From positions 1-64,000 of the forward strand of contig JANXUB010000029.1 of assembly GCA_025352105.1 (NCBI GenBank): a DNA stretch of 64,000 nucleotides, given 5' to 3'. The translations under genes were made by a program, and so were the position numbers. Numbering within the stretch: the first letter of the stretch is position 1; each line of letters starts with the position of its first letter. This document shows positions 1 to 64,000 of this stretch, piece by piece. The DNA is from Burkholderiales bacterium. Lineage in GTDB: Bacteria; Pseudomonadota; Gammaproteobacteria; Burkholderiales; Casimicrobiaceae. The notes beneath the pieces are model-generated. The model did not search any database, was not told where the DNA came from, and saw nothing but the letters and a program-made list of their open reading frames with translations.

Positions 1-1
1 A

Positions 2-133
2 CGCGGCCCCCTGAAGACGGGCGAGAAAATGAAGGCGCGCGTGGATGAAGAGTTGACCAAAATCAAAGAAAACCCGTCTTTGGTCAAACAGTTCTTTAAA
101 CATCCTAGTGTCTCTTATATTTCTGACTTATGA
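2..133 (+). CDS. C-terminal end of an unidentified protein, truncated by the window edge (…RGPLKTGEKMKARVDEELTKIKENPSLVKQFFKHPSVSYISDL*)
   Basis: Open frame from the window start to TGA at 131-133; not in the ORF list because it lacks a start. Confidence 0.5.
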   Translation, partial: RGPLKTGEKMKARVDEELTKIKENPSLVKQFFKHPSVSYISDL

Positions 134-326
134 GTAATTCGACAGGAGCTGCGTCAACAGCATTCGGCGCGGATGAAACACGTTCAACGGTGGTGCGTGT
201 GACCGCCATTTGTTCAACAGGGGGAGGCAAAGTGGAACAAGCCGCAAGCGTTACCGCAGCTGTAAGTACGCCACCCAGTTTGAGAAAGTAACCGCGTTGA
301 TTGCGGGTAAAAAGTAGAGGTTGCAT
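105..326 (-). pseudogene. Truncated DUF4398-like lipoprotein (N-terminal fragment)
   Basis: Lipobox LTAAVTLAAC followed by STLPPPVEQMAVTRTTVERVSSAPNAVDAAPVEL, resembling DUF4398 N-termini; resemblance stops near position 135 and the frame ends after LISQKYKRH. Confidence 0.45.
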
Positions 327-905
327 GTTGACCGCTCCTGACGATGACTAACATAAAGATCATGCGTCGCATCATTCATGACGACGCTATTGCGACGGGA
401 TGCGCCAAAGGACACATTGGCTGCGAGTGTAGAAAGCGCCCGAAATTTGCGCCATCGGTCAATGGTTGCAATCGATGTAGGCGATGTCTTACGCTGCAAA
501 CTGCGGCAAGTATCGCGGCGCGCGCGCGACAATCGAGTGCGAGACGTAGGCAGCGACTGAGCGGCATTCGCGCAGGCGATTCGAAGTCTGCGGCGAAGTG
601 GTTGCAATCCGTGGTGGTTATCGCGTGCTGACCGCCGCGCGGCGAATATGGCGACACCGGGAGTTGTCGAAGTTTCCGCTAAACGATAAAGCCGGAGTGC
701 TTTGCGATAGTGCGCTAGCATTTGTTAGTAGTCGACAGTTCACTCAGGCGCTCCCGGCACTTCGGTGCTTTGCTAAACCTGTCATCGCTTTTTTGCAAAA
801 CACGTCGGAAACGACGAACCACACGAATCACCTTTTGTGCTGAACCGTGTTGGAATGGGGGCCACCAGCAAACAATTTGGTTTGGCGTTGAAAGGCAGAT
901 TCGCT

Positions 906-1604
906 ATGTCGAACGCTACTTCGTCCCGCGCGCCCGTGTCTCCGGTCGTCGTCGGATCAATCACACCTGCTTCTGTGAAAAAACGCGCTACGAGCGTTGC
1001 GCGCAAAACACTCGCTCCACAGCCGCCTAATCTGGCGACCGTTGCGTTCGCGGTCGCGGACATTTCTGCTCTGGCGAAAAGCCTGCGCGCTGCCTTTGAT
1101 CGCGTTGACGCATCGCCCGGTCAGGTGCAGATGCTCAATTGGCTGGCGAAAGCGGCGGGACATCAAAACTATCAAAGTCTGCGGGCTCAGGCGAGCGCCG
1201 TAACTGGGCCAACAGAAGCCGCAAGCATTACCGCTGCAACCGCCAAAACTGCAAGATCCGAAAGCGAATCGGCGTTGTCCGCGCACGCCGCAAAGGCGCT
1301 CACGCAATTCGACACTGACGGAAAACTCACCCGCTGGCCCCACAAATTTGCCGTGCAGCGCATCGCTATGTGGGGGTTGTGGATTCGTTTTGATTCGAAG
1401 CGCCGGTACACCGAAAAAGAAGTGAACAGCGTGCTGAACGCGTGGCATTTGTATGGCGACCACGCGACGTTGCGACGCGAGTTGATCAACATGGATTTGC
1501 TGGCGCGCAAGCCCGACTGTTCGGTTTACTGGAAGCGCCCGCAGGTTCCCGGTGACGAGGCTCGCGCATTTCTCAGAGGATTGCGCGAATCATCCGCAGC
1601 ATGA
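906..1604 (+). CDS. DUF2087 domain-containing protein
   Basis: C-terminal KEVNSVLNAWHLYGDHATLRRELINMDLLARKPDCSVYWK is DUF2087-like; ATG at 906 preceded by AAAGG. Confidence 0.65.
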   Translation: MSNATSSRAPVSPVVVGSITPASVKKRATSVARKTLAPQPPNLATVAFAVADISALAKSLRAAFDRVDASPGQVQMLNWLAKAAGHQNYQSLRAQASAVTGPTEAASITAATAKTARSESESALSAHAAKALTQFDTDGKLTRWPHKFAVQRIAMWGLWIRFDSKRRYTEKEVNSVLNAWHLYGDHATLRRELINMDLLARKPDCSVYWKRPQVPGDEARAFLRGLRESSAA

Positions 1605-1855
1605 TTCGCGTGACTGGCAAGTGATGTAGTCGCTGCGTTTGAAGATGCCCGTTCTACGAGCTCGCCGACCCGGCGCAATACCTCGTAGCCGTTTAGCGGC
1701 CCACGTTCGGTTTGCTTCCCATCTTGCATGCCGATGCGTCCGTGCCGATTTTTATTGGCGTGAAATCGTATTCGTAACGGCACAGCATTCGCACAGCTCA
1801 TCAAGCCTGAAATCCGGGGGTGTCAGACGGAGCAATGCCACGTACACTATGAGCC

Positions 1856-3490
1856 ATGGTGGCAGCAAAGAGCAACTTAGAACAACAGCATATCGACGCT
1901 GAGCTTGCGTTTCTGCGCGCGCTGCCTCAGGTTCAAAGCGTTGCTGCGCTTGAGCGCGGCGAGGCGCTGTTGGCCGCGCATGAAGCGCGTTTGTCAACGG
2001 AGGACTTGCTGCTCGTGCTGCGCGCCTGCGCATCGGGATGTCAGTCGGCAGGACGCTGGCTCGACGGGCTGCAGTTTGCGCAACGGGCGCTCGAAGTTTG
2101 TCGGCGCAGCGGTGAGCGAGGCAGAGCGCTCGACCGGATTCCGTTTCTGGCGATCAACGGCAACATTCATTCCTTTCTGCACAACTATCACCTCGCAGTA
2201 CGCTCACTGCGCGAAGCCATCATGATCGCCGAGCGCGAAGAGAGTCAGGTGGATATTGCGAAATTGTCGCTGGGGCTGGGCGCTGTTTATTCGCGGCTGG
2301 GAGAACACGATCTTGCGTTGACGCTATTTGAGCGCTCAGAGAAGCTCGCGCGCGAATACAAGCTGACTTCCACTCATTCCGGTGCGTTGAACAATATCGC
2401 GCGTCAGTTGCGGCTTAACGGCAAGATCGGCGAAGCTCGCCAGACGGTCGACAGCGCGATTGAACTTCTGGCTGGTCAGAGCCAGCCGGAATGGCTGCCG
2501 TATTTGCTGCATTCGCGCTCGGAAATTTCCATCGCGGAAGGCAATGCTGATGCGGCATTGACCGATTTGCGCGCGGCAGCAACTTTGCTCAGACAATTTC
2601 AGAATACGCCGGTTCTGCTGCAAGTATTGGCCGACAGCGCGGATTTGTTGGCCCAGCGCGGTGACGTTGAGGCGGCGCGGGAATTACTGCTTGAGGCGAG
2701 CGAGTTGTCGCAAAGCGCTTCTCTGCATGACCTTCGAGCCAGAGTGGCGCTCGCGCGTGCGCGACTGGCGAGGCAGCAGAGTGACACTACAGCGGCACTC
2801 GCTGCGGTCGACGAGTTTCTGGTGGCGCAGACCGATGCCAACGCAGTCGAACTAGAAGGGCAGCGCATTGCGACCCGCTTCGTTGAAGAGGTAGAGCGCA
2901 CGGAAGCACGCGGTCGACGCGAAGCCGAAGCCGTGAGCGCGTTAACGCTGCGTCTGCTCGACACGCAGGCGCAGGCCGAGAAGGCTGCAAAGCTTGCGGC
3001 GCGCGACCCACTGACTGGTGTGCTCAACCGCTCGGCCTTCGAGAACGCCGTGATGCGAGTCGCCGCTGGCCCTCAGCAGCCGGTAACGCTCATCATGCTC
3101 GACGTTGATAACTTCAAGGCGACCAACGACCAGTTTGGTCACATCGCGGGCGACGCGGTGCTCTCGGGGCTAGTGGATCGCATGCGCCAGAGTCTGCGTG
3201 CCAACGATTTGCTCGGTCGATTTGGAGGTGACGAGTTTCTGTTGCTGTGCCCCGGTGTCGGGCCCCGCATCGCGCTGGCGATTGCCAACCGGATGCTGGC
3301 GCGTATTGCGCAAGAACCGGTGCGCTACGAAAACCACGAGATTAGCGTCACTGTGAGCCTCGGTGCGGCCTGCGCGCAAACCAAGTCGTTGCCCGCGCTT
3401 AGCTATCTAATAAAGCGCACCGATGCCGCGCTACGTCGCGCCAAACTGGCCGGAAAGAATCGCGCGGTTGTTGTTCGCGTGAACGTTTAG
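1856..3490 (+). CDS. TPR-containing GGDEF diguanylate cyclase
   Basis: TPR-like N-terminus; ARDPLTGVLNR, LDVDNFKATND and GRFGGDEFLLL motifs. Confidence 0.9.
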   Translation: MVAAKSNLEQQHIDAELAFLRALPQVQSVAALERGEALLAAHEARLSTEDLLLVLRACASGCQSAGRWLDGLQFAQRALEVCRRSGERGRALDRIPFLAINGNIHSFLHNYHLAVRSLREAIMIAEREESQVDIAKLSLGLGAVYSRLGEHDLALTLFERSEKLAREYKLTSTHSGALNNIARQLRLNGKIGEARQTVDSAIELLAGQSQPEWLPYLLHSRSEISIAEGNADAALTDLRAAATLLRQFQNTPVLLQVLADSADLLAQRGDVEAARELLLEASELSQSASLHDLRARVALARARLARQQSDTTAALAAVDEFLVAQTDANAVELEGQRIATRFVEEVERTEARGRREAEAVSALTLRLLDTQAQAEKAAKLAARDPLTGVLNRSAFENAVMRVAAGPQQPVTLIMLDVDNFKATNDQFGHIAGDAVLSGLVDRMRQSLRANDLLGRFGGDEFLLLCPGVGPRIALAIANRMLARIAQEPVRYENHEISVTVSLGAACAQTKSLPALSYLIKRTDAALRRAKLAGKNRAVVVRVNV

Positions 3491-3578
3491 AGCGCGTTTG
3501 CGTGCGTTAACGCACGGGCCCGGAAAAGCGTCACGTGTAGCATCGCCCGAGTTCACATAGCTCCCCAGCATTGATTGC

Positions 3579-5003
3579 ATGTTTGACCCGTCGCCGCTGC
3601 CCCCAGGCAACTTGAACCAGCACCCACTTGTCGTCGATCTCGACGGCACACTGTGCAAGACCGACACGCTGTGGGAATGCTTCTTTGCGGCGTGGCGAGT
3701 GCATTGGTGGCTGCCGCTGGCGAGCGCGTTGTGGATGATTTCGGGGCGTAGCAAACTCAAAGCGCGGCTGGCTGCCATTGCGCTTCCCGATGTGATGGGA
3801 CTACCGTGGAATACTGCGGTCATTGACGCGCTACACGCGGCGCGTACGAGCGGTCAGCGCACGGTGCTGGCCACCGCTGCGAACGTCCGAATTGCCGAGG
3901 CGTGCGCTGGCGAATTGGGCGTGTTCGATGAAGTTATGGCCTCGGACGGCCTCGTGAATCTCAAAGGCCGGAATAAAGCAGCGCAATTGGTGGCGCGCTT
4001 TGGGCAAGGCGGCTTTGATTACGTCGGCGACTCAACTGCGGACACGCCGGTGTGGGCCGCAGCATCGCGCAAACTGACCGTGTCTGAGGTGATGCCATCA
4101 GGCGTAGAAAGACTGGGGCTGAAGACTTCGGCCAACAAACTTTCGAGCTGGATGAAGCTCATACGTGCGCGACACTGGGTTAAAAACGTGCTCGTTTTTG
4201 TGGCGCCGATGGCTGCGCATCAGTGGAGCGCAGAGGCGACGTGGCTGCCTGTTCTGCTCACGTTTGCGGCGTTCTGTGCGGTGTGCTCAGGCGTTTATGT
4301 GCTCAACGATTTATTCGATCTCGCGTCTGATCGAGCGCATCCAACGAAGCGCCACAGACCGCTTGCGGCCGGGGAATTGTCGCTGGCGACGGCTACGGTC
4401 GTGTCACTGGTTTTGTTGATTGGCGGCCTCGGATTGGCGTTTTGGATCGGGCCGCTTGTTGGCGCGGTCGTCGCGCTCTACGTGGTCGCCAACGCGATCT
4501 ACACAGTGCGCCTGAAGCGCGTGGCGGTGTTCGATGTGTTTTGCCTGGCCGGGCTTTATACGCTGCGGATTGTGGCGGGAGCGGCAGCGGTCATGGTGCC
4601 ATTGTCAACGTGGTTAGTCGCGTTTTCGGTGTTCGCATTTTTGAGTCTGGCACTCCTGAAGCGCGCGGCGGACATTGATCGACTAGCACCCGACGAAGTG
4701 CTGCCAGGGCGCGGCTACAGCGGTCGGGACGCGGCGTTTGTGAATGGATTTGGTATTAGCAGCGCCATTGCTGCCTGCCTTGTGCTCACGCTCTACATCG
4801 CCAGCGAACAGGTCGCCGCGATGTACGCCGAACCGCTCTGGTTGTGGGGCGTCGCCGTCGTCGTGTTGATGTGGCTTGCCCGCATGTGGCGTATGGCGAT
4901 GAACGGCACGATGGATGACGACCCGGTGATGTTCGCGGTGCGTGATGGCGTCTCGATTGGGTGCGCGTTGGCGGTCGTTGTCTTCACCGCGCTCGCGCTT
5001 TAG
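3579..5003 (+). CDS. HAD-like hydrolase fused to UbiA-family prenyltransferase
   Basis: HAD motif VVDLDGTLCKTDT at the N-terminus; UbiA motif NDLFDLASDRAHPTKRHRPLAAG in a multi-TM C-terminus. Confidence 0.88.
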   Translation: MFDPSPLPPGNLNQHPLVVDLDGTLCKTDTLWECFFAAWRVHWWLPLASALWMISGRSKLKARLAAIALPDVMGLPWNTAVIDALHAARTSGQRTVLATAANVRIAEACAGELGVFDEVMASDGLVNLKGRNKAAQLVARFGQGGFDYVGDSTADTPVWAAASRKLTVSEVMPSGVERLGLKTSANKLSSWMKLIRARHWVKNVLVFVAPMAAHQWSAEATWLPVLLTFAAFCAVCSGVYVLNDLFDLASDRAHPTKRHRPLAAGELSLATATVVSLVLLIGGLGLAFWIGPLVGAVVALYVVANAIYTVRLKRVAVFDVFCLAGLYTLRIVAGAAAVMVPLSTWLVAFSVFAFLSLALLKRAADIDRLAPDEVLPGRGYSGRDAAFVNGFGISSAIAACLVLTLYIASEQVAAMYAEPLWLWGVAVVVLMWLARMWRMAMNGTMDDDPVMFAVRDGVSIGCALAVVVFTALAL

Positions 5004-5009
5004 TCGTAA

Positions 5010-5125
5010 CAGCTTTTTATTGCAATAAAGGCTGAATGCGGGCTAGATGACGATATGTATCAAAGTCAACTTTTGTCGAAAATAGCCTCTGTTCCTCATG
5101 TAGGCTGCGCTCAAAGAAAAAGTTG
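5010..5125. repeat. 115-bp palindromic element, copy A
   Basis: AGCTTTTTATTG..GGCTGAATGCGGGCT..AAGTCAACTTTTGTCG..TAGCCTC..AAAAAGTTG. Confidence 0.75.
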
Positions 5126-5170
5126 TCAGCCTGTTGAAACCTCACCGAGCTACTGCGATACCCTTCAAAA

Positions 5171-6517
5171 CTAAGCCTTCGACAGCACGTCGCGCATCAC
5201 GCTGACAATCTGATCGATGTGCGATTTTTCGCTGATGAAGGGCGGCGCAATGATCAAGTTGTCGCCGGTGCCCTTGACGTTCACGCCCGCGTCGAACAAT
5301 CGTTTCTGCAGCTCGTGACCTCTTGCACCGGGCGTGCCATCCATCGCAACTTCAACCGCCGCCATCATGCCAATTGCGCGGATGTCGACCACGACGGGCA
5401 GATCAGCCAGCGAGAAGATCGCGTCGATGAAATAAGGGGCCATGGCCGCCGCACGATCAATCAGCTTTTCCTCGCGAAAAATCTTCATCATCGCGAGTCC
5501 CGCTGCGACGCACGCCGGGTGTGCGCTGTAGGTGTAGCCGTGGAAAAACTCAATGCCTTTGGCTGGGCCTGCGTTGGTAATCGTGTCGTAAATATCGGTA
5601 CGTGCGGCCACCGCGCCCATCGGCTGCGCGCCGTTGGTGATGGCCTTTGCCATACACATCAAGTCCGGCGTCACGCCAAACGCCTGAGCGCCAAAGTTCG
5701 CCCCCATGCGGCCCCAGCCCGTAATCACTTCATCAAATACGAGCAGAATTCCGTGCCGATCGCAAATCTCGCGCAGACGATTCAAATAGCCCTTGGGTGG
5801 CGGCAAACAGCCGAACGATCCAGCGGTCGGCTCGACGAATACGGCTGCGATATTGTCGCCGCCGTACATCGCGCAAAAACGCTGCAAGTCGTCCGCCAGA
5901 TCGGCACCGGTTTCGGGCTGACCTTTAACAAATTTATTCTGCGGCAACGCCGTGTGGCGCATGTGATACACGCCGGGCAGGCCAACGCCGAATGCTTTGC
6001 GGTTATTGATCATGCCCGACAGTGCCACGCCGCCCATGTTCACGCCGTGATACGCGCGCTCCCGGCTGATGAAAATCTGGCGCTGACCCTGACCGCGCAC
6101 TCGGTGATACGCAAGCGCCATTTTCATCGCGCTGTCGACTGTTTCCGAGCCTGAGCCGACGAAGAAAATGCGATCCAGCCCCAGTGGCGTGAACTCCGCG
6201 ATCTGGCCGGCCAGTTCAAAACTTTTTGCATGCCCGCGCGCGAACGGCGCGACGTAGTCCAACGTCTTTAACTGCTGATAAACCGCCTCGGCGATCTCTG
6301 GACGGCAATGGCCCGCTGCAACACAGAAGAGCCCGGACGCCGCGTCAAGCACCTTGTTGCCAGCCGCCGTCCACACGTACATGCCTTCGCCTTTGACCAG
6401 AAGGCGCGGCTCGGCCTTGAACTCCTTGTTCGGCGAGAACGGCATCCAGAAATTGTCGAGCGCGTGGGCGTCGGGCGCGAGTGTCGCGGTGGTCAACTGG
6501 GGATCGGCGTGGCCCAT
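5171..6517 (-). CDS. Class III aminotransferase (beta-alanine/omega-amino acid--pyruvate type)
   Basis: LLVFDEVITGWGRMG, AKAITNGAQPMGAV, FFHGYTYSAHPACVAAGLA; start reassigned to MGHADPQ at 6517. Confidence 0.9.
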   Translation of the reverse strand: MGHADPQLTTATLAPDAHALDNFWMPFSPNKEFKAEPRLLVKGEGMYVWTAAGNKVLDAASGLFCVAAGHCRPEIAEAVYQQLKTLDYVAPFARGHAKSFELAGQIAEFTPLGLDRIFFVGSGSETVDSAMKMALAYHRVRGQGQRQIFISRERAYHGVNMGGVALSGMINNRKAFGVGLPGVYHMRHTALPQNKFVKGQPETGADLADDLQRFCAMYGGDNIAAVFVEPTAGSFGCLPPPKGYLNRLREICDRHGILLVFDEVITGWGRMGANFGAQAFGVTPDLMCMAKAITNGAQPMGAVAARTDIYDTITNAGPAKGIEFFHGYTYSAHPACVAAGLAMMKIFREEKLIDRAAAMAPYFIDAIFSLADLPVVVDIRAIGMMAAVEVAMDGTPGARGHELQKRLFDAGVNVKGTGDNLIIAPPFISEKSHIDQIVSVMRDVLSKA

Positions 6518-6593
6518 GGGAATTCCTTTTGATGCGGTGAGACGAGACAAGGCACAGCGTAGGCACCCGGAGGCTGCGACAATAGAGCCAGAT

Positions 6594-8093
6594 ATGCGAC
6601 AACGATTAGGCCAGTTGTGGCAAACCCGGTTTGCCCAGAGTGATTCCACCGAAACGCTGCAACAGCGCATCGCCGGGATGTTGCGCCGCGCCGTTCTCGA
6701 GCGCGCGATTCCGCTCGACGCGCCGCTGCCGTCCACACGAGAGCTGGCGGTGGAATTGGGCGTAGCACGGGCGACGGTCGCGCTTGCGTACGAGCGACTG
6801 CAGATTGAAGGCGCGATTGAGTCGCGTGAGCGGCGTGGATTTTTTGTGACCGCCGCGTTTTCGCAGCAGCGCGCCGAGTTCCACGAAAGCGATCAGCTGT
6901 CACTGTTGCCGCCGCCGGACTGGGCAAAGCATTTTCGCTCGCTAGATGTGGCGTACCAGCCGGTGAAAAATCCGACTGACTGGTATCGCTATCGATACCC
7001 GTTCGTTTATGGGCAAATCGACCCGAAACTCTTCCCGCTTGCCGACTGGCGCGACTGTTTTGAGCGCGCAATGAAGTTGGAGAGTGTTGAAGTGTGGACG
7101 GTTGATCGTGGCGATCTCGATGACCGTGATTTGCTGGAGCAGCTGCGCACACGCGTGTTGCCGAGGCGGGGTGTGTGGGCGGCGGCGGATGAGATTCTGG
7201 TGACCGTCGGCGCGCAACAAGCGCTCTACTTGATCGGCCAATTGCTCGGCGGGCGCGGGCGACGGGTGGCTGTCGAAGAGCCTTGCTATCCCGACGTACG
7301 TGCGATTTTTTCGATGACAGGGTCGGAGATTTTGTCGGTAGCCGTTGACGCGGAGGGCGTGGATACTCAGCAAGTCGCAGCGCTGCGTCCAGATGTTGCC
7401 GTAGTCACGCCATCGCATCATTGCCCCACAGGCGTACGTATGAGCGATGAGCGACGACGGGCGCTTTTGTCGCAGGCGGCGGATCAGGATTTTTTGATCG
7501 TCGAGGATGACTACGAGCCCCAACTGGCGGGCGTTTCGGCGCAGCCGGGTGCCACACCTGCACTCAAGAGTCTCGACATGAATGGTCGCGTTTTGTACGT
7601 TGGCAGTTTGTCGAAAACGCTCGCTCCAGGACTGCGGCTGGGCTACATCGTTGCGCCGCGCGAAGTGATCGTTGCGCTGCGTCGGCTGCGTCGGCTCATG
7701 CTGCGACATGTCGCAAGCAACAACGAGCGCGCTCTGGCGCTTTTTTTGTCGCAAGGGCATTTCGAGTCGTTGCAACGAAGACTCGGACATGCCTATCAGG
7801 TGCGCCTGAAAATTCTGCGTGCGGCAATGGCGGAGCATCTTCCCGACTGGCGCATTCAGAGTCCGGAGGGCGCAGGGTCGGCCTTGTGGGTGCGCTTACC
7901 CGAGGGGCTTCTAACGACCGAGCTGGTTGAAGCAGCGCGTGCGGTGGATGTCGTGATTGAACCGGGGGTGGGTTTCTTTGGTCTTCCCGCAGCGGGCGAA
8001 TTCATTCGCATGGGGATTTCGGCGATCCCGACACATTTGATTGGTGAGGGTGTGCTCGCCCTGGCCGCTGTTGCGGCCTCTTTGCAAATCTAG
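6594..8093 (+). CDS. MocR/PdxR-type GntR regulator with aminotransferase-like domain
   Basis: wHTH LPSTRELAVELGVARATVALAYERLQIEG plus fold-type I AT domain (YVGSLSKTLAPGLRLGY); start reassigned to ATG at 6594. Confidence 0.9.
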   Translation: MRQRLGQLWQTRFAQSDSTETLQQRIAGMLRRAVLERAIPLDAPLPSTRELAVELGVARATVALAYERLQIEGAIESRERRGFFVTAAFSQQRAEFHESDQLSLLPPPDWAKHFRSLDVAYQPVKNPTDWYRYRYPFVYGQIDPKLFPLADWRDCFERAMKLESVEVWTVDRGDLDDRDLLEQLRTRVLPRRGVWAAADEILVTVGAQQALYLIGQLLGGRGRRVAVEEPCYPDVRAIFSMTGSEILSVAVDAEGVDTQQVAALRPDVAVVTPSHHCPTGVRMSDERRRALLSQAADQDFLIVEDDYEPQLAGVSAQPGATPALKSLDMNGRVLYVGSLSKTLAPGLRLGYIVAPREVIVALRRLRRLMLRHVASNNERALALFLSQGHFESLQRRLGHAYQVRLKILRAAMAEHLPDWRIQSPEGAGSALWVRLPEGLLTTELVEAARAVDVVIEPGVGFFGLPAAGEFIRMGISAIPTHLIGEGVLALAAVAASLQI

Positions 8094-9013
8094 CTACGCG
8101 GCCCGCGCCCAATCGACTCCAGCCGCACGATGCCGTGCCCTTCCGCTGTTTTTTTCGGCGGGATTTTCCATGCGTGCCCGTAGATCACTTCCACGCTGAT
8201 GCGGATCGGCCCGCCGTCGCGCCGCCCCGCGTCCAGCTTCTCTTCAATCGCTCGCAACGTTCGCGGTGTCATGAGGCCTCTTGATCGGGTCCGCATGGCG
8301 TTGCTCGCGCCCTGCGCCTTGAGATCGCGCCAAAGCGCATCGGTTGTTGCGTACTCCAGCGTGATCACTTCCATGTCCATCACGGGGTCAGCGAACCCGG
8401 CATGCACAAGCATGTCACCGATGTCATGCAGATCAGTAAATTTATGAACGTGTTTGTCGGCGACTATTTCATCGCGCGAAATCGCTCGTCGCAACTCGAT
8501 CAACGTGTCCGGCCCTGGCGCGGTGAACATCATCACGCCGCCGAAGTTGAGCACGCGGTTCCATTCGGCAAACAGCGCCGGCAAATCATTCGCCCATTGC
8601 AGCGCAAAGTTGCTCCACAGAACATCGGCGTATTCGCGAGGCAGCGGCAATGCGTTCATGTCGGCGACGAGCCCACGCAGCTCACCTTTACCAGCTTTGT
8701 TGCCGATGCCCGTGAGCCGCGCCAGCAATCCTATTTTCGGTACCGGTGGCGCGGCGCGCGCCACCATAGCCGGTGACTGGTCGACCGCGATGATGGTGGC
8801 ATCAGTAAAACGCTCAGCAAGCGCCGCCGTATGCGTCCCCGGCCCACAGCCGACGTCGAGCACGACCGACGGCGCGATCCGCATGATGTCAAAACGCTCA
8901 AGCAGTCGACTACCCACTTCGCGCTGAACCACCGCGGCCTCGGCGTAGGTACTCGCCGTGCGGTCGAAACGCGTGCGCAGCAGTTCAACGTCAACAGGTT
9001 CCGGCGCGCTCAC
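8090..9013 (-). CDS. bioC: Malonyl-ACP O-methyltransferase (BioC-like)
   Basis: LDVGCGPGTHTAAL SAM motif; DVLWSNFALQWANDLPALFAEWNRVL typical of BioC. Confidence 0.8.
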   Translation of the reverse strand: MSAPEPVDVELLRTRFDRTASTYAEAAVVQREVGSRLLERFDIMRIAPSVVLDVGCGPGTHTAALAERFTDATIIAVDQSPAMVARAAPPVPKIGLLARLTGIGNKAGKGELRGLVADMNALPLPREYADVLWSNFALQWANDLPALFAEWNRVLNFGGVMMFTAPGPDTLIELRRAISRDEIVADKHVHKFTDLHDIGDMLVHAGFADPVMDMEVITLEYATTDALWRDLKAQGASNAMRTRSRGLMTPRTLRAIEEKLDAGRRDGGPIRISVEVIYGHAWKIPPKKTAEGHGIVRLESIGRGPRS

Positions 9014-9045
9014 AGCACACGCTCGATCACACTACGTGGGAAAAT

Positions 9046-9831
9046 TTGCACAGCATTCGATCAAAGACAGGTTCCCCAATTTTATTGCGTTCGCTCTACA
9101 GTGAAGCCCGCACCACGCTCGCTCGCGTGCGTGAGCGAGCCTTGCCGCAGACCTGTTTCTTCTGCGGTGACGACGGGCCGGAAACCGTGTGCGACCCGTG
9201 TGCAGCGTCGCTCGTTCGTTTGCAGCGTGAAGTCTGTCCACGCTGCCAGCTTCCGGCCGCAAACGGCGCAGTCTGTGGGCGCTGCCTCAAGAAGCCGCCC
9301 GTTTGGCAACATTTGGTCGCGGAGTGGCAGTACGAATTTCCGCTAAAAACTGCCGTCGTTTCTGCGAAATACCATCACGCTTTTCCGATTTTTCGGTGGA
9401 TATCGGCGCAGCGCCTTGATTGGCCTTTTGACGCCTCCGCTACGCTGGTGCCAGTTCCGCTCGCCGAGCGTCGTCTACAGCAACGCGGCTACAACCAGGC
9501 GCAGTTGATTGCCAACGAAATGGGCAGTCGCTTTGGGCTGCACGTCGATGCAGACGCGGTGATCCGAATCCGCGAAACCGATATTCAGCAACGATTGAAC
9601 TGGAGTGAGCGTCGGCGCAACGTGAGAAGTGCGTTCGCCGCAACGCGCTCGTTCGCGGGCGAATCGGTGGTGCTTGTTGACGATGTGCTCACTACGGGAT
9701 CAACCCTGAACGAGCTTGCGCGTGCCGTGTATGACGCCGGTGCGATTCGTGTCGACGCCTATGTGTTGGCGCGTGTGCAACCGATACGCCGTCGTGACCG
9801 TGTCGTGAAATTTGGTCGCGCAACCGCGTGA
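9046..9831 (+). CDS. ComF family phosphoribosyltransferase
   Basis: [13 protein letters not shown] zinc finger; [31 protein letters not shown] motif. Confidence 0.9.
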
Positions 9832-9841
9832 GATCCGCCGC

Positions 9842-10309
9842 ATGATCCACGTCGTTCTGATCGAACCAGAAATTCCGCCGAATACCGGCAACATCATCCG
9901 CCTGTGCGCCAACACGGGCGCGATGCTGCACTTGGTGAAACCGCTCGGTTTTCCGCTCGACGATGCGCGCATGCGGCGCGCAGGGCTCGACTACCACGAA
10001 TACGCGACGATGCAGGTGCATGAGGATTGGGCGGTGTGCAAGGCCGCGCTTTCGGGCCACAGAATGTTCGCCATCGAAACCTGCGGCGTTAAATCCCCGC
10101 ACGAAACAATGCTGCAAACTGGCGATGTTTTTGTGTTTGGATCAGAGACCAAAGGCCTGTCGGCGACCGTGCTGTCGGATTTTGCGCCAGAGCGCCAGCT
10201 GCGACTTCCGATGCGCCCTGCGATCAGGAGCTTGAACCTTTCAAACTCGGTCGCGGTGACGGTTTACGAGGCTTGGCGGCAGCTGGGGTTTGCCGGTGCG
10301 GGCTCATAG
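9842..10309 (+). CDS. trmL: tRNA (cytidine(34)-2'-O)-methyltransferase
   Basis: [68 protein letters not shown] motifs. Confidence 0.92.
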
Positions 10310-10427
10310 CTTTTCGCCAGGATGACGATAATGCAGGGGCTGAAGCCCCATTAAGACATTTATCGACTATTGTCAAAAATGACGCCTAGCCCACATGTGG
10401 GCTAGGTTTTTACGTAAAGTCGTTGCT
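10308..10427. repeat. 115-bp palindromic element, copy B
   Basis: AGCTTTTCGCC..GGGGCTGAAGCCCC..TTTATCGACTATTGTC..CCTAGCCCACATGTGGGCTAGGTTTTT. Confidence 0.75.
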
Positions 10428-10450
10428 GTCGGCGACGACAGGTGCGGTGG

Positions 10451-11629
10451 CTACAGCCCAGCGGCTGCGCGCAGCGTTGCCGCCTTGTCAGTCGTTTCCC
10501 ACGTAAATTCCGGCTCGTCGCGACCGAAGTGCCCGTATGCCGCCGTCTTTTGATAGATCGGGCGCAGCAGGTTCAGCATGTTGATGATGCCCTTCGGACG
10601 CAGATCGAAATGCTCGTTGATGAGCGCGGCGATTTTTTCGTCGCTGATCACGCCGGTGCCTTCGGTGTAGACCGTTACGTTCATCGGTTTAGCGACGCCA
10701 ATCGCGTAGGCCACCTGAATCTGGCACTGCTTGGCGATGCCCGCCGCAACAATGTTTTTCGCGACGTAGCGTGCGGCGTAAGCTGCCGAGCGATCTACTT
10801 TGGATGGGTCTTTGCCCGAGAACGCGCCGCCGCCGTGCGGGCAGGCACCACCGTACGTATCAACGATGATCTTGCGACCGGTCAGGCCGCAGTCGCCTTG
10901 CGGGCCACCGACCACGAAGCGACCGGTTGGATTGACGAGGTAGCGCGTGTTGACGAGCATTTCTTTCGGCAGCACCGGCTTAATGATTTCTTCGATGATG
11001 GCGTCGATAAACGACTGCTTCATCTTGGTCGATGTTTCGCTCTGATCCGGGCTGTGTTGCGTGGAGAGCACCACCGTGTCAATCGATACCGGCTTGCCGT
11101 CAACGTAGCGCATCGTGACTTGCGATTTCGCATCGGGGCGCAGGAAGGGCAGACGACCGTCTTTGCGCAGCATGGCCTGACGCTCAACCAAACGATGCGC
11201 GTAATAAATCGGCGCTGGCATCAAGGTCGGCGTTTCGTCACAGGCATAGCCGAACATGAGGCCTTGATCGCCCGCGCCGGTGTTCATGTGATCGTCGGAA
11301 GCGTGGTCGACGCCCTGCGCGATGTCGTTGCTTTGCTTGTCGTAGCAAACCATGACGGCGCAGCCCTTGTAGTCGATGCCGTAGTCGGTGTTGTCGTAGC
11401 CAATGCGCTGGATGGTGTCGCGCGCGACCTGAATGTAGTCAACGTGGGCGTTGGTGGTGATCTCGCCAGCGAGCACGACGAGGCCCGTGTTGGTCAACGT
11501 TTCAGCGGCAACGCGGGATTTTGGATCCTGCTTAAAAATGGCGTCGAGAATCGCATCCGAAATTTGATCGGCGACCTTGTCGGGGTGGCCTTCGGAGACG
11601 GATTCGGAGGTAAAGAGAAAGTCGCTCAT
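10451..11629 (-). CDS. metK: S-adenosylmethionine synthase
   Basis: [64 protein letters not shown]. Confidence 0.98.
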
Positions 11630-11806
11630 GCGTAAATCCTTGTGTGTGTTGAGGTGCGAATGGACTCTAGCGAGCCACTTGAAATCAACGGATTTACTAG
11701 CGGCGACGCTTTAGCGGAAGAACGCTCAACTTTCTGAAACAGAAAAGCTGCCAGTGCCCGCCCCGCAAGTAGTCGAATAACTCAGCAAGCACCGCCTAAA
11801 ATTGTA

Positions 11807-12751
11807 GTGCAAACCTTATCTCCTCGCCATTTTCCGTCGGTCTTGTCGTCCTTTCTTTCCTCCATCGCTTCCGCGCTCGCCAATGGGTTGAGTGGGTGCT
11901 CGCTTGCGACTCAGGCCGCTCTGGGTAAGGCTGTGGGGCGAATGATGCTGTTGTCCGGCGGCATGAGAAATCGCCTTCGGGAGAACTTGAGTTCTGCGGG
12001 ATACGCCGATCGGGTTTCGCTTGCCCAGGCCTCGACCGGGATTGGCCGCATGGCCATTGAGACGGCCGGGCTTTGGCGAACGCCGGACGCCATCGTTCTT
12101 GGCCGCGTGAAACTCGTCGACGGTTGGGATACCGTTCTCGCTGCGAAGGATCAGGGGCGGGGCATCATTTTCCTGACGCCTCACTTGGGCACTTTCGAAA
12201 TTGCGTCGCTCTTCATCGGCTCGCAAATGCCGCTGACCGCGATGTTCCGTGCACCCCGCGTGGCGTGGGCCGAGCCCATGATGCGGGCGGGTCGTGACCG
12301 CATGCAAATCCGCTCGCAACCTGCTGAGATGAGCGGCATCCGCGCAATGCTTAAGGCGCTGCGTCGCGGCGAAGCAATTGGCTTGCTGCCCGATCAGGTG
12401 CCCGATCCGGGCCGCGGTGGCGAAGGCGTTTGGGCGGCGTTTTTTGGAAGACCGGCGTACACGATCACGCTCGTGCAAAAGTTTGCCAAAACGACGCAGG
12501 CGCTGGTGGTGATGGTGGCGTGTGTGCGGCTGCCTGATGCGCAAGGGTATCGCTTGGCGTTTACGCCGCTGGCACCGTTTTCAGAGGATTCTGCTGCGGC
12601 TGCGCACGAGCTGAACGCAGCTGTCGAAGCGGCGATTGCGCTGGCGCCGGATCAGTATTTGTGGAGTTACAACCGGTACAAAGTGCCGCCGGGTTCGACG
12701 CCCTCTCCCGCAGCGCGGGAGACGATCAACGTGAGGGGTGAGGGCCGATGA
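11807..12751 (+). CDS. Lysophospholipid/lipid A acyltransferase (LpxL/HtrB family)
   Basis: FLTPHLGTFE, LLPDQVPDPGRGGEGVWAAFFGRPAYT; C-terminus encoded by a palindromic repeat. Confidence 0.85.
   Translation: MQTLSPRHFPSVLSSFLSSIASALANGLSGCSLATQAALGKAVGRMMLLSGGMRNRLRENLSSAGYADRVSLAQASTGIGRMAIETAGLWRTPDAIVLGRVKLVDGWDTVLAAKDQGRGIIFLTPHLGTFEIASLFIGSQMPLTAMFRAPRVAWAEPMMRAGRDRMQIRSQPAEMSGIRAMLKALRRGEAIGLLPDQVPDPGRGGEGVWAAFFGRPAYTITLVQKFAKTTQALVVMVACVRLPDAQGYRLAFTPLAPFSEDSAAAAHELNAAVEAAIALAPDQYLWSYNRYKVPPGSTPSPAARETINVRGEGR
12700..12744. repeat. CCCTCTCCC/GGGTGAGGG-type palindromic repeat inside the lpxL-like 3' end
   Basis: CCCTCTCCCGCAGCGCGGGAGA...GTGAGGGGTGAGGG. Confidence 0.75.
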
Positions 12752-12790
12752 TTGACGAGCACGGGTTACGGCGCTTCGGTCACGCCACCG

Positions 12791-12834
12791 CCCTCACCCT
12801 AGCCCTCTCCCGCGCTGCGGGAGAGGGGACTGGC
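12791..12834. repeat. Inverted partner of the preceding palindromic repeat
   Basis: CCCTCACCCTAGCCCTCTCCCGCGCTGCGGGAGAGGGG. Confidence 0.85.
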
Positions 12835-12848
12835 GCATAGGCATCGCC

Positions 12849-13736
12849 ATGACCCTCGCAGGCATCGCCGCGCTAATCGGCGGCAAACTACTCGTACTCA
12901 TTCCGATGCGCGTTATCGCAGCGGCGAGCGGCCCGCTATCCACATTCGGCTGGTGGCTCGCAAAATCGCGTCGCCGCGTGGCGCTGACCAACCTGCGCCT
13001 GTGTTTCCCGCATCTATCGGAAGCCGAGCGCGAAACCATCGCCCGCGCGCACTTCCGCGCCTACATGCAAGCCGCGCTAGAGCACGGTGTTCTCTGGAAT
13101 GCTTCTGGCGAAAAGATTCGCAACTACGTCACCCTCCACGACGAGCACGAATGGAAGCAATTCCAGCAAGGCGAAAACCGGCGTCCCGTGATCTGGCTCT
13201 GCCCGCATTTCATTGGGCTCGACGCCTGCGCCATACGCATTTCGGTGGACACGTCGGGCTGCTCGCTCTACAGCGAACAGAGCAATCCTGACCTTGACCG
13301 CATGATGCTCGCCGGACGCACCCGTTTTAGCGAATCGACGATCATCGCCCGCACCGAAGGGGTCAAGCCGATCATCCGAGCCATGAAATCCGGCTTGCCG
13401 TTCTACTATCTGCCCGATATGGATTTTGGTGCTCGCGATTCCGTGTTCGTTCCGTTCTTTGGTGTGCAGGCTGCCACCATCACCGGCGTTTCGCGTCTGG
13501 CCAAGCTCACCGGGGCCGCAGTGGTGCCCGTGATCGCCACCCAGCGACCGCAGGGCCAAGGCTACGACGTGCGCTTTTACCCCGCGTGGGATAAATTTCC
13601 GTCCGGTGATGATGAGGCCGACGCGCGCCGCGTGAACGCATTCATCGAGGCGCGAGTGCTTGAAAACACCGCGCAATATTTGTGGACACATAAGCGTTTC
13701 AAAACGCGTCCGCCCAACGAAGCGAAGGTGTATTGA
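12849..13736 (+). CDS. Lysophospholipid/lipid A acyltransferase (LpxL family), second paralogue
   Basis: WLCPHFIGLDA, YYLPDMDFGARDSVFVPFFGVQAAT, QYLWTHKRFKTRP. Confidence 0.9.
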   Translation: MTLAGIAALIGGKLLVLIPMRVIAAASGPLSTFGWWLAKSRRRVALTNLRLCFPHLSEAERETIARAHFRAYMQAALEHGVLWNASGEKIRNYVTLHDEHEWKQFQQGENRRPVIWLCPHFIGLDACAIRISVDTSGCSLYSEQSNPDLDRMMLAGRTRFSESTIIARTEGVKPIIRAMKSGLPFYYLPDMDFGARDSVFVPFFGVQAATITGVSRLAKLTGAAVVPVIATQRPQGQGYDVRFYPAWDKFPSGDDEADARRVNAFIEARVLENTAQYLWTHKRFKTRPPNEAKVY

Positions 13737-14797
13737 TGAAGCGACCTAGCGTCCCGTGCATTGAATTGCCCACAGTCGAAAATGTCACTCGCGCCGTGGC
13801 GTGGTTACGCGCGGGCGAGATCATCGGACTACCGACAGAAACCGTGTACGGGCTTGCTGCCGACGCCGGGAACGCCGACGCCGTCGCAAAAATTTACGCG
13901 GCGAAAGGACGCCCGGTTGACCACCCGCTGATCGTTCACGTCGCATCGGCTGACGCCGCAAAAGCGTGGGCCGCGACGTGGCCGGAAGCTGCTGAAAAGC
14001 TTGCCGCCGCCTTCTGGCCCGGCCCGATGACCCTGATCGTCAAGCGCGCGAGCCATGTGCTTGATGCGGTGACCGGCGGGCAGGATACGGTGGGTTTGCG
14101 CGTGCCCTCGCATCCGGTGGCGCTGGCCGTCATGCATGAGTTTGCGAAGGCCACGCCGACGACGGCGTCGGGTCTTGCTGCGCCGTCCGCAAATCAGTTT
14201 GGTCAGGTCAGCGCGACGACGGCGGCGCATGTGGTCGCTGAATTCCCCGATCTACTTTTGCTCATCCTCGACGGCGGCGCATGTGGCGTTGGCGTCGAGT
14301 CCACCATCGTCGACGTCAGCGGCGACAGCGTGCGAATCCTGCGCCCCGGACGGGTGCGCGCGAACGAGATTGAGCGAGTGCTTGGCGTCGCCCTTGCTGG
14401 CGCTGCTGCCGAAGCCGCAGGTGCGGCGGATGCACCGCGTGTCTCCGGCAGTCTCGCCTCGCACTACGCGCCGCGCACACCCACCATCATGCTCGAAGAG
14501 CGCCGCCTGCGCACGCAACTGCGCGCCTTCCGGCAGGCGCAGGATCGCGGGCCCACGCGCTGCGTGATCACGCATTCGTTCGACGTTGAACCGTCGGCGA
14601 AACTACGTGCCATCCGCCTCGCGGGCGACGCACAGACGTGGGAGTACGAGCTCTACGCTTTGCTGCGTGCGCTCGACAGCGAACGCTATGGCCAACTCAT
14701 CATCGAAGCCCCGCCGCAAGGCCCCGAATGGGACGCCGTGAATGATCGCGTGCAACGAGCCACGCAACGTGACAACGTAGAAGATTCAGTGGAATGA
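13733..14797 (+). CDS. tsaC: L-threonylcarbamoyladenylate synthase (long Sua5-type)
   Basis: GEIIGLPTETVYGLAADA, KGRPVDHPLIVHV, GVESTIVDVSGDSVRILRPG, C-terminal Sua5 region SGSLASHYAPRTP. Confidence 0.93.
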   Translation: MMKRPSVPCIELPTVENVTRAVAWLRAGEIIGLPTETVYGLAADAGNADAVAKIYAAKGRPVDHPLIVHVASADAAKAWAATWPEAAEKLAAAFWPGPMTLIVKRASHVLDAVTGGQDTVGLRVPSHPVALAVMHEFAKATPTTASGLAAPSANQFGQVSATTAAHVVAEFPDLLLLILDGGACGVGVESTIVDVSGDSVRILRPGRVRANEIERVLGVALAGAAAEAAGAADAPRVSGSLASHYAPRTPTIMLEERRLRTQLRAFRQAQDRGPTRCVITHSFDVEPSAKLRAIRLAGDAQTWEYELYALLRALDSERYGQLIIEAPPQGPEWDAVNDRVQRATQRDNVEDSVE

Positions 14798-15951
14798 AAA
14801 TCGTCCTCGCGCCCGATTCGTTCAAAGGCTCGCTCTCGGCGGAGGGCGTTTGCGCAGCGCTTGAAATCGGGTTGCGTCGGGTTCTGCCCGACGCCGAAAT
14901 CGTCAAGCGTCCAATGGCCGACGGCGGCGAAGGCACGCTGGACGCGGTCAGCCACGCGCTTGCAGGCACCGGCGCACGACGCAAACAGGCGCTGGTGAGA
15001 AATGCTGCCGGACAGTCGGCCGAAGTTGGCTACGCGCTGATTAAACACGGCATTTATGAGGCCGCGATGATCGAAGTCGCGCAAATCGTCGGGATAGAGG
15101 ACGCGCACAACATGGCCGCCCCGGTCGGTGATCGCTCCAGCTACGGCGTTGGTGAATTGATGCGACTCTTGGTCGGAGAAGGCATCCGCCACTTCTTCAT
15201 AGGCCTCGGCGGCACCAGCACCAATGACGGCGGCGCGGGCTTGCTAGCCGCGCTCGGCGTCAAATTCACCGGCACCTTTCGTCGCGAAGTCGAACCCACA
15301 CCCAACGGCCTTGCAAAACTCATTTCAGTCGATGTCACGGGGCTCGACGCGCGGCTCGCGGACTGCGAAATCACGCTCCTCTCTGACGTCAACAACGCCC
15401 TCACCGGCGAGCGCGGAGCAACCGCGATTTTTGGCCCGCAAAAAGGCGTGGCAAGGAGTGACGTAGCGCGCGTTGACGGCGTCATCGCCGCCTACGCTGA
15501 ACGTCTGGAAGCCGCGCTACAACGCTCGGCTAAAGATAAGGCAGGCGCTGGCGCAGCGGGCGGTTTGGGCTACGCGCTACAGCTGCTCGGCGCAAAATTC
15601 GAGTCCGGCGCACAAACCGTCGCCCGCCTCATCGGCCTCGCCGACGCCTGCAAAAACGCCGACTGGCTCATCACCGGCGAGGGCCGCACCGACGCTCAAA
15701 CACTGCTCGGCAAAACCCCGTTCGCCGCAGCCCAAATCGCCAGAGACCACGGCAATCCCTGCCTCAAAGCCACGCTCATCAGCGGCGGCGTCGATGCCAC
15801 CTCGCTCGAAGCGTTAAACAACACCTTCAACGGCGGCTGCTTCTCCATCGTCCCCGGCCCGATGGCGCTTGATCAAGCGGTCATTCGTGCGCCGGAATTG
15901 CTGGCGAATGCGGCGGAGCAAATCGCGCGGATTGCAGTGGTAGGGAAGTAA
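14794..15951 (+). CDS. Glycerate kinase
   Basis: MKIVLAPDSFKGSLSA; KRPMADGGEGTLDA; GLGGTSTNDGGAGLLAALG; LITGEGRTDAQTLLGK. Confidence 0.95.
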   Translation: MKIVLAPDSFKGSLSAEGVCAALEIGLRRVLPDAEIVKRPMADGGEGTLDAVSHALAGTGARRKQALVRNAAGQSAEVGYALIKHGIYEAAMIEVAQIVGIEDAHNMAAPVGDRSSYGVGELMRLLVGEGIRHFFIGLGGTSTNDGGAGLLAALGVKFTGTFRREVEPTPNGLAKLISVDVTGLDARLADCEITLLSDVNNALTGERGATAIFGPQKGVARSDVARVDGVIAAYAERLEAALQRSAKDKAGAGAAGGLGYALQLLGAKFESGAQTVARLIGLADACKNADWLITGEGRTDAQTLLGKTPFAAAQIARDHGNPCLKATLISGGVDATSLEALNNTFNGGCFSIVPGPMALDQAVIRAPELLANAAEQIARIAVVGK

Positions 15952-16068
15952 CAGCTTTTCCACACAATCACCAACACACGGGGGCTGGAATGACAAAGAG
16001 GCAGAAACCGACTTATAACGATTAGTGCGCCAAGCCCCAATGAAATAGGACATTCAGCAGAAAGCTGC
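15952..16068. repeat. 115-bp palindromic element, copy C
   Basis: CAGCTTTTCC..GGGGGCTGGA..ACCGACTTATAACGATT..AAGCCCCAATGAAATAGG..GAAAGCTG. Confidence 0.85.
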
Positions 16069-16078
16069 TGCTAAAGGC

Positions 16079-16222
16079 CTACCGCTTTTTCGGCTTTTTG
16101 ACACGAATGCCGTACGCCAACGCCAGACGACGCTGAAGGCGTGCAGCCTTCTTCAGCGCGGTGCGCAGCTCATTGAGCGGCGGTGTCAACAGGGGGCGGC
16201 CAGAAGCTTCAGGTGTGTCCAT
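16079..16222 (-). CDS. Small basic 47-aa ORF overlapping the 3' end of the zeta-like gene (MDTPEASGRPLLTPPLNELRTALKKAARLQRRLALAYGIRVKKPKKR)
   Basis: Read directly; below the 60-aa cut-off of the ORF track; ATG 16222, TAG 16079-16081; 37-nt overlap with the upstream gene in another frame. Confidence 0.5.
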   Translation of the reverse strand: MDTPEASGRPLLTPPLNELRTALKKAARLQRRLALAYGIRVKKPKKR

Positions 16223-16770
16223 CGTTCAAAGTCCAACACGGTCAGGCCGTGTCCGTTAGAGGTCGCAATAATAAGCGCTTCGTCATCCAGCGTATTGTCG
16301 AACACCGTGAATTCATCGGCAAGCGGCACATACAAATCGAAAAAATTGACGGCGCTGCGGGTGAATCGCCGCCGGATGTCCGACTCCGGAATCGAATGCC
16401 CACCCATTGCAACCCGGTGGCGCACGCGCCGCACTGCATCGTCGCCGCTGCGCAGGGCGAAGTAGTAAATCGACACGAGATAACCATCATCTTTGCAGTG
16501 CGAAATGAACTTTGCAAAGGTCTTGCTCGACAGCGTGCTTTCAAACGCAAAATCCTTGCGCTCCGAGGCGAGTTCATCAAGACGCTTCAACATGATGCGT
16601 CCCGCCGAAAATGCGGCGAGGCTCGTGTCATAGCCAACCAGCCCGCGCGCGATCAAATCGGCATTCACAAACGTCGAAATGTGTAGAGATTCGAGAATCG
16701 GTCCCGCGTGCGAACTTTTCCCCGCCCCATTAGGGCCCGCGAAAACGACGAGACGAGGAGACGTTGCCAT
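16186..16770 (-). CDS. Zeta-toxin-family / AAA P-loop kinase
   Basis: VVFAGPNGAGKSSHA Walker A; FVNADLIARGL; FESTLSSK; RVAMGGHSIPESDIRRRFTRSAVNF. Confidence 0.85.
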   Translation of the reverse strand: MATSPRLVVFAGPNGAGKSSHAGPILESLHISTFVNADLIARGLVGYDTSLAAFSAGRIMLKRLDELASERKDFAFESTLSSKTFAKFISHCKDDGYLVSIYYFALRSGDDAVRRVRHRVAMGGHSIPESDIRRRFTRSAVNFFDLYVPLADEFTVFDNTLDDEALIIATSNGHGLTVLDFERWTHLKLLAAPC

Positions 16771-16857
16771 GCACTAATCGTAACCCGCCTGGTAAGTTGC
16801 ATGTGATCAATGCGGCATGACTCGGCATAATCAGTGAGCCTTAACAGAACACCCACC

Positions 16858-19800
16858 ATGCCGCTTTCTTGGACCGAAATTCGCGACCGCGCCGCAACCT
16901 TTCAGAAAGACTGGAAGGAAGTCACGTCGGAGCAGGCAGAGTCACAATCGTTCTGGAGCGAATTCCTGAATGTCTTCGGCGTCAACCGCCGCCGCGTTGC
17001 GGTCTTCGAAAAGCACGTCACGATAAAGCGTGCCAAATCGGTCAAGAACGGTCGCATCGACCTGTTCTGGCCCGGCAAATTGCTGGTGGAGATGAAGAGC
17101 GCCGGGCAAGACCTCGACCGCGCGTTCGCGCAGGCAACCGACTACTTCGAAGCCCTGCCGGATCGCGATCTGCCGCGCTACCTGCTGGTCAGCGACTTCA
17201 AGCGTTTTCGCCTGTTCGACCTTGAAGAAAAGATTGACCATCCCGAGTTTCGGCTCGACCAGTTGAAAGACAAAGCGCGCCAGTTCGGCTTCATCGCCGG
17301 CTATCAGGCGCAGGTCATCAAGCCGCAAAACCCGGTCAACGCCAAAGCGGCGGCGCAAATGGGCAAGTTGCACGACGCGCTCAAAGCGGCAGGCTACGCA
17401 GGGCACGCGCTCGAAGTGCTGCTGGTACGGTTGCTGTTTTGCCTGTTTGCCGACGACACCGGCATTTTCCAGCCCGCACAAAGTTTTCGCGACTGGCTCG
17501 AAGCCGAAACCAAGCCCGACGGCAGCGACATGGGCCGAGCGCTCGCCGAATTGTTTGACGTGCTGAACACCGCCGAAGCCGCGCGCCAAAAGACGCAGCG
17601 CGACAATTTCGCGAGCTTTCCGTACATCAACGGTAGCCTGTTTGCCGAGACGCATCGCCCGCCCGCCTTCGATGCCAAAACGCGTGAACTCCTGCTCGAC
17701 GCCTGCGCGCTCGACTGGACGAACATCAGCCCCGCCATCTTCGGCGCGCTGTTTCAAAGCATCATGTCGGGTGAGGATCGGCGCAAGCTCGGCGCGCATT
17801 ACACGTCCGAAGAAAATATTCTCAAACTCATCAAGCCGCTGTTTCTTGACGAGCTGCGCGCCGAGTTTGAAAAGATCAAAAACAACGCCAATCGCCTTGC
17901 CGAATTTCACAAACGGCTGCGCACGCTCACCTTCTTCGACCCCGCCTGCGGATGCGGCAATTTTCTGGTCATTGCGTATCGCGAGCTGCGCCTGCTGGAG
18001 CTCGACATTCTGCGCGCCGTCAACAGCGGCCCCGGTTCGCGATTTCTCGACATTCATGGCAGCATCGCCGTCAACGTCGATCAGTTTTACGGCATAGAAA
18101 TCGAAGAATTCCCCGCGCAAATAGCGCAGGTCGCCATGTGGCTCACCGACCATCAAATGAACCGCATGGTCAGCGACGAATTCGGCGCGTACTACGCCCG
18201 CATACCGCTCGTCAGTACCGCGCATATCCGTCATGGCAATGCGCTACGCACGGATTGGAACGACGTGCTGCCTGCGGAGCGGTGCAGTTTTTTGTTTGGG
18301 AATCCGCCGTTTGTGGGCAAGTCCAATCAGTCGCCCGAACAAAAGGCCGACGTTGAACCCATCTTCGCGCCGCTCAAAGGCGGCGGAGTGCTCGATCTCG
18401 TCGCCGCGTGGTACGTTAAGGCTGCGAGCTACCTAAGCGCGAAAGGTTCGGCCCCCTCTCCCCTCGCGGGAGTAGAGCCTGCCCCGGCGCAGGCCGGGGG
18501 TTGGGGTGAGGGGGCGGGCGGCAAGCAGATCACCCACTGCGCCTTCGTCTCCACCAACAGCATCACGCAAGGCGAGCAAGTAGGCGTGCTCTGGGGCTGG
18601 CTGCTCGCGCAGGGCATCAAGATTCACTTCGCGCATCGCACGTTTCGCTGGAGCAACGAAGCCAGCGGCAAGGCGGCGGTGCATTGCGTGATCGTGGGGT
18701 TCGGCTTGCAAGAGGCGAGCACGAAAACGATCTACGAGTATGACGACGTGAATGGCGAGCCGCACGCCATTGCTGCTGCGCGGATCAATCCGTACTTGGT
18801 GGATGCGCCGATGCTTGCGCTCGGCGCACGCACGGCTCCCATAGCGCCGGTTCCCGCGGCATCGTTCGGCAGCAAACCAACGGATGGCGGCCACTTGCTG
18901 TTGTCTCGGATCGATGCCGAAGCGCTGCGCATTGATGAGCCGGCAGCAGGAGATTTCATTCGTCCGTACATGAGCGCTGACGACTTTCTCCACGACACAG
19001 GACGCTGCTGTCTATGGCTAAAAGGTTGCTCGCCCACTCTGCTGACAAAAATGCCCGCCGTGCTGGCTCGGATCGAGGCCGTTCGTTCGTTTCGACGTGC
19101 TAGCACCAAGGCAGCAACCCGCGACAATGCGGCCTATCCCACCGTGTTTGCAGAAGACCGACAGCCAGAGAGCAATTATTTGGCGATTCCGAAAACGTCC
19201 TCTGAGCGGCGCCAGTATGTGCCCATCGGATTTCTTGATCGGCGCGTTATCGTCGCGAGCGAACTATTTACGATTCAACACGCGTCGCTGCTTCATTTTG
19301 GCGTGCTTTCGTCGACCATGCACAACGCTTGGATGCGCGCGGTCTGCGGTCGATTGGAGAGTCGCTACCGCTATTCCGCAGGCATCGTCTACAACAATTT
19401 CCCGTGGCCTGACCTCACTGCAACTGCGGCGAGCCCCCTCACCCCGGAGCCAATAGGCGACAAGCGTGTCGTGCTCTCCCGCGAGGGGAGAGGGGACGAG
19501 AGCCCGGAAGCGGTTGAGAAACGTTGCGCCAAGGCGGCAGCGTTTTCCGGCAAATTGACAACCGCCGTCGAATCCGCCGCGCAAGGCGTGCTCGACGCGC
19601 GGGCTGCGCATCCTGAAAGCTCGCTCGCCGATTTGTACGACCCGGTGACCATGCCGCCGGATTTGACCAAGGCGCACCAGAAGCTCGACGCGGCGGTGGA
19701 CGCCGCGTATTTCGCCGCGCACGCGGCGGACGGCGCCAAGAAAACATGGCGCAACGACGCCGAGCGTGTAGCGTTTTTGTTCACGCTCTATCAAAAATTC

Positions 19801-19869
19801 ACGAGCTTTTTGCCGACAGAATCAGCGAAACCGAAGGGCGTTCGCAAGACGAAGGCGACTAGGGTTTGA
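16858..19869 (+). CDS. MmeI-like single-chain (type IIL/IIG) restriction endonuclease-methyltransferase
   Basis: N-terminal D-X9-EMK (GRIDLFWPGKLLVEMK); FFDPACGCGNFLVIAYREL SAM motif; LFGNPPFVGKS N6-MTase motif; C-terminal SLADLYDPVTMPPDLTKAHQKLD. Confidence 0.88.
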   Translation: MPLSWTEIRDRAATFQKDWKEVTSEQAESQSFWSEFLNVFGVNRRRVAVFEKHVTIKRAKSVKNGRIDLFWPGKLLVEMKSAGQDLDRAFAQATDYFEALPDRDLPRYLLVSDFKRFRLFDLEEKIDHPEFRLDQLKDKARQFGFIAGYQAQVIKPQNPVNAKAAAQMGKLHDALKAAGYAGHALEVLLVRLLFCLFADDTGIFQPAQSFRDWLEAETKPDGSDMGRALAELFDVLNTAEAARQKTQRDNFASFPYINGSLFAETHRPPAFDAKTRELLLDACALDWTNISPAIFGALFQSIMSGEDRRKLGAHYTSEENILKLIKPLFLDELRAEFEKIKNNANRLAEFHKRLRTLTFFDPACGCGNFLVIAYRELRLLELDILRAVNSGPGSRFLDIHGSIAVNVDQFYGIEIEEFPAQIAQVAMWLTDHQMNRMVSDEFGAYYARIPLVSTAHIRHGNALRTDWNDVLPAERCSFLFGNPPFVGKSNQSPEQKADVEPIFAPLKGGGVLDLVAAWYVKAASYLSAKGSAPSPLAGVEPAPAQAGGWGEGAGGKQITHCAFVSTNSITQGEQVGVLWGWLLAQGIKIHFAHRTFRWSNEASGKAAVHCVIVGFGLQEASTKTIYEYDDVNGEPHAIAAARINPYLVDAPMLALGARTAPIAPVPAASFGSKPTDGGHLLLSRIDAEALRIDEPAAGDFIRPYMSADDFLHDTGRCCLWLKGCSPTLLTKMPAVLARIEAVRSFRRASTKAATRDNAAYPTVFAEDRQPESNYLAIPKTSSERRQYVPIGFLDRRVIVASELFTIQHASLLHFGVLSSTMHNAWMRAVCGRLESRYRYSAGIVYNNFPWPDLTATAASPLTPEPIGDKRVVLSREGRGDESPEAVEKRCAKAAAFSGKLTTAVESAAQGVLDARAAHPESSLADLYDPVTMPPDLTKAHQKLDAAVDAAYFAAHAADGAKKTWRNDAERVAFLFTLYQKFTSFLPTESAKPKGVRKTKATRV
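18446..18523. repeat. Palindromic repeat inserted in frame inside the MmeI-like CDS (copy 1)
   Basis: CCCTCTCCCCTCGCGGGAGTAGAG...GGGTTGGGGTGAGGG; encodes GSAPSPLAGVEPAPAQAGGWGEGAGG. Confidence 0.85.
19434..19498. repeat. Palindromic repeat inserted in frame inside the MmeI-like CDS (copy 2, opposite orientation)
   Basis: CCCCCTCACCCC...CTCTCCCGCGAGGGGAGAGGGGACG; encodes SPLTPEPIGDKRVVLSREGRGDE. Confidence 0.8.
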
Positions 19870-19896
19870 CACGATATTGAGACGTCGTCGAGCGTT

Positions 19897-20012
19897 CAGC
19901 TTTTCAGTCAATTAAAGCGCCAATATGGGCGAGCGGCGCAAATCGCAATAAGTCAACTTACAGCGATTATGACGCTTAGCCCCTGATCAATAGGGGCTTG
20001 CACTAAAAGCTG
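19897..20012. repeat. 115-bp palindromic element, copy D
   Basis: CAGCTTTTCAG..AAGTCAACTTACAGCGATT..TAGCCCCTGATCAATAGGGGCTT..AAAAGCTG. Confidence 0.9.
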
Positions 20013-20042
20013 ATTCAAGACAATCGGCTTAGAAATCGGTAC

Positions 20043-20474
20043 TCAAGCCCGCAACTCCACCTGCTCCGCTCGCTCGCAAAGCGCTTCAATCACGTTCTCG
20101 ATCAAATCTGTTTCCACCAGGAACGGGTTGAATCCGGAGGCATCGTGCCAGCGCGCAGATTCGGGCGCGGCGGTGGCTAGGTCAGCGGTGTAGCCCATGC
20201 CCCAGATAGGGAACAAGCGCCGCCAGGGCTCGGCATAGCGCAGCAGGGTGACCTCGGCGTGGCGCTTGTCGGCGACGACGAGGTTGTAGACGCGGTTGAC
20301 GGCATCGCGCGGGCCTTCGAGGCATTGCAGGGCGTGCGTGGTTGATACGCAGAGATAGCCGGTGACGCCGAGGGCGTTGTTGCGGCGCAGGCTCGCGGTC
20401 AGGATTTGCTCAGCGTCGGTTTTCCCGAGCGGCACAATCAGTCGGCTGGCGTAGATGAGGCGAACGAGTTTCAC
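20043..20474 (-). CDS. BLUF-domain blue-light sensor protein
   Basis: MKLVRLIYASRL; NNALGVTGYL; LQCLEGPRDAVNRVYNLVVADKRHAEVTLL. Confidence 0.85.
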   Translation of the reverse strand: MKLVRLIYASRLIVPLGKTDAEQILTASLRRNNALGVTGYLCVSTTHALQCLEGPRDAVNRVYNLVVADKRHAEVTLLRYAEPWRRLFPIWGMGYTADLATAAPESARWHDASGFNPFLVETDLIENVIEALCERAEQVELRA

Positions 20475-20480
20475 GGCGCG

Positions 20481-21209
20481 CTACTTTTTCTGCTCAATAC
20501 CGAACAGGATTCGCTTTGCGTCGTCGGTCATGTTGTTGTTCGCGGGCACGCTCAGGTCTTTCGCGATCTGATAGGCGCGGATCGTGGCGGGGCGCTCCTT
20601 GATCGTATGGAACCAGCGTTTCAGATTCGGGAAATCATCGAGATTCATCTGCTGCCGCTCGTACGGCACCACCCACGGGTAACTGGCCATGTCGGCGATG
20701 GAGTACTTGCCAGCGAGAAATTCACGATCCGCCAGGCGCTTGTCCATCACGCCGTAAAGCCGTGCGGTTTCGCTGACGTAACGATTGATGGCGTACGGCA
20801 ATTTCTCGGGCGCGTAAGTGCCGAAATGATGGTTCTGGCCGGCCATCGGGCCGAGCCCGCCCATCTGCCAGAAGAGCCACTGAATGGCCTCTTTGCGCCA
20901 GTACGCATTTTTTCGGTCCAGAAACTTTTTTGATTTATCAGCGAGGTAGAGCAGCATCGCGCCGCTTTCGAAAAGCGTCATCGGCTCGTCGTCCGCAGCA
21001 CCGCGAAGGCCTTTCGACATGGCCTGCATCGGCTTGTAATCGACCATCGCCGGGATGCGGTTGTTCGGTGCGATCTGCAAAAAAGTGGGATCGAACTGCT
21101 CACCCTTGCCGATGTTCACGGGAATGAGGCGATATTTCATCTTCGCTTCTTCTAGAAACATCGTGATCTTGTGGCCGTTCGGCGTGGTCCAGTAGTAGAG
21201 GTCAATCAT
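20481..21209 (-). CDS. Glutathione S-transferase (YfcG/Ure2p-like)
   Basis: MIDLYYWTTPNGHKITMFLEEAKMKYRLIPVNIGKGEQFDPTFLQIAPNNRIPAMVD. Confidence 0.92.
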   Translation of the reverse strand: MIDLYYWTTPNGHKITMFLEEAKMKYRLIPVNIGKGEQFDPTFLQIAPNNRIPAMVDYKPMQAMSKGLRGAADDEPMTLFESGAMLLYLADKSKKFLDRKNAYWRKEAIQWLFWQMGGLGPMAGQNHHFGTYAPEKLPYAINRYVSETARLYGVMDKRLADREFLAGKYSIADMASYPWVVPYERQQMNLDDFPNLKRWFHTIKERPATIRAYQIAKDLSVPANNNMTDDAKRILFGIEQKK

Positions 21210-21487
21210 TGCGGTACTTCTTGGTAAATGAGGTGGGCCGAAGTCAAAGAAAAGGGCTCGTGCGTGCGTCAGGCAATCCCAATTCCAATCAGGAGTTTTT
21301 TGAAAATTAAGTGGCCTGGCGAAGGTTGAAATACAGCATGAAGATTACTCGAAATGGCATGAATAGAGCCACAACCAACGACACCGCGAGGGTCGTGAGA
21401 TTTGCGCAGCTGGCAATTGAAGAATTGTGAGCCATCCGCTTCTGCGCGGTGATACGCTCTTGCCGCACCTTCAATCGGAGACCCCCC

Positions 21488-22081
21488 ATGACCGCTCGCG
21501 CAACATTCAACCGCATGGAAGAGAGCACGAAAGAAGATTGGGGCCTGATCGTGCCGGAGGCAATGAAGATGGCGCGTTCACTGCCGGATCGCGTGATCGC
21601 GCATTTGCAACTCCTGGATGGCGACTACGGTGGATTTCCGATTGATCGGTACAGCCACAGCCTGCAAACCGCGACGCTCGCCTTGAAGGATGGGCGCGAT
21701 GAGGAATACGTTGTTTGCGCGCTGTTGCACGACATCGGCGACACGCTCGGCTCGTTTAATCACCCCGATATTGCGGCGGCGATTTTGAAGCCGTTCGTGT
21801 CCGAGGCGAACCTGTGGATGGTGCAAAACCACGGCATTTTTCAGGGCTACAACTTCTTTCATCACATCGGGCTCAACCGCGATATGCGCGACATGTTTAA
21901 CGGTCATGAGCACTACGAGCGCACCGCTGAATTCATCGCGCTCTACGACAATCCGGCGTTTGATCCGCAGGGCGAAATCTTCCCGATCAGCACCTTTGAG
22001 CCGATGCTGCGACGGCTGATGGCGACGCCAAAGAATTCCGTCTACAAAGCCGCAATCGACAAAGAACTGGCGACGACTTAG
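21488..22081 (+). CDS. HD-domain phosphohydrolase-like protein
   Basis: YSHSLQTATLALKDGRDEEYVVCALLHDIGDTLG; start at ATG 21488. Confidence 0.85.
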   Translation: MTARATFNRMEESTKEDWGLIVPEAMKMARSLPDRVIAHLQLLDGDYGGFPIDRYSHSLQTATLALKDGRDEEYVVCALLHDIGDTLGSFNHPDIAAAILKPFVSEANLWMVQNHGIFQGYNFFHHIGLNRDMRDMFNGHEHYERTAEFIALYDNPAFDPQGEIFPISTFEPMLRRLMATPKNSVYKAAIDKELATT

Positions 22082-22123
22082 CGCGGCTATTCGTCTGGCC
22101 CAACCCATTTGCCGGAGACGCAC

Positions 22124-22555
22124 ATGGCCGAAAACAAGACCCAACAAAATGATCAGAGCGTCGACGCTTATGTCGAAGCGGTTGCCGACGAAACGCGACG
22201 GCAGGACTGCCGTGCGTTGATCAAACTGATGAGCGCTGCGACGAAGCACGAACCAAAAATGTGGGGCGCCGGCATCGTCGGCTTCGGCTCGTATCACTAC
22301 AAATACGCGAGTGGCCACGAAGGCGATTCGTGTTTCATTGGGTTCGCTTCGCGCAAGGGGGACATCAGCATTTACCTCATGTGCGGGTTTGATGGACATG
22401 AGGCCTTGTTCGCAAAACTTGGAAAACACAAAATGGCCAAAGCCTGCCTTTATGTGCGTCGCCTGTCCGACATTGATTTGCCGATTCTTGAGCAACTGTT
22501 AGCGCGCTCGGTGACTGAGGTTCAGCGTCGCTATCCGGCTGTTACGCAGCCTTAA
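22124..22555 (+). CDS. DUF1801 domain-containing protein
   Basis: VADETRRQDCRALIKLMSAATKHEPKMWGAGIVGFGSYHYKY. Confidence 0.88.
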   Translation: MAENKTQQNDQSVDAYVEAVADETRRQDCRALIKLMSAATKHEPKMWGAGIVGFGSYHYKYASGHEGDSCFIGFASRKGDISIYLMCGFDGHEALFAKLGKHKMAKACLYVRRLSDIDLPILEQLLARSVTEVQRRYPAVTQP

Positions 22556-22583
22556 CGGCGCTGCCTTTTAGACAGGCCCGACG

Positions 22584-23306
22584 ATGAATCGCTACTACCT
22601 GACCATTCCCGTGCTGCTGGCTGTCGGTTTCGCGTACGGCGCGCTGCGAAATCGCGCGCGGCAGACAAAGCGCATGCTAGTGTGGGTCATCGTGATCTTG
22701 CTACTTGGCATTTGTTGTGTCGGGTTGCTGCTGGCCGGTGTGACCGGTAGCGCGACGCTCGGGTGGCTTTCCGGGCTGTCACTCATGGTTCTGTTTCCGG
22801 TGGTGATGTTGCTCGGAATTGGGTTTGTCATCGGCTCGTTCTTTAACCGCAGCAAGAGCGTCCCGCCGAGTCCTCCAATCGGGCACGAAGCGGCAGCAGG
22901 CTCGCGTGTGACACAACCCGCCGAGCCGATAAACAGCACGTTGACCGTCAATGTGGATCGCGACAGTGTCGCGGCTGGCGACGATGCTGACCCGCATGCC
23001 GTAGTGGTCACCGTGCCAGTCGCCAGCAATGTGGCTGAGCTGGTTGCCGCATGCTTGCGCGGCTGCCCGTTGGCCAGCATTTCGGGCGACAAGGCAACCT
23101 GGCTGATTGATGTTGGCGGAACCTGCGTCGGCGTGATCGCACAGCAATGGCCGCGCCCCCAATTCGTTGTCCCTGAAGACCTTAGCCTGACCCATCTCTT
23201 TGCCGGACGAAGCCAAAACGTGCATTTTCGCTACTGGAATCAGGTTGATCCCGACGCCGTGTTTGTGGCGTTGCGCGATGGACTACCGCTGCCACCGCGT
23301 TACTGA
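22584..23306 (+). CDS. Hypothetical protein with N-terminal TM segments
   Basis: Continuous ORF with hydrophobic VWVIVILLLGICCVGLLLAGV and LMVLFPVVMLLGIGFVIGSF. Confidence 0.65.
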   Translation: MNRYYLTIPVLLAVGFAYGALRNRARQTKRMLVWVIVILLLGICCVGLLLAGVTGSATLGWLSGLSLMVLFPVVMLLGIGFVIGSFFNRSKSVPPSPPIGHEAAAGSRVTQPAEPINSTLTVNVDRDSVAAGDDADPHAVVVTVPVASNVAELVAACLRGCPLASISGDKATWLIDVGGTCVGVIAQQWPRPQFVVPEDLSLTHLFAGRSQNVHFRYWNQVDPDAVFVALRDGLPLPPRY

Positions 23307-23455
23307 TGCCTTGGCGTTGAATCTTTGGCGCATGGCGATGACGGAATAATTGGGTAGTCCGGTCGTTCGCCAGTCGCATAATGCGAATGACAAAGCCGAA
23401 GACAAAAAAATCAGCAACGACGGCCATCACATTCGTCACTTAAAAGGAGCGCCCC

Positions 23456-24607
23456 ATGTTTCCCATTCACCGGATTTTCATAGCAGTCAGTGCCGCGAGC
23501 GCGATGCTGCTCACCGGTTGCGCACAGGCACCCAAGCAGGCCGACGTGCATGATCACTCGCACGGTCGGGTGGAAGGCGCAATGGTCGCTGGCGGCCCGC
23601 GCTACGCGGTGGACGCGACATGGCCAAAACCGCTGCCAAACAACTGGATTCTTGGGCAGGTTGCGGGCATCGCCACCGCCAAGGACGACACCATCTGGAT
23701 GATCCATCGGCCACTCACTTTGACTGACGACGAGAAGGGCTCGACGCTGACACCCAAACGCTCGAAATGCTGCTCGGCTGCGCCACCCGTGTTGCAGTTT
23801 GATCGCGCGGGTAATCTGCTGCGTTCGTGGGGCGGCAAGGCGGCAGACGGTGGCTTCGACTGGCCAGCAAACGAGCACGGCATTTACGTTGACCCAAAAG
23901 GCGACGTCTGGGTCGGCGGTAACGGCAACAACGACGGCATGCTGCTCAAGTTCACCCCCGACGGCAAATTTCTCATGCAGATCGGCAAGGCGAGCAAGAG
24001 CGAGGGCAGCAACTCCACCACCCAGCTCGGTCGCCCGGCGCACATGGAGCTCGATGCCGCCGCGAACGAGCTCTACGTCGCCGATGGTTATGGCAATCGT
24101 CGCGTGATCGTGTTCGACGCCGCAACCGGCGCCTACAAGCGGCATTGGGGCGCGTACGGCAAGCAGCCGCAGGACGGCGATTTCCCGAACTTCAACCCCG
24201 ATTCGCAACATTTTGGCATGCCCGTGCACTGCGTGCGTATGACGAAAGACAACTTGGTCTATGTCTGCGACCGCATGAACAATCGCGTGCAAATTTTCAA
24301 CAAGAAGGGCGAATTCATCAAGCAGTTCGTTTACGACGCGGCGACGCAAGGCTCAGGCTCCACCTGGGATCTGATTCCGTCGGAAGACGCCGCGCAACGC
24401 TACCTGCTGATCGCCGACGGCACCAACAACGAAGTGCGCATCGTCGAGCGCGCCACCGGCGAAAAAATCGGCTCCTTCGGCCGACCCGGACGACAAGCCG
24501 GTGACTTCCATTGGGTACACAACATCGCAATTGATTCGGAGGGATCGGTGTACACAAGCGAAGTTGACACTGGCAAGCGGGCGCAGCGGTTTCGGCGGGT
24601 ACAGTAA
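23456..24607 (+). CDS. NHL-repeat / six-bladed beta-propeller lipoprotein
   Basis: Lipobox MLLTGC; repeated NGIYVDPKGDVWVGGNGNNDGMLLKFTPDGKFL, ELYVADGYGNRRVIVFDAATG. Confidence 0.85.
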   Translation: MFPIHRIFIAVSAASAMLLTGCAQAPKQADVHDHSHGRVEGAMVAGGPRYAVDATWPKPLPNNWILGQVAGIATAKDDTIWMIHRPLTLTDDEKGSTLTPKRSKCCSAAPPVLQFDRAGNLLRSWGGKAADGGFDWPANEHGIYVDPKGDVWVGGNGNNDGMLLKFTPDGKFLMQIGKASKSEGSNSTTQLGRPAHMELDAAANELYVADGYGNRRVIVFDAATGAYKRHWGAYGKQPQDGDFPNFNPDSQHFGMPVHCVRMTKDNLVYVCDRMNNRVQIFNKKGEFIKQFVYDAATQGSGSTWDLIPSEDAAQRYLLIADGTNNEVRIVERATGEKIGSFGRPGRQAGDFHWVHNIAIDSEGSVYTSEVDTGKRAQRFRRVQ

Positions 24608-24647
24608 GGCCTGAAGCGGCTGACAACCGACGTGCGCTAATGGCTAT

Positions 24648-24763
24648 AGCTTTTTTATGAAACTGCCGGTGAACGGGGGCTGACGGGATAATTGTGCAAA
24701 AGTCAACAATCAGGATTTTGAGCATATAGCCCCAATTGCGCTGCGCTTCCAGCTCAAAGCTAT
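24648..24763. repeat. 115-bp palindromic element, copy E
   Basis: ATAGCTTTTTTA..GGGGGCTGA..AAAGTCAACAATC..TAGCCCCAATTG..CAAAGCTAT. Confidence 0.85.
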
Positions 24764-24765
24764 AA

Positions 24766-25287
24766 CTATTTGCTGAGCATACTCGGTGTCACCGACATGG
24801 GGTTGAGCAGTCGTCCGTCGGGGCCCGTGATGCGGTAGTTGCGGTCTACGATGAGCTCGATTGCGCCGGAATTATTGCCGTAGGCAAAGCGCACGTCGTT
24901 GGCAAAACACCATAGACGCCCGTCGCGGGTCGCCTTGTAATTCGCGTTTGCGCCGATCGCAAATGCGCTGCCCATGTCCTGATCGATGCAGCCGATGAGG
25001 GTCATGTAATGCCCGTTCGGGAAGCGCAGCAGCGGTGAAAAAATGCGTTGCATCCAGTTTTGCGGCGGGACGCCGTCGGCGCCTGCGCGGAACTGACGGT
25101 CGTGCCACGTTCCCGACGCGGTCATGCAATAACGCGCACCTCGAACGAGATCAATGCCGGTGTCGTTCCACTCGGCGTTGGCTGCAATCAAGGCGCGTGG
25201 AATGGCCATTAGCGGAAAGAGTACCCGCTGCAACCAGCGGCGCACGCTGCACAAAAAGTCATTTCGAAACCCCTCGACTAGTCGCAA
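24766..25287 (-). CDS. Hypothetical protein, possibly with a galactose-binding (LecA-like) fold
   Basis: NAEWNDTGIDLVRGARYCMTASGTW...LIGCIDQDMGSAFAIGAN...LWCFANDVRFAYGNNSGAIELIVDR. Confidence 0.6.
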   Translation of the reverse strand: MRLVEGFRNDFLCSVRRWLQRVLFPLMAIPRALIAANAEWNDTGIDLVRGARYCMTASGTWHDRQFRAGADGVPPQNWMQRIFSPLLRFPNGHYMTLIGCIDQDMGSAFAIGANANYKATRDGRLWCFANDVRFAYGNNSGAIELIVDRNYRITGPDGRLLNPMSVTPSMLSK

Positions 25288-25442
25288 GTCTTTCAGCGAA
25301 AGCTCACGTACGTTGTTTGCATATTTATGACAAGTTTATGCTCCCAGCATTTTAGCGCGCACAGGATCATTCGTGCTTCCGACAATCGGTAGGCGCTGCC
25401 TTACCATGCGCGGCCACGGTCGGTTCGTCTGGCGCCTCCCGG

Positions 25443-25907
25443 TCACTGCGGCTTGTATTCTCTGATGGCTTTGTCGAGCGCTTTGTACTCGTCGCATTCC
25501 TTGTTGCCGCAGATGCTTTCGAGCTTGGCGAGTTGCGCGCGGGCTTTGACCACATCGTTGGTCTTGACGTAGGCCACGCCCAGATAGCTGTTAGCGCCGC
25601 GGTGAAACGGCTCCAGCGCGAGGGCGCGGTCGTAGGCTGCAAACGCGGCTTTGGTGTCACCTGCCCAGCGGCTTGTATAGCCAAGCATGTTCCAGGCGTC
25701 GGCATTCTTCGGGTCTTGCAGCGTCGCGCGGCGAAAATGATCGGCAGCGAGCGTCCATTGTTTTGCCTCGACTGCGGTTTTGCCGGCCTGAAAGTCGGCT
25801 GAGGCGACCGCTTTGGCGGGGCTCGATTCGGTGTCGGCGGCATGAGCGGTGGACAGTGTGATGAGGCCAAGAGTGATGACTGTCGTCAAGGTGATGAGCT
25901 TGGGCAT
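25443..25907 (-). CDS. Secreted TPR protein
   Basis: Signal peptide; KTAVEAKQWTLAADHFRRATLQDPKNADAWNMLGYTSRWAGDTKAAFAAYDRALALEP. Confidence 0.85.
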   Translation of the reverse strand: MPKLITLTTVITLGLITLSTAHAADTESSPAKAVASADFQAGKTAVEAKQWTLAADHFRRATLQDPKNADAWNMLGYTSRWAGDTKAAFAAYDRALALEPFHRGANSYLGVAYVKTNDVVKARAQLAKLESICGNKECDEYKALDKAIREYKPQ

Positions 25908-25971
25908 GAGTGCTTCCTTGTTGATGGATGAATGGGTTGCCGACCGCGCGCGGTGGCGCGGTCAGCGTGGT

Positions 25972-26463
25972 TTAGCGAGCGACCGGATACTCGTACTTGG
26001 TCGTGGTCTTCCGCCATGAATCGCGATTGCCTTCGTGGTCAACGAGCAAACTCCAGCCCTCACGCGAGAGCTGACCCGCCGGCAACGTTGGGTCCATATT
26101 GCCGGCCACCGAGCGACAGGCGTCCTGGCCTTGCGTGACTTTCAGTTCCCAGCCGAACGAGCACTCAGCCTTAAGCGTCTCGCGTTTGACATCGGTGCAT
26201 TTGAGCACGCCGCCTTCGTAGCTCACGCGGTCATTGCCGTCGGCTGGACAGGCACCCCCCCGAGCCGGTGTCGATGCGTTACCGAAGTCATGGCCTGCAG
26301 GGTACACGTAGACGCGCTCCATCTTTGAGCACTTCAATACGTTGCTTGAATAATCGGCTTCGTAGCCGGACGGGCAGCGAACGCCGTTGGACTGGGCGAA
26401 TGTGGCTTGCGAGAGGCCGCCAACCGTCAGCACGACGAGGGTTCCGCGTAAGGTGCGTTTCAT
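25972..26463 (-). CDS. Hypothetical secreted protein
   Basis: Signal peptide and repeated CPxGxE-type Cys motifs. Confidence 0.65.
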   Translation of the reverse strand: MKRTLRGTLVVLTVGGLSQATFAQSNGVRCPSGYEADYSSNVLKCSKMERVYVYPAGHDFGNASTPARGGACPADGNDRVSYEGGVLKCTDVKRETLKAECSFGWELKVTQGQDACRSVAGNMDPTLPAGQLSREGWSLLVDHEGNRDSWRKTTTKYEYPVAR

Positions 26464-26648
26464 GGGTATCTCCTAAAGTTTTCGAGGGGGTTTGAGTCGT
26501 GCCAGACCGCTCGTTGAGTGCATGTCTGGCATGGACTGAACTTTAGAAGTGATGAAGTGCCGTGAACATACGCAGATTGCCGTAGTTTCGACGCCACGAT
26601 GCCGTAGGCCGTGGTGTCGCAGCGATCCGGTCGCGGCTAGCGATCTCG

Positions 26649-27758
26649 CTAGCCGCGCCGCTGCCAGCGGCTTCCGGGCAGTTGTTCGATGCGGCCCGAG
26701 AGTTCGAGCATCGTGAGTTCGGTGACGATTTGATCGACAGCGAATCCACTGTGGGCGACTAATGTGTCAACGTCGATGGGCGTGTGTTCGATAAATTTGA
26801 GCAGAGCGGAGTCGGGGGTTGCTGACGTTGCACTTCGCTCTGTTGCCGTCGCGGTGGTGGTGTCAATGCGCAACTCTTCGAGCACGTCCTGCGCTGTTTC
26901 AACGAGCTTTGCCCCCTGCTTGATCAGGTGATGGCAGCCTTTGTGAAAGGTCGAATGAATCGAGCCGGGGATGGCAAAAACTTCGCGACTTTGATCGCCC
27001 GCGAGTCGCGCCGTGATGAGCGAGCCGGAGTTCATGGAGGCTTCGACCACCAGCACGCCGAGCGAGAGGCCGCTGATGATGCGGTTGCGTTTCGGAAAAT
27101 TCTCCGCGAGTGGTGGCGTGCCGAGTGGATACTCGCTGACGATCAAACCGCGCTCGGCGATGGAGTGCGCGAGCACTTTGTTCTTCGCGGGATAAACGCG
27201 ATCAATACCGGTACCGATGACGGCAATCGTCGAGCCCGAATTGACATTCGTTGCCCGCAATGCGCCGACGTGCGACGCGGCGTCGATGCCGAGCGCCATG
27301 CCGGAGACGATGGTAACGTTCCGCTCGGCAAACGCCTGCGCGAAAGCCTCAGCGGTGTCGGCACCGCCTTGCGAGCAATTGCGCGAACCAACCATCGCAA
27401 TCGCGGGATTCGCGAGAAGTTCGATGCGACCCTTGGCGTAGAGCACGATGGGCGCATCGCCGCTTTCAAGGAGCGCTTTTGGGTAGGCAGGATGCGCCCA
27501 CGTCAGAAGATGGTGCTCGCTCGACGCCGCTAGCCAGGCGAGGGATTCGTCAATTTTTGTCTGCGTTTCGGGCGATGGTGCCGCAACAATCGCGCTCGCG
27601 ACTTTGTCCGTAACGAGGCGCGAGAGCGTGGATCGACTTGCGCTGCAGATGGTGGCGACGTCACCGAGTTCCGACAGCAATTTGTGCAGCGTGCGCGGAC
27701 CAACACCAGACGCAAAGGCAAGTCGCAAAAAATTGGGGTCGTCAGCGTGTGAACTCAT
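26649..27758 (-). CDS. dprA: DNA-processing protein DprA
   Basis: IAMVGSRNCSQGGADTAEAFA; IVSGMALGIDAASHVGAL; SEYPLGTPPLAENFPKRNRIISGLSLGVLVVEA. Confidence 0.96.
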   Translation of the reverse strand: MSSHADDPNFLRLAFASGVGPRTLHKLLSELGDVATICSASRSTLSRLVTDKVASAIVAAPSPETQTKIDESLAWLAASSEHHLLTWAHPAYPKALLESGDAPIVLYAKGRIELLANPAIAMVGSRNCSQGGADTAEAFAQAFAERNVTIVSGMALGIDAASHVGALRATNVNSGSTIAVIGTGIDRVYPAKNKVLAHSIAERGLIVSEYPLGTPPLAENFPKRNRIISGLSLGVLVVEASMNSGSLITARLAGDQSREVFAIPGSIHSTFHKGCHHLIKQGAKLVETAQDVLEELRIDTTTATATERSATSATPDSALLKFIEHTPIDVDTLVAHSGFAVDQIVTELTMLELSGRIEQLPGSRWQRRG

Positions 27759-27834
27759 GAGGCGATTCGAATGCGTAGAAAAAACAAGGGCACCGCGCAG
27801 GTGCCCTCGAATTCAGCGGCAAGGCTCTGAATGC

Positions 27835-29040
27835 TTATGGATTGCGCAGAACATAGCCCGCACGCAACGTCTCGGTGCCGCTGTTCATCACCATGCCGTA
27901 GGAGATGCCCTCGAAAACGCGGAACACGAACACGAGCGCCACGCGCTCCTCGGGAATGTCGAGCGTTGCCGGCTCGGCCGTCGCCTGCTTCGGCCAGAAC
28001 GGCACCCAGTTGAGTGTGTTCTCGTTGTAGCGTGGATTGGCGAAGGTTTCCTTGGTCTTGTACGCGGCCAGCACGTGGCCTACTTCGAGGCCGTCACGCT
28101 TGCCGAGATTCATGGTGACTACGTCGAGCTTTCCGGCTTCAGAGATGCCGTTTGGCAATGTCATGACCAAGCCTTCAACCTTTGCTTCTGGTGCATGCGG
28201 AATGTAGGCCATGGTCTCGCTCGGCGGCTGCGGAATCAGGTAGTCGCCGACCTGAATTTCCTGCTTCACGCTGACGATTTCGAGCCGTGCGACGTCACCG
28301 TCGCGCAGCACCTTGGCGTCGCCCAGATAGGTTGCTTCATAGCCAATGATTTGTGGGTCAGGCTCATTGTGCCGCCACTTGTACCAGGGTCGTGCGGTGA
28401 TCGATGTGTCGCGCAACTGGCGACCCTTACGAAACATTTGAAACACCTTGCCCATTTCGGGCTTGATACCCACGGCATACACCGAATCTGCGGTCGCGAA
28501 AGCAACGCGTTCGCCCGTCGACTTGACAATTTGTGCGGCGCTATCGAACGTTTCTGCGCCGACCACGCGGTTACGCGACATGAACGGCTCAATGTCCTGG
28601 GGCGCGATGCTCGGAATGGCCGCTCCCTCGCGTGCTTCGGCACGAATTTGTGGCGACAGGCGCACCAAGCCGCGCTCCTCGGGCATGCCGCTGCCGCCCG
28701 GCGCAAACCCCAAGCGTGGCCCCCCTGGCGCGTTGCGATCCAGATAGATCACCTGACCGGGATAAATCCAGTGCGGATTTTTGACCTGCTCGCGGTTCAT
28801 GCGCCAGACTTCGGGCCAGCGCCACGGTTGTTTAAGAAACTTGCCGGAGATGCCCCAGAGCGTGTCGCCCTTGACCACGGTGTGGCTGTCGGGCGCGTTC
28901 TCGCGCACTTGTACGGGCGCGCTGGGCGCTTGCGCCAAGGCGAGCGTCGCCACGGTGGCGACGGCGACCGAAGCCACAAATCGCGCAGCGCGACGAGCAA
29001 ACGTTGACTCTGATGAAAAAGATGGAGGGTTCGTTAACAT
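27835..29040 (-). CDS. LysM domain-containing protein
   Basis: SHTVVKGDTLWGISGKFLKQPWRWPEVWRMNREQVKNPHWIYPGQVIYL. Confidence 0.93.
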   Translation of the reverse strand: MLTNPPSFSSESTFARRAARFVASVAVATVATLALAQAPSAPVQVRENAPDSHTVVKGDTLWGISGKFLKQPWRWPEVWRMNREQVKNPHWIYPGQVIYLDRNAPGGPRLGFAPGGSGMPEERGLVRLSPQIRAEAREGAAIPSIAPQDIEPFMSRNRVVGAETFDSAAQIVKSTGERVAFATADSVYAVGIKPEMGKVFQMFRKGRQLRDTSITARPWYKWRHNEPDPQIIGYEATYLGDAKVLRDGDVARLEIVSVKQEIQVGDYLIPQPPSETMAYIPHAPEAKVEGLVMTLPNGISEAGKLDVVTMNLGKRDGLEVGHVLAAYKTKETFANPRYNENTLNWVPFWPKQATAEPATLDIPEERVALVFVFRVFEGISYGMVMNSGTETLRAGYVLRNP

Positions 29041-29225
29041 TCCGTGTCCTGGTGGCGGCGTCTGGTAGACGACATTGTCATATTTTTTCGGAAGAGCGAA
29101 GTTTCTCGCAAATCTGACCTTTTCTGGTCATTTCTAGCATCCGGAATATAGAAAAGTCGAAAAAGACCCAAACCTTAAGAAATTACATGAAGATTGTGCA
29201 ACCAGACATCTGATTTGGCAAGTAA

Positions 29226-29735
29226 ATGACGCTCCTGACTATCCTTGAATACCCCGATACGCGGCTAAAACGCATCGCTGCTCCCGTGACCGAGTTCACA
29301 CCCGCTATTAAAAAGCTGGTGGATGACATGGCGCAAACGATGTACGAAGCCCCCGGAATCGGCCTTGCCGCGACGCAGGTGGACGTGCACAAGCGCGTGA
29401 TCGTGATCGACACGTCGGAGACCAAGAACGATCTGAAAGTCTTCATCAACCCGGAAATCATTGTCGCTGACGGCGAAATGGTGGGCGAAGAAGGCTGTCT
29501 GTCGGTGCCCGAGTATTACGAAAGCGTTCGTCGCGCTGCCCACGTAGTGGTGCGAGCGCAGGATGTCACTGGCGAGGTTTTTGAGCTAGAAGCAACCGAG
29601 CTGCTCGCTGTCTGCATTCAGCATGAGATGGATCATCTCAAAGGCATTGTTTTCGTGGAACACTTGTCTCAATTGAAGCAGATTCGCATCAAAAACAAGA
29701 TGAAGAAACGGCACCGCGAGGCGGAACGGGTCTAG
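29226..29735 (+). CDS. def: Peptide deformylase
   Basis: [35 protein letters not shown]. Confidence 0.97.
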
Positions 29736-29748
29736 TTTCGCCCTTCTC

Positions 29749-29825
29749 TGTGGGAGCGGTTGCACCGCGACTGCTTACGCTAGGTTACGTCTGGTTCGGT
29801 TCTTCGCGGTGGAATCGCTCCCACA
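29749..29825. repeat. Inverted REP-like pair (GTGGGAGCGGT...)
   Basis: GTGGGAGCGGTTGCACCGCGA ... TTCGCGGTGGAATCGCTCCCACA. Confidence 0.85.
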
Positions 29826-29847
29826 CTGCCATCTTCTACATCCCGCC

Positions 29848-30825
29848 ATGAAAATCATCTTCGCAGGCACTCCTGAATTTGCCGCCACGGCGCTGCGAGC
29901 CTTGCTGCATGCGGGCCCCGACGCGGGCCTTCAAGTCATTGCGGCCTATACCCAGCCAGATCGCCCGGCGGGGCGCGGCATGAAATTGACGGCCTCTGCG
30001 GTGAAAGTTCTGGCCGCGTCTCGCGGCATTCCGGTGTTTCAGCCGCCGACGTTAAAGACACCCGAAGCGCAAGCGGAAATGGCCGCGCTAGGAGCGGACG
30101 TGATGGTGGTCGCCGCTTACGGGCTGATCTTGCCGCAAGCCGTGCTCGATATTCCGCACAAAGTCGCGGGCTTTGGCTGTCTGAATATTCACGCATCCCT
30201 GCTGCCGCGCTGGCGTGGCGCGGCCCCCATTCATCGGGCCATTCTCGCGGGCGACAAAGAGTCCGGCGTTGCCATCATGCAGATGGAGGCGGGCCTCGAC
30301 ACCGGCCCGGTGTTGCTCGAAACATTCACCGCGATTGGCGCGCGCGAAACCACCGGCCAGTTGCATGACCGGCTGGCCACGCTCGGGGCCGAGGCTATCG
30401 TGCATGTGCTCACGCGGCTAGCACGCGGGCACGAGCTTGCGAGCGCCGCGCAGTCGTCACTGGGAATCACCTACGCCCACAAAATCACGCCGGACGAAGC
30501 GGAGTTGAACTGGTCAACGAGCGCGGTAGAGATCGACCGTCAGATTCGCGCGTTTAACCCCGTGCCCGGTGCCTGGACCCTGTGGCGAGGTGAAAAATTA
30601 AAGTTGTGGGGGTCTGAGCTCGTTTCGGTGCCGTCCTGTCTGGGATCGCTGCCAGGAGCCGTCATCGCCGCTGAAGGTGAGCGCTTGCTCGTTTCGTGCG
30701 AGGCGTCGGTGCTTGCGATTACGGAAGTGCAAAAGGCAGGCGGCAAACGCATGCCGGCGTCGGCGTGGCTCGCCGGTGGCAATCATGCAACGGTGGGCGA
30801 GATTCTGGGCGAACAGCAGCTTTAG
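29848..30825 (+). CDS. fmt: Methionyl-tRNA formyltransferase
   Basis: MKIIFAGTPEFAATALRALL; LNIHASLLPRWRGAAPIHRAILAGD; start at ATG 29848. Confidence 0.97.
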   Translation: MKIIFAGTPEFAATALRALLHAGPDAGLQVIAAYTQPDRPAGRGMKLTASAVKVLAASRGIPVFQPPTLKTPEAQAEMAALGADVMVVAAYGLILPQAVLDIPHKVAGFGCLNIHASLLPRWRGAAPIHRAILAGDKESGVAIMQMEAGLDTGPVLLETFTAIGARETTGQLHDRLATLGAEAIVHVLTRLARGHELASAAQSSLGITYAHKITPDEAELNWSTSAVEIDRQIRAFNPVPGAWTLWRGEKLKLWGSELVSVPSCLGSLPGAVIAAEGERLLVSCEASVLAITEVQKAGGKRMPASAWLAGGNHATVGEILGEQQL

Positions 30826-30932
30826 CCTGAAATGACCGCCGAACTAGGGCTGTCAGATTATTTTTAGCTAAGTCGACCTTGGCGAAAAACCGATGGTAGC
30901 CCCAATGCAGCAGTCGATTCAAGCCAAAGCTG
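30817..30932. repeat. 115-bp palindromic element, copy F
   Basis: CAGCTTTAGCC..AGGGCTGTCA..TAAGTCGACC..GTAGCCCCAATGCAGC..CAAAGCTG. Confidence 0.9.
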
Positions 30933-30983
30933 AAAGCCGTACCCCGGAAAATCAGCAGCCGACCTTGCCGTACTCCGATCCGG

Positions 30984-31211
30984 TCACGCCGAGTTCTTCT
31001 TCTCTAGCGCGTCAACTTTGGCGGTCAAATCGTCAATCTGCGCTCGGAGCACATTCAGCATTTCGCGCTGAACTTCAAATTCCTGCTTACTGACGACGTC
31101 CATGCGCGACAAACCCGCAGCTAGCGTGGCGCGCAGGTTTTTCTGAAGGTCTTCGCCGGGGTTGCCCGAGAGTACGGCTTTGAGCTGGGCGGTGAGTTCA
31201 TCGAGTGTCAT
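30984..31211 (-). CDS. BMFP/UbiK-type accessory factor (75 aa)
   Basis: MTLDELTAQLKAVLSGNPGEDLQKNLRATLAAGLSRMDVVSKQEFEVQREMLNVLRAQIDDLTAKVDALEKKNSA, at the end of a larger spurious ORF. Confidence 0.85.
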   Translation of the reverse strand: MTLDELTAQLKAVLSGNPGEDLQKNLRATLAAGLSRMDVVSKQEFEVQREMLNVLRAQIDDLTAKVDALEKKNSA

Positions 31212-31385
31212 GCCTGCGAGTCTAGCAAACGCCTTGTTGTGCAGTGGAGTGCGTGTTTCGGCTCCAATCTTCTTTGAATGCTTTTTTTTGGTGCGACTAG
31301 AAGGCCCTACGCACTGAATGCACCTAATTAGTGAATATCGGCGCTGATCGCACGTTGCACCGCAGCAACGCCCCGTGCTGCCTGC

Positions 31386-31400
31386 TGGCACGGCGCTTGC
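31386..31400 (+). promoter_or_regulatory. Sigma-54 (RpoN) -24/-12 promoter
   Basis: TGGCACGGCGCTTGC matches TGGCACG-N4-TTGC, ~75 nt upstream of the torF-glnK-amtB cluster. Confidence 0.8.
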
Positions 31401-31475
31401 GACATCAGACCAAATTGCGTTCCGGCGCACGCTACCATCACGAACCAAAATAAAACTCATCTCAGGAGATTCACG

Positions 31476-32258
31476 ATGAAATTGAAACAAACTCTCGTTG
31501 CCGCCGCCATTTCCGGTTTGATCGCCAGCGTCGCTTTTGCCCAGACACCGCCCCCTGCGCAAGCACCGGCCGCTGCGCCAGAGCCAGCGCCGCCGTTTTC
31601 GGTGAATGTGGGCCTTGCTTCTTCGTACATCTATCGCGGCCTGAACCAGTCCGATTACAAGCCAGCGCTGCAAATCGGTGCTGATTATGTGCACCCGAGT
31701 GGTTTTTATGTGGGTGTGTGGGCATCCAGCATCCGTTGGGTCAAGGACTTCGGCCTCGGCTCTTCCAATGTTGAAACAGACATCTACGCAGGCTACAAAG
31801 GCGAAGCCGGGCCGGTTGCCTATGACGTTGGTGTGTTGCAGTACGTCTACAACGGGTCTGTGACCAAGGGTGCGGTTCGCGCCAACACCACCGAGCTCTA
31901 CGTTGCGGGCACGATCAAGATGTTCACGCTTAAGTACTCGCATGTTGTTTCGAATGCAATCTTTGCCACGCCAAACTCCAAAAACAGCGGCTACCTTGAT
32001 CTGAGCGCATCGTTCCCGATCACCGACGCTTTGGCCATCAACGCGCACGTTGGTCATCAGATCATCAAAAACACCGGTGGCCTCGGAACCTACACCGATG
32101 GCAAAGTCGAAGCGGCGTACGACTTCGGCAACGGCCTTGGCCTGTCCGGCGGCGTGACCGCGACGGATGCCAACAAAGGCTTCTACACACCTGCAGGCAA
32201 GAAGTTCACCGGCAAGACGACACCGTACCTGCTGCTCAAGTACACCAAAGCTTTCTAA
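31476..32258 (+). CDS. TorF-family putative porin
   Basis: Signal peptide; NVGLASSYIYRGLNQSDYKPALQIGADYVHPSGFYVGVWASSI. Confidence 0.92.
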   Translation: MKLKQTLVAAAISGLIASVAFAQTPPPAQAPAAAPEPAPPFSVNVGLASSYIYRGLNQSDYKPALQIGADYVHPSGFYVGVWASSIRWVKDFGLGSSNVETDIYAGYKGEAGPVAYDVGVLQYVYNGSVTKGAVRANTTELYVAGTIKMFTLKYSHVVSNAIFATPNSKNSGYLDLSASFPITDALAINAHVGHQIIKNTGGLGTYTDGKVEAAYDFGNGLGLSGGVTATDANKGFYTPAGKKFTGKTTPYLLLKYTKAF

Positions 32259-32618
<360 letters not shown>

Positions 32619-32635
32619 TCGGGGGGTTATTGATA

Positions 32636-34150
32636 ATGAAATTAAAACTATTCTTTGGCGCGCTATGCGCTGCACTCGCGTTCGGCGTGAGCACTGTGTC
32701 GGTCGCGCAAGCGCCTGCCGCTGCTCCTGCTGCGGCGGCACCTGCCGCCGACGCCAAGCCAACCGAAGCAGCGAAACCCGCTGAAGCGGCTCCTGCTGCC
32801 AAAGCGCCCGAACCCAACAAAGGCGATACCGCCTGGATGATGGTTTCGACCTTGCTCGTCATCATGATGGCAGTACCGGGCCTCGCACTCTTCTACGGCG
32901 GTTTGGTTCGCTCGAAGAACGTGCTGTCCGTGCTCATGCAGGTGATGGTGGTGTTCTCGCTCGTGGTCGTGCTTTGGCTGATTTACGGCTATAGCTTTGC
33001 GTTTACCGAGGGCAACTCGTTCTTTGGTGGAACCGATCGACTGTTCGGCAAAGGCCTGTTCGATGCCGCGACGGGCGCGTTTCCGAACGCCGCCACGTTT
33101 AGCAAAGGCGTTGTCATCCCCGAGATCGTCTTCATGGCCTTCCAGGCTTCGTTTGCTGGCATCACCTGCGCGCTGATCGTGGGCGCATTTGCCGAGCGCA
33201 TGAAGTTCTCAGCCGTGCTGATTTTCACGGTTATCTGGTTCACATTCAGCTACATCCCGGTCGCCCACATGGTGTGGTTCTGGTCTGGCCCTGATGCATT
33301 CACCGGACTTGACGCCGCCAAATCGGCGCTCGAATCGGCCAAGGGCGGCTTGCTGTGGCAGTGGGGTGCGCTTGACTTCGCTGGCGGCACGGTCGTTCAC
33401 ATCAATGCTGGCGTTGCCGGTCTGGTCGGTGCTTACCTGGTTGGCAAGCGTGTGGGTTACGGCAAGGAAGCCTTCCCTCCCCACTCGTTGACGTTGACGA
33501 TGGTTGGCGCTTCGCTCTTGTGGGTGGGCTGGTTCGGCTTCAATGCCGGCTCCGCGCTGGAAGCCAACGGCACTGCCGGTCTCGCCTTCATGAATACGTT
33601 TGTGGCGACCGCTGCGGCCGTGTTGTCGTGGATTGGTGCCGAGTGGTTCCTCAAAGGCAAGCCTTCGATGTTGGGTGCTGCGTCTGGCGCGGTTGCTGGC
33701 CTCGTTGCGATCACGCCTGCTGCCGGGAATGTCGGCCTGATGGGCGCGCTGGTGATCGGCCTGCTTGTCGGTTTGATCTGCCTGTGGGGCGTAACGGGTC
33801 TGAAGAAAATGCTCAAAGTCGACGACGCGCTGGATGTGTTCGGCGTTCATGCGCTGGGCGGAATCTTCGGCGCGCTCGCAACCGGAATATTTAACAGCCC
33901 GAAACTCGGTGGCCCAAGCTACGTGGGCGACTGGGTGACAGCGACAGTTGTCAAGGCTGCCGATTACTCGATCATGGATCAGCTCATCGTGCAGGCCAAA
34001 GCGGTTGGCGTGACGGTCGTGTGGACGGCAGTGGTCGCCTTCATCGCCTTCAAGATCGCTGACCTGATCGTTGGTTTGCGTGTCTCGGATGACGAGCAAC
34101 GTGAAGGCCTCGACATCGTGGCGCACGGCGAGAGTGCCTACAACAGGTAA
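32636..34150 (+). CDS. amtB: Ammonium transporter
   Basis: GDTAWMMVSTLLVIMMAVPGLALFYGGLVRSKNVLSVLMQ; DFAGGTVVHINAGVAGLV; DVFGVHALGGIFGALATG. Confidence 0.97.
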   Translation: MKLKLFFGALCAALAFGVSTVSVAQAPAAAPAAAAPAADAKPTEAAKPAEAAPAAKAPEPNKGDTAWMMVSTLLVIMMAVPGLALFYGGLVRSKNVLSVLMQVMVVFSLVVVLWLIYGYSFAFTEGNSFFGGTDRLFGKGLFDAATGAFPNAATFSKGVVIPEIVFMAFQASFAGITCALIVGAFAERMKFSAVLIFTVIWFTFSYIPVAHMVWFWSGPDAFTGLDAAKSALESAKGGLLWQWGALDFAGGTVVHINAGVAGLVGAYLVGKRVGYGKEAFPPHSLTLTMVGASLLWVGWFGFNAGSALEANGTAGLAFMNTFVATAAAVLSWIGAEWFLKGKPSMLGAASGAVAGLVAITPAAGNVGLMGALVIGLLVGLICLWGVTGLKKMLKVDDALDVFGVHALGGIFGALATGIFNSPKLGGPSYVGDWVTATVVKAADYSIMDQLIVQAKAVGVTVVWTAVVAFIAFKIADLIVGLRVSDDEQREGLDIVAHGESAYNR

Positions 34151-34188
34151 TCTGGAAGCAACCGGGCTGCACGCCCGGCTTGAATCAA

Positions 34189-34221
34189 CAAAGGCTCACT
34201 TCGGTGGGCCTTTGTTTTTTG
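34189..34221 (+). terminator. Rho-independent terminator after amtB
   Basis: AAAGGCTCACTTCGGTGGGCCTTTGTTTTTT stem-loop plus T tract. Confidence 0.85.
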
Positions 34222-34271
34222 TACTTTCGTCTAAATTTGCGAATCTACGAGCACAGTCGTACATTTCTAGT

Positions 34272-35207
34272 ATGACGATGCTCTCCCCTTTTCCAGCCCC
34301 ATTTGCACCCACGCTGCTGTGGAACGCACGCCTGCTCATGATCGAGCGCGCGACGGACGACGCCAAAGCCTGCGCCCAGTGGTATTCGCAGTTGCTCGGC
34401 GACCCGGTCATACGACTCGCGCCTGACGTCTGGCAAGTGCGCGGCACAGATCGCTGGATGTTGTTTCGCACAGGCGCTAAAAAAACGGTGCCGCTGATCG
34501 CGTTTGCGTTCCAGACGCATGATCAATGGGCAAGCTATCGTACGCACCTGAAATTAATCGAGCTCGCCCTGCACCCTGTTGCCCCTGAGTTGCAGGCGCT
34601 CTTTGGCGAGGCAACCTTCGCTGTGCGCGATCCTGACAATCGCACCGTGCTGTTCTGTGTGGCACCGTCGGCCACCGAATCGACTGCACCGTCGTTGCCC
34701 GACGGCGATCCATTGACAATCACAGGAACGTCCGCGCCCGCTGAACCGCGCACTGCGCGCATGCAGCACTTCGTGTGCGCGTCAATGCAGACCGACGCCA
34801 TGCTGGAGTTCTATCGCGATGTACTGGGCTTTATGGAGTCGGACCGCGTGGTTGATACCGACGGTGATCTGAGTTCTGCTTTCGTGCGCTCGGACGCCGA
34901 ACATCACAGCTTTGCGGTGTTTCGCGCGCCACACACCGGCCCGGATCATCAAGCGTACGAACTGCCCAACTGGAACGCGATTCGCGACTGGGCGGATCAC
35001 TGCGGTGACCTTGAAATACCGCTGTGGTGGGGGCCGGGACGTCACGGTGTGGGCAACAATTTATTCTTCATGATCGAAGACCCGGACGGCTACAAAGTCG
35101 AGTTCTCCACCGAGCTTGAAATCATGACGCCCGATCAGGCCTACCGCGAATGGCCGCACGGGCCGAGGGCATTGAATCTTTGGGGCAATGCCTGGATGCG
35201 TAGTTAG
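34272..35207 (+). CDS. VOC/glyoxalase family protein (two VOC modules)
   Basis: MQHFVCASMQTDAMLEFYRDVLGFMESD; GRHGVGNNLFFMIEDPDGYKVEFSTELE; start reassigned to ATG 34272. Confidence 0.88.
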   Translation: MTMLSPFPAPFAPTLLWNARLLMIERATDDAKACAQWYSQLLGDPVIRLAPDVWQVRGTDRWMLFRTGAKKTVPLIAFAFQTHDQWASYRTHLKLIELALHPVAPELQALFGEATFAVRDPDNRTVLFCVAPSATESTAPSLPDGDPLTITGTSAPAEPRTARMQHFVCASMQTDAMLEFYRDVLGFMESDRVVDTDGDLSSAFVRSDAEHHSFAVFRAPHTGPDHQAYELPNWNAIRDWADHCGDLEIPLWWGPGRHGVGNNLFFMIEDPDGYKVEFSTELEIMTPDQAYREWPHGPRALNLWGNAWMRS

Positions 35208-35286
35208 GTGCACCGATGTGCTGTGATCTGGAAATGCGGGTCAGAAAACGTTCAATGAACTGATCGGCGCTGTTATCGGTCAATGC

Positions 35287-36048
35287 ATGCATCCGTCACT
35301 TCCTGAGACCCCGATGCGACATGTTCCACGAGTTTTTGCCTGCGCCACTTTCCTGCTGTTGGTTGCGCTTCCAATCGCGGTGATGGCACAGTCCGCGACG
35401 ACCGATGGAGCCGCAGTAACATCGGTTGAAACGGTTATCGTAAAGCGCCCGAAAAACGCGGCGATGATGCCGTATGACGGCGTGTACGAGCGGCTCAAGC
35501 GGATGCAGGATTCAAAACTTGATCGCATCCGGCTGCAAATCAAAATTTCGCCGAAGCGCGACGATCTCAAGCTGTCAGACGTCCGCCTCGCAATCGTGAA
35601 CGACACCGCGAGCGTGAACTTGCCAATCGCCGCCGATGGCGCGATTGCGGTGCCACTGCGTGTCGATCTGTACAACACCGACGCCGAGATTCGCAGCAAT
35701 CAGCCGAAAGGCAGCCTCAGCGCGTCGATCAACCTGACCCTCGGCTGGGACGGCGGCAAAGAAATTCCGTATGCCGAAATTGAAGAGACCGTGCGCCAGT
35801 TTCAGAGAGGCGGCAAAGATTTGATGGGCTGGTTTGCCTACCTCGTGTTCTTTCCGTCGTTCGACAGCTTCGAGGTCCCAGTGCAGTTCCTCAAAGGCGA
35901 TGGACAGACGATGAAGGTGATGAAAGACGGTCGCGTGATCGAATCGTACGGCGCAGACGACAAAGGTTTACTCAAATTTCGCCTCAAGCGCGAATGGAGC
36001 ACATTACAGCCAACGCTGGTGTTTTCCGAGGCGCCGCCCAAGGGCTGA
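35287..36048 (+). CDS. Hypothetical secreted protein
   Basis: Signal peptide FLLLVALPIAVMAQ; long ORF without strong motif. Confidence 0.75.
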   Translation: MHPSLPETPMRHVPRVFACATFLLLVALPIAVMAQSATTDGAAVTSVETVIVKRPKNAAMMPYDGVYERLKRMQDSKLDRIRLQIKISPKRDDLKLSDVRLAIVNDTASVNLPIAADGAIAVPLRVDLYNTDAEIRSNQPKGSLSASINLTLGWDGGKEIPYAEIEETVRQFQRGGKDLMGWFAYLVFFPSFDSFEVPVQFLKGDGQTMKVMKDGRVIESYGADDKGLLKFRLKREWSTLQPTLVFSEAPPKG

Positions 36049-36307
36049 GGCATCAGACAGCTTAGTCGGCCATTCCGCCATTGGATGTGGGCTACAAGGC
36101 CAAACGCGCAATAGTCGACATCCAGTGCGCCGGCTCCCAACCGCGCATGCGGTCAGGTCATAAAAATCGCCGAAACGCTCCCTGAAACACCGCCAATCGC
36201 ACGGTAATTCATGCGTTCGCAATAATTTCGCCCTCCCGACAGCGTGCTGCGCTACTCTCTCAGAAAAATCTGTTTCGATTTGACGAAATAAAAAAAGAGA
36301 GGGCTGA

Positions 36308-37438
36308 ATGATGAACATGCTGAAACTCAGGTCGCGGGCTTGCGCCGTGGCGATGTGCCTGACAACGTCCGCGGCCAGTCAGGTCGGCGCACAAATCATC
36401 GTCGGCCAGACGGCAGGCTTCACCGGTGCTGTGGCCGCGACGGTCAAGGAAGCGACCGACGGCGCGAAGCTCTACATCGACTCGGTTAACGCCAAAGGCG
36501 GCGTCAACGGACAAAAGATCGAGCTCATTTCGATGGACGATAAATTCGACACCAAAACCGCTGCCGCAAACGCCCGTACGCTGATCGTGGACAAGCGTGC
36601 AGTCGCGATTTTTTTAACGCGCGGCACACCGCATAACGAGCTCATCATCAAGGTGCTTGATGAATTGAAAGTGCCATTGGTGGGCCCGTCGACCGGCGCG
36701 ATGCTGCTCCATGAACCGGTCAAAAAATATGTGTTCAACGTGCGCTCTACCTATCAGCGCGAAGCCGAAAAAGCGGTGGGGCTGCTCGCCTCCATCGGCA
36801 TTACCAGCATCGGCGTGCTGCATGTGGACGACACATTTGGCAGCGACGCGCTGGTCGGCATCAAGGCGGGCTTTGAGGCCAAAAATCTGAAGCCTGTTTT
36901 CCTCGGAAAGTATGACCGCAGCAAACCCGACTTTGGCCCACTCGCGCTCAATGTGCGCACTACCAGCCCGCAGGCGGTGATGGTCGTGGGCTCGGGGACG
37001 CATGTGGTCGACGCGCTGAAAGCCATTCGCGCTGCGGGCTCGCGTGCGCAGCTGGTAACGCTGTCAAACAACGCGTCGGGCGGCTTCGTCAAAGCGCTCG
37101 GTGAGTACGCGCGCGGCACGATCATTACGCAGGTGTTTCCGAATGAGCGATCCATCAATTCGCCGTTGGTGAAAGAGGCGCTGACGCTGGCGAAAGCCAA
37201 TGAAATAAAGGAAGTGTCGCCCGCCGTGCTGGAGGGCTTCGCCGCCGCCAAAGTGCTGGTTGAGGGCTTGCGCCGGGCCGGTCCAAACCCGACCGGAGAG
37301 AAGGTGCGTGCAGCGCTGGAGGCGATTCGTGGCTACGACATCGGTGGCATGGACGTCACCTACTCCGCGACCGATCACACCGGCCTCGATTTCGTTGATC
37401 TCTCGATCGTCAACAAAGAAGGCAAGTTCACGCGCTGA
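36308..37438 (+). CDS. Periplasmic ligand-binding protein (LivK/branched-chain amino acid type)
   Basis: VGQTAGFTGAVAATVKEATDGAKLYIDSVNAKGGVNGQKIELISMDDKFD. Confidence 0.92.
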   Translation: MMNMLKLRSRACAVAMCLTTSAASQVGAQIIVGQTAGFTGAVAATVKEATDGAKLYIDSVNAKGGVNGQKIELISMDDKFDTKTAAANARTLIVDKRAVAIFLTRGTPHNELIIKVLDELKVPLVGPSTGAMLLHEPVKKYVFNVRSTYQREAEKAVGLLASIGITSIGVLHVDDTFGSDALVGIKAGFEAKNLKPVFLGKYDRSKPDFGPLALNVRTTSPQAVMVVGSGTHVVDALKAIRAAGSRAQLVTLSNNASGGFVKALGEYARGTIITQVFPNERSINSPLVKEALTLAKANEIKEVSPAVLEGFAAAKVLVEGLRRAGPNPTGEKVRAALEAIRGYDIGGMDVTYSATDHTGLDFVDLSIVNKEGKFTR

Positions 37439-37502
37439 CGTCGTCACCAGCTTACGTTTTCACCGGCTTACGCAGCGAGCAGAATTTGTAGACAATGCGG
37501 GC

Positions 37503-40500
37503 ATGGTTGCTCCCGTTTCCGCCCCTGCTTTACCGATACCTACTCCCGAGCCGCGCCACGCAAACAAATGGCGCAAGGCGCTACGCGTGGCCATCATCGC
37601 GCTGGCGCTCGTGGCGATCTTCCTCGGTGCCTGCGCGTTGATCGTGCCGCACGTCATCAAGACATCCGCACCGAACTGGCTTAAAGAAAAGACCGGACGA
37701 ACGCTCGTAGTGCGCGACGCTGCGTTCAACCCGTTCTCGCTGCGTCTTCGCGTGGAAGATGCCGCGCTCTCCGACGCTGGCAAACCGCTTGCTCGTTTCA
37801 ACGCGTTGGAGATCAAGGGTAGCTGGTCGAGTCTTAAAGAGCTGGCCTGGACGGCGGAGAGCATCACCTTAACGCAGCCCGAAATCAGCGCCCGTATCGC
37901 CGCCGATGGCTCGCTCGACTGGGTGCGCTTCCTTGACGCGCTACCCAAAGACGTCAAGGATCCCAAGCCGCCAGAGCCTCCGAGCGACAGAGTGCCGCGT
38001 ATTCTGCTGCACACTATTTCCGTCACTAATGCCGCCGTTCGCCTGACGGACGAGCGCGTGGGTGCCAGCGAAAAGCGGCTCGAATTGACACCGCTCACAT
38101 TCAAGCTCGACAAGCTCTCCACGCTGCCGCGTGATCGTGGCGACTATGCGCTGGAGGCAACGCTCAACGATCAGACGCGCGTGCAATGGAAGGGTCGCGT
38201 GGGCCTGAATCCGATTGAGAGTTCAGGCGACATCGTGGTGACTAATTTGCCGCTGACGCGCGTGCAGTCGATTGCCAATGTGCAACTGCCCGTTGCGATT
38301 GGCGCTGTTGGTGGTACCGTCAATTTGCGCACGAATTACAGTGCCGCTGCCGGTACCGATTTTGTCGCAGCGGGCATCGGCGATGGCGTGCTTGAAATCA
38401 ACGATTTGCGCGCGACGCAGGGCAAGGACGACGCAAGTATCAAGTCAATCAAGCTCTCGCCGCTGTCCGCGTCATGGGCCAAAACCAAAGCCGACGGGCG
38501 CGATCAACAGCTGCTGGCGCTGTTGCCGTTGACGGCCGTATTGCAGGGCATCACCGTCAAAGTCGATGCGCAGTCCGAACCGTTACTGAGCGTGGCTCAA
38601 GTAGCCACGGTGAAGCCCGTTGCCGTCGATCTCAACGCGCAGACGGTGGACGTGCCGCAGATCGCGATTGTGGGTTTGCAGGGGAGCGTTTCGCGCGAAA
38701 GGAGCGGTCGTGTGCTGTTGCCGTTTGCAGGGCTATCTGCATCAGCGGCAACGCCTAAATCTGGGACGCAAGCGGCCGCTAGCAGCCCAACCCCCGCTAA
38801 AAAAGGTTGGCGAATCAATGTCGCGGAAGTCACCACCGACAAGGCCAATCTCGCTTGGCGTGACCAGAGCATCGCTGTGCCGCAGACGGTTAGCGCCAAA
38901 CTAGACCTGACTGTCGGTGCCACCCTCACCACGGGCGATAAACAAACTGCGGTCGTCAGTAGCAAGCGCATGTCTTTGAGTGACATCACGATGCGCGATG
39001 AAGCCACCACAACAGCGTGGTTGACCGCGAAGGAAATTCGCGCCCTGCCCGTCGAAATCGACCTGCTCGGATCAAAAATCGATCTACCGAGGATTGAGCT
39101 CGATGCGCCTGTGGTGAATCTCGCGCTTGATAAAGCGGGCTTGGACGTTGCGCACAAATTTGCCCCTGCTATTGTGACGGTGACGGTGACTGCGGCAACG
39201 GCTGGTGCTGCGGCAACCGTGGCAGCGCCAGTCGCCGCAATTCAACCGTCGACCCCCAACGCCGCTCCAAAAATCAGCGTCGCTGGCATCACCGTCAACG
39301 GCGGTCGTGTGAGCCTTGTCGACAGCACATTACCCACCGCATTGACGCACGTCCTCGACGCGATTCGCATCACTGCGGATCGCATTGAAATTGATGGTTC
39401 ACGTCCGCTCAGCGCCACAGCGATTGTCACGCTCGCGAGCGGCGGCGCATTGCAGGCAAAGCTCAAATTCGACCAGAAACGCAGAGAGGGCGACGTCGAA
39501 TTTGCGCTCGAAAAAGTCGCGCTCGCCGCGTTGTCACCGTACTTGAACCGCAACACAAAGTTAAAGCTCAGCAAAGGCGAAGCCGCCGTCGCGGGTCGCG
39601 TCAAATTCTCAGGCGCAACCAACGCCGATGAGGCGTTGCGCTTTGAAGGTAATCTGGCCGTGCGCGAACTTGAGCTGATTGACGAGACGACACAGGCACC
39701 GTTTGCGCAGTGGAACGAGTTGTCGAGCAGAGACGTGAAAGTATCGTCAGGCAAAAGAGGGCTGGACGTCGTGCTGGCCGATCTGTTGCTGGACGGCCCA
39801 CGTGGCAAGCTCATCATCGCTGAGAACAGCACGGTTAATCTGACGCAAATCGCCAAAGCTGATGCGTCCGGTGCGGCACAACCGGCGCAACCCGCGTCGC
39901 CTGCGAAGCCACCGGAGGCAGCACCGCTGCCGGTTGACGGTGAAAAAAGTGTTCGCATCAATGTGGATCGTCTGCAAGTGACCGGCGGCGACGTGGAGTT
40001 TGCTGACCTGTCTCTGCGACCGCAATTCGGCACCCGAATCTCTGATTTATCGGGGTTGATTGTGGGCCTGTCGACCGAGCCGTCGTCGCGTGCGGAGGTG
40101 TCGCTGGAAGGCAAGGTTGATGAGTTCGGGCTAGCCCGCGTATCGGGCAATTTGTCGCCGCTCGGCGCGACGGAATACACCGACATCAAAGCGATTTTCC
40201 GCAACGTTGAGATGAAAAACCTGACGCCCTATTCGGGAAAATTCGCGGGCCGCAGGATCGAGTCCGGCAAGCTCTCGCTTGATCTTGAATACAAAATTGA
40301 TAAGCGAAAATTGAAGGGCGAAAACAAGCTAGTTGTCGACAATCTGGTGCTCGGCGAGAAGATCGATAGCAAGGACGCGACGAACCTGCCGCTTGATTTG
40401 GCCATCGCGTTGCTGCGTGACAGCAACGGCATGATCGAGTTGGGTTTGCCGGTACAGGGCTCGCTTGACGACCCGCAGTTCAGCTTTGGTGGGCTCGTGT

Positions 40501-41219
40501 GGAAAGTGATCGTCAACGTCTTGACCAAGATTGCGACGGCCCCCTTCCGTGCGCTCGGAGCCTTGCTGGGTGGCAGTGGCGAAGAGTTTGAGGCGGTGAA
40601 TTTCGAACCTGGTGAAGCGCGCCTGTTGCCGCCTGAACGCGAAAAACTGGCAAAACTCGCAAAGGCACTGGAGCAACGTCCGCAGCTCAAACTCGCGGTC
40701 GAGGGCCGCTTCGACAAAGAGCGTGATCGTGAAGCGCTGGCCGACAACATCGTGAAGCTTGACGTCAGCAAGCGCGCCGGGATGAAACCGCCCGCTGCCA
40801 ACGAACCGCTGCTTATTTCCTTCACCGACGCCAAGGTTCAGGCTGCGCTGGACGAGCTCGCCGCAAGCGCGGGCGAGGACGCGACAAAACTGCGCGCGCA
40901 ATATTTGCCTCCCGCGAGCAACGCGGTGATGGGTGCCCTGCAGAACGCCCGTGAGCGCCTAAGCGAAAAGAGCCGCACGGAGGCCGCCGACGCTCGCAGC
41001 AAGTATTACCCGGAGCTGTTCAAGCTCCTGCGCGCAAAGCAGGCAGTGCCGGACACGGTGTACGCCACGCTCGCCACCTTCCGCGCCGAGGCGATCAAAA
41101 CCACGCTCACCGCTGTCAACAAGTTTGATGCAGCCCGCGTTAGCGTCGCTGCACCGCAACCTGTGAAAGCCAGCAAGCCGGATCAGGTTGCCACAACGCT
41201 CGCGTTGTCCGTAAAGTAA
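37503..41219 (+). CDS. DUF748/AsmA-like large envelope protein
   Basis: N-terminal TM; GRTLVVRDAAFNPFSLRLRVEDAALSD; NLTPYSGKFAGRRIESGKLSLDLEYKIDKRKLKGENKLVVDNLVLGEKID. Confidence 0.88.
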   Translation: MVAPVSAPALPIPTPEPRHANKWRKALRVAIIALALVAIFLGACALIVPHVIKTSAPNWLKEKTGRTLVVRDAAFNPFSLRLRVEDAALSDAGKPLARFNALEIKGSWSSLKELAWTAESITLTQPEISARIAADGSLDWVRFLDALPKDVKDPKPPEPPSDRVPRILLHTISVTNAAVRLTDERVGASEKRLELTPLTFKLDKLSTLPRDRGDYALEATLNDQTRVQWKGRVGLNPIESSGDIVVTNLPLTRVQSIANVQLPVAIGAVGGTVNLRTNYSAAAGTDFVAAGIGDGVLEINDLRATQGKDDASIKSIKLSPLSASWAKTKADGRDQQLLALLPLTAVLQGITVKVDAQSEPLLSVAQVATVKPVAVDLNAQTVDVPQIAIVGLQGSVSRERSGRVLLPFAGLSASAATPKSGTQAAASSPTPAKKGWRINVAEVTTDKANLAWRDQSIAVPQTVSAKLDLTVGATLTTGDKQTAVVSSKRMSLSDITMRDEATTTAWLTAKEIRALPVEIDLLGSKIDLPRIELDAPVVNLALDKAGLDVAHKFAPAIVTVTVTAATAGAAATVAAPVAAIQPSTPNAAPKISVAGITVNGGRVSLVDSTLPTALTHVLDAIRITADRIEIDGSRPLSATAIVTLASGGALQAKLKFDQKRREGDVEFALEKVALAALSPYLNRNTKLKLSKGEAAVAGRVKFSGATNADEALRFEGNLAVRELELIDETTQAPFAQWNELSSRDVKVSSGKRGLDVVLADLLLDGPRGKLIIAENSTVNLTQIAKADASGAAQPAQPASPAKPPEAAPLPVDGEKSVRINVDRLQVTGGDVEFADLSLRPQFGTRISDLSGLIVGLSTEPSSRAEVSLEGKVDEFGLARVSGNLSPLGATEYTDIKAIFRNVEMKNLTPYSGKFAGRRIESGKLSLDLEYKIDKRKLKGENKLVVDNLVLGEKIDSKDATNLPLDLAIALLRDSNGMIELGLPVQGSLDDPQFSFGGLVWKVIVNVLTKIATAPFRALGALLGGSGEEFEAVNFEPGEARLLPPEREKLAKLAKALEQRPQLKLAVEGRFDKERDREALADNIVKLDVSKRAGMKPPAANEPLLISFTDAKVQAALDELAASAGEDATKLRAQYLPPASNAVMGALQNARERLSEKSRTEAADARSKYYPELFKLLRAKQAVPDTVYATLATFRAEAIKTTLTAVNKFDAARVSVAAPQPVKASKPDQVATTLALSVK

Positions 41220-41242
41220 CGCTCGCGTTGTCCGTAAAGTGA
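41197..41242. repeat. 23-nt tandem duplication spanning the stop codon of the DUF748 gene
   Basis: CGCTCGCGTTGTCCGTAAAGTAA followed by CGCTCGCGTTGTCCGTAAAGTGA. Confidence 0.95.
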
Positions 41243-41285
41243 CGTTAGCTTTGTCAGTGAAATAGTCGTTTTCAAGGAGCGCATC

Positions 41286-41513
41286 ATGTCCGCATCAACC
41301 AGCAACGCCATCCCCGTCCGCATTCCCGCCGCCCAACAACCGCTCAAATCGCAGGCGAAATGGAAGCGCGTGATCATCGCCGTTCTTGCGATGCTCTACG
41401 TGATTTCGCCACTGGATTTGATTCCTGATTTCATCCCCGTCATCGGCTGGCTGGATGACCTCGGCGTACTGGTTTGGGCCGCGCGGCAGGTGTTTTTTAA
41501 CAAGGACGTATGA
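41286..41513 (+). CDS. YkvA/DUF1232 family protein
   Basis: VIIAVLAMLYVISPLDLIPDFIPVIGWLDDLGVLVWAAR. Confidence 0.92.
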   Translation: MSASTSNAIPVRIPAAQQPLKSQAKWKRVIIAVLAMLYVISPLDLIPDFIPVIGWLDDLGVLVWAARQVFFNKDV

Positions 41514-41539
41514 CCTTCGTTGGTCGTGAGGCGTGCGGT

Positions 41540-41655
41540 CAGCTTTTTCGTCAAACCTATGTTTTGTAAGGGATGAGCGGCATTTATCGCGATAGTCGAT
41601 AAATGCCGTTTTGCGCCGCTATCCCACAAGCGACTTGGTATTATTAGAAAAGCTG
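41540..41655. repeat. 115-bp palindromic element, copy G
   Basis: CAGCTTTTTCG..CGGCATTTATCG-cgatagt-CGATAAATGCCG..GAAAAGCTG. Confidence 0.85.
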
Positions 41656-41701
41656 TCTTGCTGGGCAGGCGATGCCTGCCCAGCCGCCGCACACTTCGAA
41701 A

Positions 41702-42616
41702 TCAAAAAATCGACTGCTTTGTAATCGACGTAAACATCTCCAGTGCCAACGATCCAGCGTGGCTGTTGCCGCTGTCTTCCAGCGCCGGTGACCACACACA
41801 GATCCCGCACTGCCCCGGCAGAATCGCCACAATCCCGCCACCCACGCCGCTCTTCGCGGGCAATCCGACGCGAAACGCAAAATCGCCCGCCGCGTCGTAA
41901 GTGCCACAGGTCAACATCAGCGCCGACAGCCGCTTGGCGGAGCTCGCGTCAATCACCGTCTCGCCATTCCACGGATTCACGCCGTGGTTCGCGAGAAAGC
42001 ACACCGCGCGCGCCAGCTCCACGCAGCTCATCTCGATCGCACAATGATGGCAATACGCATGCAGCACCTCGCCCACCTTGTTGTTCAAGTTGCCGAAGCT
42101 CTTCATGAAATGCGCCATCGCCGCGTTGCGCGACGAGGTGCTGATCTCCGACTGCGCGACCTTCGTGTTGTACGTGATGTCCGCCACGTCCGCGAGCTTG
42201 CGCACAAAATCCACCAACGACTGCGCCGAATTCACGCTGCGACTCGCCAGCATGTCCGTCACCACCAGCGCACCCGCATTGATGAGCGGGTTGCGCGGAA
42301 TGCCCTGCTCGGCTTCCAGTTGCACGAGTGAATTGAACGGTGAGCCCGAAGGCTCGCGCCCCACGCGCGTCCACAGCGAATCGCCCTCGCGCTGGAATGC
42401 GAGCGTCAGCGCGAAGAGCTTCGAAATCGACTGAATCGAAAAGCGCTTCGCCGCATCACCCACCGAATACACCGAGCCATCCACGCCCACCACCGCCATC
42501 CCAAACTGATCCGCCGCAACGTTCGCAAGCTCAGGGATGTAGGAGGCGACCTTGCCTTCGCCGATGACAGGTTTGAGGGCGGTGTGAATGCGGTCGAGGG
42601 TGGCTTGGCAATCCAT
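41702..42616 (-). CDS. glsA: Glutaminase
   Basis: GSVYSVGDAAKRFSIQSISKLFALTLA; GREPSGSPFNSLVQLEAEQGIPRNPLINAGAL; LPAKSGVGGGIVAILPG. Confidence 0.96.
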   Translation of the reverse strand: MDCQATLDRIHTALKPVIGEGKVASYIPELANVAADQFGMAVVGVDGSVYSVGDAAKRFSIQSISKLFALTLAFQREGDSLWTRVGREPSGSPFNSLVQLEAEQGIPRNPLINAGALVVTDMLASRSVNSAQSLVDFVRKLADVADITYNTKVAQSEISTSSRNAAMAHFMKSFGNLNNKVGEVLHAYCHHCAIEMSCVELARAVCFLANHGVNPWNGETVIDASSAKRLSALMLTCGTYDAAGDFAFRVGLPAKSGVGGGIVAILPGQCGICVWSPALEDSGNSHAGSLALEMFTSITKQSIF

Positions 42617-42685
42617 GGCGGGGATTATGCGCAAACTCGTCCGCACGCCCGCAGGAAGAGGGGACTGACGTGCCGCGAGAACCGT

Positions 42686-44929
42686 CTACACCTTTACACA
42701 ATCCACAAAATACTGCTCACCATTCTTGCCATGCTCCATGACAAGTCCATGCACATCAGTATCAAACCCCGGCAACAACGTATTGAACTCGCGCGCAAAT
42801 TTCAAATATTGCACGATGGTTTTGTTGAATCGTTCGCCCGGAATGAGTAGCGGGATGCCCGGCGGATAAGGCGTCACCAGCATCGCGGTGATGCGGCCTT
42901 CGAGTTCATCAATCGGCACGCGATCCACCGTGCGGTGCGCCAAATGCTCAAACGCGTCGGACGGTTTCATCGCGGCTTCCATGGGTGACAGATACATCTC
43001 GGTGGTCACGCGGGCGACGTCGTATTGGCGGTACACGCCGTGGATGCGCTGCGCCAGATCGCGCAGGCCAACGCGCTCGTATTGGGGATATTTCGCGACG
43101 AATTCCGGCATGACTTTCCACAACGGTTGGTTCTGGTCGTAGTCAGTCTTGAACTGTTGCAGCTCGGTCACCAACGTATTCCAGCGGCCCTTGGTGATAC
43201 CGATGGTGAACATCACGAAGAAGCTGTACAGCCCCGTTTTTTCAACGATCACGCCGTGTTCCGCGAGGTATTTGGTGACCAGTGACGCGGGAATGCCGTG
43301 CTCAGAAAATTTGCCGTTGATGTCGAGTCCCGGCGTAACAATCGTCGCCTTGATCGGGTCGAGCATGTTGAAGCCTGCTTCGATCTGGCCGAAGCCGTGC
43401 CACTCATCATCAGGCTTTAAAAACCATTCATCACGTTGACCCACACCCACATGGTCAAAGCCCGACGGCCCCCACGTCGTGAACCACCAGTCCTGGCCAA
43501 ATTCGTTGTCCACCTTCGCCATCGCACGGCGGAAATCAAGCGCTTCCGAGATGCTCTCTTCCACCAGCGCGCCGCCACCGGGTTGCTCCATCATTGCAGC
43601 GGCCACGTCGCAACTGGCAATGATGGCGTACTGCGGGCTGGTGCTGGTGTGCATCAGGTACGCCTCGTTGAAGCGCGTGAAGTCGAGCTTCAAATTCTCG
43701 GCATCTTGCACCAAAATTTGCGACGCCTGCGACAAACCAGCGAGCAGTTTGTGCGTGCTTTGCGTGGCGAATACGGTGGAGTCCTTGCATGGCTTTCGGC
43801 CCGGCCCGATGGCGTGCATGTCCTGATAGAACGGGTGAAATGCGGCGTGCGGCAACCATGCTTCATCGAAGTGCAGGTTCTCGACGTACCCCTCCAATTC
43901 CTGCTTGATCGTCTCGACGTTGTAGAGCACGCCGTCATAGGTGCTCTGCGTAATGGTCATCACGCGCGGGCGAGCGGTTTTGTCTTTCACCAACGGATGC
44001 GCATCGATTTTTTTCTGGATTGATTCGATTGAAAACTGATCGCGCGTGATCGGGCCGATGATGCCGAAGTGATTGCGCGTGGGCTGCAAGAAAATCGGGA
44101 TGGTGCCGGTCATCATGATCGCATGCAGGATGCTCTTGTGGCAGTTGCGATCGACCAGCACGATGTCGTCACGCGCGACGTTGGCGTGCCACACGATCTT
44201 GTTCGACGTGCTGGTGCCATTGGTGACGAAGAACAGATGATCTGCACCGAAGATGCGTGCCGCGTTGCGCTCGGAGGCAGCAACTGGCCCCGTGTGATCA
44301 AGCAGTTGACCCAACTCTTCAACCGCATTGCACACGTCGGCGCGCAGCATATTTTCACCAAAAAACTGGTGAAACATCTGCCCGACTGGACTCTTCAAAA
44401 ACGCAACGCCGCCCGAGTGACCGGGGCAATGCCATGAGTACGAACCGTCGTTGGCGTAGTCCAGCAGTTCCTTGAAGAACGGTGGCGCGAGCGAGCCGAG
44501 ATACTTGTTCGCTTCGCGCAGAATGTTGCGAGCGACAAAATCGGGTGTGTCCTCAAACATATGAATGAAGCCGTGCAGCTCACGCAGAATGTCGTTGGGC
44601 AAATGTTGCGACGTGCGCGTCTCGCCGAACAAAAATATTGGTACATCGGCGTTGCGTCTGCGCGTCGCTTCAATGAATTTGCGCAGATCGTGAACGGCCT
44701 GGCTCTCAATGCCGTCTTCGTTGACCTCTTCGTCGTCAATCGACACCACGAACGCCGACGCGCGCGCCGCCTGATTGGCCACCATGCCAACGTCAACGTA
44801 GGTGAAGCCACCGACGACTTCCATGTCCTGCTCTTCGAGCGCTTTGGCCAGCGCCCGGATGCCCAACCCAGAGGCGGACTCAGCGCGCCAGTCTTCGTCG
44901 ATGATGATGACGGGGAAGCGAAATTTCAT
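42686..44929 (-). CDS. Biodegradative-type Orn/Lys/Arg decarboxylase
   Basis: SWHCPGHSGGVAFLKSPVGQMFHQFFGENMLRADVCN; VFATQSTHKLLAGLSQAS (PLP Lys); C-terminal Orn/Lys/Arg domain. Confidence 0.95.
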   Translation of the reverse strand: MKFRFPVIIIDEDWRAESASGLGIRALAKALEEQDMEVVGGFTYVDVGMVANQAARASAFVVSIDDEEVNEDGIESQAVHDLRKFIEATRRRNADVPIFLFGETRTSQHLPNDILRELHGFIHMFEDTPDFVARNILREANKYLGSLAPPFFKELLDYANDGSYSWHCPGHSGGVAFLKSPVGQMFHQFFGENMLRADVCNAVEELGQLLDHTGPVAASERNAARIFGADHLFFVTNGTSTSNKIVWHANVARDDIVLVDRNCHKSILHAIMMTGTIPIFLQPTRNHFGIIGPITRDQFSIESIQKKIDAHPLVKDKTARPRVMTITQSTYDGVLYNVETIKQELEGYVENLHFDEAWLPHAAFHPFYQDMHAIGPGRKPCKDSTVFATQSTHKLLAGLSQASQILVQDAENLKLDFTRFNEAYLMHTSTSPQYAIIASCDVAAAMMEQPGGGALVEESISEALDFRRAMAKVDNEFGQDWWFTTWGPSGFDHVGVGQRDEWFLKPDDEWHGFGQIEAGFNMLDPIKATIVTPGLDINGKFSEHGIPASLVTKYLAEHGVIVEKTGLYSFFVMFTIGITKGRWNTLVTELQQFKTDYDQNQPLWKVMPEFVAKYPQYERVGLRDLAQRIHGVYRQYDVARVTTEMYLSPMEAAMKPSDAFEHLAHRTVDRVPIDELEGRITAMLVTPYPPGIPLLIPGERFNKTIVQYLKFAREFNTLLPGFDTDVHGLVMEHGKNGEQYFVDCVKV

Positions 44930-45102
44930 GGTGCGCTGACCTTCAATGCGGGCAAAATTTAGTGAGATGCGAATGCTACAGAAAACCGTCCTGCAAACAG
45001 GGCCAAACCCCGTGCGGTTGCGGGTTTAAACGATTGCTGCACCGCGATATACTGCGCACCTATTCACTCGGGGTGTGCGCGAGCTCACCGTAGCGGCTGC
45101 CC

Positions 45103-48100
45103 ATGAAGGCTCCCTTGATGTCGTTGGCGGGCTCGGCTCTCCGCCTGGCCAGACTGTTTCGGCTCGACGCAATGCCCGCGGCGGTTGCGGCTTCCAGCGC
45201 GGTGCTAGCGAAACCACGCACGATTGCGCAGAAGGTGACGCATCTTGAGTCCGCATCAGGCGAGCACGGCAGCGGGGGCTCCCGCATACGCGAAATTCCG
45301 TACAACTACACCAGCTTTTCGGATCGCGAAATCATCATTCGTTTGCTCGGCGATGATGCCTGGGAAATTTTGCATTCGCTGCGCGGCGAGCGCAAAACGG
45401 GACGCAGCGCCCGCATGTTGTTCGAGGTGCTGGGCGACATCTGGGTGGTTGAGCGGAACCCTTATTTGCAGGACGATTTGATCGATAACCCGCGTCGACG
45501 TGCGATGTTGATTGATGCGCTCCGTCATCGTCTGCGCGAAGTCGAAAAACGCCGCAATGTGGACGTCGCCGATGCCGACGGCGAAGCGCGCAAAGAAAAA
45601 GTGGGCGAGCTTGTTGCCCGGGCTGCGAAAGCAGTGGATCGTTTCGAGGCGCAGTTTCGCGAGACCTGGGATTTGCGCAAACGTGTGCTCAAAGTGCTCG
45701 GCAAAGTCACGCACAAAGACAACATCACATTCGACGGCCTTGCGCGCGTGTCACACGTGACCGACGCGACGGACTGGCGCGTGGAATATCCGTTCGTGGT
45801 TTTGCATCCGGACACAGAAGAAGAGGTCGTCGGCCTCGTCAATGGCTGCATCGAACTCGGTCTCACGATCATTCCTCGCGGCGGCGGAACGGGCTACACC
45901 GGCGGCGCAATTCCTCTTACAAAAACCTCGGCGGTAATTAACACCGAGAAGCTGGAGACGCTGTCTTCGGTCAAGTTTGAAATACTGCCGGGGCACACCG
46001 AGGCGTACGGTGTCATCGAATGCGAAGCCGGTGTCGTCACACGGCGTGCCATGGAAGCCGCAGAACATGCCGGTCTCGTGTGGGCTTGCGATCCGACCAG
46101 TGCGGACGCAAGCTGCATTGGCGGCAACGTGGCGATGAACGCAGGCGGCAAGAAGGCGGTGCTATGGGGCACCGCGCTGGATAACCTGGCCGCATGGCGC
46201 ATGGTGACGCCGCAAGGCGAGTGGCTCGAAGTCACGCGCATGGATCACAATCTCGGCAAGATTCACGATGCGAATCATGCGACGTTTCGCCTGCAATACT
46301 TCGACGCCAAGCTGGATCGCAGCAAGGTGTTGCGCGAAGAAACGCTGATCATCCCTGGCCCAAGTTTCCGCAAAATTGGGTTGGGCAAAGACGTTACCGA
46401 CAAGTTCCTGAGCGGCCTTCCCGGCGTGCAAAAAGAGGGCTGTGACGGCCTGATCACTTGGTCCAAATGGGTGCTGCACAAGATGCCACCGCACACGCGA
46501 ACCGTGTGCATGGAGTTCTTCGGACAGGTGCGTGATTCGGTACCGGCGATTGTCGAGGTGAAAGACTTCCTCGATGCCCTGCCAAAGACGGGCGCGGGTC
46601 GCGTGATGTTGTCCGGGCTGGAGCATCTGGATGAGCGCTACGTGCGCGCGGTCGGCTACGCCACCAAGGCAAAACGCCACGGCCGCCCGAAGATGATTCT
46701 GATTGGCGACATCGTTGGCGACGATGAGAACGAAGTGGCCAAGGCGGCGTCGGAAGTCGTGCGTATCTGCAACATGCGCGGTGCCGAAGGTTTCGTTGCA
46801 GTGAGTGCCGAGTCGCGCAAGAAATTCTGGCTGGATCGTGCACGTACCGCTGCGATTGCCAAGCACACCAACGCGTTCAAACTGAATGAAGACGTGGTGA
46901 TTCCGCTGCCCCGCATGGGCGACTATTGCGATGGCATTGAGCGGATCAACATCGAGCTTTCCATCAAGAACAAGCTGAAGCTGTGCGTCGAACTCGAGAA
47001 GTTTTTCGCAGGGGCGATGCCCCAGAATCGTTACGAAGAGTACGGTGTCTCTACGGAGTTACTCGCCGAGAAAGTCAACGAAGCGCAGGTACTCGTCACT
47101 TCGGTACGCGAGAGTTGGCAAAGCCTGCTCGACAACATCGAAATCAATTTCCGTCAACTGCAATCACACGAAATCCGCGTCAGCTGGCGCACCGAAATCA
47201 AAGCACCTCTCGAAGACATCTTTGCTGGTGAAGCGCTGAAGCCCATCGTTGACCGCTTCGTCGCAATTCACAAGGAAGTGCTGCGAGGCCGCGTCTGGGT
47301 TGCGTTGCACATGCACGCAGGCGACGGCAATGTACACACCAATTTACCGGTCAACAGCGACAACTACGAGATGCTGCAGGAGGCGAACGCTGCGGTCGCA
47401 CGCATCATGGCGCTGGCTCGTTCGCTCGACGGTGTGATCTCCGGCGAGCATGGTATTGGACTGACCAAGCTTGAATTTCTCACCGACGACGAGATCGGCC
47501 CGTTCCAGCGCTACAAGCAACGGGTTGACCCCGAGGGCCGGTTCAACAAGGGCAAGCTGATGCCCGGTGGCGACCTGCGCTACGCCTACACGCCCTCGTT
47601 TGGTTTGCTCGGCAGCGAGTCGCTGATTCTTGAAGCGAGCGACATTGGCGCGATTGCTGATTCGGTGAAGGACTGTTTGCGTTGCGGCAAATGCAAGCCC
47701 GTGTGTGCAACGCATGTGCCTCGTGCAAACCTGCTCTATTCGCCGCGCAACAAGATCCTCGCGACGGGGTTGCTGGTTGAAGCGTTTCTCTACGAAGAGC
47801 AAACCCGACGCGGCATTTCGCTTAAGCATTGGGACGAACTCGCTGACGTTGCGGATCACTGCACGGTCTGTCACAAGTGTGTGAATCCCTGTCCGGTTGA
47901 TATCGATTTCGGCAATGTGTCGATGGCGATGAGGAATCTCCTACGCAAGGAAGGTAAAAAGAAATTTAACCCCGGCACAACGATTGCGATGGTCTTGCTT
48001 AACGCGCGCGATCCGGCGACCGTGAACATGCTGAAGCGCACGGTTGTGAACGGTGGCTACCGCATGCAGCGTTTTGCGCACGGGCTCGCCAAACGCTTCG

Positions 48101-49113
48101 GTCTGATAGGGTCGCAAACAAAGCGCCCGCCCTCCACCACGGGCGGCAAACCGGCGATCAAGGCGCAGGTGATTCACTTCATCAACAAGCCGATGCCCGG
48201 TGGCTTGCCGAAACAGACGGCTCGCAAGTTGCTCGATATCGAGGACGATAAAGTCGTACCGATCATCCGCAATCCGCAGATGAGTGCGGATGAGCAGGAA
48301 GCGGTGTTTTATTTTCCGGGTTGCGGATCGGAGCGGTTGTTCTCACAGGTAGGCCTGGCGACACAGGCGATGCTCTGGCATGTCGGCGCACAGACCGTGC
48401 TGCCGCCGGGTTATCTGTGCTGCGGTTATCCGCAAACGGCCAGTGGCAATCAGGACAAAGGCCAGGAGATCATCACCGACAACCGCGTGCTGTTTCACCG
48501 TGTCGCCAACACGCTCAACTATCTCGACATCAAGACCGTGATCGTGAGCTGCGGCACCTGCATGGATCAGTTGCAAAAGTATGAGTTCGAGAAGATTTTC
48601 CCCGGCTGCCGTTTGCTCGACATTCACGAATACCTGATGGAAAAGGGCGTGAAACTTGGCGAGATTACCGGCACGCGATACATGTATCACGACCCCTGCC
48701 ATTCACCGATGCAGACCTACCAGCCGATGAAGGTCGTCAACGAGCTCATGGGGCAAAAGATCGACCAAAACGAGCGTTGCTGCGGTGAGTCAGGCACACT
48801 GGCCGTCACGCGGCCCGATATTTCAACGCAAGTGCGTTTCCGCAAGGAAGCGGAAATGCGCAAAGGCGCAGAAAAACTGCGTGCGATTCCCGTCAAGACC
48901 GCTCCGGGCGCAGATCAAAAATTTCAGGGCGAAGTAAAAATCCTCACCAGCTGCCCGTCGTGCTTGCAAGGCCTGTCGCGTTACGACAATGACAGCGACA
49001 CCAAGGCGGACTACATCGTCGTTGAAATCGCGAAGCATTTGCTCGGTGAGAAATGGCTGCCGGAGTATGTGGCGAAGGCGAATTCGGGCGGGATTGAGCG
49101 GGTGTTGGTTTGA
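45103..49113 (+). CDS. DUF3683 / FAD-binding oxidase / Fe-S (GlcD-GlcF-like) fusion; start uncertain
   Basis: [21 protein letters not shown] (DUF3683); [16 protein letters not shown] (FAD); [11 protein letters not shown] and [12 protein letters not shown] (2x4Fe4S); Cys-rich CCGE/CCGYPQ. Confidence 0.92.
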
Positions 49114-50120
49114 TTCAGCCTACGCTCGAATCTGATGATCCGGGCGAGGGTTTTTCAAAAATTGGGCACACGCTTGAGGCACTCTTGCTCGAAGGCAAGT
49201 ATGTCGTGCTTGATGCTTCATTAGCTCGAATGCAATCAACGGGCAAAACTCTCAGCGACGGAACATGGGCGCACGACGCTGCGGGTGCGTTTTTGAGTCG
49301 GATTGACCTCGAATGCCATCGAGGCGTTTTTTCCGACCTGAAGCAGCTGTTTCGGCCAGCGTTGGCAGATGCGCCGTGGTTGGCACGTCTGGATTCGCTG
49401 AGGGCTTGGCGCGAAGCATGTCCTCGTAGCATCACTCCATTCGTCTGCATCGCAAACTTCTATCTCGGCAACGCATGGTCTGCGCGCGGGTCAAGTTGGG
49501 CGAATGAAGTTCCCGATAGTGCATGCAAGAAATTCTTTGCCCGTGTCCGGCTTGCATCAGATGCACTCAAGGCAGTCGAAGCACGCGCAACGGAATGCCT
49601 GGCGTGGTTCCCGATCAGCCTTATCGCTGTCAAAGCGCAAGAGCGCGAGGTCGGGGAGTGGTATGCCGTCTTCGAACGCGGCGCTCGAGCGTGTCCTGCG
49701 TACTGGAATGTTTACACCGTCGGGGCCGATTTTCACCTTGAGCGCTGGTCGGGTTCGCGCGAGCAATTGGCGGATTTTCTTGGGCGAGCAGTCGAGCTCT
49801 CTAGTGAGTGCGGTGGCAAGAGCGTAGCGGCACGAATTGTCTGGTCGTTACTGGATCAGTATGGCGATACCGTTGTTGGCGAAATCGCTGAACAAGACTG
49901 GGGCTTGATTCGAGCTGGTTTCGGCGATTGGCTGCATGCGAATCCGTCCGCTTCGGTCGCAAACTATTTTTTGTTTGCTTCACGCTGCGTCGAGGACAAA
50001 GGCACTGCGAGGCGGCTTCTGGAGACCATCTCCACGATGCCCTATCACGCAGTTTGGAATACACACTTGGCGGAACAGTTTGGTGGATTCCGCGGTGTTT
50101 GCGCTTGGGCAAAAAACTGA
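49110..50120 (+). CDS. Hypothetical protein (DUF4034-like)
   Basis: 1-kb ORF directly overlapping the previous stop; W-rich helical repeat pattern resembles DUF4034; start (TTG) uncertain. Confidence 0.6.
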
Positions 50121-50257
50121 CGCTATGCTTCGATCAATCGTTTTAGTGCTGTTGAGCCAATAGCCTCGACCGAAGCGAGGCGGACTATTCGTCGACGCAA
50201 TTTCAGTCATCGTGCGCGCAAATGCTGACGCCCTGCTTTCACGAATATCATCACATC

Positions 50258-51577
50258 ATGACTGCGTTTGCCATCCGCTCCTCCCTGCTGCACTGCCTGC
50301 GCGATCCCGGTCTGGCGGGTGATGTGTCCGCCATTGAATATCTGCCTGACGCGGTCACTTTGGTGCGTGATGGATACGTCGAAAAAGTGGGGCCATCGGA
50401 CGCACTGTTACAGACGCTCGGGGCTGACGTGCGAATCGACGACCATCGCGGCAAAATTTTGGTGCCGGGGTTCATTGATACGCATGTGCACTACCCGCAG
50501 GTTGACGTGATTGCCAGCTACGGCACTCAATTGCTCGACTGGTTAAATCGCTACACTTTTCCGGCGGAAACAAAATTTGCTGATCGCGCGTTTGCCGATG
50601 CGGCAGCGGCATTTTTTCTGGATCGATTGCTGGAAAACGGGACGACGACTGCGAGTGTTTTTTGCACCGTACATCCGCAATCAGTTGATGCATTTTTCAC
50701 GGCCTCCGAAGCACGCGGCTTGCGCATGATTGCGGGCAAATGTTTGATGGATCGTCATGCGCCCGAGGCCTTGATGGACACCGCCGAGACGGGCTATCGC
50801 GATAGCAAAATGCTGATCGAGCGCTGGCACGAGCACGCGCGCTCGCTCTATGCCATCACGCCTCGTTTTGCGCCGACTTCCACCATCGCGCAGATGGAAA
50901 AAATGAAGGCGCTCGCGCGCGAACATCCGACGACCTACATCCAGTCCCACGTTGCCGAGAACAAGGCCGAGATTGCCTGGGCGGCGGAGCTGTTCCCCGG
51001 TCATCGCAGTTATCTGGACATTTACGATCACTACGGTTTGCTGCGCGACAAGGCGATTTACGGGCACTGCATTTATCTCGACGACGCGGATCGCGCGCGC
51101 ATGACGGCGGTGGGCGCGAGGCCGTCGTTTTGCCCAACGTCGAATCTGTTTATCGGCAGCGGGCTCTACGATTTGAAGCAGGCGCTGGCAGCGGGCAATG
51201 TGGTGAGTATTGGCACCGACGTGGGTGGCGGGACGAGCTATTCAATGCTGCGCACGCTGGGCGAGGCGTACAAAATTCAGCAGCTGCAGGGCACGTCGCT
51301 GTCGCCCGCTTACGCGCTGTATCTGGCAACACTTGGCGGCGCGAAAGCGTTGTCGCTCGATGAGAAACTGGGTTCGATCACGGTGGGCAAAGAGGCTGAT
51401 TTCGCGCTGCTGGATCCCGCTGCGACGCCGTTACTCGCCCGACGAACGAGCTTGCGCGACGATCCGATGGATGTGTTTTTTGCGCTGATGACGCTCGGCG
51501 ATGACCGCGCGATTGCGGCGACCTATGCGGGCGGAAAATGTGTGTATTCACGTGATGCCAGCAGTATCAGCATTTAG
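50258..51577 (+). CDS. guaD: Guanine deaminase
   Basis: GKILVPGFIDTHVHYPQVDVIASYGTQLLDWLNRYTFPAE; ITPRFAPTST; YGHCIYLDD; IGTDVGGGTSYSMLRTLGEAYK. Confidence 0.95.
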   Translation: MTAFAIRSSLLHCLRDPGLAGDVSAIEYLPDAVTLVRDGYVEKVGPSDALLQTLGADVRIDDHRGKILVPGFIDTHVHYPQVDVIASYGTQLLDWLNRYTFPAETKFADRAFADAAAAFFLDRLLENGTTTASVFCTVHPQSVDAFFTASEARGLRMIAGKCLMDRHAPEALMDTAETGYRDSKMLIERWHEHARSLYAITPRFAPTSTIAQMEKMKALAREHPTTYIQSHVAENKAEIAWAAELFPGHRSYLDIYDHYGLLRDKAIYGHCIYLDDADRARMTAVGARPSFCPTSNLFIGSGLYDLKQALAAGNVVSIGTDVGGGTSYSMLRTLGEAYKIQQLQGTSLSPAYALYLATLGGAKALSLDEKLGSITVGKEADFALLDPAATPLLARRTSLRDDPMDVFFALMTLGDDRAIAATYAGGKCVYSRDASSISI

Positions 51578-51683
51578 CGGAAGCCCCCATTCAACGAGGG
51601 CTGAGACGTACAAATGCAGTAAGTCGACTATAGTCGTTTGGTAGCGCTAGCCCTGATGCGATAGGGCTTTTGTGAAAAAGCTG
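51568..51683. repeat. 115-bp palindromic element, copy H
   Basis: CAGCATTTAGCGGAAGCCCCCATTCAACGAGGGCTGA..AAGTCGACTATAGTCG..TAGCCCTGATGCGATAGGGCTTT..AAAAAGCTG. Confidence 0.92.
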
Positions 51684-51895
51684 ATTGCTACGACCGCCGC
51701 TTTTTCTTGTTCTCGCATGCATTGGTCATCAGGCGCGCCTCGGACGGGTTGAAATGTGGATTGCAGGTTTGAACCGGCTGCGCGGCGCAACCCACAGCGT
51801 CAGCGACTGCGACCACACCCGTAAATTTGACGAATAACTTCGCACGCTTAAGATAGCGGCAACGCGTGAAAAAACTCAATCGCAGAAGTGCATCA

Positions 51896-52204
51896 ATGAA
51901 CTGGGCCGACATCATCGCCGAACGCCGCGCCGCCGGAGCCGCATCGAGTGGCGCGTTATCGAAGCTTCCCGGTGAAGGCGCACCGGTCGATTTGAGCGAG
52001 GACTTGCTGGTGCCGCCCGAAGTGCGCGCGTTGATGCGAACGCTCAAACACGCGGGTTACACGCCGCCCGAAATCGCCGCAATGAAAGCGATCGCGAACC
52101 TTGAAAAGGAATTGGCGGCGCTTCCGGCGAGCGAGCGTGTGGAGAAGGCGAGAGCGTTGGTGGCGCGGATTACTGTGCTGCGCGAGGCAAAAAATTGTGT
52201 TTAA
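51896..52204 (+). CDS. DUF1992 (DnaJ-homologue C28-like) domain protein
   Basis: MNWADIIAERRAAG...LSKLPGEGAPVDLSEDLLVPPEVRALMRTLKHAGYTPPEI. Confidence 0.7.
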   Translation: MNWADIIAERRAAGAASSGALSKLPGEGAPVDLSEDLLVPPEVRALMRTLKHAGYTPPEIAAMKAIANLEKELAALPASERVEKARALVARITVLREAKNCV

Positions 52205-52853
52205 CGGTTCCTTGCGCCTGCGAAACGTGATCCTTCTCGCGTTAGGTGTCTCGTTTCTAGTATTTGCCGTGGATCGCTACACCGAGGCGAAAACACGAAT
52301 GCGTTCACACCAGTGGACCTTGCATCAAGAGCGCATTGGGCTCGTTCCCGCTGAGCACTTTTCTATTGAGCTGCGTCCAGACGCGAATGCAGACTACTTG
52401 GTCGCAGCCAAATTTGTGTCGCCTTCCGCCGGTAAGCCGTCCGACCAATTCCTTTGTGACATTGGATGGTCGTTTGGCGATGACGCAGTCTGTGTCAACA
52501 ACGAGATTGAGCTTTCTGTGGATTGGTTGGTGCGCGACGCTTCTGGACTCGTCGTCGCTCGCGCTGACGCCACCCCGCGTGCAGGAACACTGGGAAGTCA
52601 GCACGGCACCGTTTATCTGGGAAAGTTTCCGGCAAAAGCGGGGGCGCTCTACAGACTTGAAGCCACTACCAAAAAGTCGAGCGCCCGACTGCGCAGCTAC
52701 CAGCCAACGCTAGAAGTACGCATCGATCCCATGCGCTTCAAGAACGCTGTTGCATCTTCACAAATGAACGCGGCAATTGCAATTGTCGCAAGCGTTGTTG
52801 GCGGCGGGTTAATCGTACTGGTCGGGGTTTTGTCTTGGCGGCAACGTCGATGA
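52197..52853 (+). CDS. Hypothetical membrane-anchored protein
   Basis: GTG start overlapping the previous stop; TM segments at both ends (VILLALGVSFLVFAV; IAIVASVVGGGLIVLVGVLSW). Confidence 0.65.
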   Translation: MFNGSLRLRNVILLALGVSFLVFAVDRYTEAKTRMRSHQWTLHQERIGLVPAEHFSIELRPDANADYLVAAKFVSPSAGKPSDQFLCDIGWSFGDDAVCVNNEIELSVDWLVRDASGLVVARADATPRAGTLGSQHGTVYLGKFPAKAGALYRLEATTKKSSARLRSYQPTLEVRIDPMRFKNAVASSQMNAAIAIVASVVGGGLIVLVGVLSWRQRR

Positions 52854-52859
52854 CGTGGC

Positions 52860-53312
52860 CTATGCCAGCGCCGCTTTAACCTTGCCCGACACCGCGCCCA
52901 TATCCGCCTTGCCTGCGAGCTTTGGCTTCACGATGGCCATGATCTTGCCGATGGCTGCGTTGCCGGTGACGCCGGTTGCGGCGACTTCGGCGACAGCGCC
53001 TGCAATGACGGCGTCGACTTCAGCCTCGCTCATCTGCGCTGGCATGTAGGCCGCGAGCACGACGGCTTCGGCCTCTTCCTTGGCGACGAGATCAGGGCGG
53101 TTACCGGTGGTGAATTGGGCGATGGATTCTTTGCGTTGCTTGATCGCTTTTTCGACAATGGCGACGACGTCGGTGTCGGTCAGCACAATGCGCTCATCGA
53201 CTTCGCGCTGCTTCACGGCCGCCAGCAACATGCGGATGGTCAAGAGCTTCGCGCTGTCGCCCGCCTTCATTGCGGTTTTCATGTCGTTGGTGATGGTTTC
53301 TTTGAGGCTCAT
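52860..53312 (-). CDS. yqeY: GatB/YqeY domain-containing protein
   Basis: MSLKETITNDMKTAMKAGDSAKLLTIRMLLAAVKQREVDERIVLTD. Confidence 0.95.
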   Translation of the reverse strand: MSLKETITNDMKTAMKAGDSAKLLTIRMLLAAVKQREVDERIVLTDTDVVAIVEKAIKQRKESIAQFTTGNRPDLVAKEEAEAVVLAAYMPAQMSEAEVDAVIAGAVAEVAATGVTGNAAIGKIMAIVKPKLAGKADMGAVSGKVKAALA

Positions 53313-53350
53313 GGCTTGGTACTTTCAATATCGAATTCGACGCGGAAATG

Positions 53351-53376
53351 AAAACGGCTCCCGAAGGAGCCGCTTT
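53351..53376 (-). terminator. Rho-independent terminator after rpsU
   Basis: Minus strand GCGGCTCCTTCGGGAGCCGTTTT. Confidence 0.75.
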
Positions 53377-53407
53377 AGTCGTATCTGCTTCTACTCAGCA
53401 GAAAACT

Positions 53408-53617
53408 CTAGTACATCTTCGGCGGCAATTGCATTGCGCGCAGACGTTTGTAGTTGCGTTTGCAGGCAGCGGCGTGCTTGCGCTTGCGCTCGGTCGTTGG
53501 CTTCTCGTAGGACTCACGGGCGCGCAGCTCGGTGAGGAGGCCCGTTTTTTCGATGGCGCGCTTGAAACGGCGCAGTGCAACTTCGAAAGGTTCGTTTTCG
53601 CGGAGTTTGACGATCAT
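53408..53617 (-). CDS. rpsU: 30S ribosomal protein S21
   Basis: [59 protein letters not shown]. Confidence 0.98.
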
Positions 53618-53691
53618 GTGTGTTTTGCGATTAAGTGCGCTGTATTGAATTCAGCGCGTTTCTTCTGAGTAGCCGGATAATATAACTCGAA

Positions 53692-54819
53692 ATGACTGAA
53701 CACTCAAGAAAAAACTGCGCGCCCCCCGTCTCGGGGCGTCAGCCCGCCCTGGTGCTGGGCATCGAGTCGTCGTGCGACGAGACGGGCGTGGCGCTGTTTG
53801 ACGCGACGACGGGCAAAGTGGTGGCCGAGGCGCTGCATTCGCAGATAGCTTTGCATGCGCCGTACGGTGGCGTGGTGCCGGAGCTGGCGAGTCGTGACCA
53901 CATCAAATACGGCCTCCGGTTGATTGATCAGGTGATGCGAGATGCTCAAATTAAGGGCAATCAGGTGAGAGCGGTCGCTTACACACAGGGGCCGGGACTG
54001 GCCGGGGCGCTGCTCGTCGGCGCGCAATTGGCGGCGAGTCTCGCGTTCGCGTGGGGCAAGCCGCTGATTCCGGTTCACCACATGGAGGGGCATTTGTTGT
54101 CGCCGCTTTTGGCCGATCCCGCGCCTGCCTTTCCGTTTGTCGCGCTCTTGGTGTCGGGTGGGCACACGCAGTTGATGCGGGTTGATGGTGTAGGTGAGTA
54201 CACGCTCCTCGGCGACACCATTGACGACGCGGCCGGGGAAGCATTTGATAAGTCCGCGAAATTGCTGGGCCTCGCCTATCCGGGCGGGCCGTTGCTGGCG
54301 AAATTGGCGGAAGGCGGCGATCCGAAGGCGTTCGCGATTCCACGACCGCTTTTGCATTCGGGCGATTTAAACTTCAGTTTTGCCGGGCTTAAAACAGCGG
54401 TCGCGAACGAGGTTCGGCGACTGACGGGGACGGCGCTGCCTGCTCGCGGCGCAGTCTCCTCAGCGCAACCCACGCTACCCGTCGATCACGCCAGTCGCGC
54501 CGATCTGGCCGCGTCGGTTCAGGCCGCGATTGTGGAAACGCTCGCGAGCAAGTCGCTGACTGCATTGAAACAAACCGGGCTCAAGCAGATTGTCGTCGCA
54601 GGCGGCGTGGGCGCGAACACGCGACTGCGAGAGGCGCTAACGGCGGGCGCGGGGCGCATCGGCGCGAAGGTGTTTTATCCGCCCGTCGCGCTCTGCACCG
54701 ACAACGGCGCGATGATTGCGCATGTCGGTGCGCTGCGGTTGGCCGAAGCGAAGCAGGATTACGCGATTAATGTGCGGCCACGATGGGCGTTATCGGATTT
54801 GCGTCCAGTCAATCTGTAG
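53692..54819 (+). CDS. tsaD: tRNA threonylcarbamoyladenosine transferase subunit TsaD
   Basis: [52 protein letters not shown]. Confidence 0.97.
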
Positions 54820-54889
54820 GAGGGGTTCCACCCCGACTCTCGCATCCGCAACACATTCAGGTCGGGTTGGAACCCCCGCCTACAGATTC
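54811..54889. repeat. Inverted palindromic repeat pair (CTGTAGG(C/A)GGGGTTCCA(A)CCCGAC family)
   Basis: AATCTGTAGGAGGGGTTCCACCCCGAC ... GTCGGGTTGGAACCCCCGCCTACAGATT. Confidence 0.88.
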
Positions 54890-55496
54890 AGCGCTTCTTG
54901 AAACTGCCCTCTTCGCCCGACAACAGTCGCGCAATATTCTCTTTGTGCCGCCACAACAGCAGCGCCGCCATCAACAACGAGGCGTAAAAAAGCGGCCCGA
55001 TGCCCATAAAAAAATAAGCCAGTATCGGCGCGCATGCACTGCCAATCAGCGCCGCCAGCGACGACACCCGCGTCACGGCGAACACCAGCGCCCAGATCAG
55101 CGTGAGCCCGAGCCCCACGCGCCAGTCAAGCGCCCACAGCACACCTGAGGCGGTTGCAACACCCTTGCCGCCTTTAAACCCAAAGAACAGCGGAAACAAA
55201 TGCCCGAGGAAAACAGCGATGGCGACCAGCGCGATGCCCCATTCGGTGATGCCAAATTGCGCGGCAAAGTGCTTCGCCAGCAGCACAGCGAGAACTCCCT
55301 TCAGCGTGTCCCCGAGCAGCGTGAGGATCGCCGCCTTTTTGCTGCCGCTCCGCAGCACGTTGGTCGCGCCGGGGTTGCCGCTGCCGTAGCTATGCGGGTC
55401 GGGCAGCTTAAGCGCACGGCTCACGATGACGGCGAACGACAAGGAGCCGATCAGATAGGCAATCACTGCCGCGATGATGTCAGCCATGTTCAACAC
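54888..55496 (-). CDS. plsY: Glycerol-3-phosphate acyltransferase PlsY
   Basis: DPHSYGSGNPGATNVLRSGSKKAAILTLLGDTLKG; FKGGKGVATASG. Confidence 0.96.
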   Translation of the reverse strand: MLNMADIIAAVIAYLIGSLSFAVIVSRALKLPDPHSYGSGNPGATNVLRSGSKKAAILTLLGDTLKGVLAVLLAKHFAAQFGITEWGIALVAIAVFLGHLFPLFFGFKGGKGVATASGVLWALDWRVGLGLTLIWALVFAVTRVSSLAALIGSACAPILAYFFMGIGPLFYASLLMAALLLWRHKENIARLLSGEEGSFKKR

Positions 55497-55543
55497 GCTC
55501 CCCCTCGCCAGTCACCGGCGCTCTCTAGAATGAAAGGCAGTGT

Positions 55544-55936
55544 ATGCGAGCCCGCTTGCCCGGTCATCAGGAGCCCCATTTCGTGGATGTCATTTTTATT
55601 CGTGGTCTCAAGTGCGAGACGATTCTCGGTGTCTACGATTGGGAGCGGGTGTCGATGCGCCCGGTGTTGCTTGATCTGGAAATCGCCGCAGCGTCCAGCG
55701 AATCATTCGAGCATGACAGCGCGAAGGGCTTGATGAATTACGACAGCATTTCAGCGCGCCTGACCGAGCTCTTAAAAACACTTCATTACAAAACAGTGGA
55801 GCGACTCGCCGAGCACGTCGCGCAGACGGTGCTCAGCGAATTTCACGCGCCGTGGGTCAAGGTCACCGTCGGCAAACCCGCCGCGATCAAGAACGCGGCG
55901 ATGGTCGGTGTCGTAATCGAGCGCGGAGTGCGTTGA
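55544..55936 (+). CDS. folB: Dihydroneopterin aldolase
   Basis: VDVIFIRGLKCETILGVYDWERVSMRPVLLDLEI; NYDSISARLTELL; VKVTVGKPAAIKNA. Confidence 0.9.
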   Translation: MRARLPGHQEPHFVDVIFIRGLKCETILGVYDWERVSMRPVLLDLEIAAASSESFEHDSAKGLMNYDSISARLTELLKTLHYKTVERLAEHVAQTVLSEFHAPWVKVTVGKPAAIKNAAMVGVVIERGVR

Positions 55937-56641
55937 TTAGGAGGCTTTAGCCGCTTCTTTGGCCTTGTTTCTGCGGGCAACAAAGGTGCCGATGGCGACC
56001 ACGGTGGCCGCTCCGATGAGCCCCGCCCACATGTGCGAATCGGTCAACTTGTCGAAGAAGTCCTTGTCGGCGGGGTCGGTCACGAACATCTCGCCTGCGA
56101 GGAAGCCCAAGAGCGCCGCGCCCATGGTGATGATGATCGGAAAGCGATCCATCACTTTCATCAAAAGCGTTGAGCCAAAAATAATCAGCGGGATGCTGAC
56201 GGCGAGGCCAATGATCAGGAGGGCGGTGTTGCCCTTCGCTGCGGCTGCAACGGCGATCACGTTATCGAGGCTCATCACCAGATCGGCGATCAGAATCGTG
56301 CGCACTGCGGCAGCCATCCCGGCTTTCACCGTCTTGTGATCGTCCTCGCCGCCGTCATCGCCTTCGGCAAGCAATTGCACGCCAATGTAGACCAGCAGAA
56401 ACGCGCCGACGACTTTCAAATACGGCAGCGCCAGCAATTGCACAGCGATGAGCGTTAGCAGAATCCGCATCACGATGGCTGCGGCCGAGCCCCAAAAAAT
56501 TGCCTTTTGACGCTGACTGTCAGGCAGTTTTCGCGCGGCCATCGCGATCACCACCGCGTTGTCGCCCGAGAGCACGATATTGGCCAGAACGATCGAGCCC
56601 AGCGCGGCCCACCAAACGCCTGAGAAAAGTACAAGTTCCAA
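55937..56641 (-). CDS. TerC-family integral membrane protein
   Basis: LGSIVLANIVLSGDNAVVIAMAARKLP; IADLVMSLDNVIAVAAAAKGN. Confidence 0.95.
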   Translation of the reverse strand: MELVLFSGVWWAALGSIVLANIVLSGDNAVVIAMAARKLPDSQRQKAIFWGSAAAIVMRILLTLIAVQLLALPYLKVVGAFLLVYIGVQLLAEGDDGGEDDHKTVKAGMAAAVRTILIADLVMSLDNVIAVAAAAKGNTALLIIGLAVSIPLIIFGSTLLMKVMDRFPIIITMGAALLGFLAGEMFVTDPADKDFFDKLTDSHMWAGLIGAATVVAIGTFVARRNKAKEAAKAS

Positions 56642-56714
56642 AGTGTCATCCCCTTATTTTTTGACTGGATTTCATTCTAGGGGTCGAGGCTGTCAATTCG
56701 CCGCTTAAACATTA

Positions 56715-56832
56715 AGCAACTTCGACCTGAAAACACGGCTGAATAGGGGCCAAGCACCATTTCAATCATTTATCGACAAAGTGCGATTTCGCGCCTTAGC
56801 CCCAATGCAATAAGGCTTTCTTCGAAAAGCTG
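56715..56832. repeat. 115-bp palindromic element, copy I
   Basis: CGGCTGAATAGGGGCC..CATTTATCGACAAAGTGCGATTT..TTAGCCCCAATGCAATAAGGCTTT..GAAAAGCTG. Confidence 0.8.
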
Positions 56833-56866
56833 TTGGCTAACGCGCTGTTGGGCACAAATCGGCCAC

Positions 56867-57733
56867 TCACTTTTCGGTGTCGGTCAGGCCTTTGACAAAG
56901 CTCTTCTGCATCACGATGATCACGAGGATTGGCGGCAATAGCGCTAGCACGGTGGTGGACATCACGATATGCCAGTCGGTGGGCTCGGCCCCGGTGCCAA
57001 TCATCTTCTTGATGGCCACGACGACCACGTCAAGCGAATTTGACGTCGTGATCAGCAACGGCCACAAATATTGATTCCAGCCATAAATAAAAAGAATGAC
57101 AAACAGCGCCGCGATGTTGGTGCGCGACAGCGGAATCACCACGTCTTTAAAAAATCGCATCGCCCCCGCGCCGTCAATCTTCGCGGCCTCAACCAGCTCA
57201 TCGGGAATGGTCAGAAAGAACTGGCGAAACAACAAGGTCGCGGTTGCCGACGCGATGATTGGCAGCGTCAAACCCGCATAGCTGTTGATCAGGTGCAAGT
57301 CCGTCACCACCGAATACGTCGGCAGAATGCGCACCTCCACCGGAAGCATCAACGTGATGAAAATCATCCAGAAGAAAATCATGCGGCCGGGAAACTTGAA
57401 GAACACGACCGCGTAGGCCGACAACAGGCTAACGGTGATCTTCCCGAACGTCACCACCAGTGCGACGATCAGCGAATTGAACAGCAGCGTTTTGCCCGGC
57501 GGCGACAGGTAAGTGCCCGTCGCGCCCTTCGACCAGGCTTCCACGTAGTTGTCCCACAGGTGGGCACCGGGCAGCATCTGCATCGGCACCTGCGCGATGT
57601 CTTGCGGCAACAGCGTGGACGCCACGAACGTGATGTAGAGCGGAAACGCTGTGATGAAAACGCCGATCCAGAGCACCAGGTGGGGCACCCAGTTGCTGTT
57701 GCGGCCGATGGCGTTGATCGATTCGGTTCTCAT
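56867..57733 (-). CDS. ugpE: sn-glycerol-3-phosphate ABC transporter permease
   Basis: EAAKIDGAGAMRFFKDVVIPLSRTNIAALFVILFIYGWNQYLWPLL. Confidence 0.93.
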   Translation of the reverse strand: MRTESINAIGRNSNWVPHLVLWIGVFITAFPLYITFVASTLLPQDIAQVPMQMLPGAHLWDNYVEAWSKGATGTYLSPPGKTLLFNSLIVALVVTFGKITVSLLSAYAVVFFKFPGRMIFFWMIFITLMLPVEVRILPTYSVVTDLHLINSYAGLTLPIIASATATLLFRQFFLTIPDELVEAAKIDGAGAMRFFKDVVIPLSRTNIAALFVILFIYGWNQYLWPLLITTSNSLDVVVVAIKKMIGTGAEPTDWHIVMSTTVLALLPPILVIIVMQKSFVKGLTDTEK

Positions 57734-57736
57734 GGC

Positions 57737-58618
57737 TCAGTAGTGCACTTTGCGCTCGACATACTTGAACTGCACGGCGGTCAACAAAATCACAATCGCC
57801 ATCAAAATCACGCTCTGCGCCGCAGACGACCCGAGATTTAGCGAATGCACGCCGTCGTAGTAGACCTTGTAGACCAGCACTTCGGTCGCCTTCGCGGGGC
57901 CGCCGTTGGTCACCGCGTCGATGATGCCGAACGTGTCAAAAAACGCGTAGACGATGTTCACCACCAGCAGGAAAAACGTCGTCGGTGACAACAGCGGAAA
58001 CACGATCGTGCGGAACTTGCGCCACTCACCCGCGCCGTCAATCGACGCGGCCTCAAGCAGCGCTTTTGGGATCGATTGCAAGCCCGCGAGAAAGAATAAA
58101 AAGTTGTAGCTGATCTGCTTCCAGGCCGCCGCGATGATCACCAGAAACATCGCCTGATCGCCGTCGAGCCGCGGGTTCCAGTCGACCCCCATTTTCTTCA
58201 AAACGTAGGCCAGAATGCCGGTTGACGGCGAAAACATAAAGAGCCAGAGCACGCCGGCGATGGCTGGCGCAATCGCATAAGGCAACACCAGTACAGTGCG
58301 ATAAAACGTCGCACCGCGAACAACACGCTCAGCCATAGTGGCGAACAAAAGCGCTGGCACCAGCGCGCAAATGGCGACGGCTGATGCGAAAAACAGCGTG
58401 CGCCACAGCGTTTTCAGGTAGTCCGGGTCGCTCAACACTTCCTTGAAGTTATCGAGCCCGACGAAGGTCACCGACTGCCCGAACGCATCCTGCGACAGCA
58501 CCGACATCTGAATCGCCTGACCCGCAGGCCAGAAGAAAAACACCAGCGTCACGGCGAGCTGCGGCGCTACCAGCAGGTAAGGCAGTAGCTTGTTGGGGAA
58601 AATTACGCGGCGTTCCAT
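57737..58618 (-). CDS. ugpA: sn-glycerol-3-phosphate ABC transporter permease
   Basis: [64 protein letters not shown]. Confidence 0.93.
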
Positions 58619-58640
58619 GGGCCTTGATTATGCTTGTTCG

Positions 58641-58770
58641 ACTCCCTCTCCCGCAGCGCGGGAGAGGGTTGGGGTGAGGGTGGTTGATTGCGGAATCAAG
58701 TTGGCTCCGCTATTCATCGGCCCTCACCCGCCCTGTCGGGCACCCTCTCCCGCGCTGCGAGAGAGGGACT
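58641..58770. repeat. Inverted pair of CCCTCTCCC-type palindromic repeats between ugpB and ugpA
   Basis: CCCTCTCCCGCAGCGCGGGAGAGGGTTGGGGTGAGGG ... CCCTCACCCGCCCTGTCGGGCACCCTCTCCCGCGCTGCGAGAGAGGG. Confidence 0.92.
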
Positions 58771-58777
58771 TTTGAAA

Positions 58778-60115
58778 CTACTGCGAAGCCGTCTTCTCAA
58801 ACGACCGCAGCGCGGCATTGCCGCGCTTGATGCTGTTCTCGATGGCGTCCTTGGCCGACTGTTTGCCCTGAAGCGATTTTTCGACTTCCTCATGGTAGAA
58901 ATCGCGAATTTCGGTCCAACGCCCGAAGCGGTAGCCGCCGGTGTTTTCGCCCTGCTTGCCGTTGGCTAAAGAGCCAATCGCCACCGCAGCGCGCGGGTTT
59001 TGTGCGTAGTAGCCTTCGTCGGTCAGATACTTGAACGCCGCGTTGGTCGCAGGCAAAAAGCCGGTGGTTTTCGCCCAGTCGGTCATGACCGGCGTCGACT
59101 TCAAATACTCAAGGAATTTAGCCGCGCCCTTGAATTCATTCGCGCTGCGGTTCGGCGCATTGAACACCCAAAGCGACGCGCCACCCACGGTGGTTGCGTA
59201 CGGTCCGCCCTTGGCTTCTGGCCAGTACGGAAGCGGCGCAACCGCCCAGTCAAACTTCGCGTCCCGGATGTAGCCACCGTACGCGCCCGAGCTTTGGGTG
59301 ATCATCGCGCATTCGCCGGACTGGAAGGCTGCGGAGGCGTCATTCGAGCGGCCGTTATAAACAAAGGCCTTGTCCTTCTGCATGTCAACCAGCGTTTGTA
59401 CCTGCTTCACATACAGCGGATTGTTGAAATTCAATTCTGCGTTGAGGCCACCGCGCCCGTTCGACTGCGTGCCGACGGTCAGGTTGTGGCGTGAGCCCAG
59501 TTGCTCCAGCTGAATCCATGCAAGCCATGTGGTGGTGAAGCCGCATCCCGCAGCGTTAGTGCTGCGAATTTTTTGCGCCGCAGCGACCAACTCAGGCCAC
59601 GTTGCCGGTGGTTTGTTGGCATCAAGGCCCGCTTTTTTGAACGCATCCTTGTTGTAGAACAGCACAGCGGTCGACACGTTAAACGGCATCGACAGCAGGC
59701 TGCCATCTTTCAGGCCGTAGTAGCCACGCGCCGGGGCGATGAAGTCAGCCGGGTTGAAGGCAAGACCCGCGCGCTTGAACACTTCAGAGACCGGCACAAT
59801 GGCCTTGCTCGCGCCCATCATGTCGCCGGAACCGGCATCGAACATCTGCATGATGTGCGGTGGATTGCCTGCGCGGAACGCAGCGACAGCCGCAGCGCGC
59901 TGCTCGGGGTATTGGCCCTTGAACGAGACGACCACTTTGTAGTCGCTCTGCATCTTGTTGAACTCTTCGCCGTACTTTGACATTGTCTCGCCCGCGAGAC
60001 CCGTGAGCCCCATCCACATCTGGATTTCGACCGGCTTGTTCTGGGCAAACGCCGCGCCCGAGATAAGCGATACGCTCATCATGGCGACGGCAAGCGCCTT
60101 GTGAATTCGTTTCAT
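58778..60115 (-). CDS. ugpB: sn-glycerol-3-phosphate ABC transporter substrate-binding protein
   Basis: Signal peptide; MWMGLTGLAGETMSKYGEEFNKMQSDYKVVVSFKGQYPEQRAAAVAAFRAGNPPHIMQMFDAGSGDMM. Confidence 0.94.
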   Translation of the reverse strand: MKRIHKALAVAMMSVSLISGAAFAQNKPVEIQMWMGLTGLAGETMSKYGEEFNKMQSDYKVVVSFKGQYPEQRAAAVAAFRAGNPPHIMQMFDAGSGDMMGASKAIVPVSEVFKRAGLAFNPADFIAPARGYYGLKDGSLLSMPFNVSTAVLFYNKDAFKKAGLDANKPPATWPELVAAAQKIRSTNAAGCGFTTTWLAWIQLEQLGSRHNLTVGTQSNGRGGLNAELNFNNPLYVKQVQTLVDMQKDKAFVYNGRSNDASAAFQSGECAMITQSSGAYGGYIRDAKFDWAVAPLPYWPEAKGGPYATTVGGASLWVFNAPNRSANEFKGAAKFLEYLKSTPVMTDWAKTTGFLPATNAAFKYLTDEGYYAQNPRAAVAIGSLANGKQGENTGGYRFGRWTEIRDFYHEEVEKSLQGKQSAKDAIENSIKRGNAALRSFEKTASQ

Positions 60116-60234
60116 GGTGTCTCCTCTTTCCGAAAATTATTATCAACGCTCAAGCGTAAGCTGCAAATGTGACACTTTTGCACGCGCGGCGCAATTGTGG
60201 GTTTCACTGACGGGAGTGGCATTAAGGTTTGCCC

Positions 60235-60304
60235 TGTGGGAGCGGTTCTACCGCGATTGCCGCTTGCGAGAGGCGAAAAAAATCGCGGTAGAACCGCTCC
60301 CACA
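60235..60304. repeat. Inverted REP-like pair (GTGGGAGCGGTTCTACCGCGATT) in the ugpB-ugpC divergent region
   Basis: TGTGGGAGCGGTTCTACCGCGATT ... AATCGCGGTAGAACCGCTCCCACA, near-perfect inverted arms. Confidence 0.93.
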
Positions 60305-60334
60305 AGTCACGGCAGATTGATATAGTCCAAGGTT

Positions 60335-61399
60335 ATGGCTCAAGTCGAATTCAAACAGGTCAAGAAATCCTACGGCAACGTGGACGTGATCCACGGCGTC
60401 GATCTCACCATCAGCGACGGCGAATTCGTCGTCATCGTGGGGCCATCCGGTTGTGGCAAATCAACGCTCCTGCGCATGGTCGCCGGGCTCGAGCCCATCA
60501 CCGGCGGCGAAATCCTGATTGACGGCAAGGTCGTCAACAATCTGGAGCCGAAAGATCGCGACATCGCGATGGTGTTTCAGAACTACGCACTCTACCCGCA
60601 CATGAACGTGCGCGAGAACATGTCGTACGGACTGCGGATACGCAAAATGTCCGACTCCGAAATCAATTCGCGGATCGCCAAGGCGGCCGAGATTCTGGAG
60701 CTGTCGCATTTGCTCGACCGCAAGCCGAAGCAGCTCTCGGGCGGTCAGCGTCAGCGGGTGGCGATGGGGCGCGCCATTGTGCGCGATCCGAAAGTGTTTT
60801 TGTTTGACGAGCCGCTGTCGAATCTTGATGCCAAACTGCGCGTCGATATGCGTCTGGAAATCCAGAAGCTGCATCAGGAATTAAAGGTCACGAGCCTCTA
60901 CGTCACCCACGACCAGATCGAAGCGATGACGCTCTCGGATCGCATGCTGGTGATGAATAGCGGCATCATCGAACAGGTCGGCACGCCAAAAGAAGTTTAC
61001 GAGCGCCCGGCGTCGCTGTTCGTCGCCAACTTCATCGGCACACCCGCAATGAACCAGATTTGGGGCGTGCGCGCCGGGCAATCGCTAAAAACCGATCAGG
61101 GCGACATGTTCCACGTCGGCGAATTTCCATCGGTGATCGCGAACGGAGATCGCGTCGCGCTCGGCGTTCGGCCCGAACATCTGCAACTGGTGCCGGCTGC
61201 GCAAGCCCGTTTCTCCATCGCCGTGCAGATGATCGAATGGGTTGGCGCGGACGCTTATGCGTACGGCCAGTTCGCGAATTACCGCATCATTTGTCGCCTC
61301 GACAATGCCACCGGCGCGCGCGTCGGTGACCGCCTGCCGCTGTCGTTTGATCCGCATCGGGTGCACTGGTTTAACGCCGATACCGGCAAACGGATTTGA
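60335..61399 (+). CDS. ugpC: sn-glycerol-3-phosphate ABC transporter ATP-binding protein
   Basis: [55 protein letters not shown]. Confidence 0.95.
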
Positions 61400-62151
61400 T
61401 GCTACCCGTCTGGCCATATCCCAAAACCATCGCCCATCGCGGCGCGGGAAAGCTTGCGCCTGAGAACACGTTGACTGCTATTCGCCACGGTGTTTCGTTC
61501 GGATATCGCGCCACCGAGATCGACGTCAAGCTTTCGGGCGACGGCACGCTGTTGCTGATGCACGACGACACAACGAACCGCTGCTCGGACGGACGAGGCA
61601 GAGTCGCCGCAAAAACGTGGCATCAGCTTGCATTACTCGACGCCGGTTCGTGGCATTCACCCGCCTACGCAGGCGAACCGATCCCGACGTACTGGCGCGT
61701 TGCGAAATACTGCATCGCGAACGGTGTGCAACTGAACACCGAAATCAAGCCCTGTATCGGTCGCGAACGCGAAACCGGTGCAGCGGTAGCGCTGGAAACA
61801 CAGGCACTCTTCTCCGACCCAGCGCATACGGCATTGAAACCTTTGCTCTCGTCCTTCTCAACCGAAGCTCTGATCGCCGCCCGCGACGCCGCCCCGGAGT
61901 TTGATCGCGCGCATTTGTTTGAGAACCCGCTGCCCGCGGATTGGCTTGCTCGCTGCAAGTCCGTCAGTGCCGTCGCGATGGACGCCAACTGGCGCACGCT
62001 AACGGAGGAAATCGTGGCCGAAGCGCACGCCAATGGTTTGCGCGTTGCGTGCTACACCTGCAACGATCTGGCCGATGCCGAGCAGCTCTGGGGTTGGGGC
62101 GTGGATACGGTGATCACGGATTCGGTGAATTTGATTCCGTTTCGGGGATAA
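61396..62151 (+). CDS. ugpQ: Glycerophosphodiester phosphodiesterase
   Basis: [61 protein letters not shown]. Confidence 0.95.
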
Positions 62152-62183
62152 GCGTAAGTCGCTGGCGGGCTTGCAGACGCGTG

Positions 62184-63125
62184 CTAGTAAGGCCCCAGAA
62201 ATCGCGTGCCGTTGAAGTGAATCAAATGCGTCGGTGCATCTGCGATCCAGACTTCTGATTCCCAAGCAATCGCGCTAAGGTATTTAAGGAATGTGCGGCG
62301 ATCGGGAAACGCGGAGACGAAAATCAACCCTGCTTTGGTGGGCTCAAACAATCGGGTCAGTTCAATCTGTCGCTTCGAGTCTATTGGGCCGTGGCTGGTG
62401 ACCGACTCCACGAGAATCAGCCAGTTTTTCTCTCGTGCATAGATCACCACGTCTGGCATCTTGCCATGCGAATCGAGTGCCAACCCCATCTCGCTAAACA
62501 GTTCTTTGTTCAAGAATCCATACTTATCGCCGGTATCGCCCACGTACGCCAGCTCACCGCTTGGCGCGTAGCGAGCACCGAACTGATGAACGATGTCCGC
62601 GATGAGCTGCGAATGCTCGCCGGGCGATAAATTGACCGTCTGTCCTTCCTTGATCACGAGCGGAATCGAGGCCATCTCACGCTCTTTAGCGTAGCGCGCG
62701 ACCAAGCTCGGCTGACTGTCTTGGAACAGCTTCAATTTCTGTTGGTACGCTGGCGTGCCAAACGCGCGAAGCGCGTCAAGTAACTGGGGCTCGATTTGAT
62801 AAACCGCCTTTGGGCTATTGACGGGGCGATCCGGCTTGTCTGGGTTGTAACGGCAGATGCCCGCCTCGACAAACTGATGCATTGATTGACGTCGAAATGT
62901 TTCTCGTGTGTTCGGCGCGTAGTCAACACCATAGTGAGATTTCGCCCAATCCATGATTGGTGTGATTCCGACAAGCGGCTCTTTGCAGGCGGCCCACGAT
63001 GAGGTTGGCCTCACGTCCACCAGCGCGAGCAGACAAAGCGCCGAGCGCTCGTTGAGTTGCGCCCTCGGCATGCCGAGACTTTCGAGAATTTGCTGCGCAT
63101 CTTGCAGCTTTTTCTTCTTACTCAC
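62184..63125 (-). CDS. BsuBI/PstI-family type II restriction endonuclease
   Basis: SLGMPRAQLNERSALCLLALVDVRPTSSWAACKEPLVGITPIMDWAKSHYGVDYAPNTRETFRRQSMHQFVEAGI; GTG start overlapping the MTase stop. Confidence 0.9.
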   Translation of the reverse strand: MSKKKKLQDAQQILESLGMPRAQLNERSALCLLALVDVRPTSSWAACKEPLVGITPIMDWAKSHYGVDYAPNTRETFRRQSMHQFVEAGICRYNPDKPDRPVNSPKAVYQIEPQLLDALRAFGTPAYQQKLKLFQDSQPSLVARYAKEREMASIPLVIKEGQTVNLSPGEHSQLIADIVHQFGARYAPSGELAYVGDTGDKYGFLNKELFSEMGLALDSHGKMPDVVIYAREKNWLILVESVTSHGPIDSKRQIELTRLFEPTKAGLIFVSAFPDRRTFLKYLSAIAWESEVWIADAPTHLIHFNGTRFLGPY

Positions 63126-64000
63126 GTTGATCGCACCAAGTCGTCAATGGCATCCTGGCTAAGTCTGCGATCCCAAGCCCGTCCCATGTGCGTGAGTTTT
63201 TCAATACTCGGAAATTTCATGTTGCGCAAATCGGTGGCGTTTACCTGCGTGTGACCGGAAAAAACGCGGAAGTAATCATCGAGCGGTGTGCTGTTCAAAA
63301 AGCAGGTCAACCCGCGTGCAATTTCGGGTTGCATGCCGCGTTTGCCGACATGCAGTACGTTCCAGTGGTTTTCAAACGCCACCCATTCGCTTCGCGTGTC
63401 ATCGGGCGTGATCAGGTTCGCGACCACGCGTCGTCGCTCTTCCTTCGCCGAGAATCGTCGGACAAGCACGTAAATGCCTTCCCGCATCAGCCATTTGTCG
63501 ACTTCGGGCGAGCGAAACAGCGCGTTGGGTTTCTTGTGTTCTTTGGGCCACTGAAAACCGTCCGCCGTATAGTGATGTGGGTAGATGCAAGGCACGGTGC
63601 CCGCCGCAGGAGACTGGCTCCACCACTGCTTAAGGCGAAAGTCCACAACGGGGCCGGTGCAAACCTCGACACCAAGTTCACGCAGCGAATGCGTGAACAA
63701 TTCATCCTGATCACGCGGCTCATCATCAAGCGGAATACAGATGAATTTTTCGCGATCTCCCGCGTTTACGACGCGATCAAATTCGAGTTCTCGCTGCTGA
63801 AAATCGGCAAAGCTGGCATCGCGCGAGGTCGATAGTTTGACCTTCCCCTGTGTGCCGCCGCGCGTGAGTTTGAGAATTACATTTTCCTGCAGCACGTCGT
63901 CGTCCTTGAAGGCCTTGTTACGCGACGCAAATATGTGAATCGCGTCAATCGCGCATTCCACCAGCATCAGTTCGCGAAACGGCTTGTAGTACGGCCCGTT
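63122..64000 (-). CDS. Cognate DNA adenine methyltransferase of the BsuBI/PstI system (C-terminal part, runs off the window)
   Basis: Frame stays open to 64000 (NGPYYKPFREL-MLVECAIDAIHIFASRNKAFKDDDVLQENVILKL); FLNSTPLDDYFRVFSGHTQVNATDLRNMKFPS typical of Eco57I-like/PstI MTases. Confidence 0.85.
   Translation of the reverse strand, partial: NGPYYKPFRELMLVECAIDAIHIFASRNKAFKDDDVLQENVILKLTRGGTQGKVKLSTSRDASFADFQQRELEFDRVVNAGDREKFICIPLDDEPRDQDELFTHSLRELGVEVCTGPVVDFRLKQWWSQSPAAGTVPCIYPHHYTADGFQWPKEHKKPNALFRSPEVDKWLMREGIYVLVRRFSAKEERRRVVANLITPDDTRSEWVAFENHWNVLHVGKRGMQPEIARGLTCFLNSTPLDDYFRVFSGHTQVNATDLRNMKFPSIEKLTHMGRAWDRRLSQDAIDDLVRST

Follow-up and report, generated by a model that had tools for sequence, protein, structure and literature searches.

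Rickettsia palindromic elements (RPEs) are repeats that have inserted into conserved protein genes without disturbing the frame and are read there as peptides some tens of residues long (Ogata et al. 2000, reviewed in PMC2229807); a guanylate kinase bearing an RPE has been reported as active (Abergel et al. 2006, cited in PMC2229807). Di Nocera et al. (2013, PMC3733652) likewise described REPs of the GTAG/CGTC type, and REP dimers, that keep the frame of the genes they occupy, among them uvrA, photolyase and tRNA synthetase. The accessible text of that study presents different REPs at about the same recB site in two Xanthomonas species as its single noted case of a shared site, and names no R-M gene among those that carry REPs. 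In-frame palindromic repeats and intragenic REPs are therefore not new in themselves; what we found unreported is the arrival of many unrelated families at one site in MmeI-type R-M genes. A literature search, with subscription papers outside its scope, returned neither an earlier report of REPs in MmeI-type genes nor one of a single site hit by many unrelated families on such a scale.

The gene that led to this finding lies in a window (the whole stretch of DNA analysed) of 64,000 nucleotides, G000:C2:1-64000, from a 4.5 Mb assembly of 231 contigs. It spans 16834-19869 on the plus strand and encodes an intact MmeI-type (Type IIL) protein of 1011 residues, in which all five MmeI Pfam domains are present (MmeI_N, MmeI_hel, MmeI_Mtase, MmeI_TRD and MmeI_C), so that endonuclease, spacer, gamma-class methyltransferase, TRD and C-terminal domains follow one another in a single chain as in the Type IIL layout. 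Sequence comparison aligned the MmeI of PDB 5hr4 end to end with this protein, and the predicted fold matched that of 5hr4 with a TMt of 0.88 and 53% identity in the fold alignment. FDPACGCGNFL, NPPF, His322 and Trp606 are all present and are invariant in the family, where the invariant alignment columns include H322, D369-L378, N490-F493 and W606 and the first motif takes the form FDPACGCGxFL. The roles of the equivalent residues in MmeI, including the conserved His and Trp that surround the flipped base, have been described (PMC4833311). The protein thus shares the full domain set and the catalytic motifs of MmeI but differs from it in two places: a turn of about 4 residues in 5hr4 is about 30 residues long here, and the short junction between TRD and C-terminal domain in 5hr4 is replaced by about 46 residues. 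A small P-loop ORF (16186-16770, minus strand; FAGPNGAGKSSHAGPILESL), zeta-toxin-like by eye, adjoins the gene. In two other genomes of the same genus only a C-terminal remnant of this MmeI gene, its last ~90 codons, was seen, beside unrelated genes (L018, G007:C312; L189, G009:C213).

The first of the two differences had been picked out in the first-pass annotation as a REP-type palindrome, in frame in the methyltransferase region, adding about 26 residues at 18446-18523. These points were confirmed. Alignment to the same-genus orthologue bounds an insert of 26 codons, SAPSPLAGVEPAPAQAGGWGEGAGGK, at S539-K564 (78 nt, ~18448-18525, plus strand), within two bases of the annotated limits and flanked by YLSAKG and QITHCAFVSTNS. 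It divides the Pfam MmeI_Mtase match into profile positions 1-190 (17866-18444) and 192-259 (18532-18738), at a cost of about one profile position. The REP itself, CCCTCTCCCCTCGCGGGAG...GGGTTGGGGTGAGGG, runs from 18454 to 18512 (plus strand), in frame in ORF 16834-19869. The annotation was correct as to the repeat class, but the element is more than a plain REP: a second palindrome, GCCTGCCCCGGCGCAGGCCGGGG, at 18477-18499 (plus strand) interrupts the right half of the REP hairpin and makes the copy a composite. This nested hairpin is itself repeated, with 17 genomic sites at no more than 3 mismatches and none for the reversed control, and the composite form recurs at C50:192-249, with 82% identity over C50:187-258.

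In a typical copy of this REP, a GGGTGAGGG tail follows a hairpin of the form CCCTCTCCC-loop-GGGAGAGGG. The 4.5 Mb genome holds 96 exact copies of CCCTCTCCC-N(4-24)-GGGTGAGGG and 20 copies of longer forms (N25-55), several of them with an extra hairpin; both reversed patterns gave zero, placing the frequency far above chance. The consensus ends, CCCTCTCCC and GGGTGAGGG, carry neither the GTAG nor the CGTC tag, which sets the family apart from those REPs even though uvrA, photolyase and tRNA synthetase genes are hit in frame in both cases. Many copies are paired in inverted orientation at distances of tens of bases (for example C29:16302/16380 and C194:8662/8743) and in this they resemble REPINs, inverted REP pairs mobilised by RAYTs. 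Unlike REPINs, the in-gene copies are single, and no RAYT with this REP in its flanks turned up. Within the window, the proposal that the same class occurs between genes at 12.7 kb and 58.6 kb stood as to the copies and as to their intergenic position at 58.6 kb, where a REP at 58644-58680 (plus strand) is accompanied by a degenerate, inverted one with an internal hairpin at 58721-58767 (minus strand). At 12.7 kb the copy at 12701-12744 (plus strand), whose inverted partner at 12791-12827 (minus strand) completes a REPIN-like pair, instead encodes the C-terminal tail of ORF 11807-12751, an acyltransferase-like gene whose last residues before the stop (TPSPAARETINVRGEGR) come from the REP. Among the four Y1_Tnp matches in the genome, several of them at or near contig ends, this REP was absent from the flanks examined. 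The nearest tested transposase, an IS200/IS605-type Y1_Tnp gene (L033, G000:C194:20641-22633), is flanked by CCCCGGCAAAGCCGGGG hairpins, and no RAYT link was found there. We count the lack of this REP in the L033 flanks against the reading we favor.

Insertion into genes is not confined to the R-M gene. Exact-ended copies were considered, in the window and in 72 stretches around such copies; of 116 copies, 60 fell within ORFs 100 aa or longer that continue for 30 codons beyond the copy in both directions, an upper bound since some of these ORFs are spurious. The family is thus repeated, palindromic, dispersed and found both within and outside genes, as RPEs are. About 19 genes recognised by Pfam carry it in frame, among them a long, fused-looking uvrA, glyS-beta, mnmG, urease alpha (ureC), a photolyase, an Lhr-type helicase, the lipoyl-linker regions of lpdA and aceF, an acyl-CoA dehydrogenase, dsbD, a Mur ligase and an acetyl/acetoacetyl-CoA synthetase-type enzyme. 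The loci L168, L187, L163, L159, L142, L169 and L158 hold the copies in uvrA, glyS-beta, mnmG, urease alpha, the photolyase, the helicase and the linkers. In-frame insertion is therefore a genome-wide habit here, as it is in Rickettsia conorii and O. terrae (PMC3733652). It reaches three of the four MmeI_Mtase genes of the genome (the query, L119 and L170; rough post hoc binomial P ~1e-5). In the other two R-M genes, L119 (C14, 1246 aa) and L170 (C203), the REP occupies positions other than those in the query.

If the 26 residues were native coding sequence, a family-specific loop that resembles the repeat by chance, homologues would be expected to share them. Homologues with the peptide, which the annotation had named as its refutation, were sought among 85 and none was found. 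At 74% identity over residues 6-539 the closest of these is the orthologue from G006 of the same genus (L005/L037), in which the site is empty, YLASNGQIRCAF, reading YLASNGQIRCAFVSTNS. A genome of the same family, G028, is empty at this site too. The insert is thus recent in the query lineage and, like an RPE, is an in-frame insertion that homologues lack. A true native long loop does exist at the same position in one clade of eight members (L004, L084, L092, L098, L100, L105, L106 and L108), but the query insert is unlike it and is a genomic repeat. With an empty orthologous site, repeat copies elsewhere and the long loop in a separate clade, we rejected a native origin for the query insert and give it next to no credence.

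The second REP of the gene, copy 2, carries an extra internal hairpin and lies in frame in the linker between TRD and C-terminal domain at 19436-19494 on the minus strand, inverted relative to copy 1. G028 is empty at this second site also. The corresponding linker in G006 (L005, ~4031-4075) has a REP of the same class in the same orientation and reading frame as copy 2, so that the site was either hit before the split of query and G006 or hit twice. This shared copy bears on the idea that the R-M gene is decaying and that insert 1 has simply not yet been purged. Such genes turn over quickly, and G007 and G009 of the same genus keep only the C-terminal remnants noted above; yet the query gene keeps every domain and catalytic motif intact, its 1011 codons are free of stops and frameshifts even with two inserts, and a REP at site 2 is shared with G006. 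We consider decay improbable.

How the protein accommodates the inserts is suggested by an AlphaFold model of the 1011 residues (mean pLDDT 83). In the model, helix 524-535 is followed by a disordered stretch, with pLDDT below 50 over 539-556, and then by strand 568-574. Confidence also falls below a pLDDT of 50 over a second long internal stretch, residues 865-886, which is the site-2 REP. Both REP-encoded segments are thus predicted to be disordered on an otherwise confident, intact core. The turn that holds insert 1 falls between motif IV (NPPF, 490-493) and the conserved Trp606. In class I methyltransferases such a helix-to-strand turn is exemplified by the LKPGG turn of M.TaqI, and from the usual class I fold we take it to be at the sheet edge opposite the cofactor and target-base pocket. 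Placement of insert 1 in a surface loop is accordingly supported by the predicted model and by general knowledge of the methyltransferase fold. The annotation's comparison with RPEs, as a repeat tolerated in a loop, gains support from a genome-wide repeat that is in frame and predicted to be disordered between helix and strand. As with RPEs, a palindromic repeat sits in frame in a conserved protein gene and would be read as a peptide; the organism differs, and so, as far as can be judged, does the repeat. Its GC-rich sequence and its host make it unlikely that this REP belongs to the RPE family proper.

The larger departure from the Rickettsia case is that, across Proteobacteria, repeats of unrelated families have entered members of one protein family at a single site. 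We aligned 80 full-length homologues from public genomes and 6 from relatives (L005 and L037 being one genome represented twice, and L094 left unscored). Inserts of at least 8 residues follow query residue 538 in 39 homologues and occur at site 2 in 22, as compared with no more than 9 at any other position. At a third site, in the N-terminal domain (query residues 132-136), palindromic inserts were seen in L043, L049, L102, L110 and L115. Repeat-class inserts are found at the helix-strand turn in 27 of the 86 homologues and, judged by DNA motif, belong to at least eight unrelated families: CCCTCTCCC-like (n=10), CTGAGCYTGTCGA (n=5), TAGGAGC (n=4), TCGCGAGMCCCGCAGGGGCG (n=3), CGTCRTYCCCGCG (n=2), and TCATTGCGGGC, GGGGTCAGA and CGGGCTGGCCGG (n=1 each). 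Alignment-based clustering with shuffled controls joined no two of the eight classes. Against dinucleotide shuffles, 18 of 27 repeat-class inserts were significantly palindromic, as were 1 of 9 unassigned inserts and none of the 8 native long loops, and inserts in L045, L049, L055, L060 and L089 have perfect arms of 23-25 nt. Inserts of the TAGGAGC family occur in two different reading frames, which argues that insertion occurred at the DNA level.

Presence and absence at the turn change at least 14 times on a tree of residues 1-530, and the insert classes together have ~25 origins on the same tree, a count of changes that could include losses. Close relatives differ: L093 has an insert that L086 and L110 lack, L079 has one that L071 lacks, the pairs L093/L086 and L079/L071 being near-identical outside the TRD, and L039, L043 and L051, with ~90% identical backbones, carry three different repeat families. 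Further copies of the insert or its family were found in the insert's own host genome for at least 20 of 25 hosts tested by concatenated-insert searches, a lower bound tallied by reading listings with 10-34 candidates scored per genome. Since the families of most inserts are present in the current host, horizontal carriage with the gene is weakened as a sole explanation. For the inserts of L043, L046, L053, L062 and L070, no further host copy was seen among the candidates scored at the thresholds used; these five may have been carried in with the gene, and we count them against our preferred reading.

Why the turn is hit so often admits two answers, tolerance and selection. Under the second, the turn favors a palindromic insert because the mRNA or DNA hairpin acts as a brake on expression, or the peptide as a spacer that modulates restriction activity, and selection would take up any repeat available, with unrelated host repeats repeatedly captured and replaced. 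All six of the related Methylotenera-type homologues (L045, L054, L055, L063, L064 and L070) have an insert, drawn from four families, and none is empty; many inserts are predicted to fold strongly, at about -50 to -105 kcal/mol; and the occupation of three of four MmeI_Mtase genes in the query genome points the same way. General tolerance alone may also fall short of explaining the frequent MmeI hits, as palindromic inserts in glycyl-tRNA synthetase beta (GlyS) numbered 0 in 28 genomes (27 insert hosts and G006), although these genomes were picked for having an MmeI insert, so that the control shows that not every gene is hit rather than how special MmeI is. Against a useful insert, a short loop occupies the turn in roughly half of the homologues, whose proteins look intact, the sequence, length and frame of the insert are not conserved, and the same REP occurs in many unrelated genes of the query genome. 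We regard tolerance as the main answer and consider it unlikely, a minority possibility, that inserts at the turn are favored.

We also considered whether the REPs serve as recombination arms flanking the specificity region, through which TRD cassettes are exchanged between R-M genes. The two copies do bracket the TRD segment, and TRD exchange is clear in the family, with residues 640-820 at 40-60% identity in pairs that are ~90% identical elsewhere. But identity drops and recovers near residues 640 and 820, away from the REPs; residues 566-640, next to site 1, are at backbone identity in all pairs; L056 and L081 have an insert in common and different TRDs; and the two REPs are inverted in orientation. 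We rejected the REPs as the mechanism of exchange, and the idea seems very improbable. Wholesale exchange of specificity across Proteobacteria is an observation in its own right, with ~90% MmeI backbones bearing 40-60% TRDs (query, L037-L116).

Altogether, we favor with considerable confidence a model in which insert 1 is a selfish insertion, similar to the Rickettsia RPEs, that is tolerated as an unstructured loop, and in which the helix-strand turn is a recurrent permissive site. We envision that the composite two-hairpin REP, mobilised by some REP transposition process, would have entered the MmeI-type gene at the DNA level in a register that kept the frame. Insertions that were out of frame or in the core would be lost by selection, and those that were in frame in the turn would survive and be translated as a floppy loop, of 26 residues in the query, with enzyme activity probably retained. 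Insert 1 would thus owe its tolerance to its position, at the turn that leads from a helix to the following strand of the methyltransferase sheet. In the MmeI family this turn has been entered many times, and the palindromic repeats that entered it come from at least eight unrelated families, most of them resident in the host.

In-frame REP and RPE insertions have so far been viewed as scattered accidents. Here, at least eight unrelated families have sampled one codon position, and one REP family lies inside about 19 conserved genes of a single genome, including three of four related R-M enzymes. The MmeI turn amounts to an insertion-scanning experiment run by evolution. For the engineering of Type IIL enzymes it offers a place where tags or domains could readily be inserted, and the near-identical enzymes with and without an insert make the question of whether these repeats are neutral or recruited a testable one.
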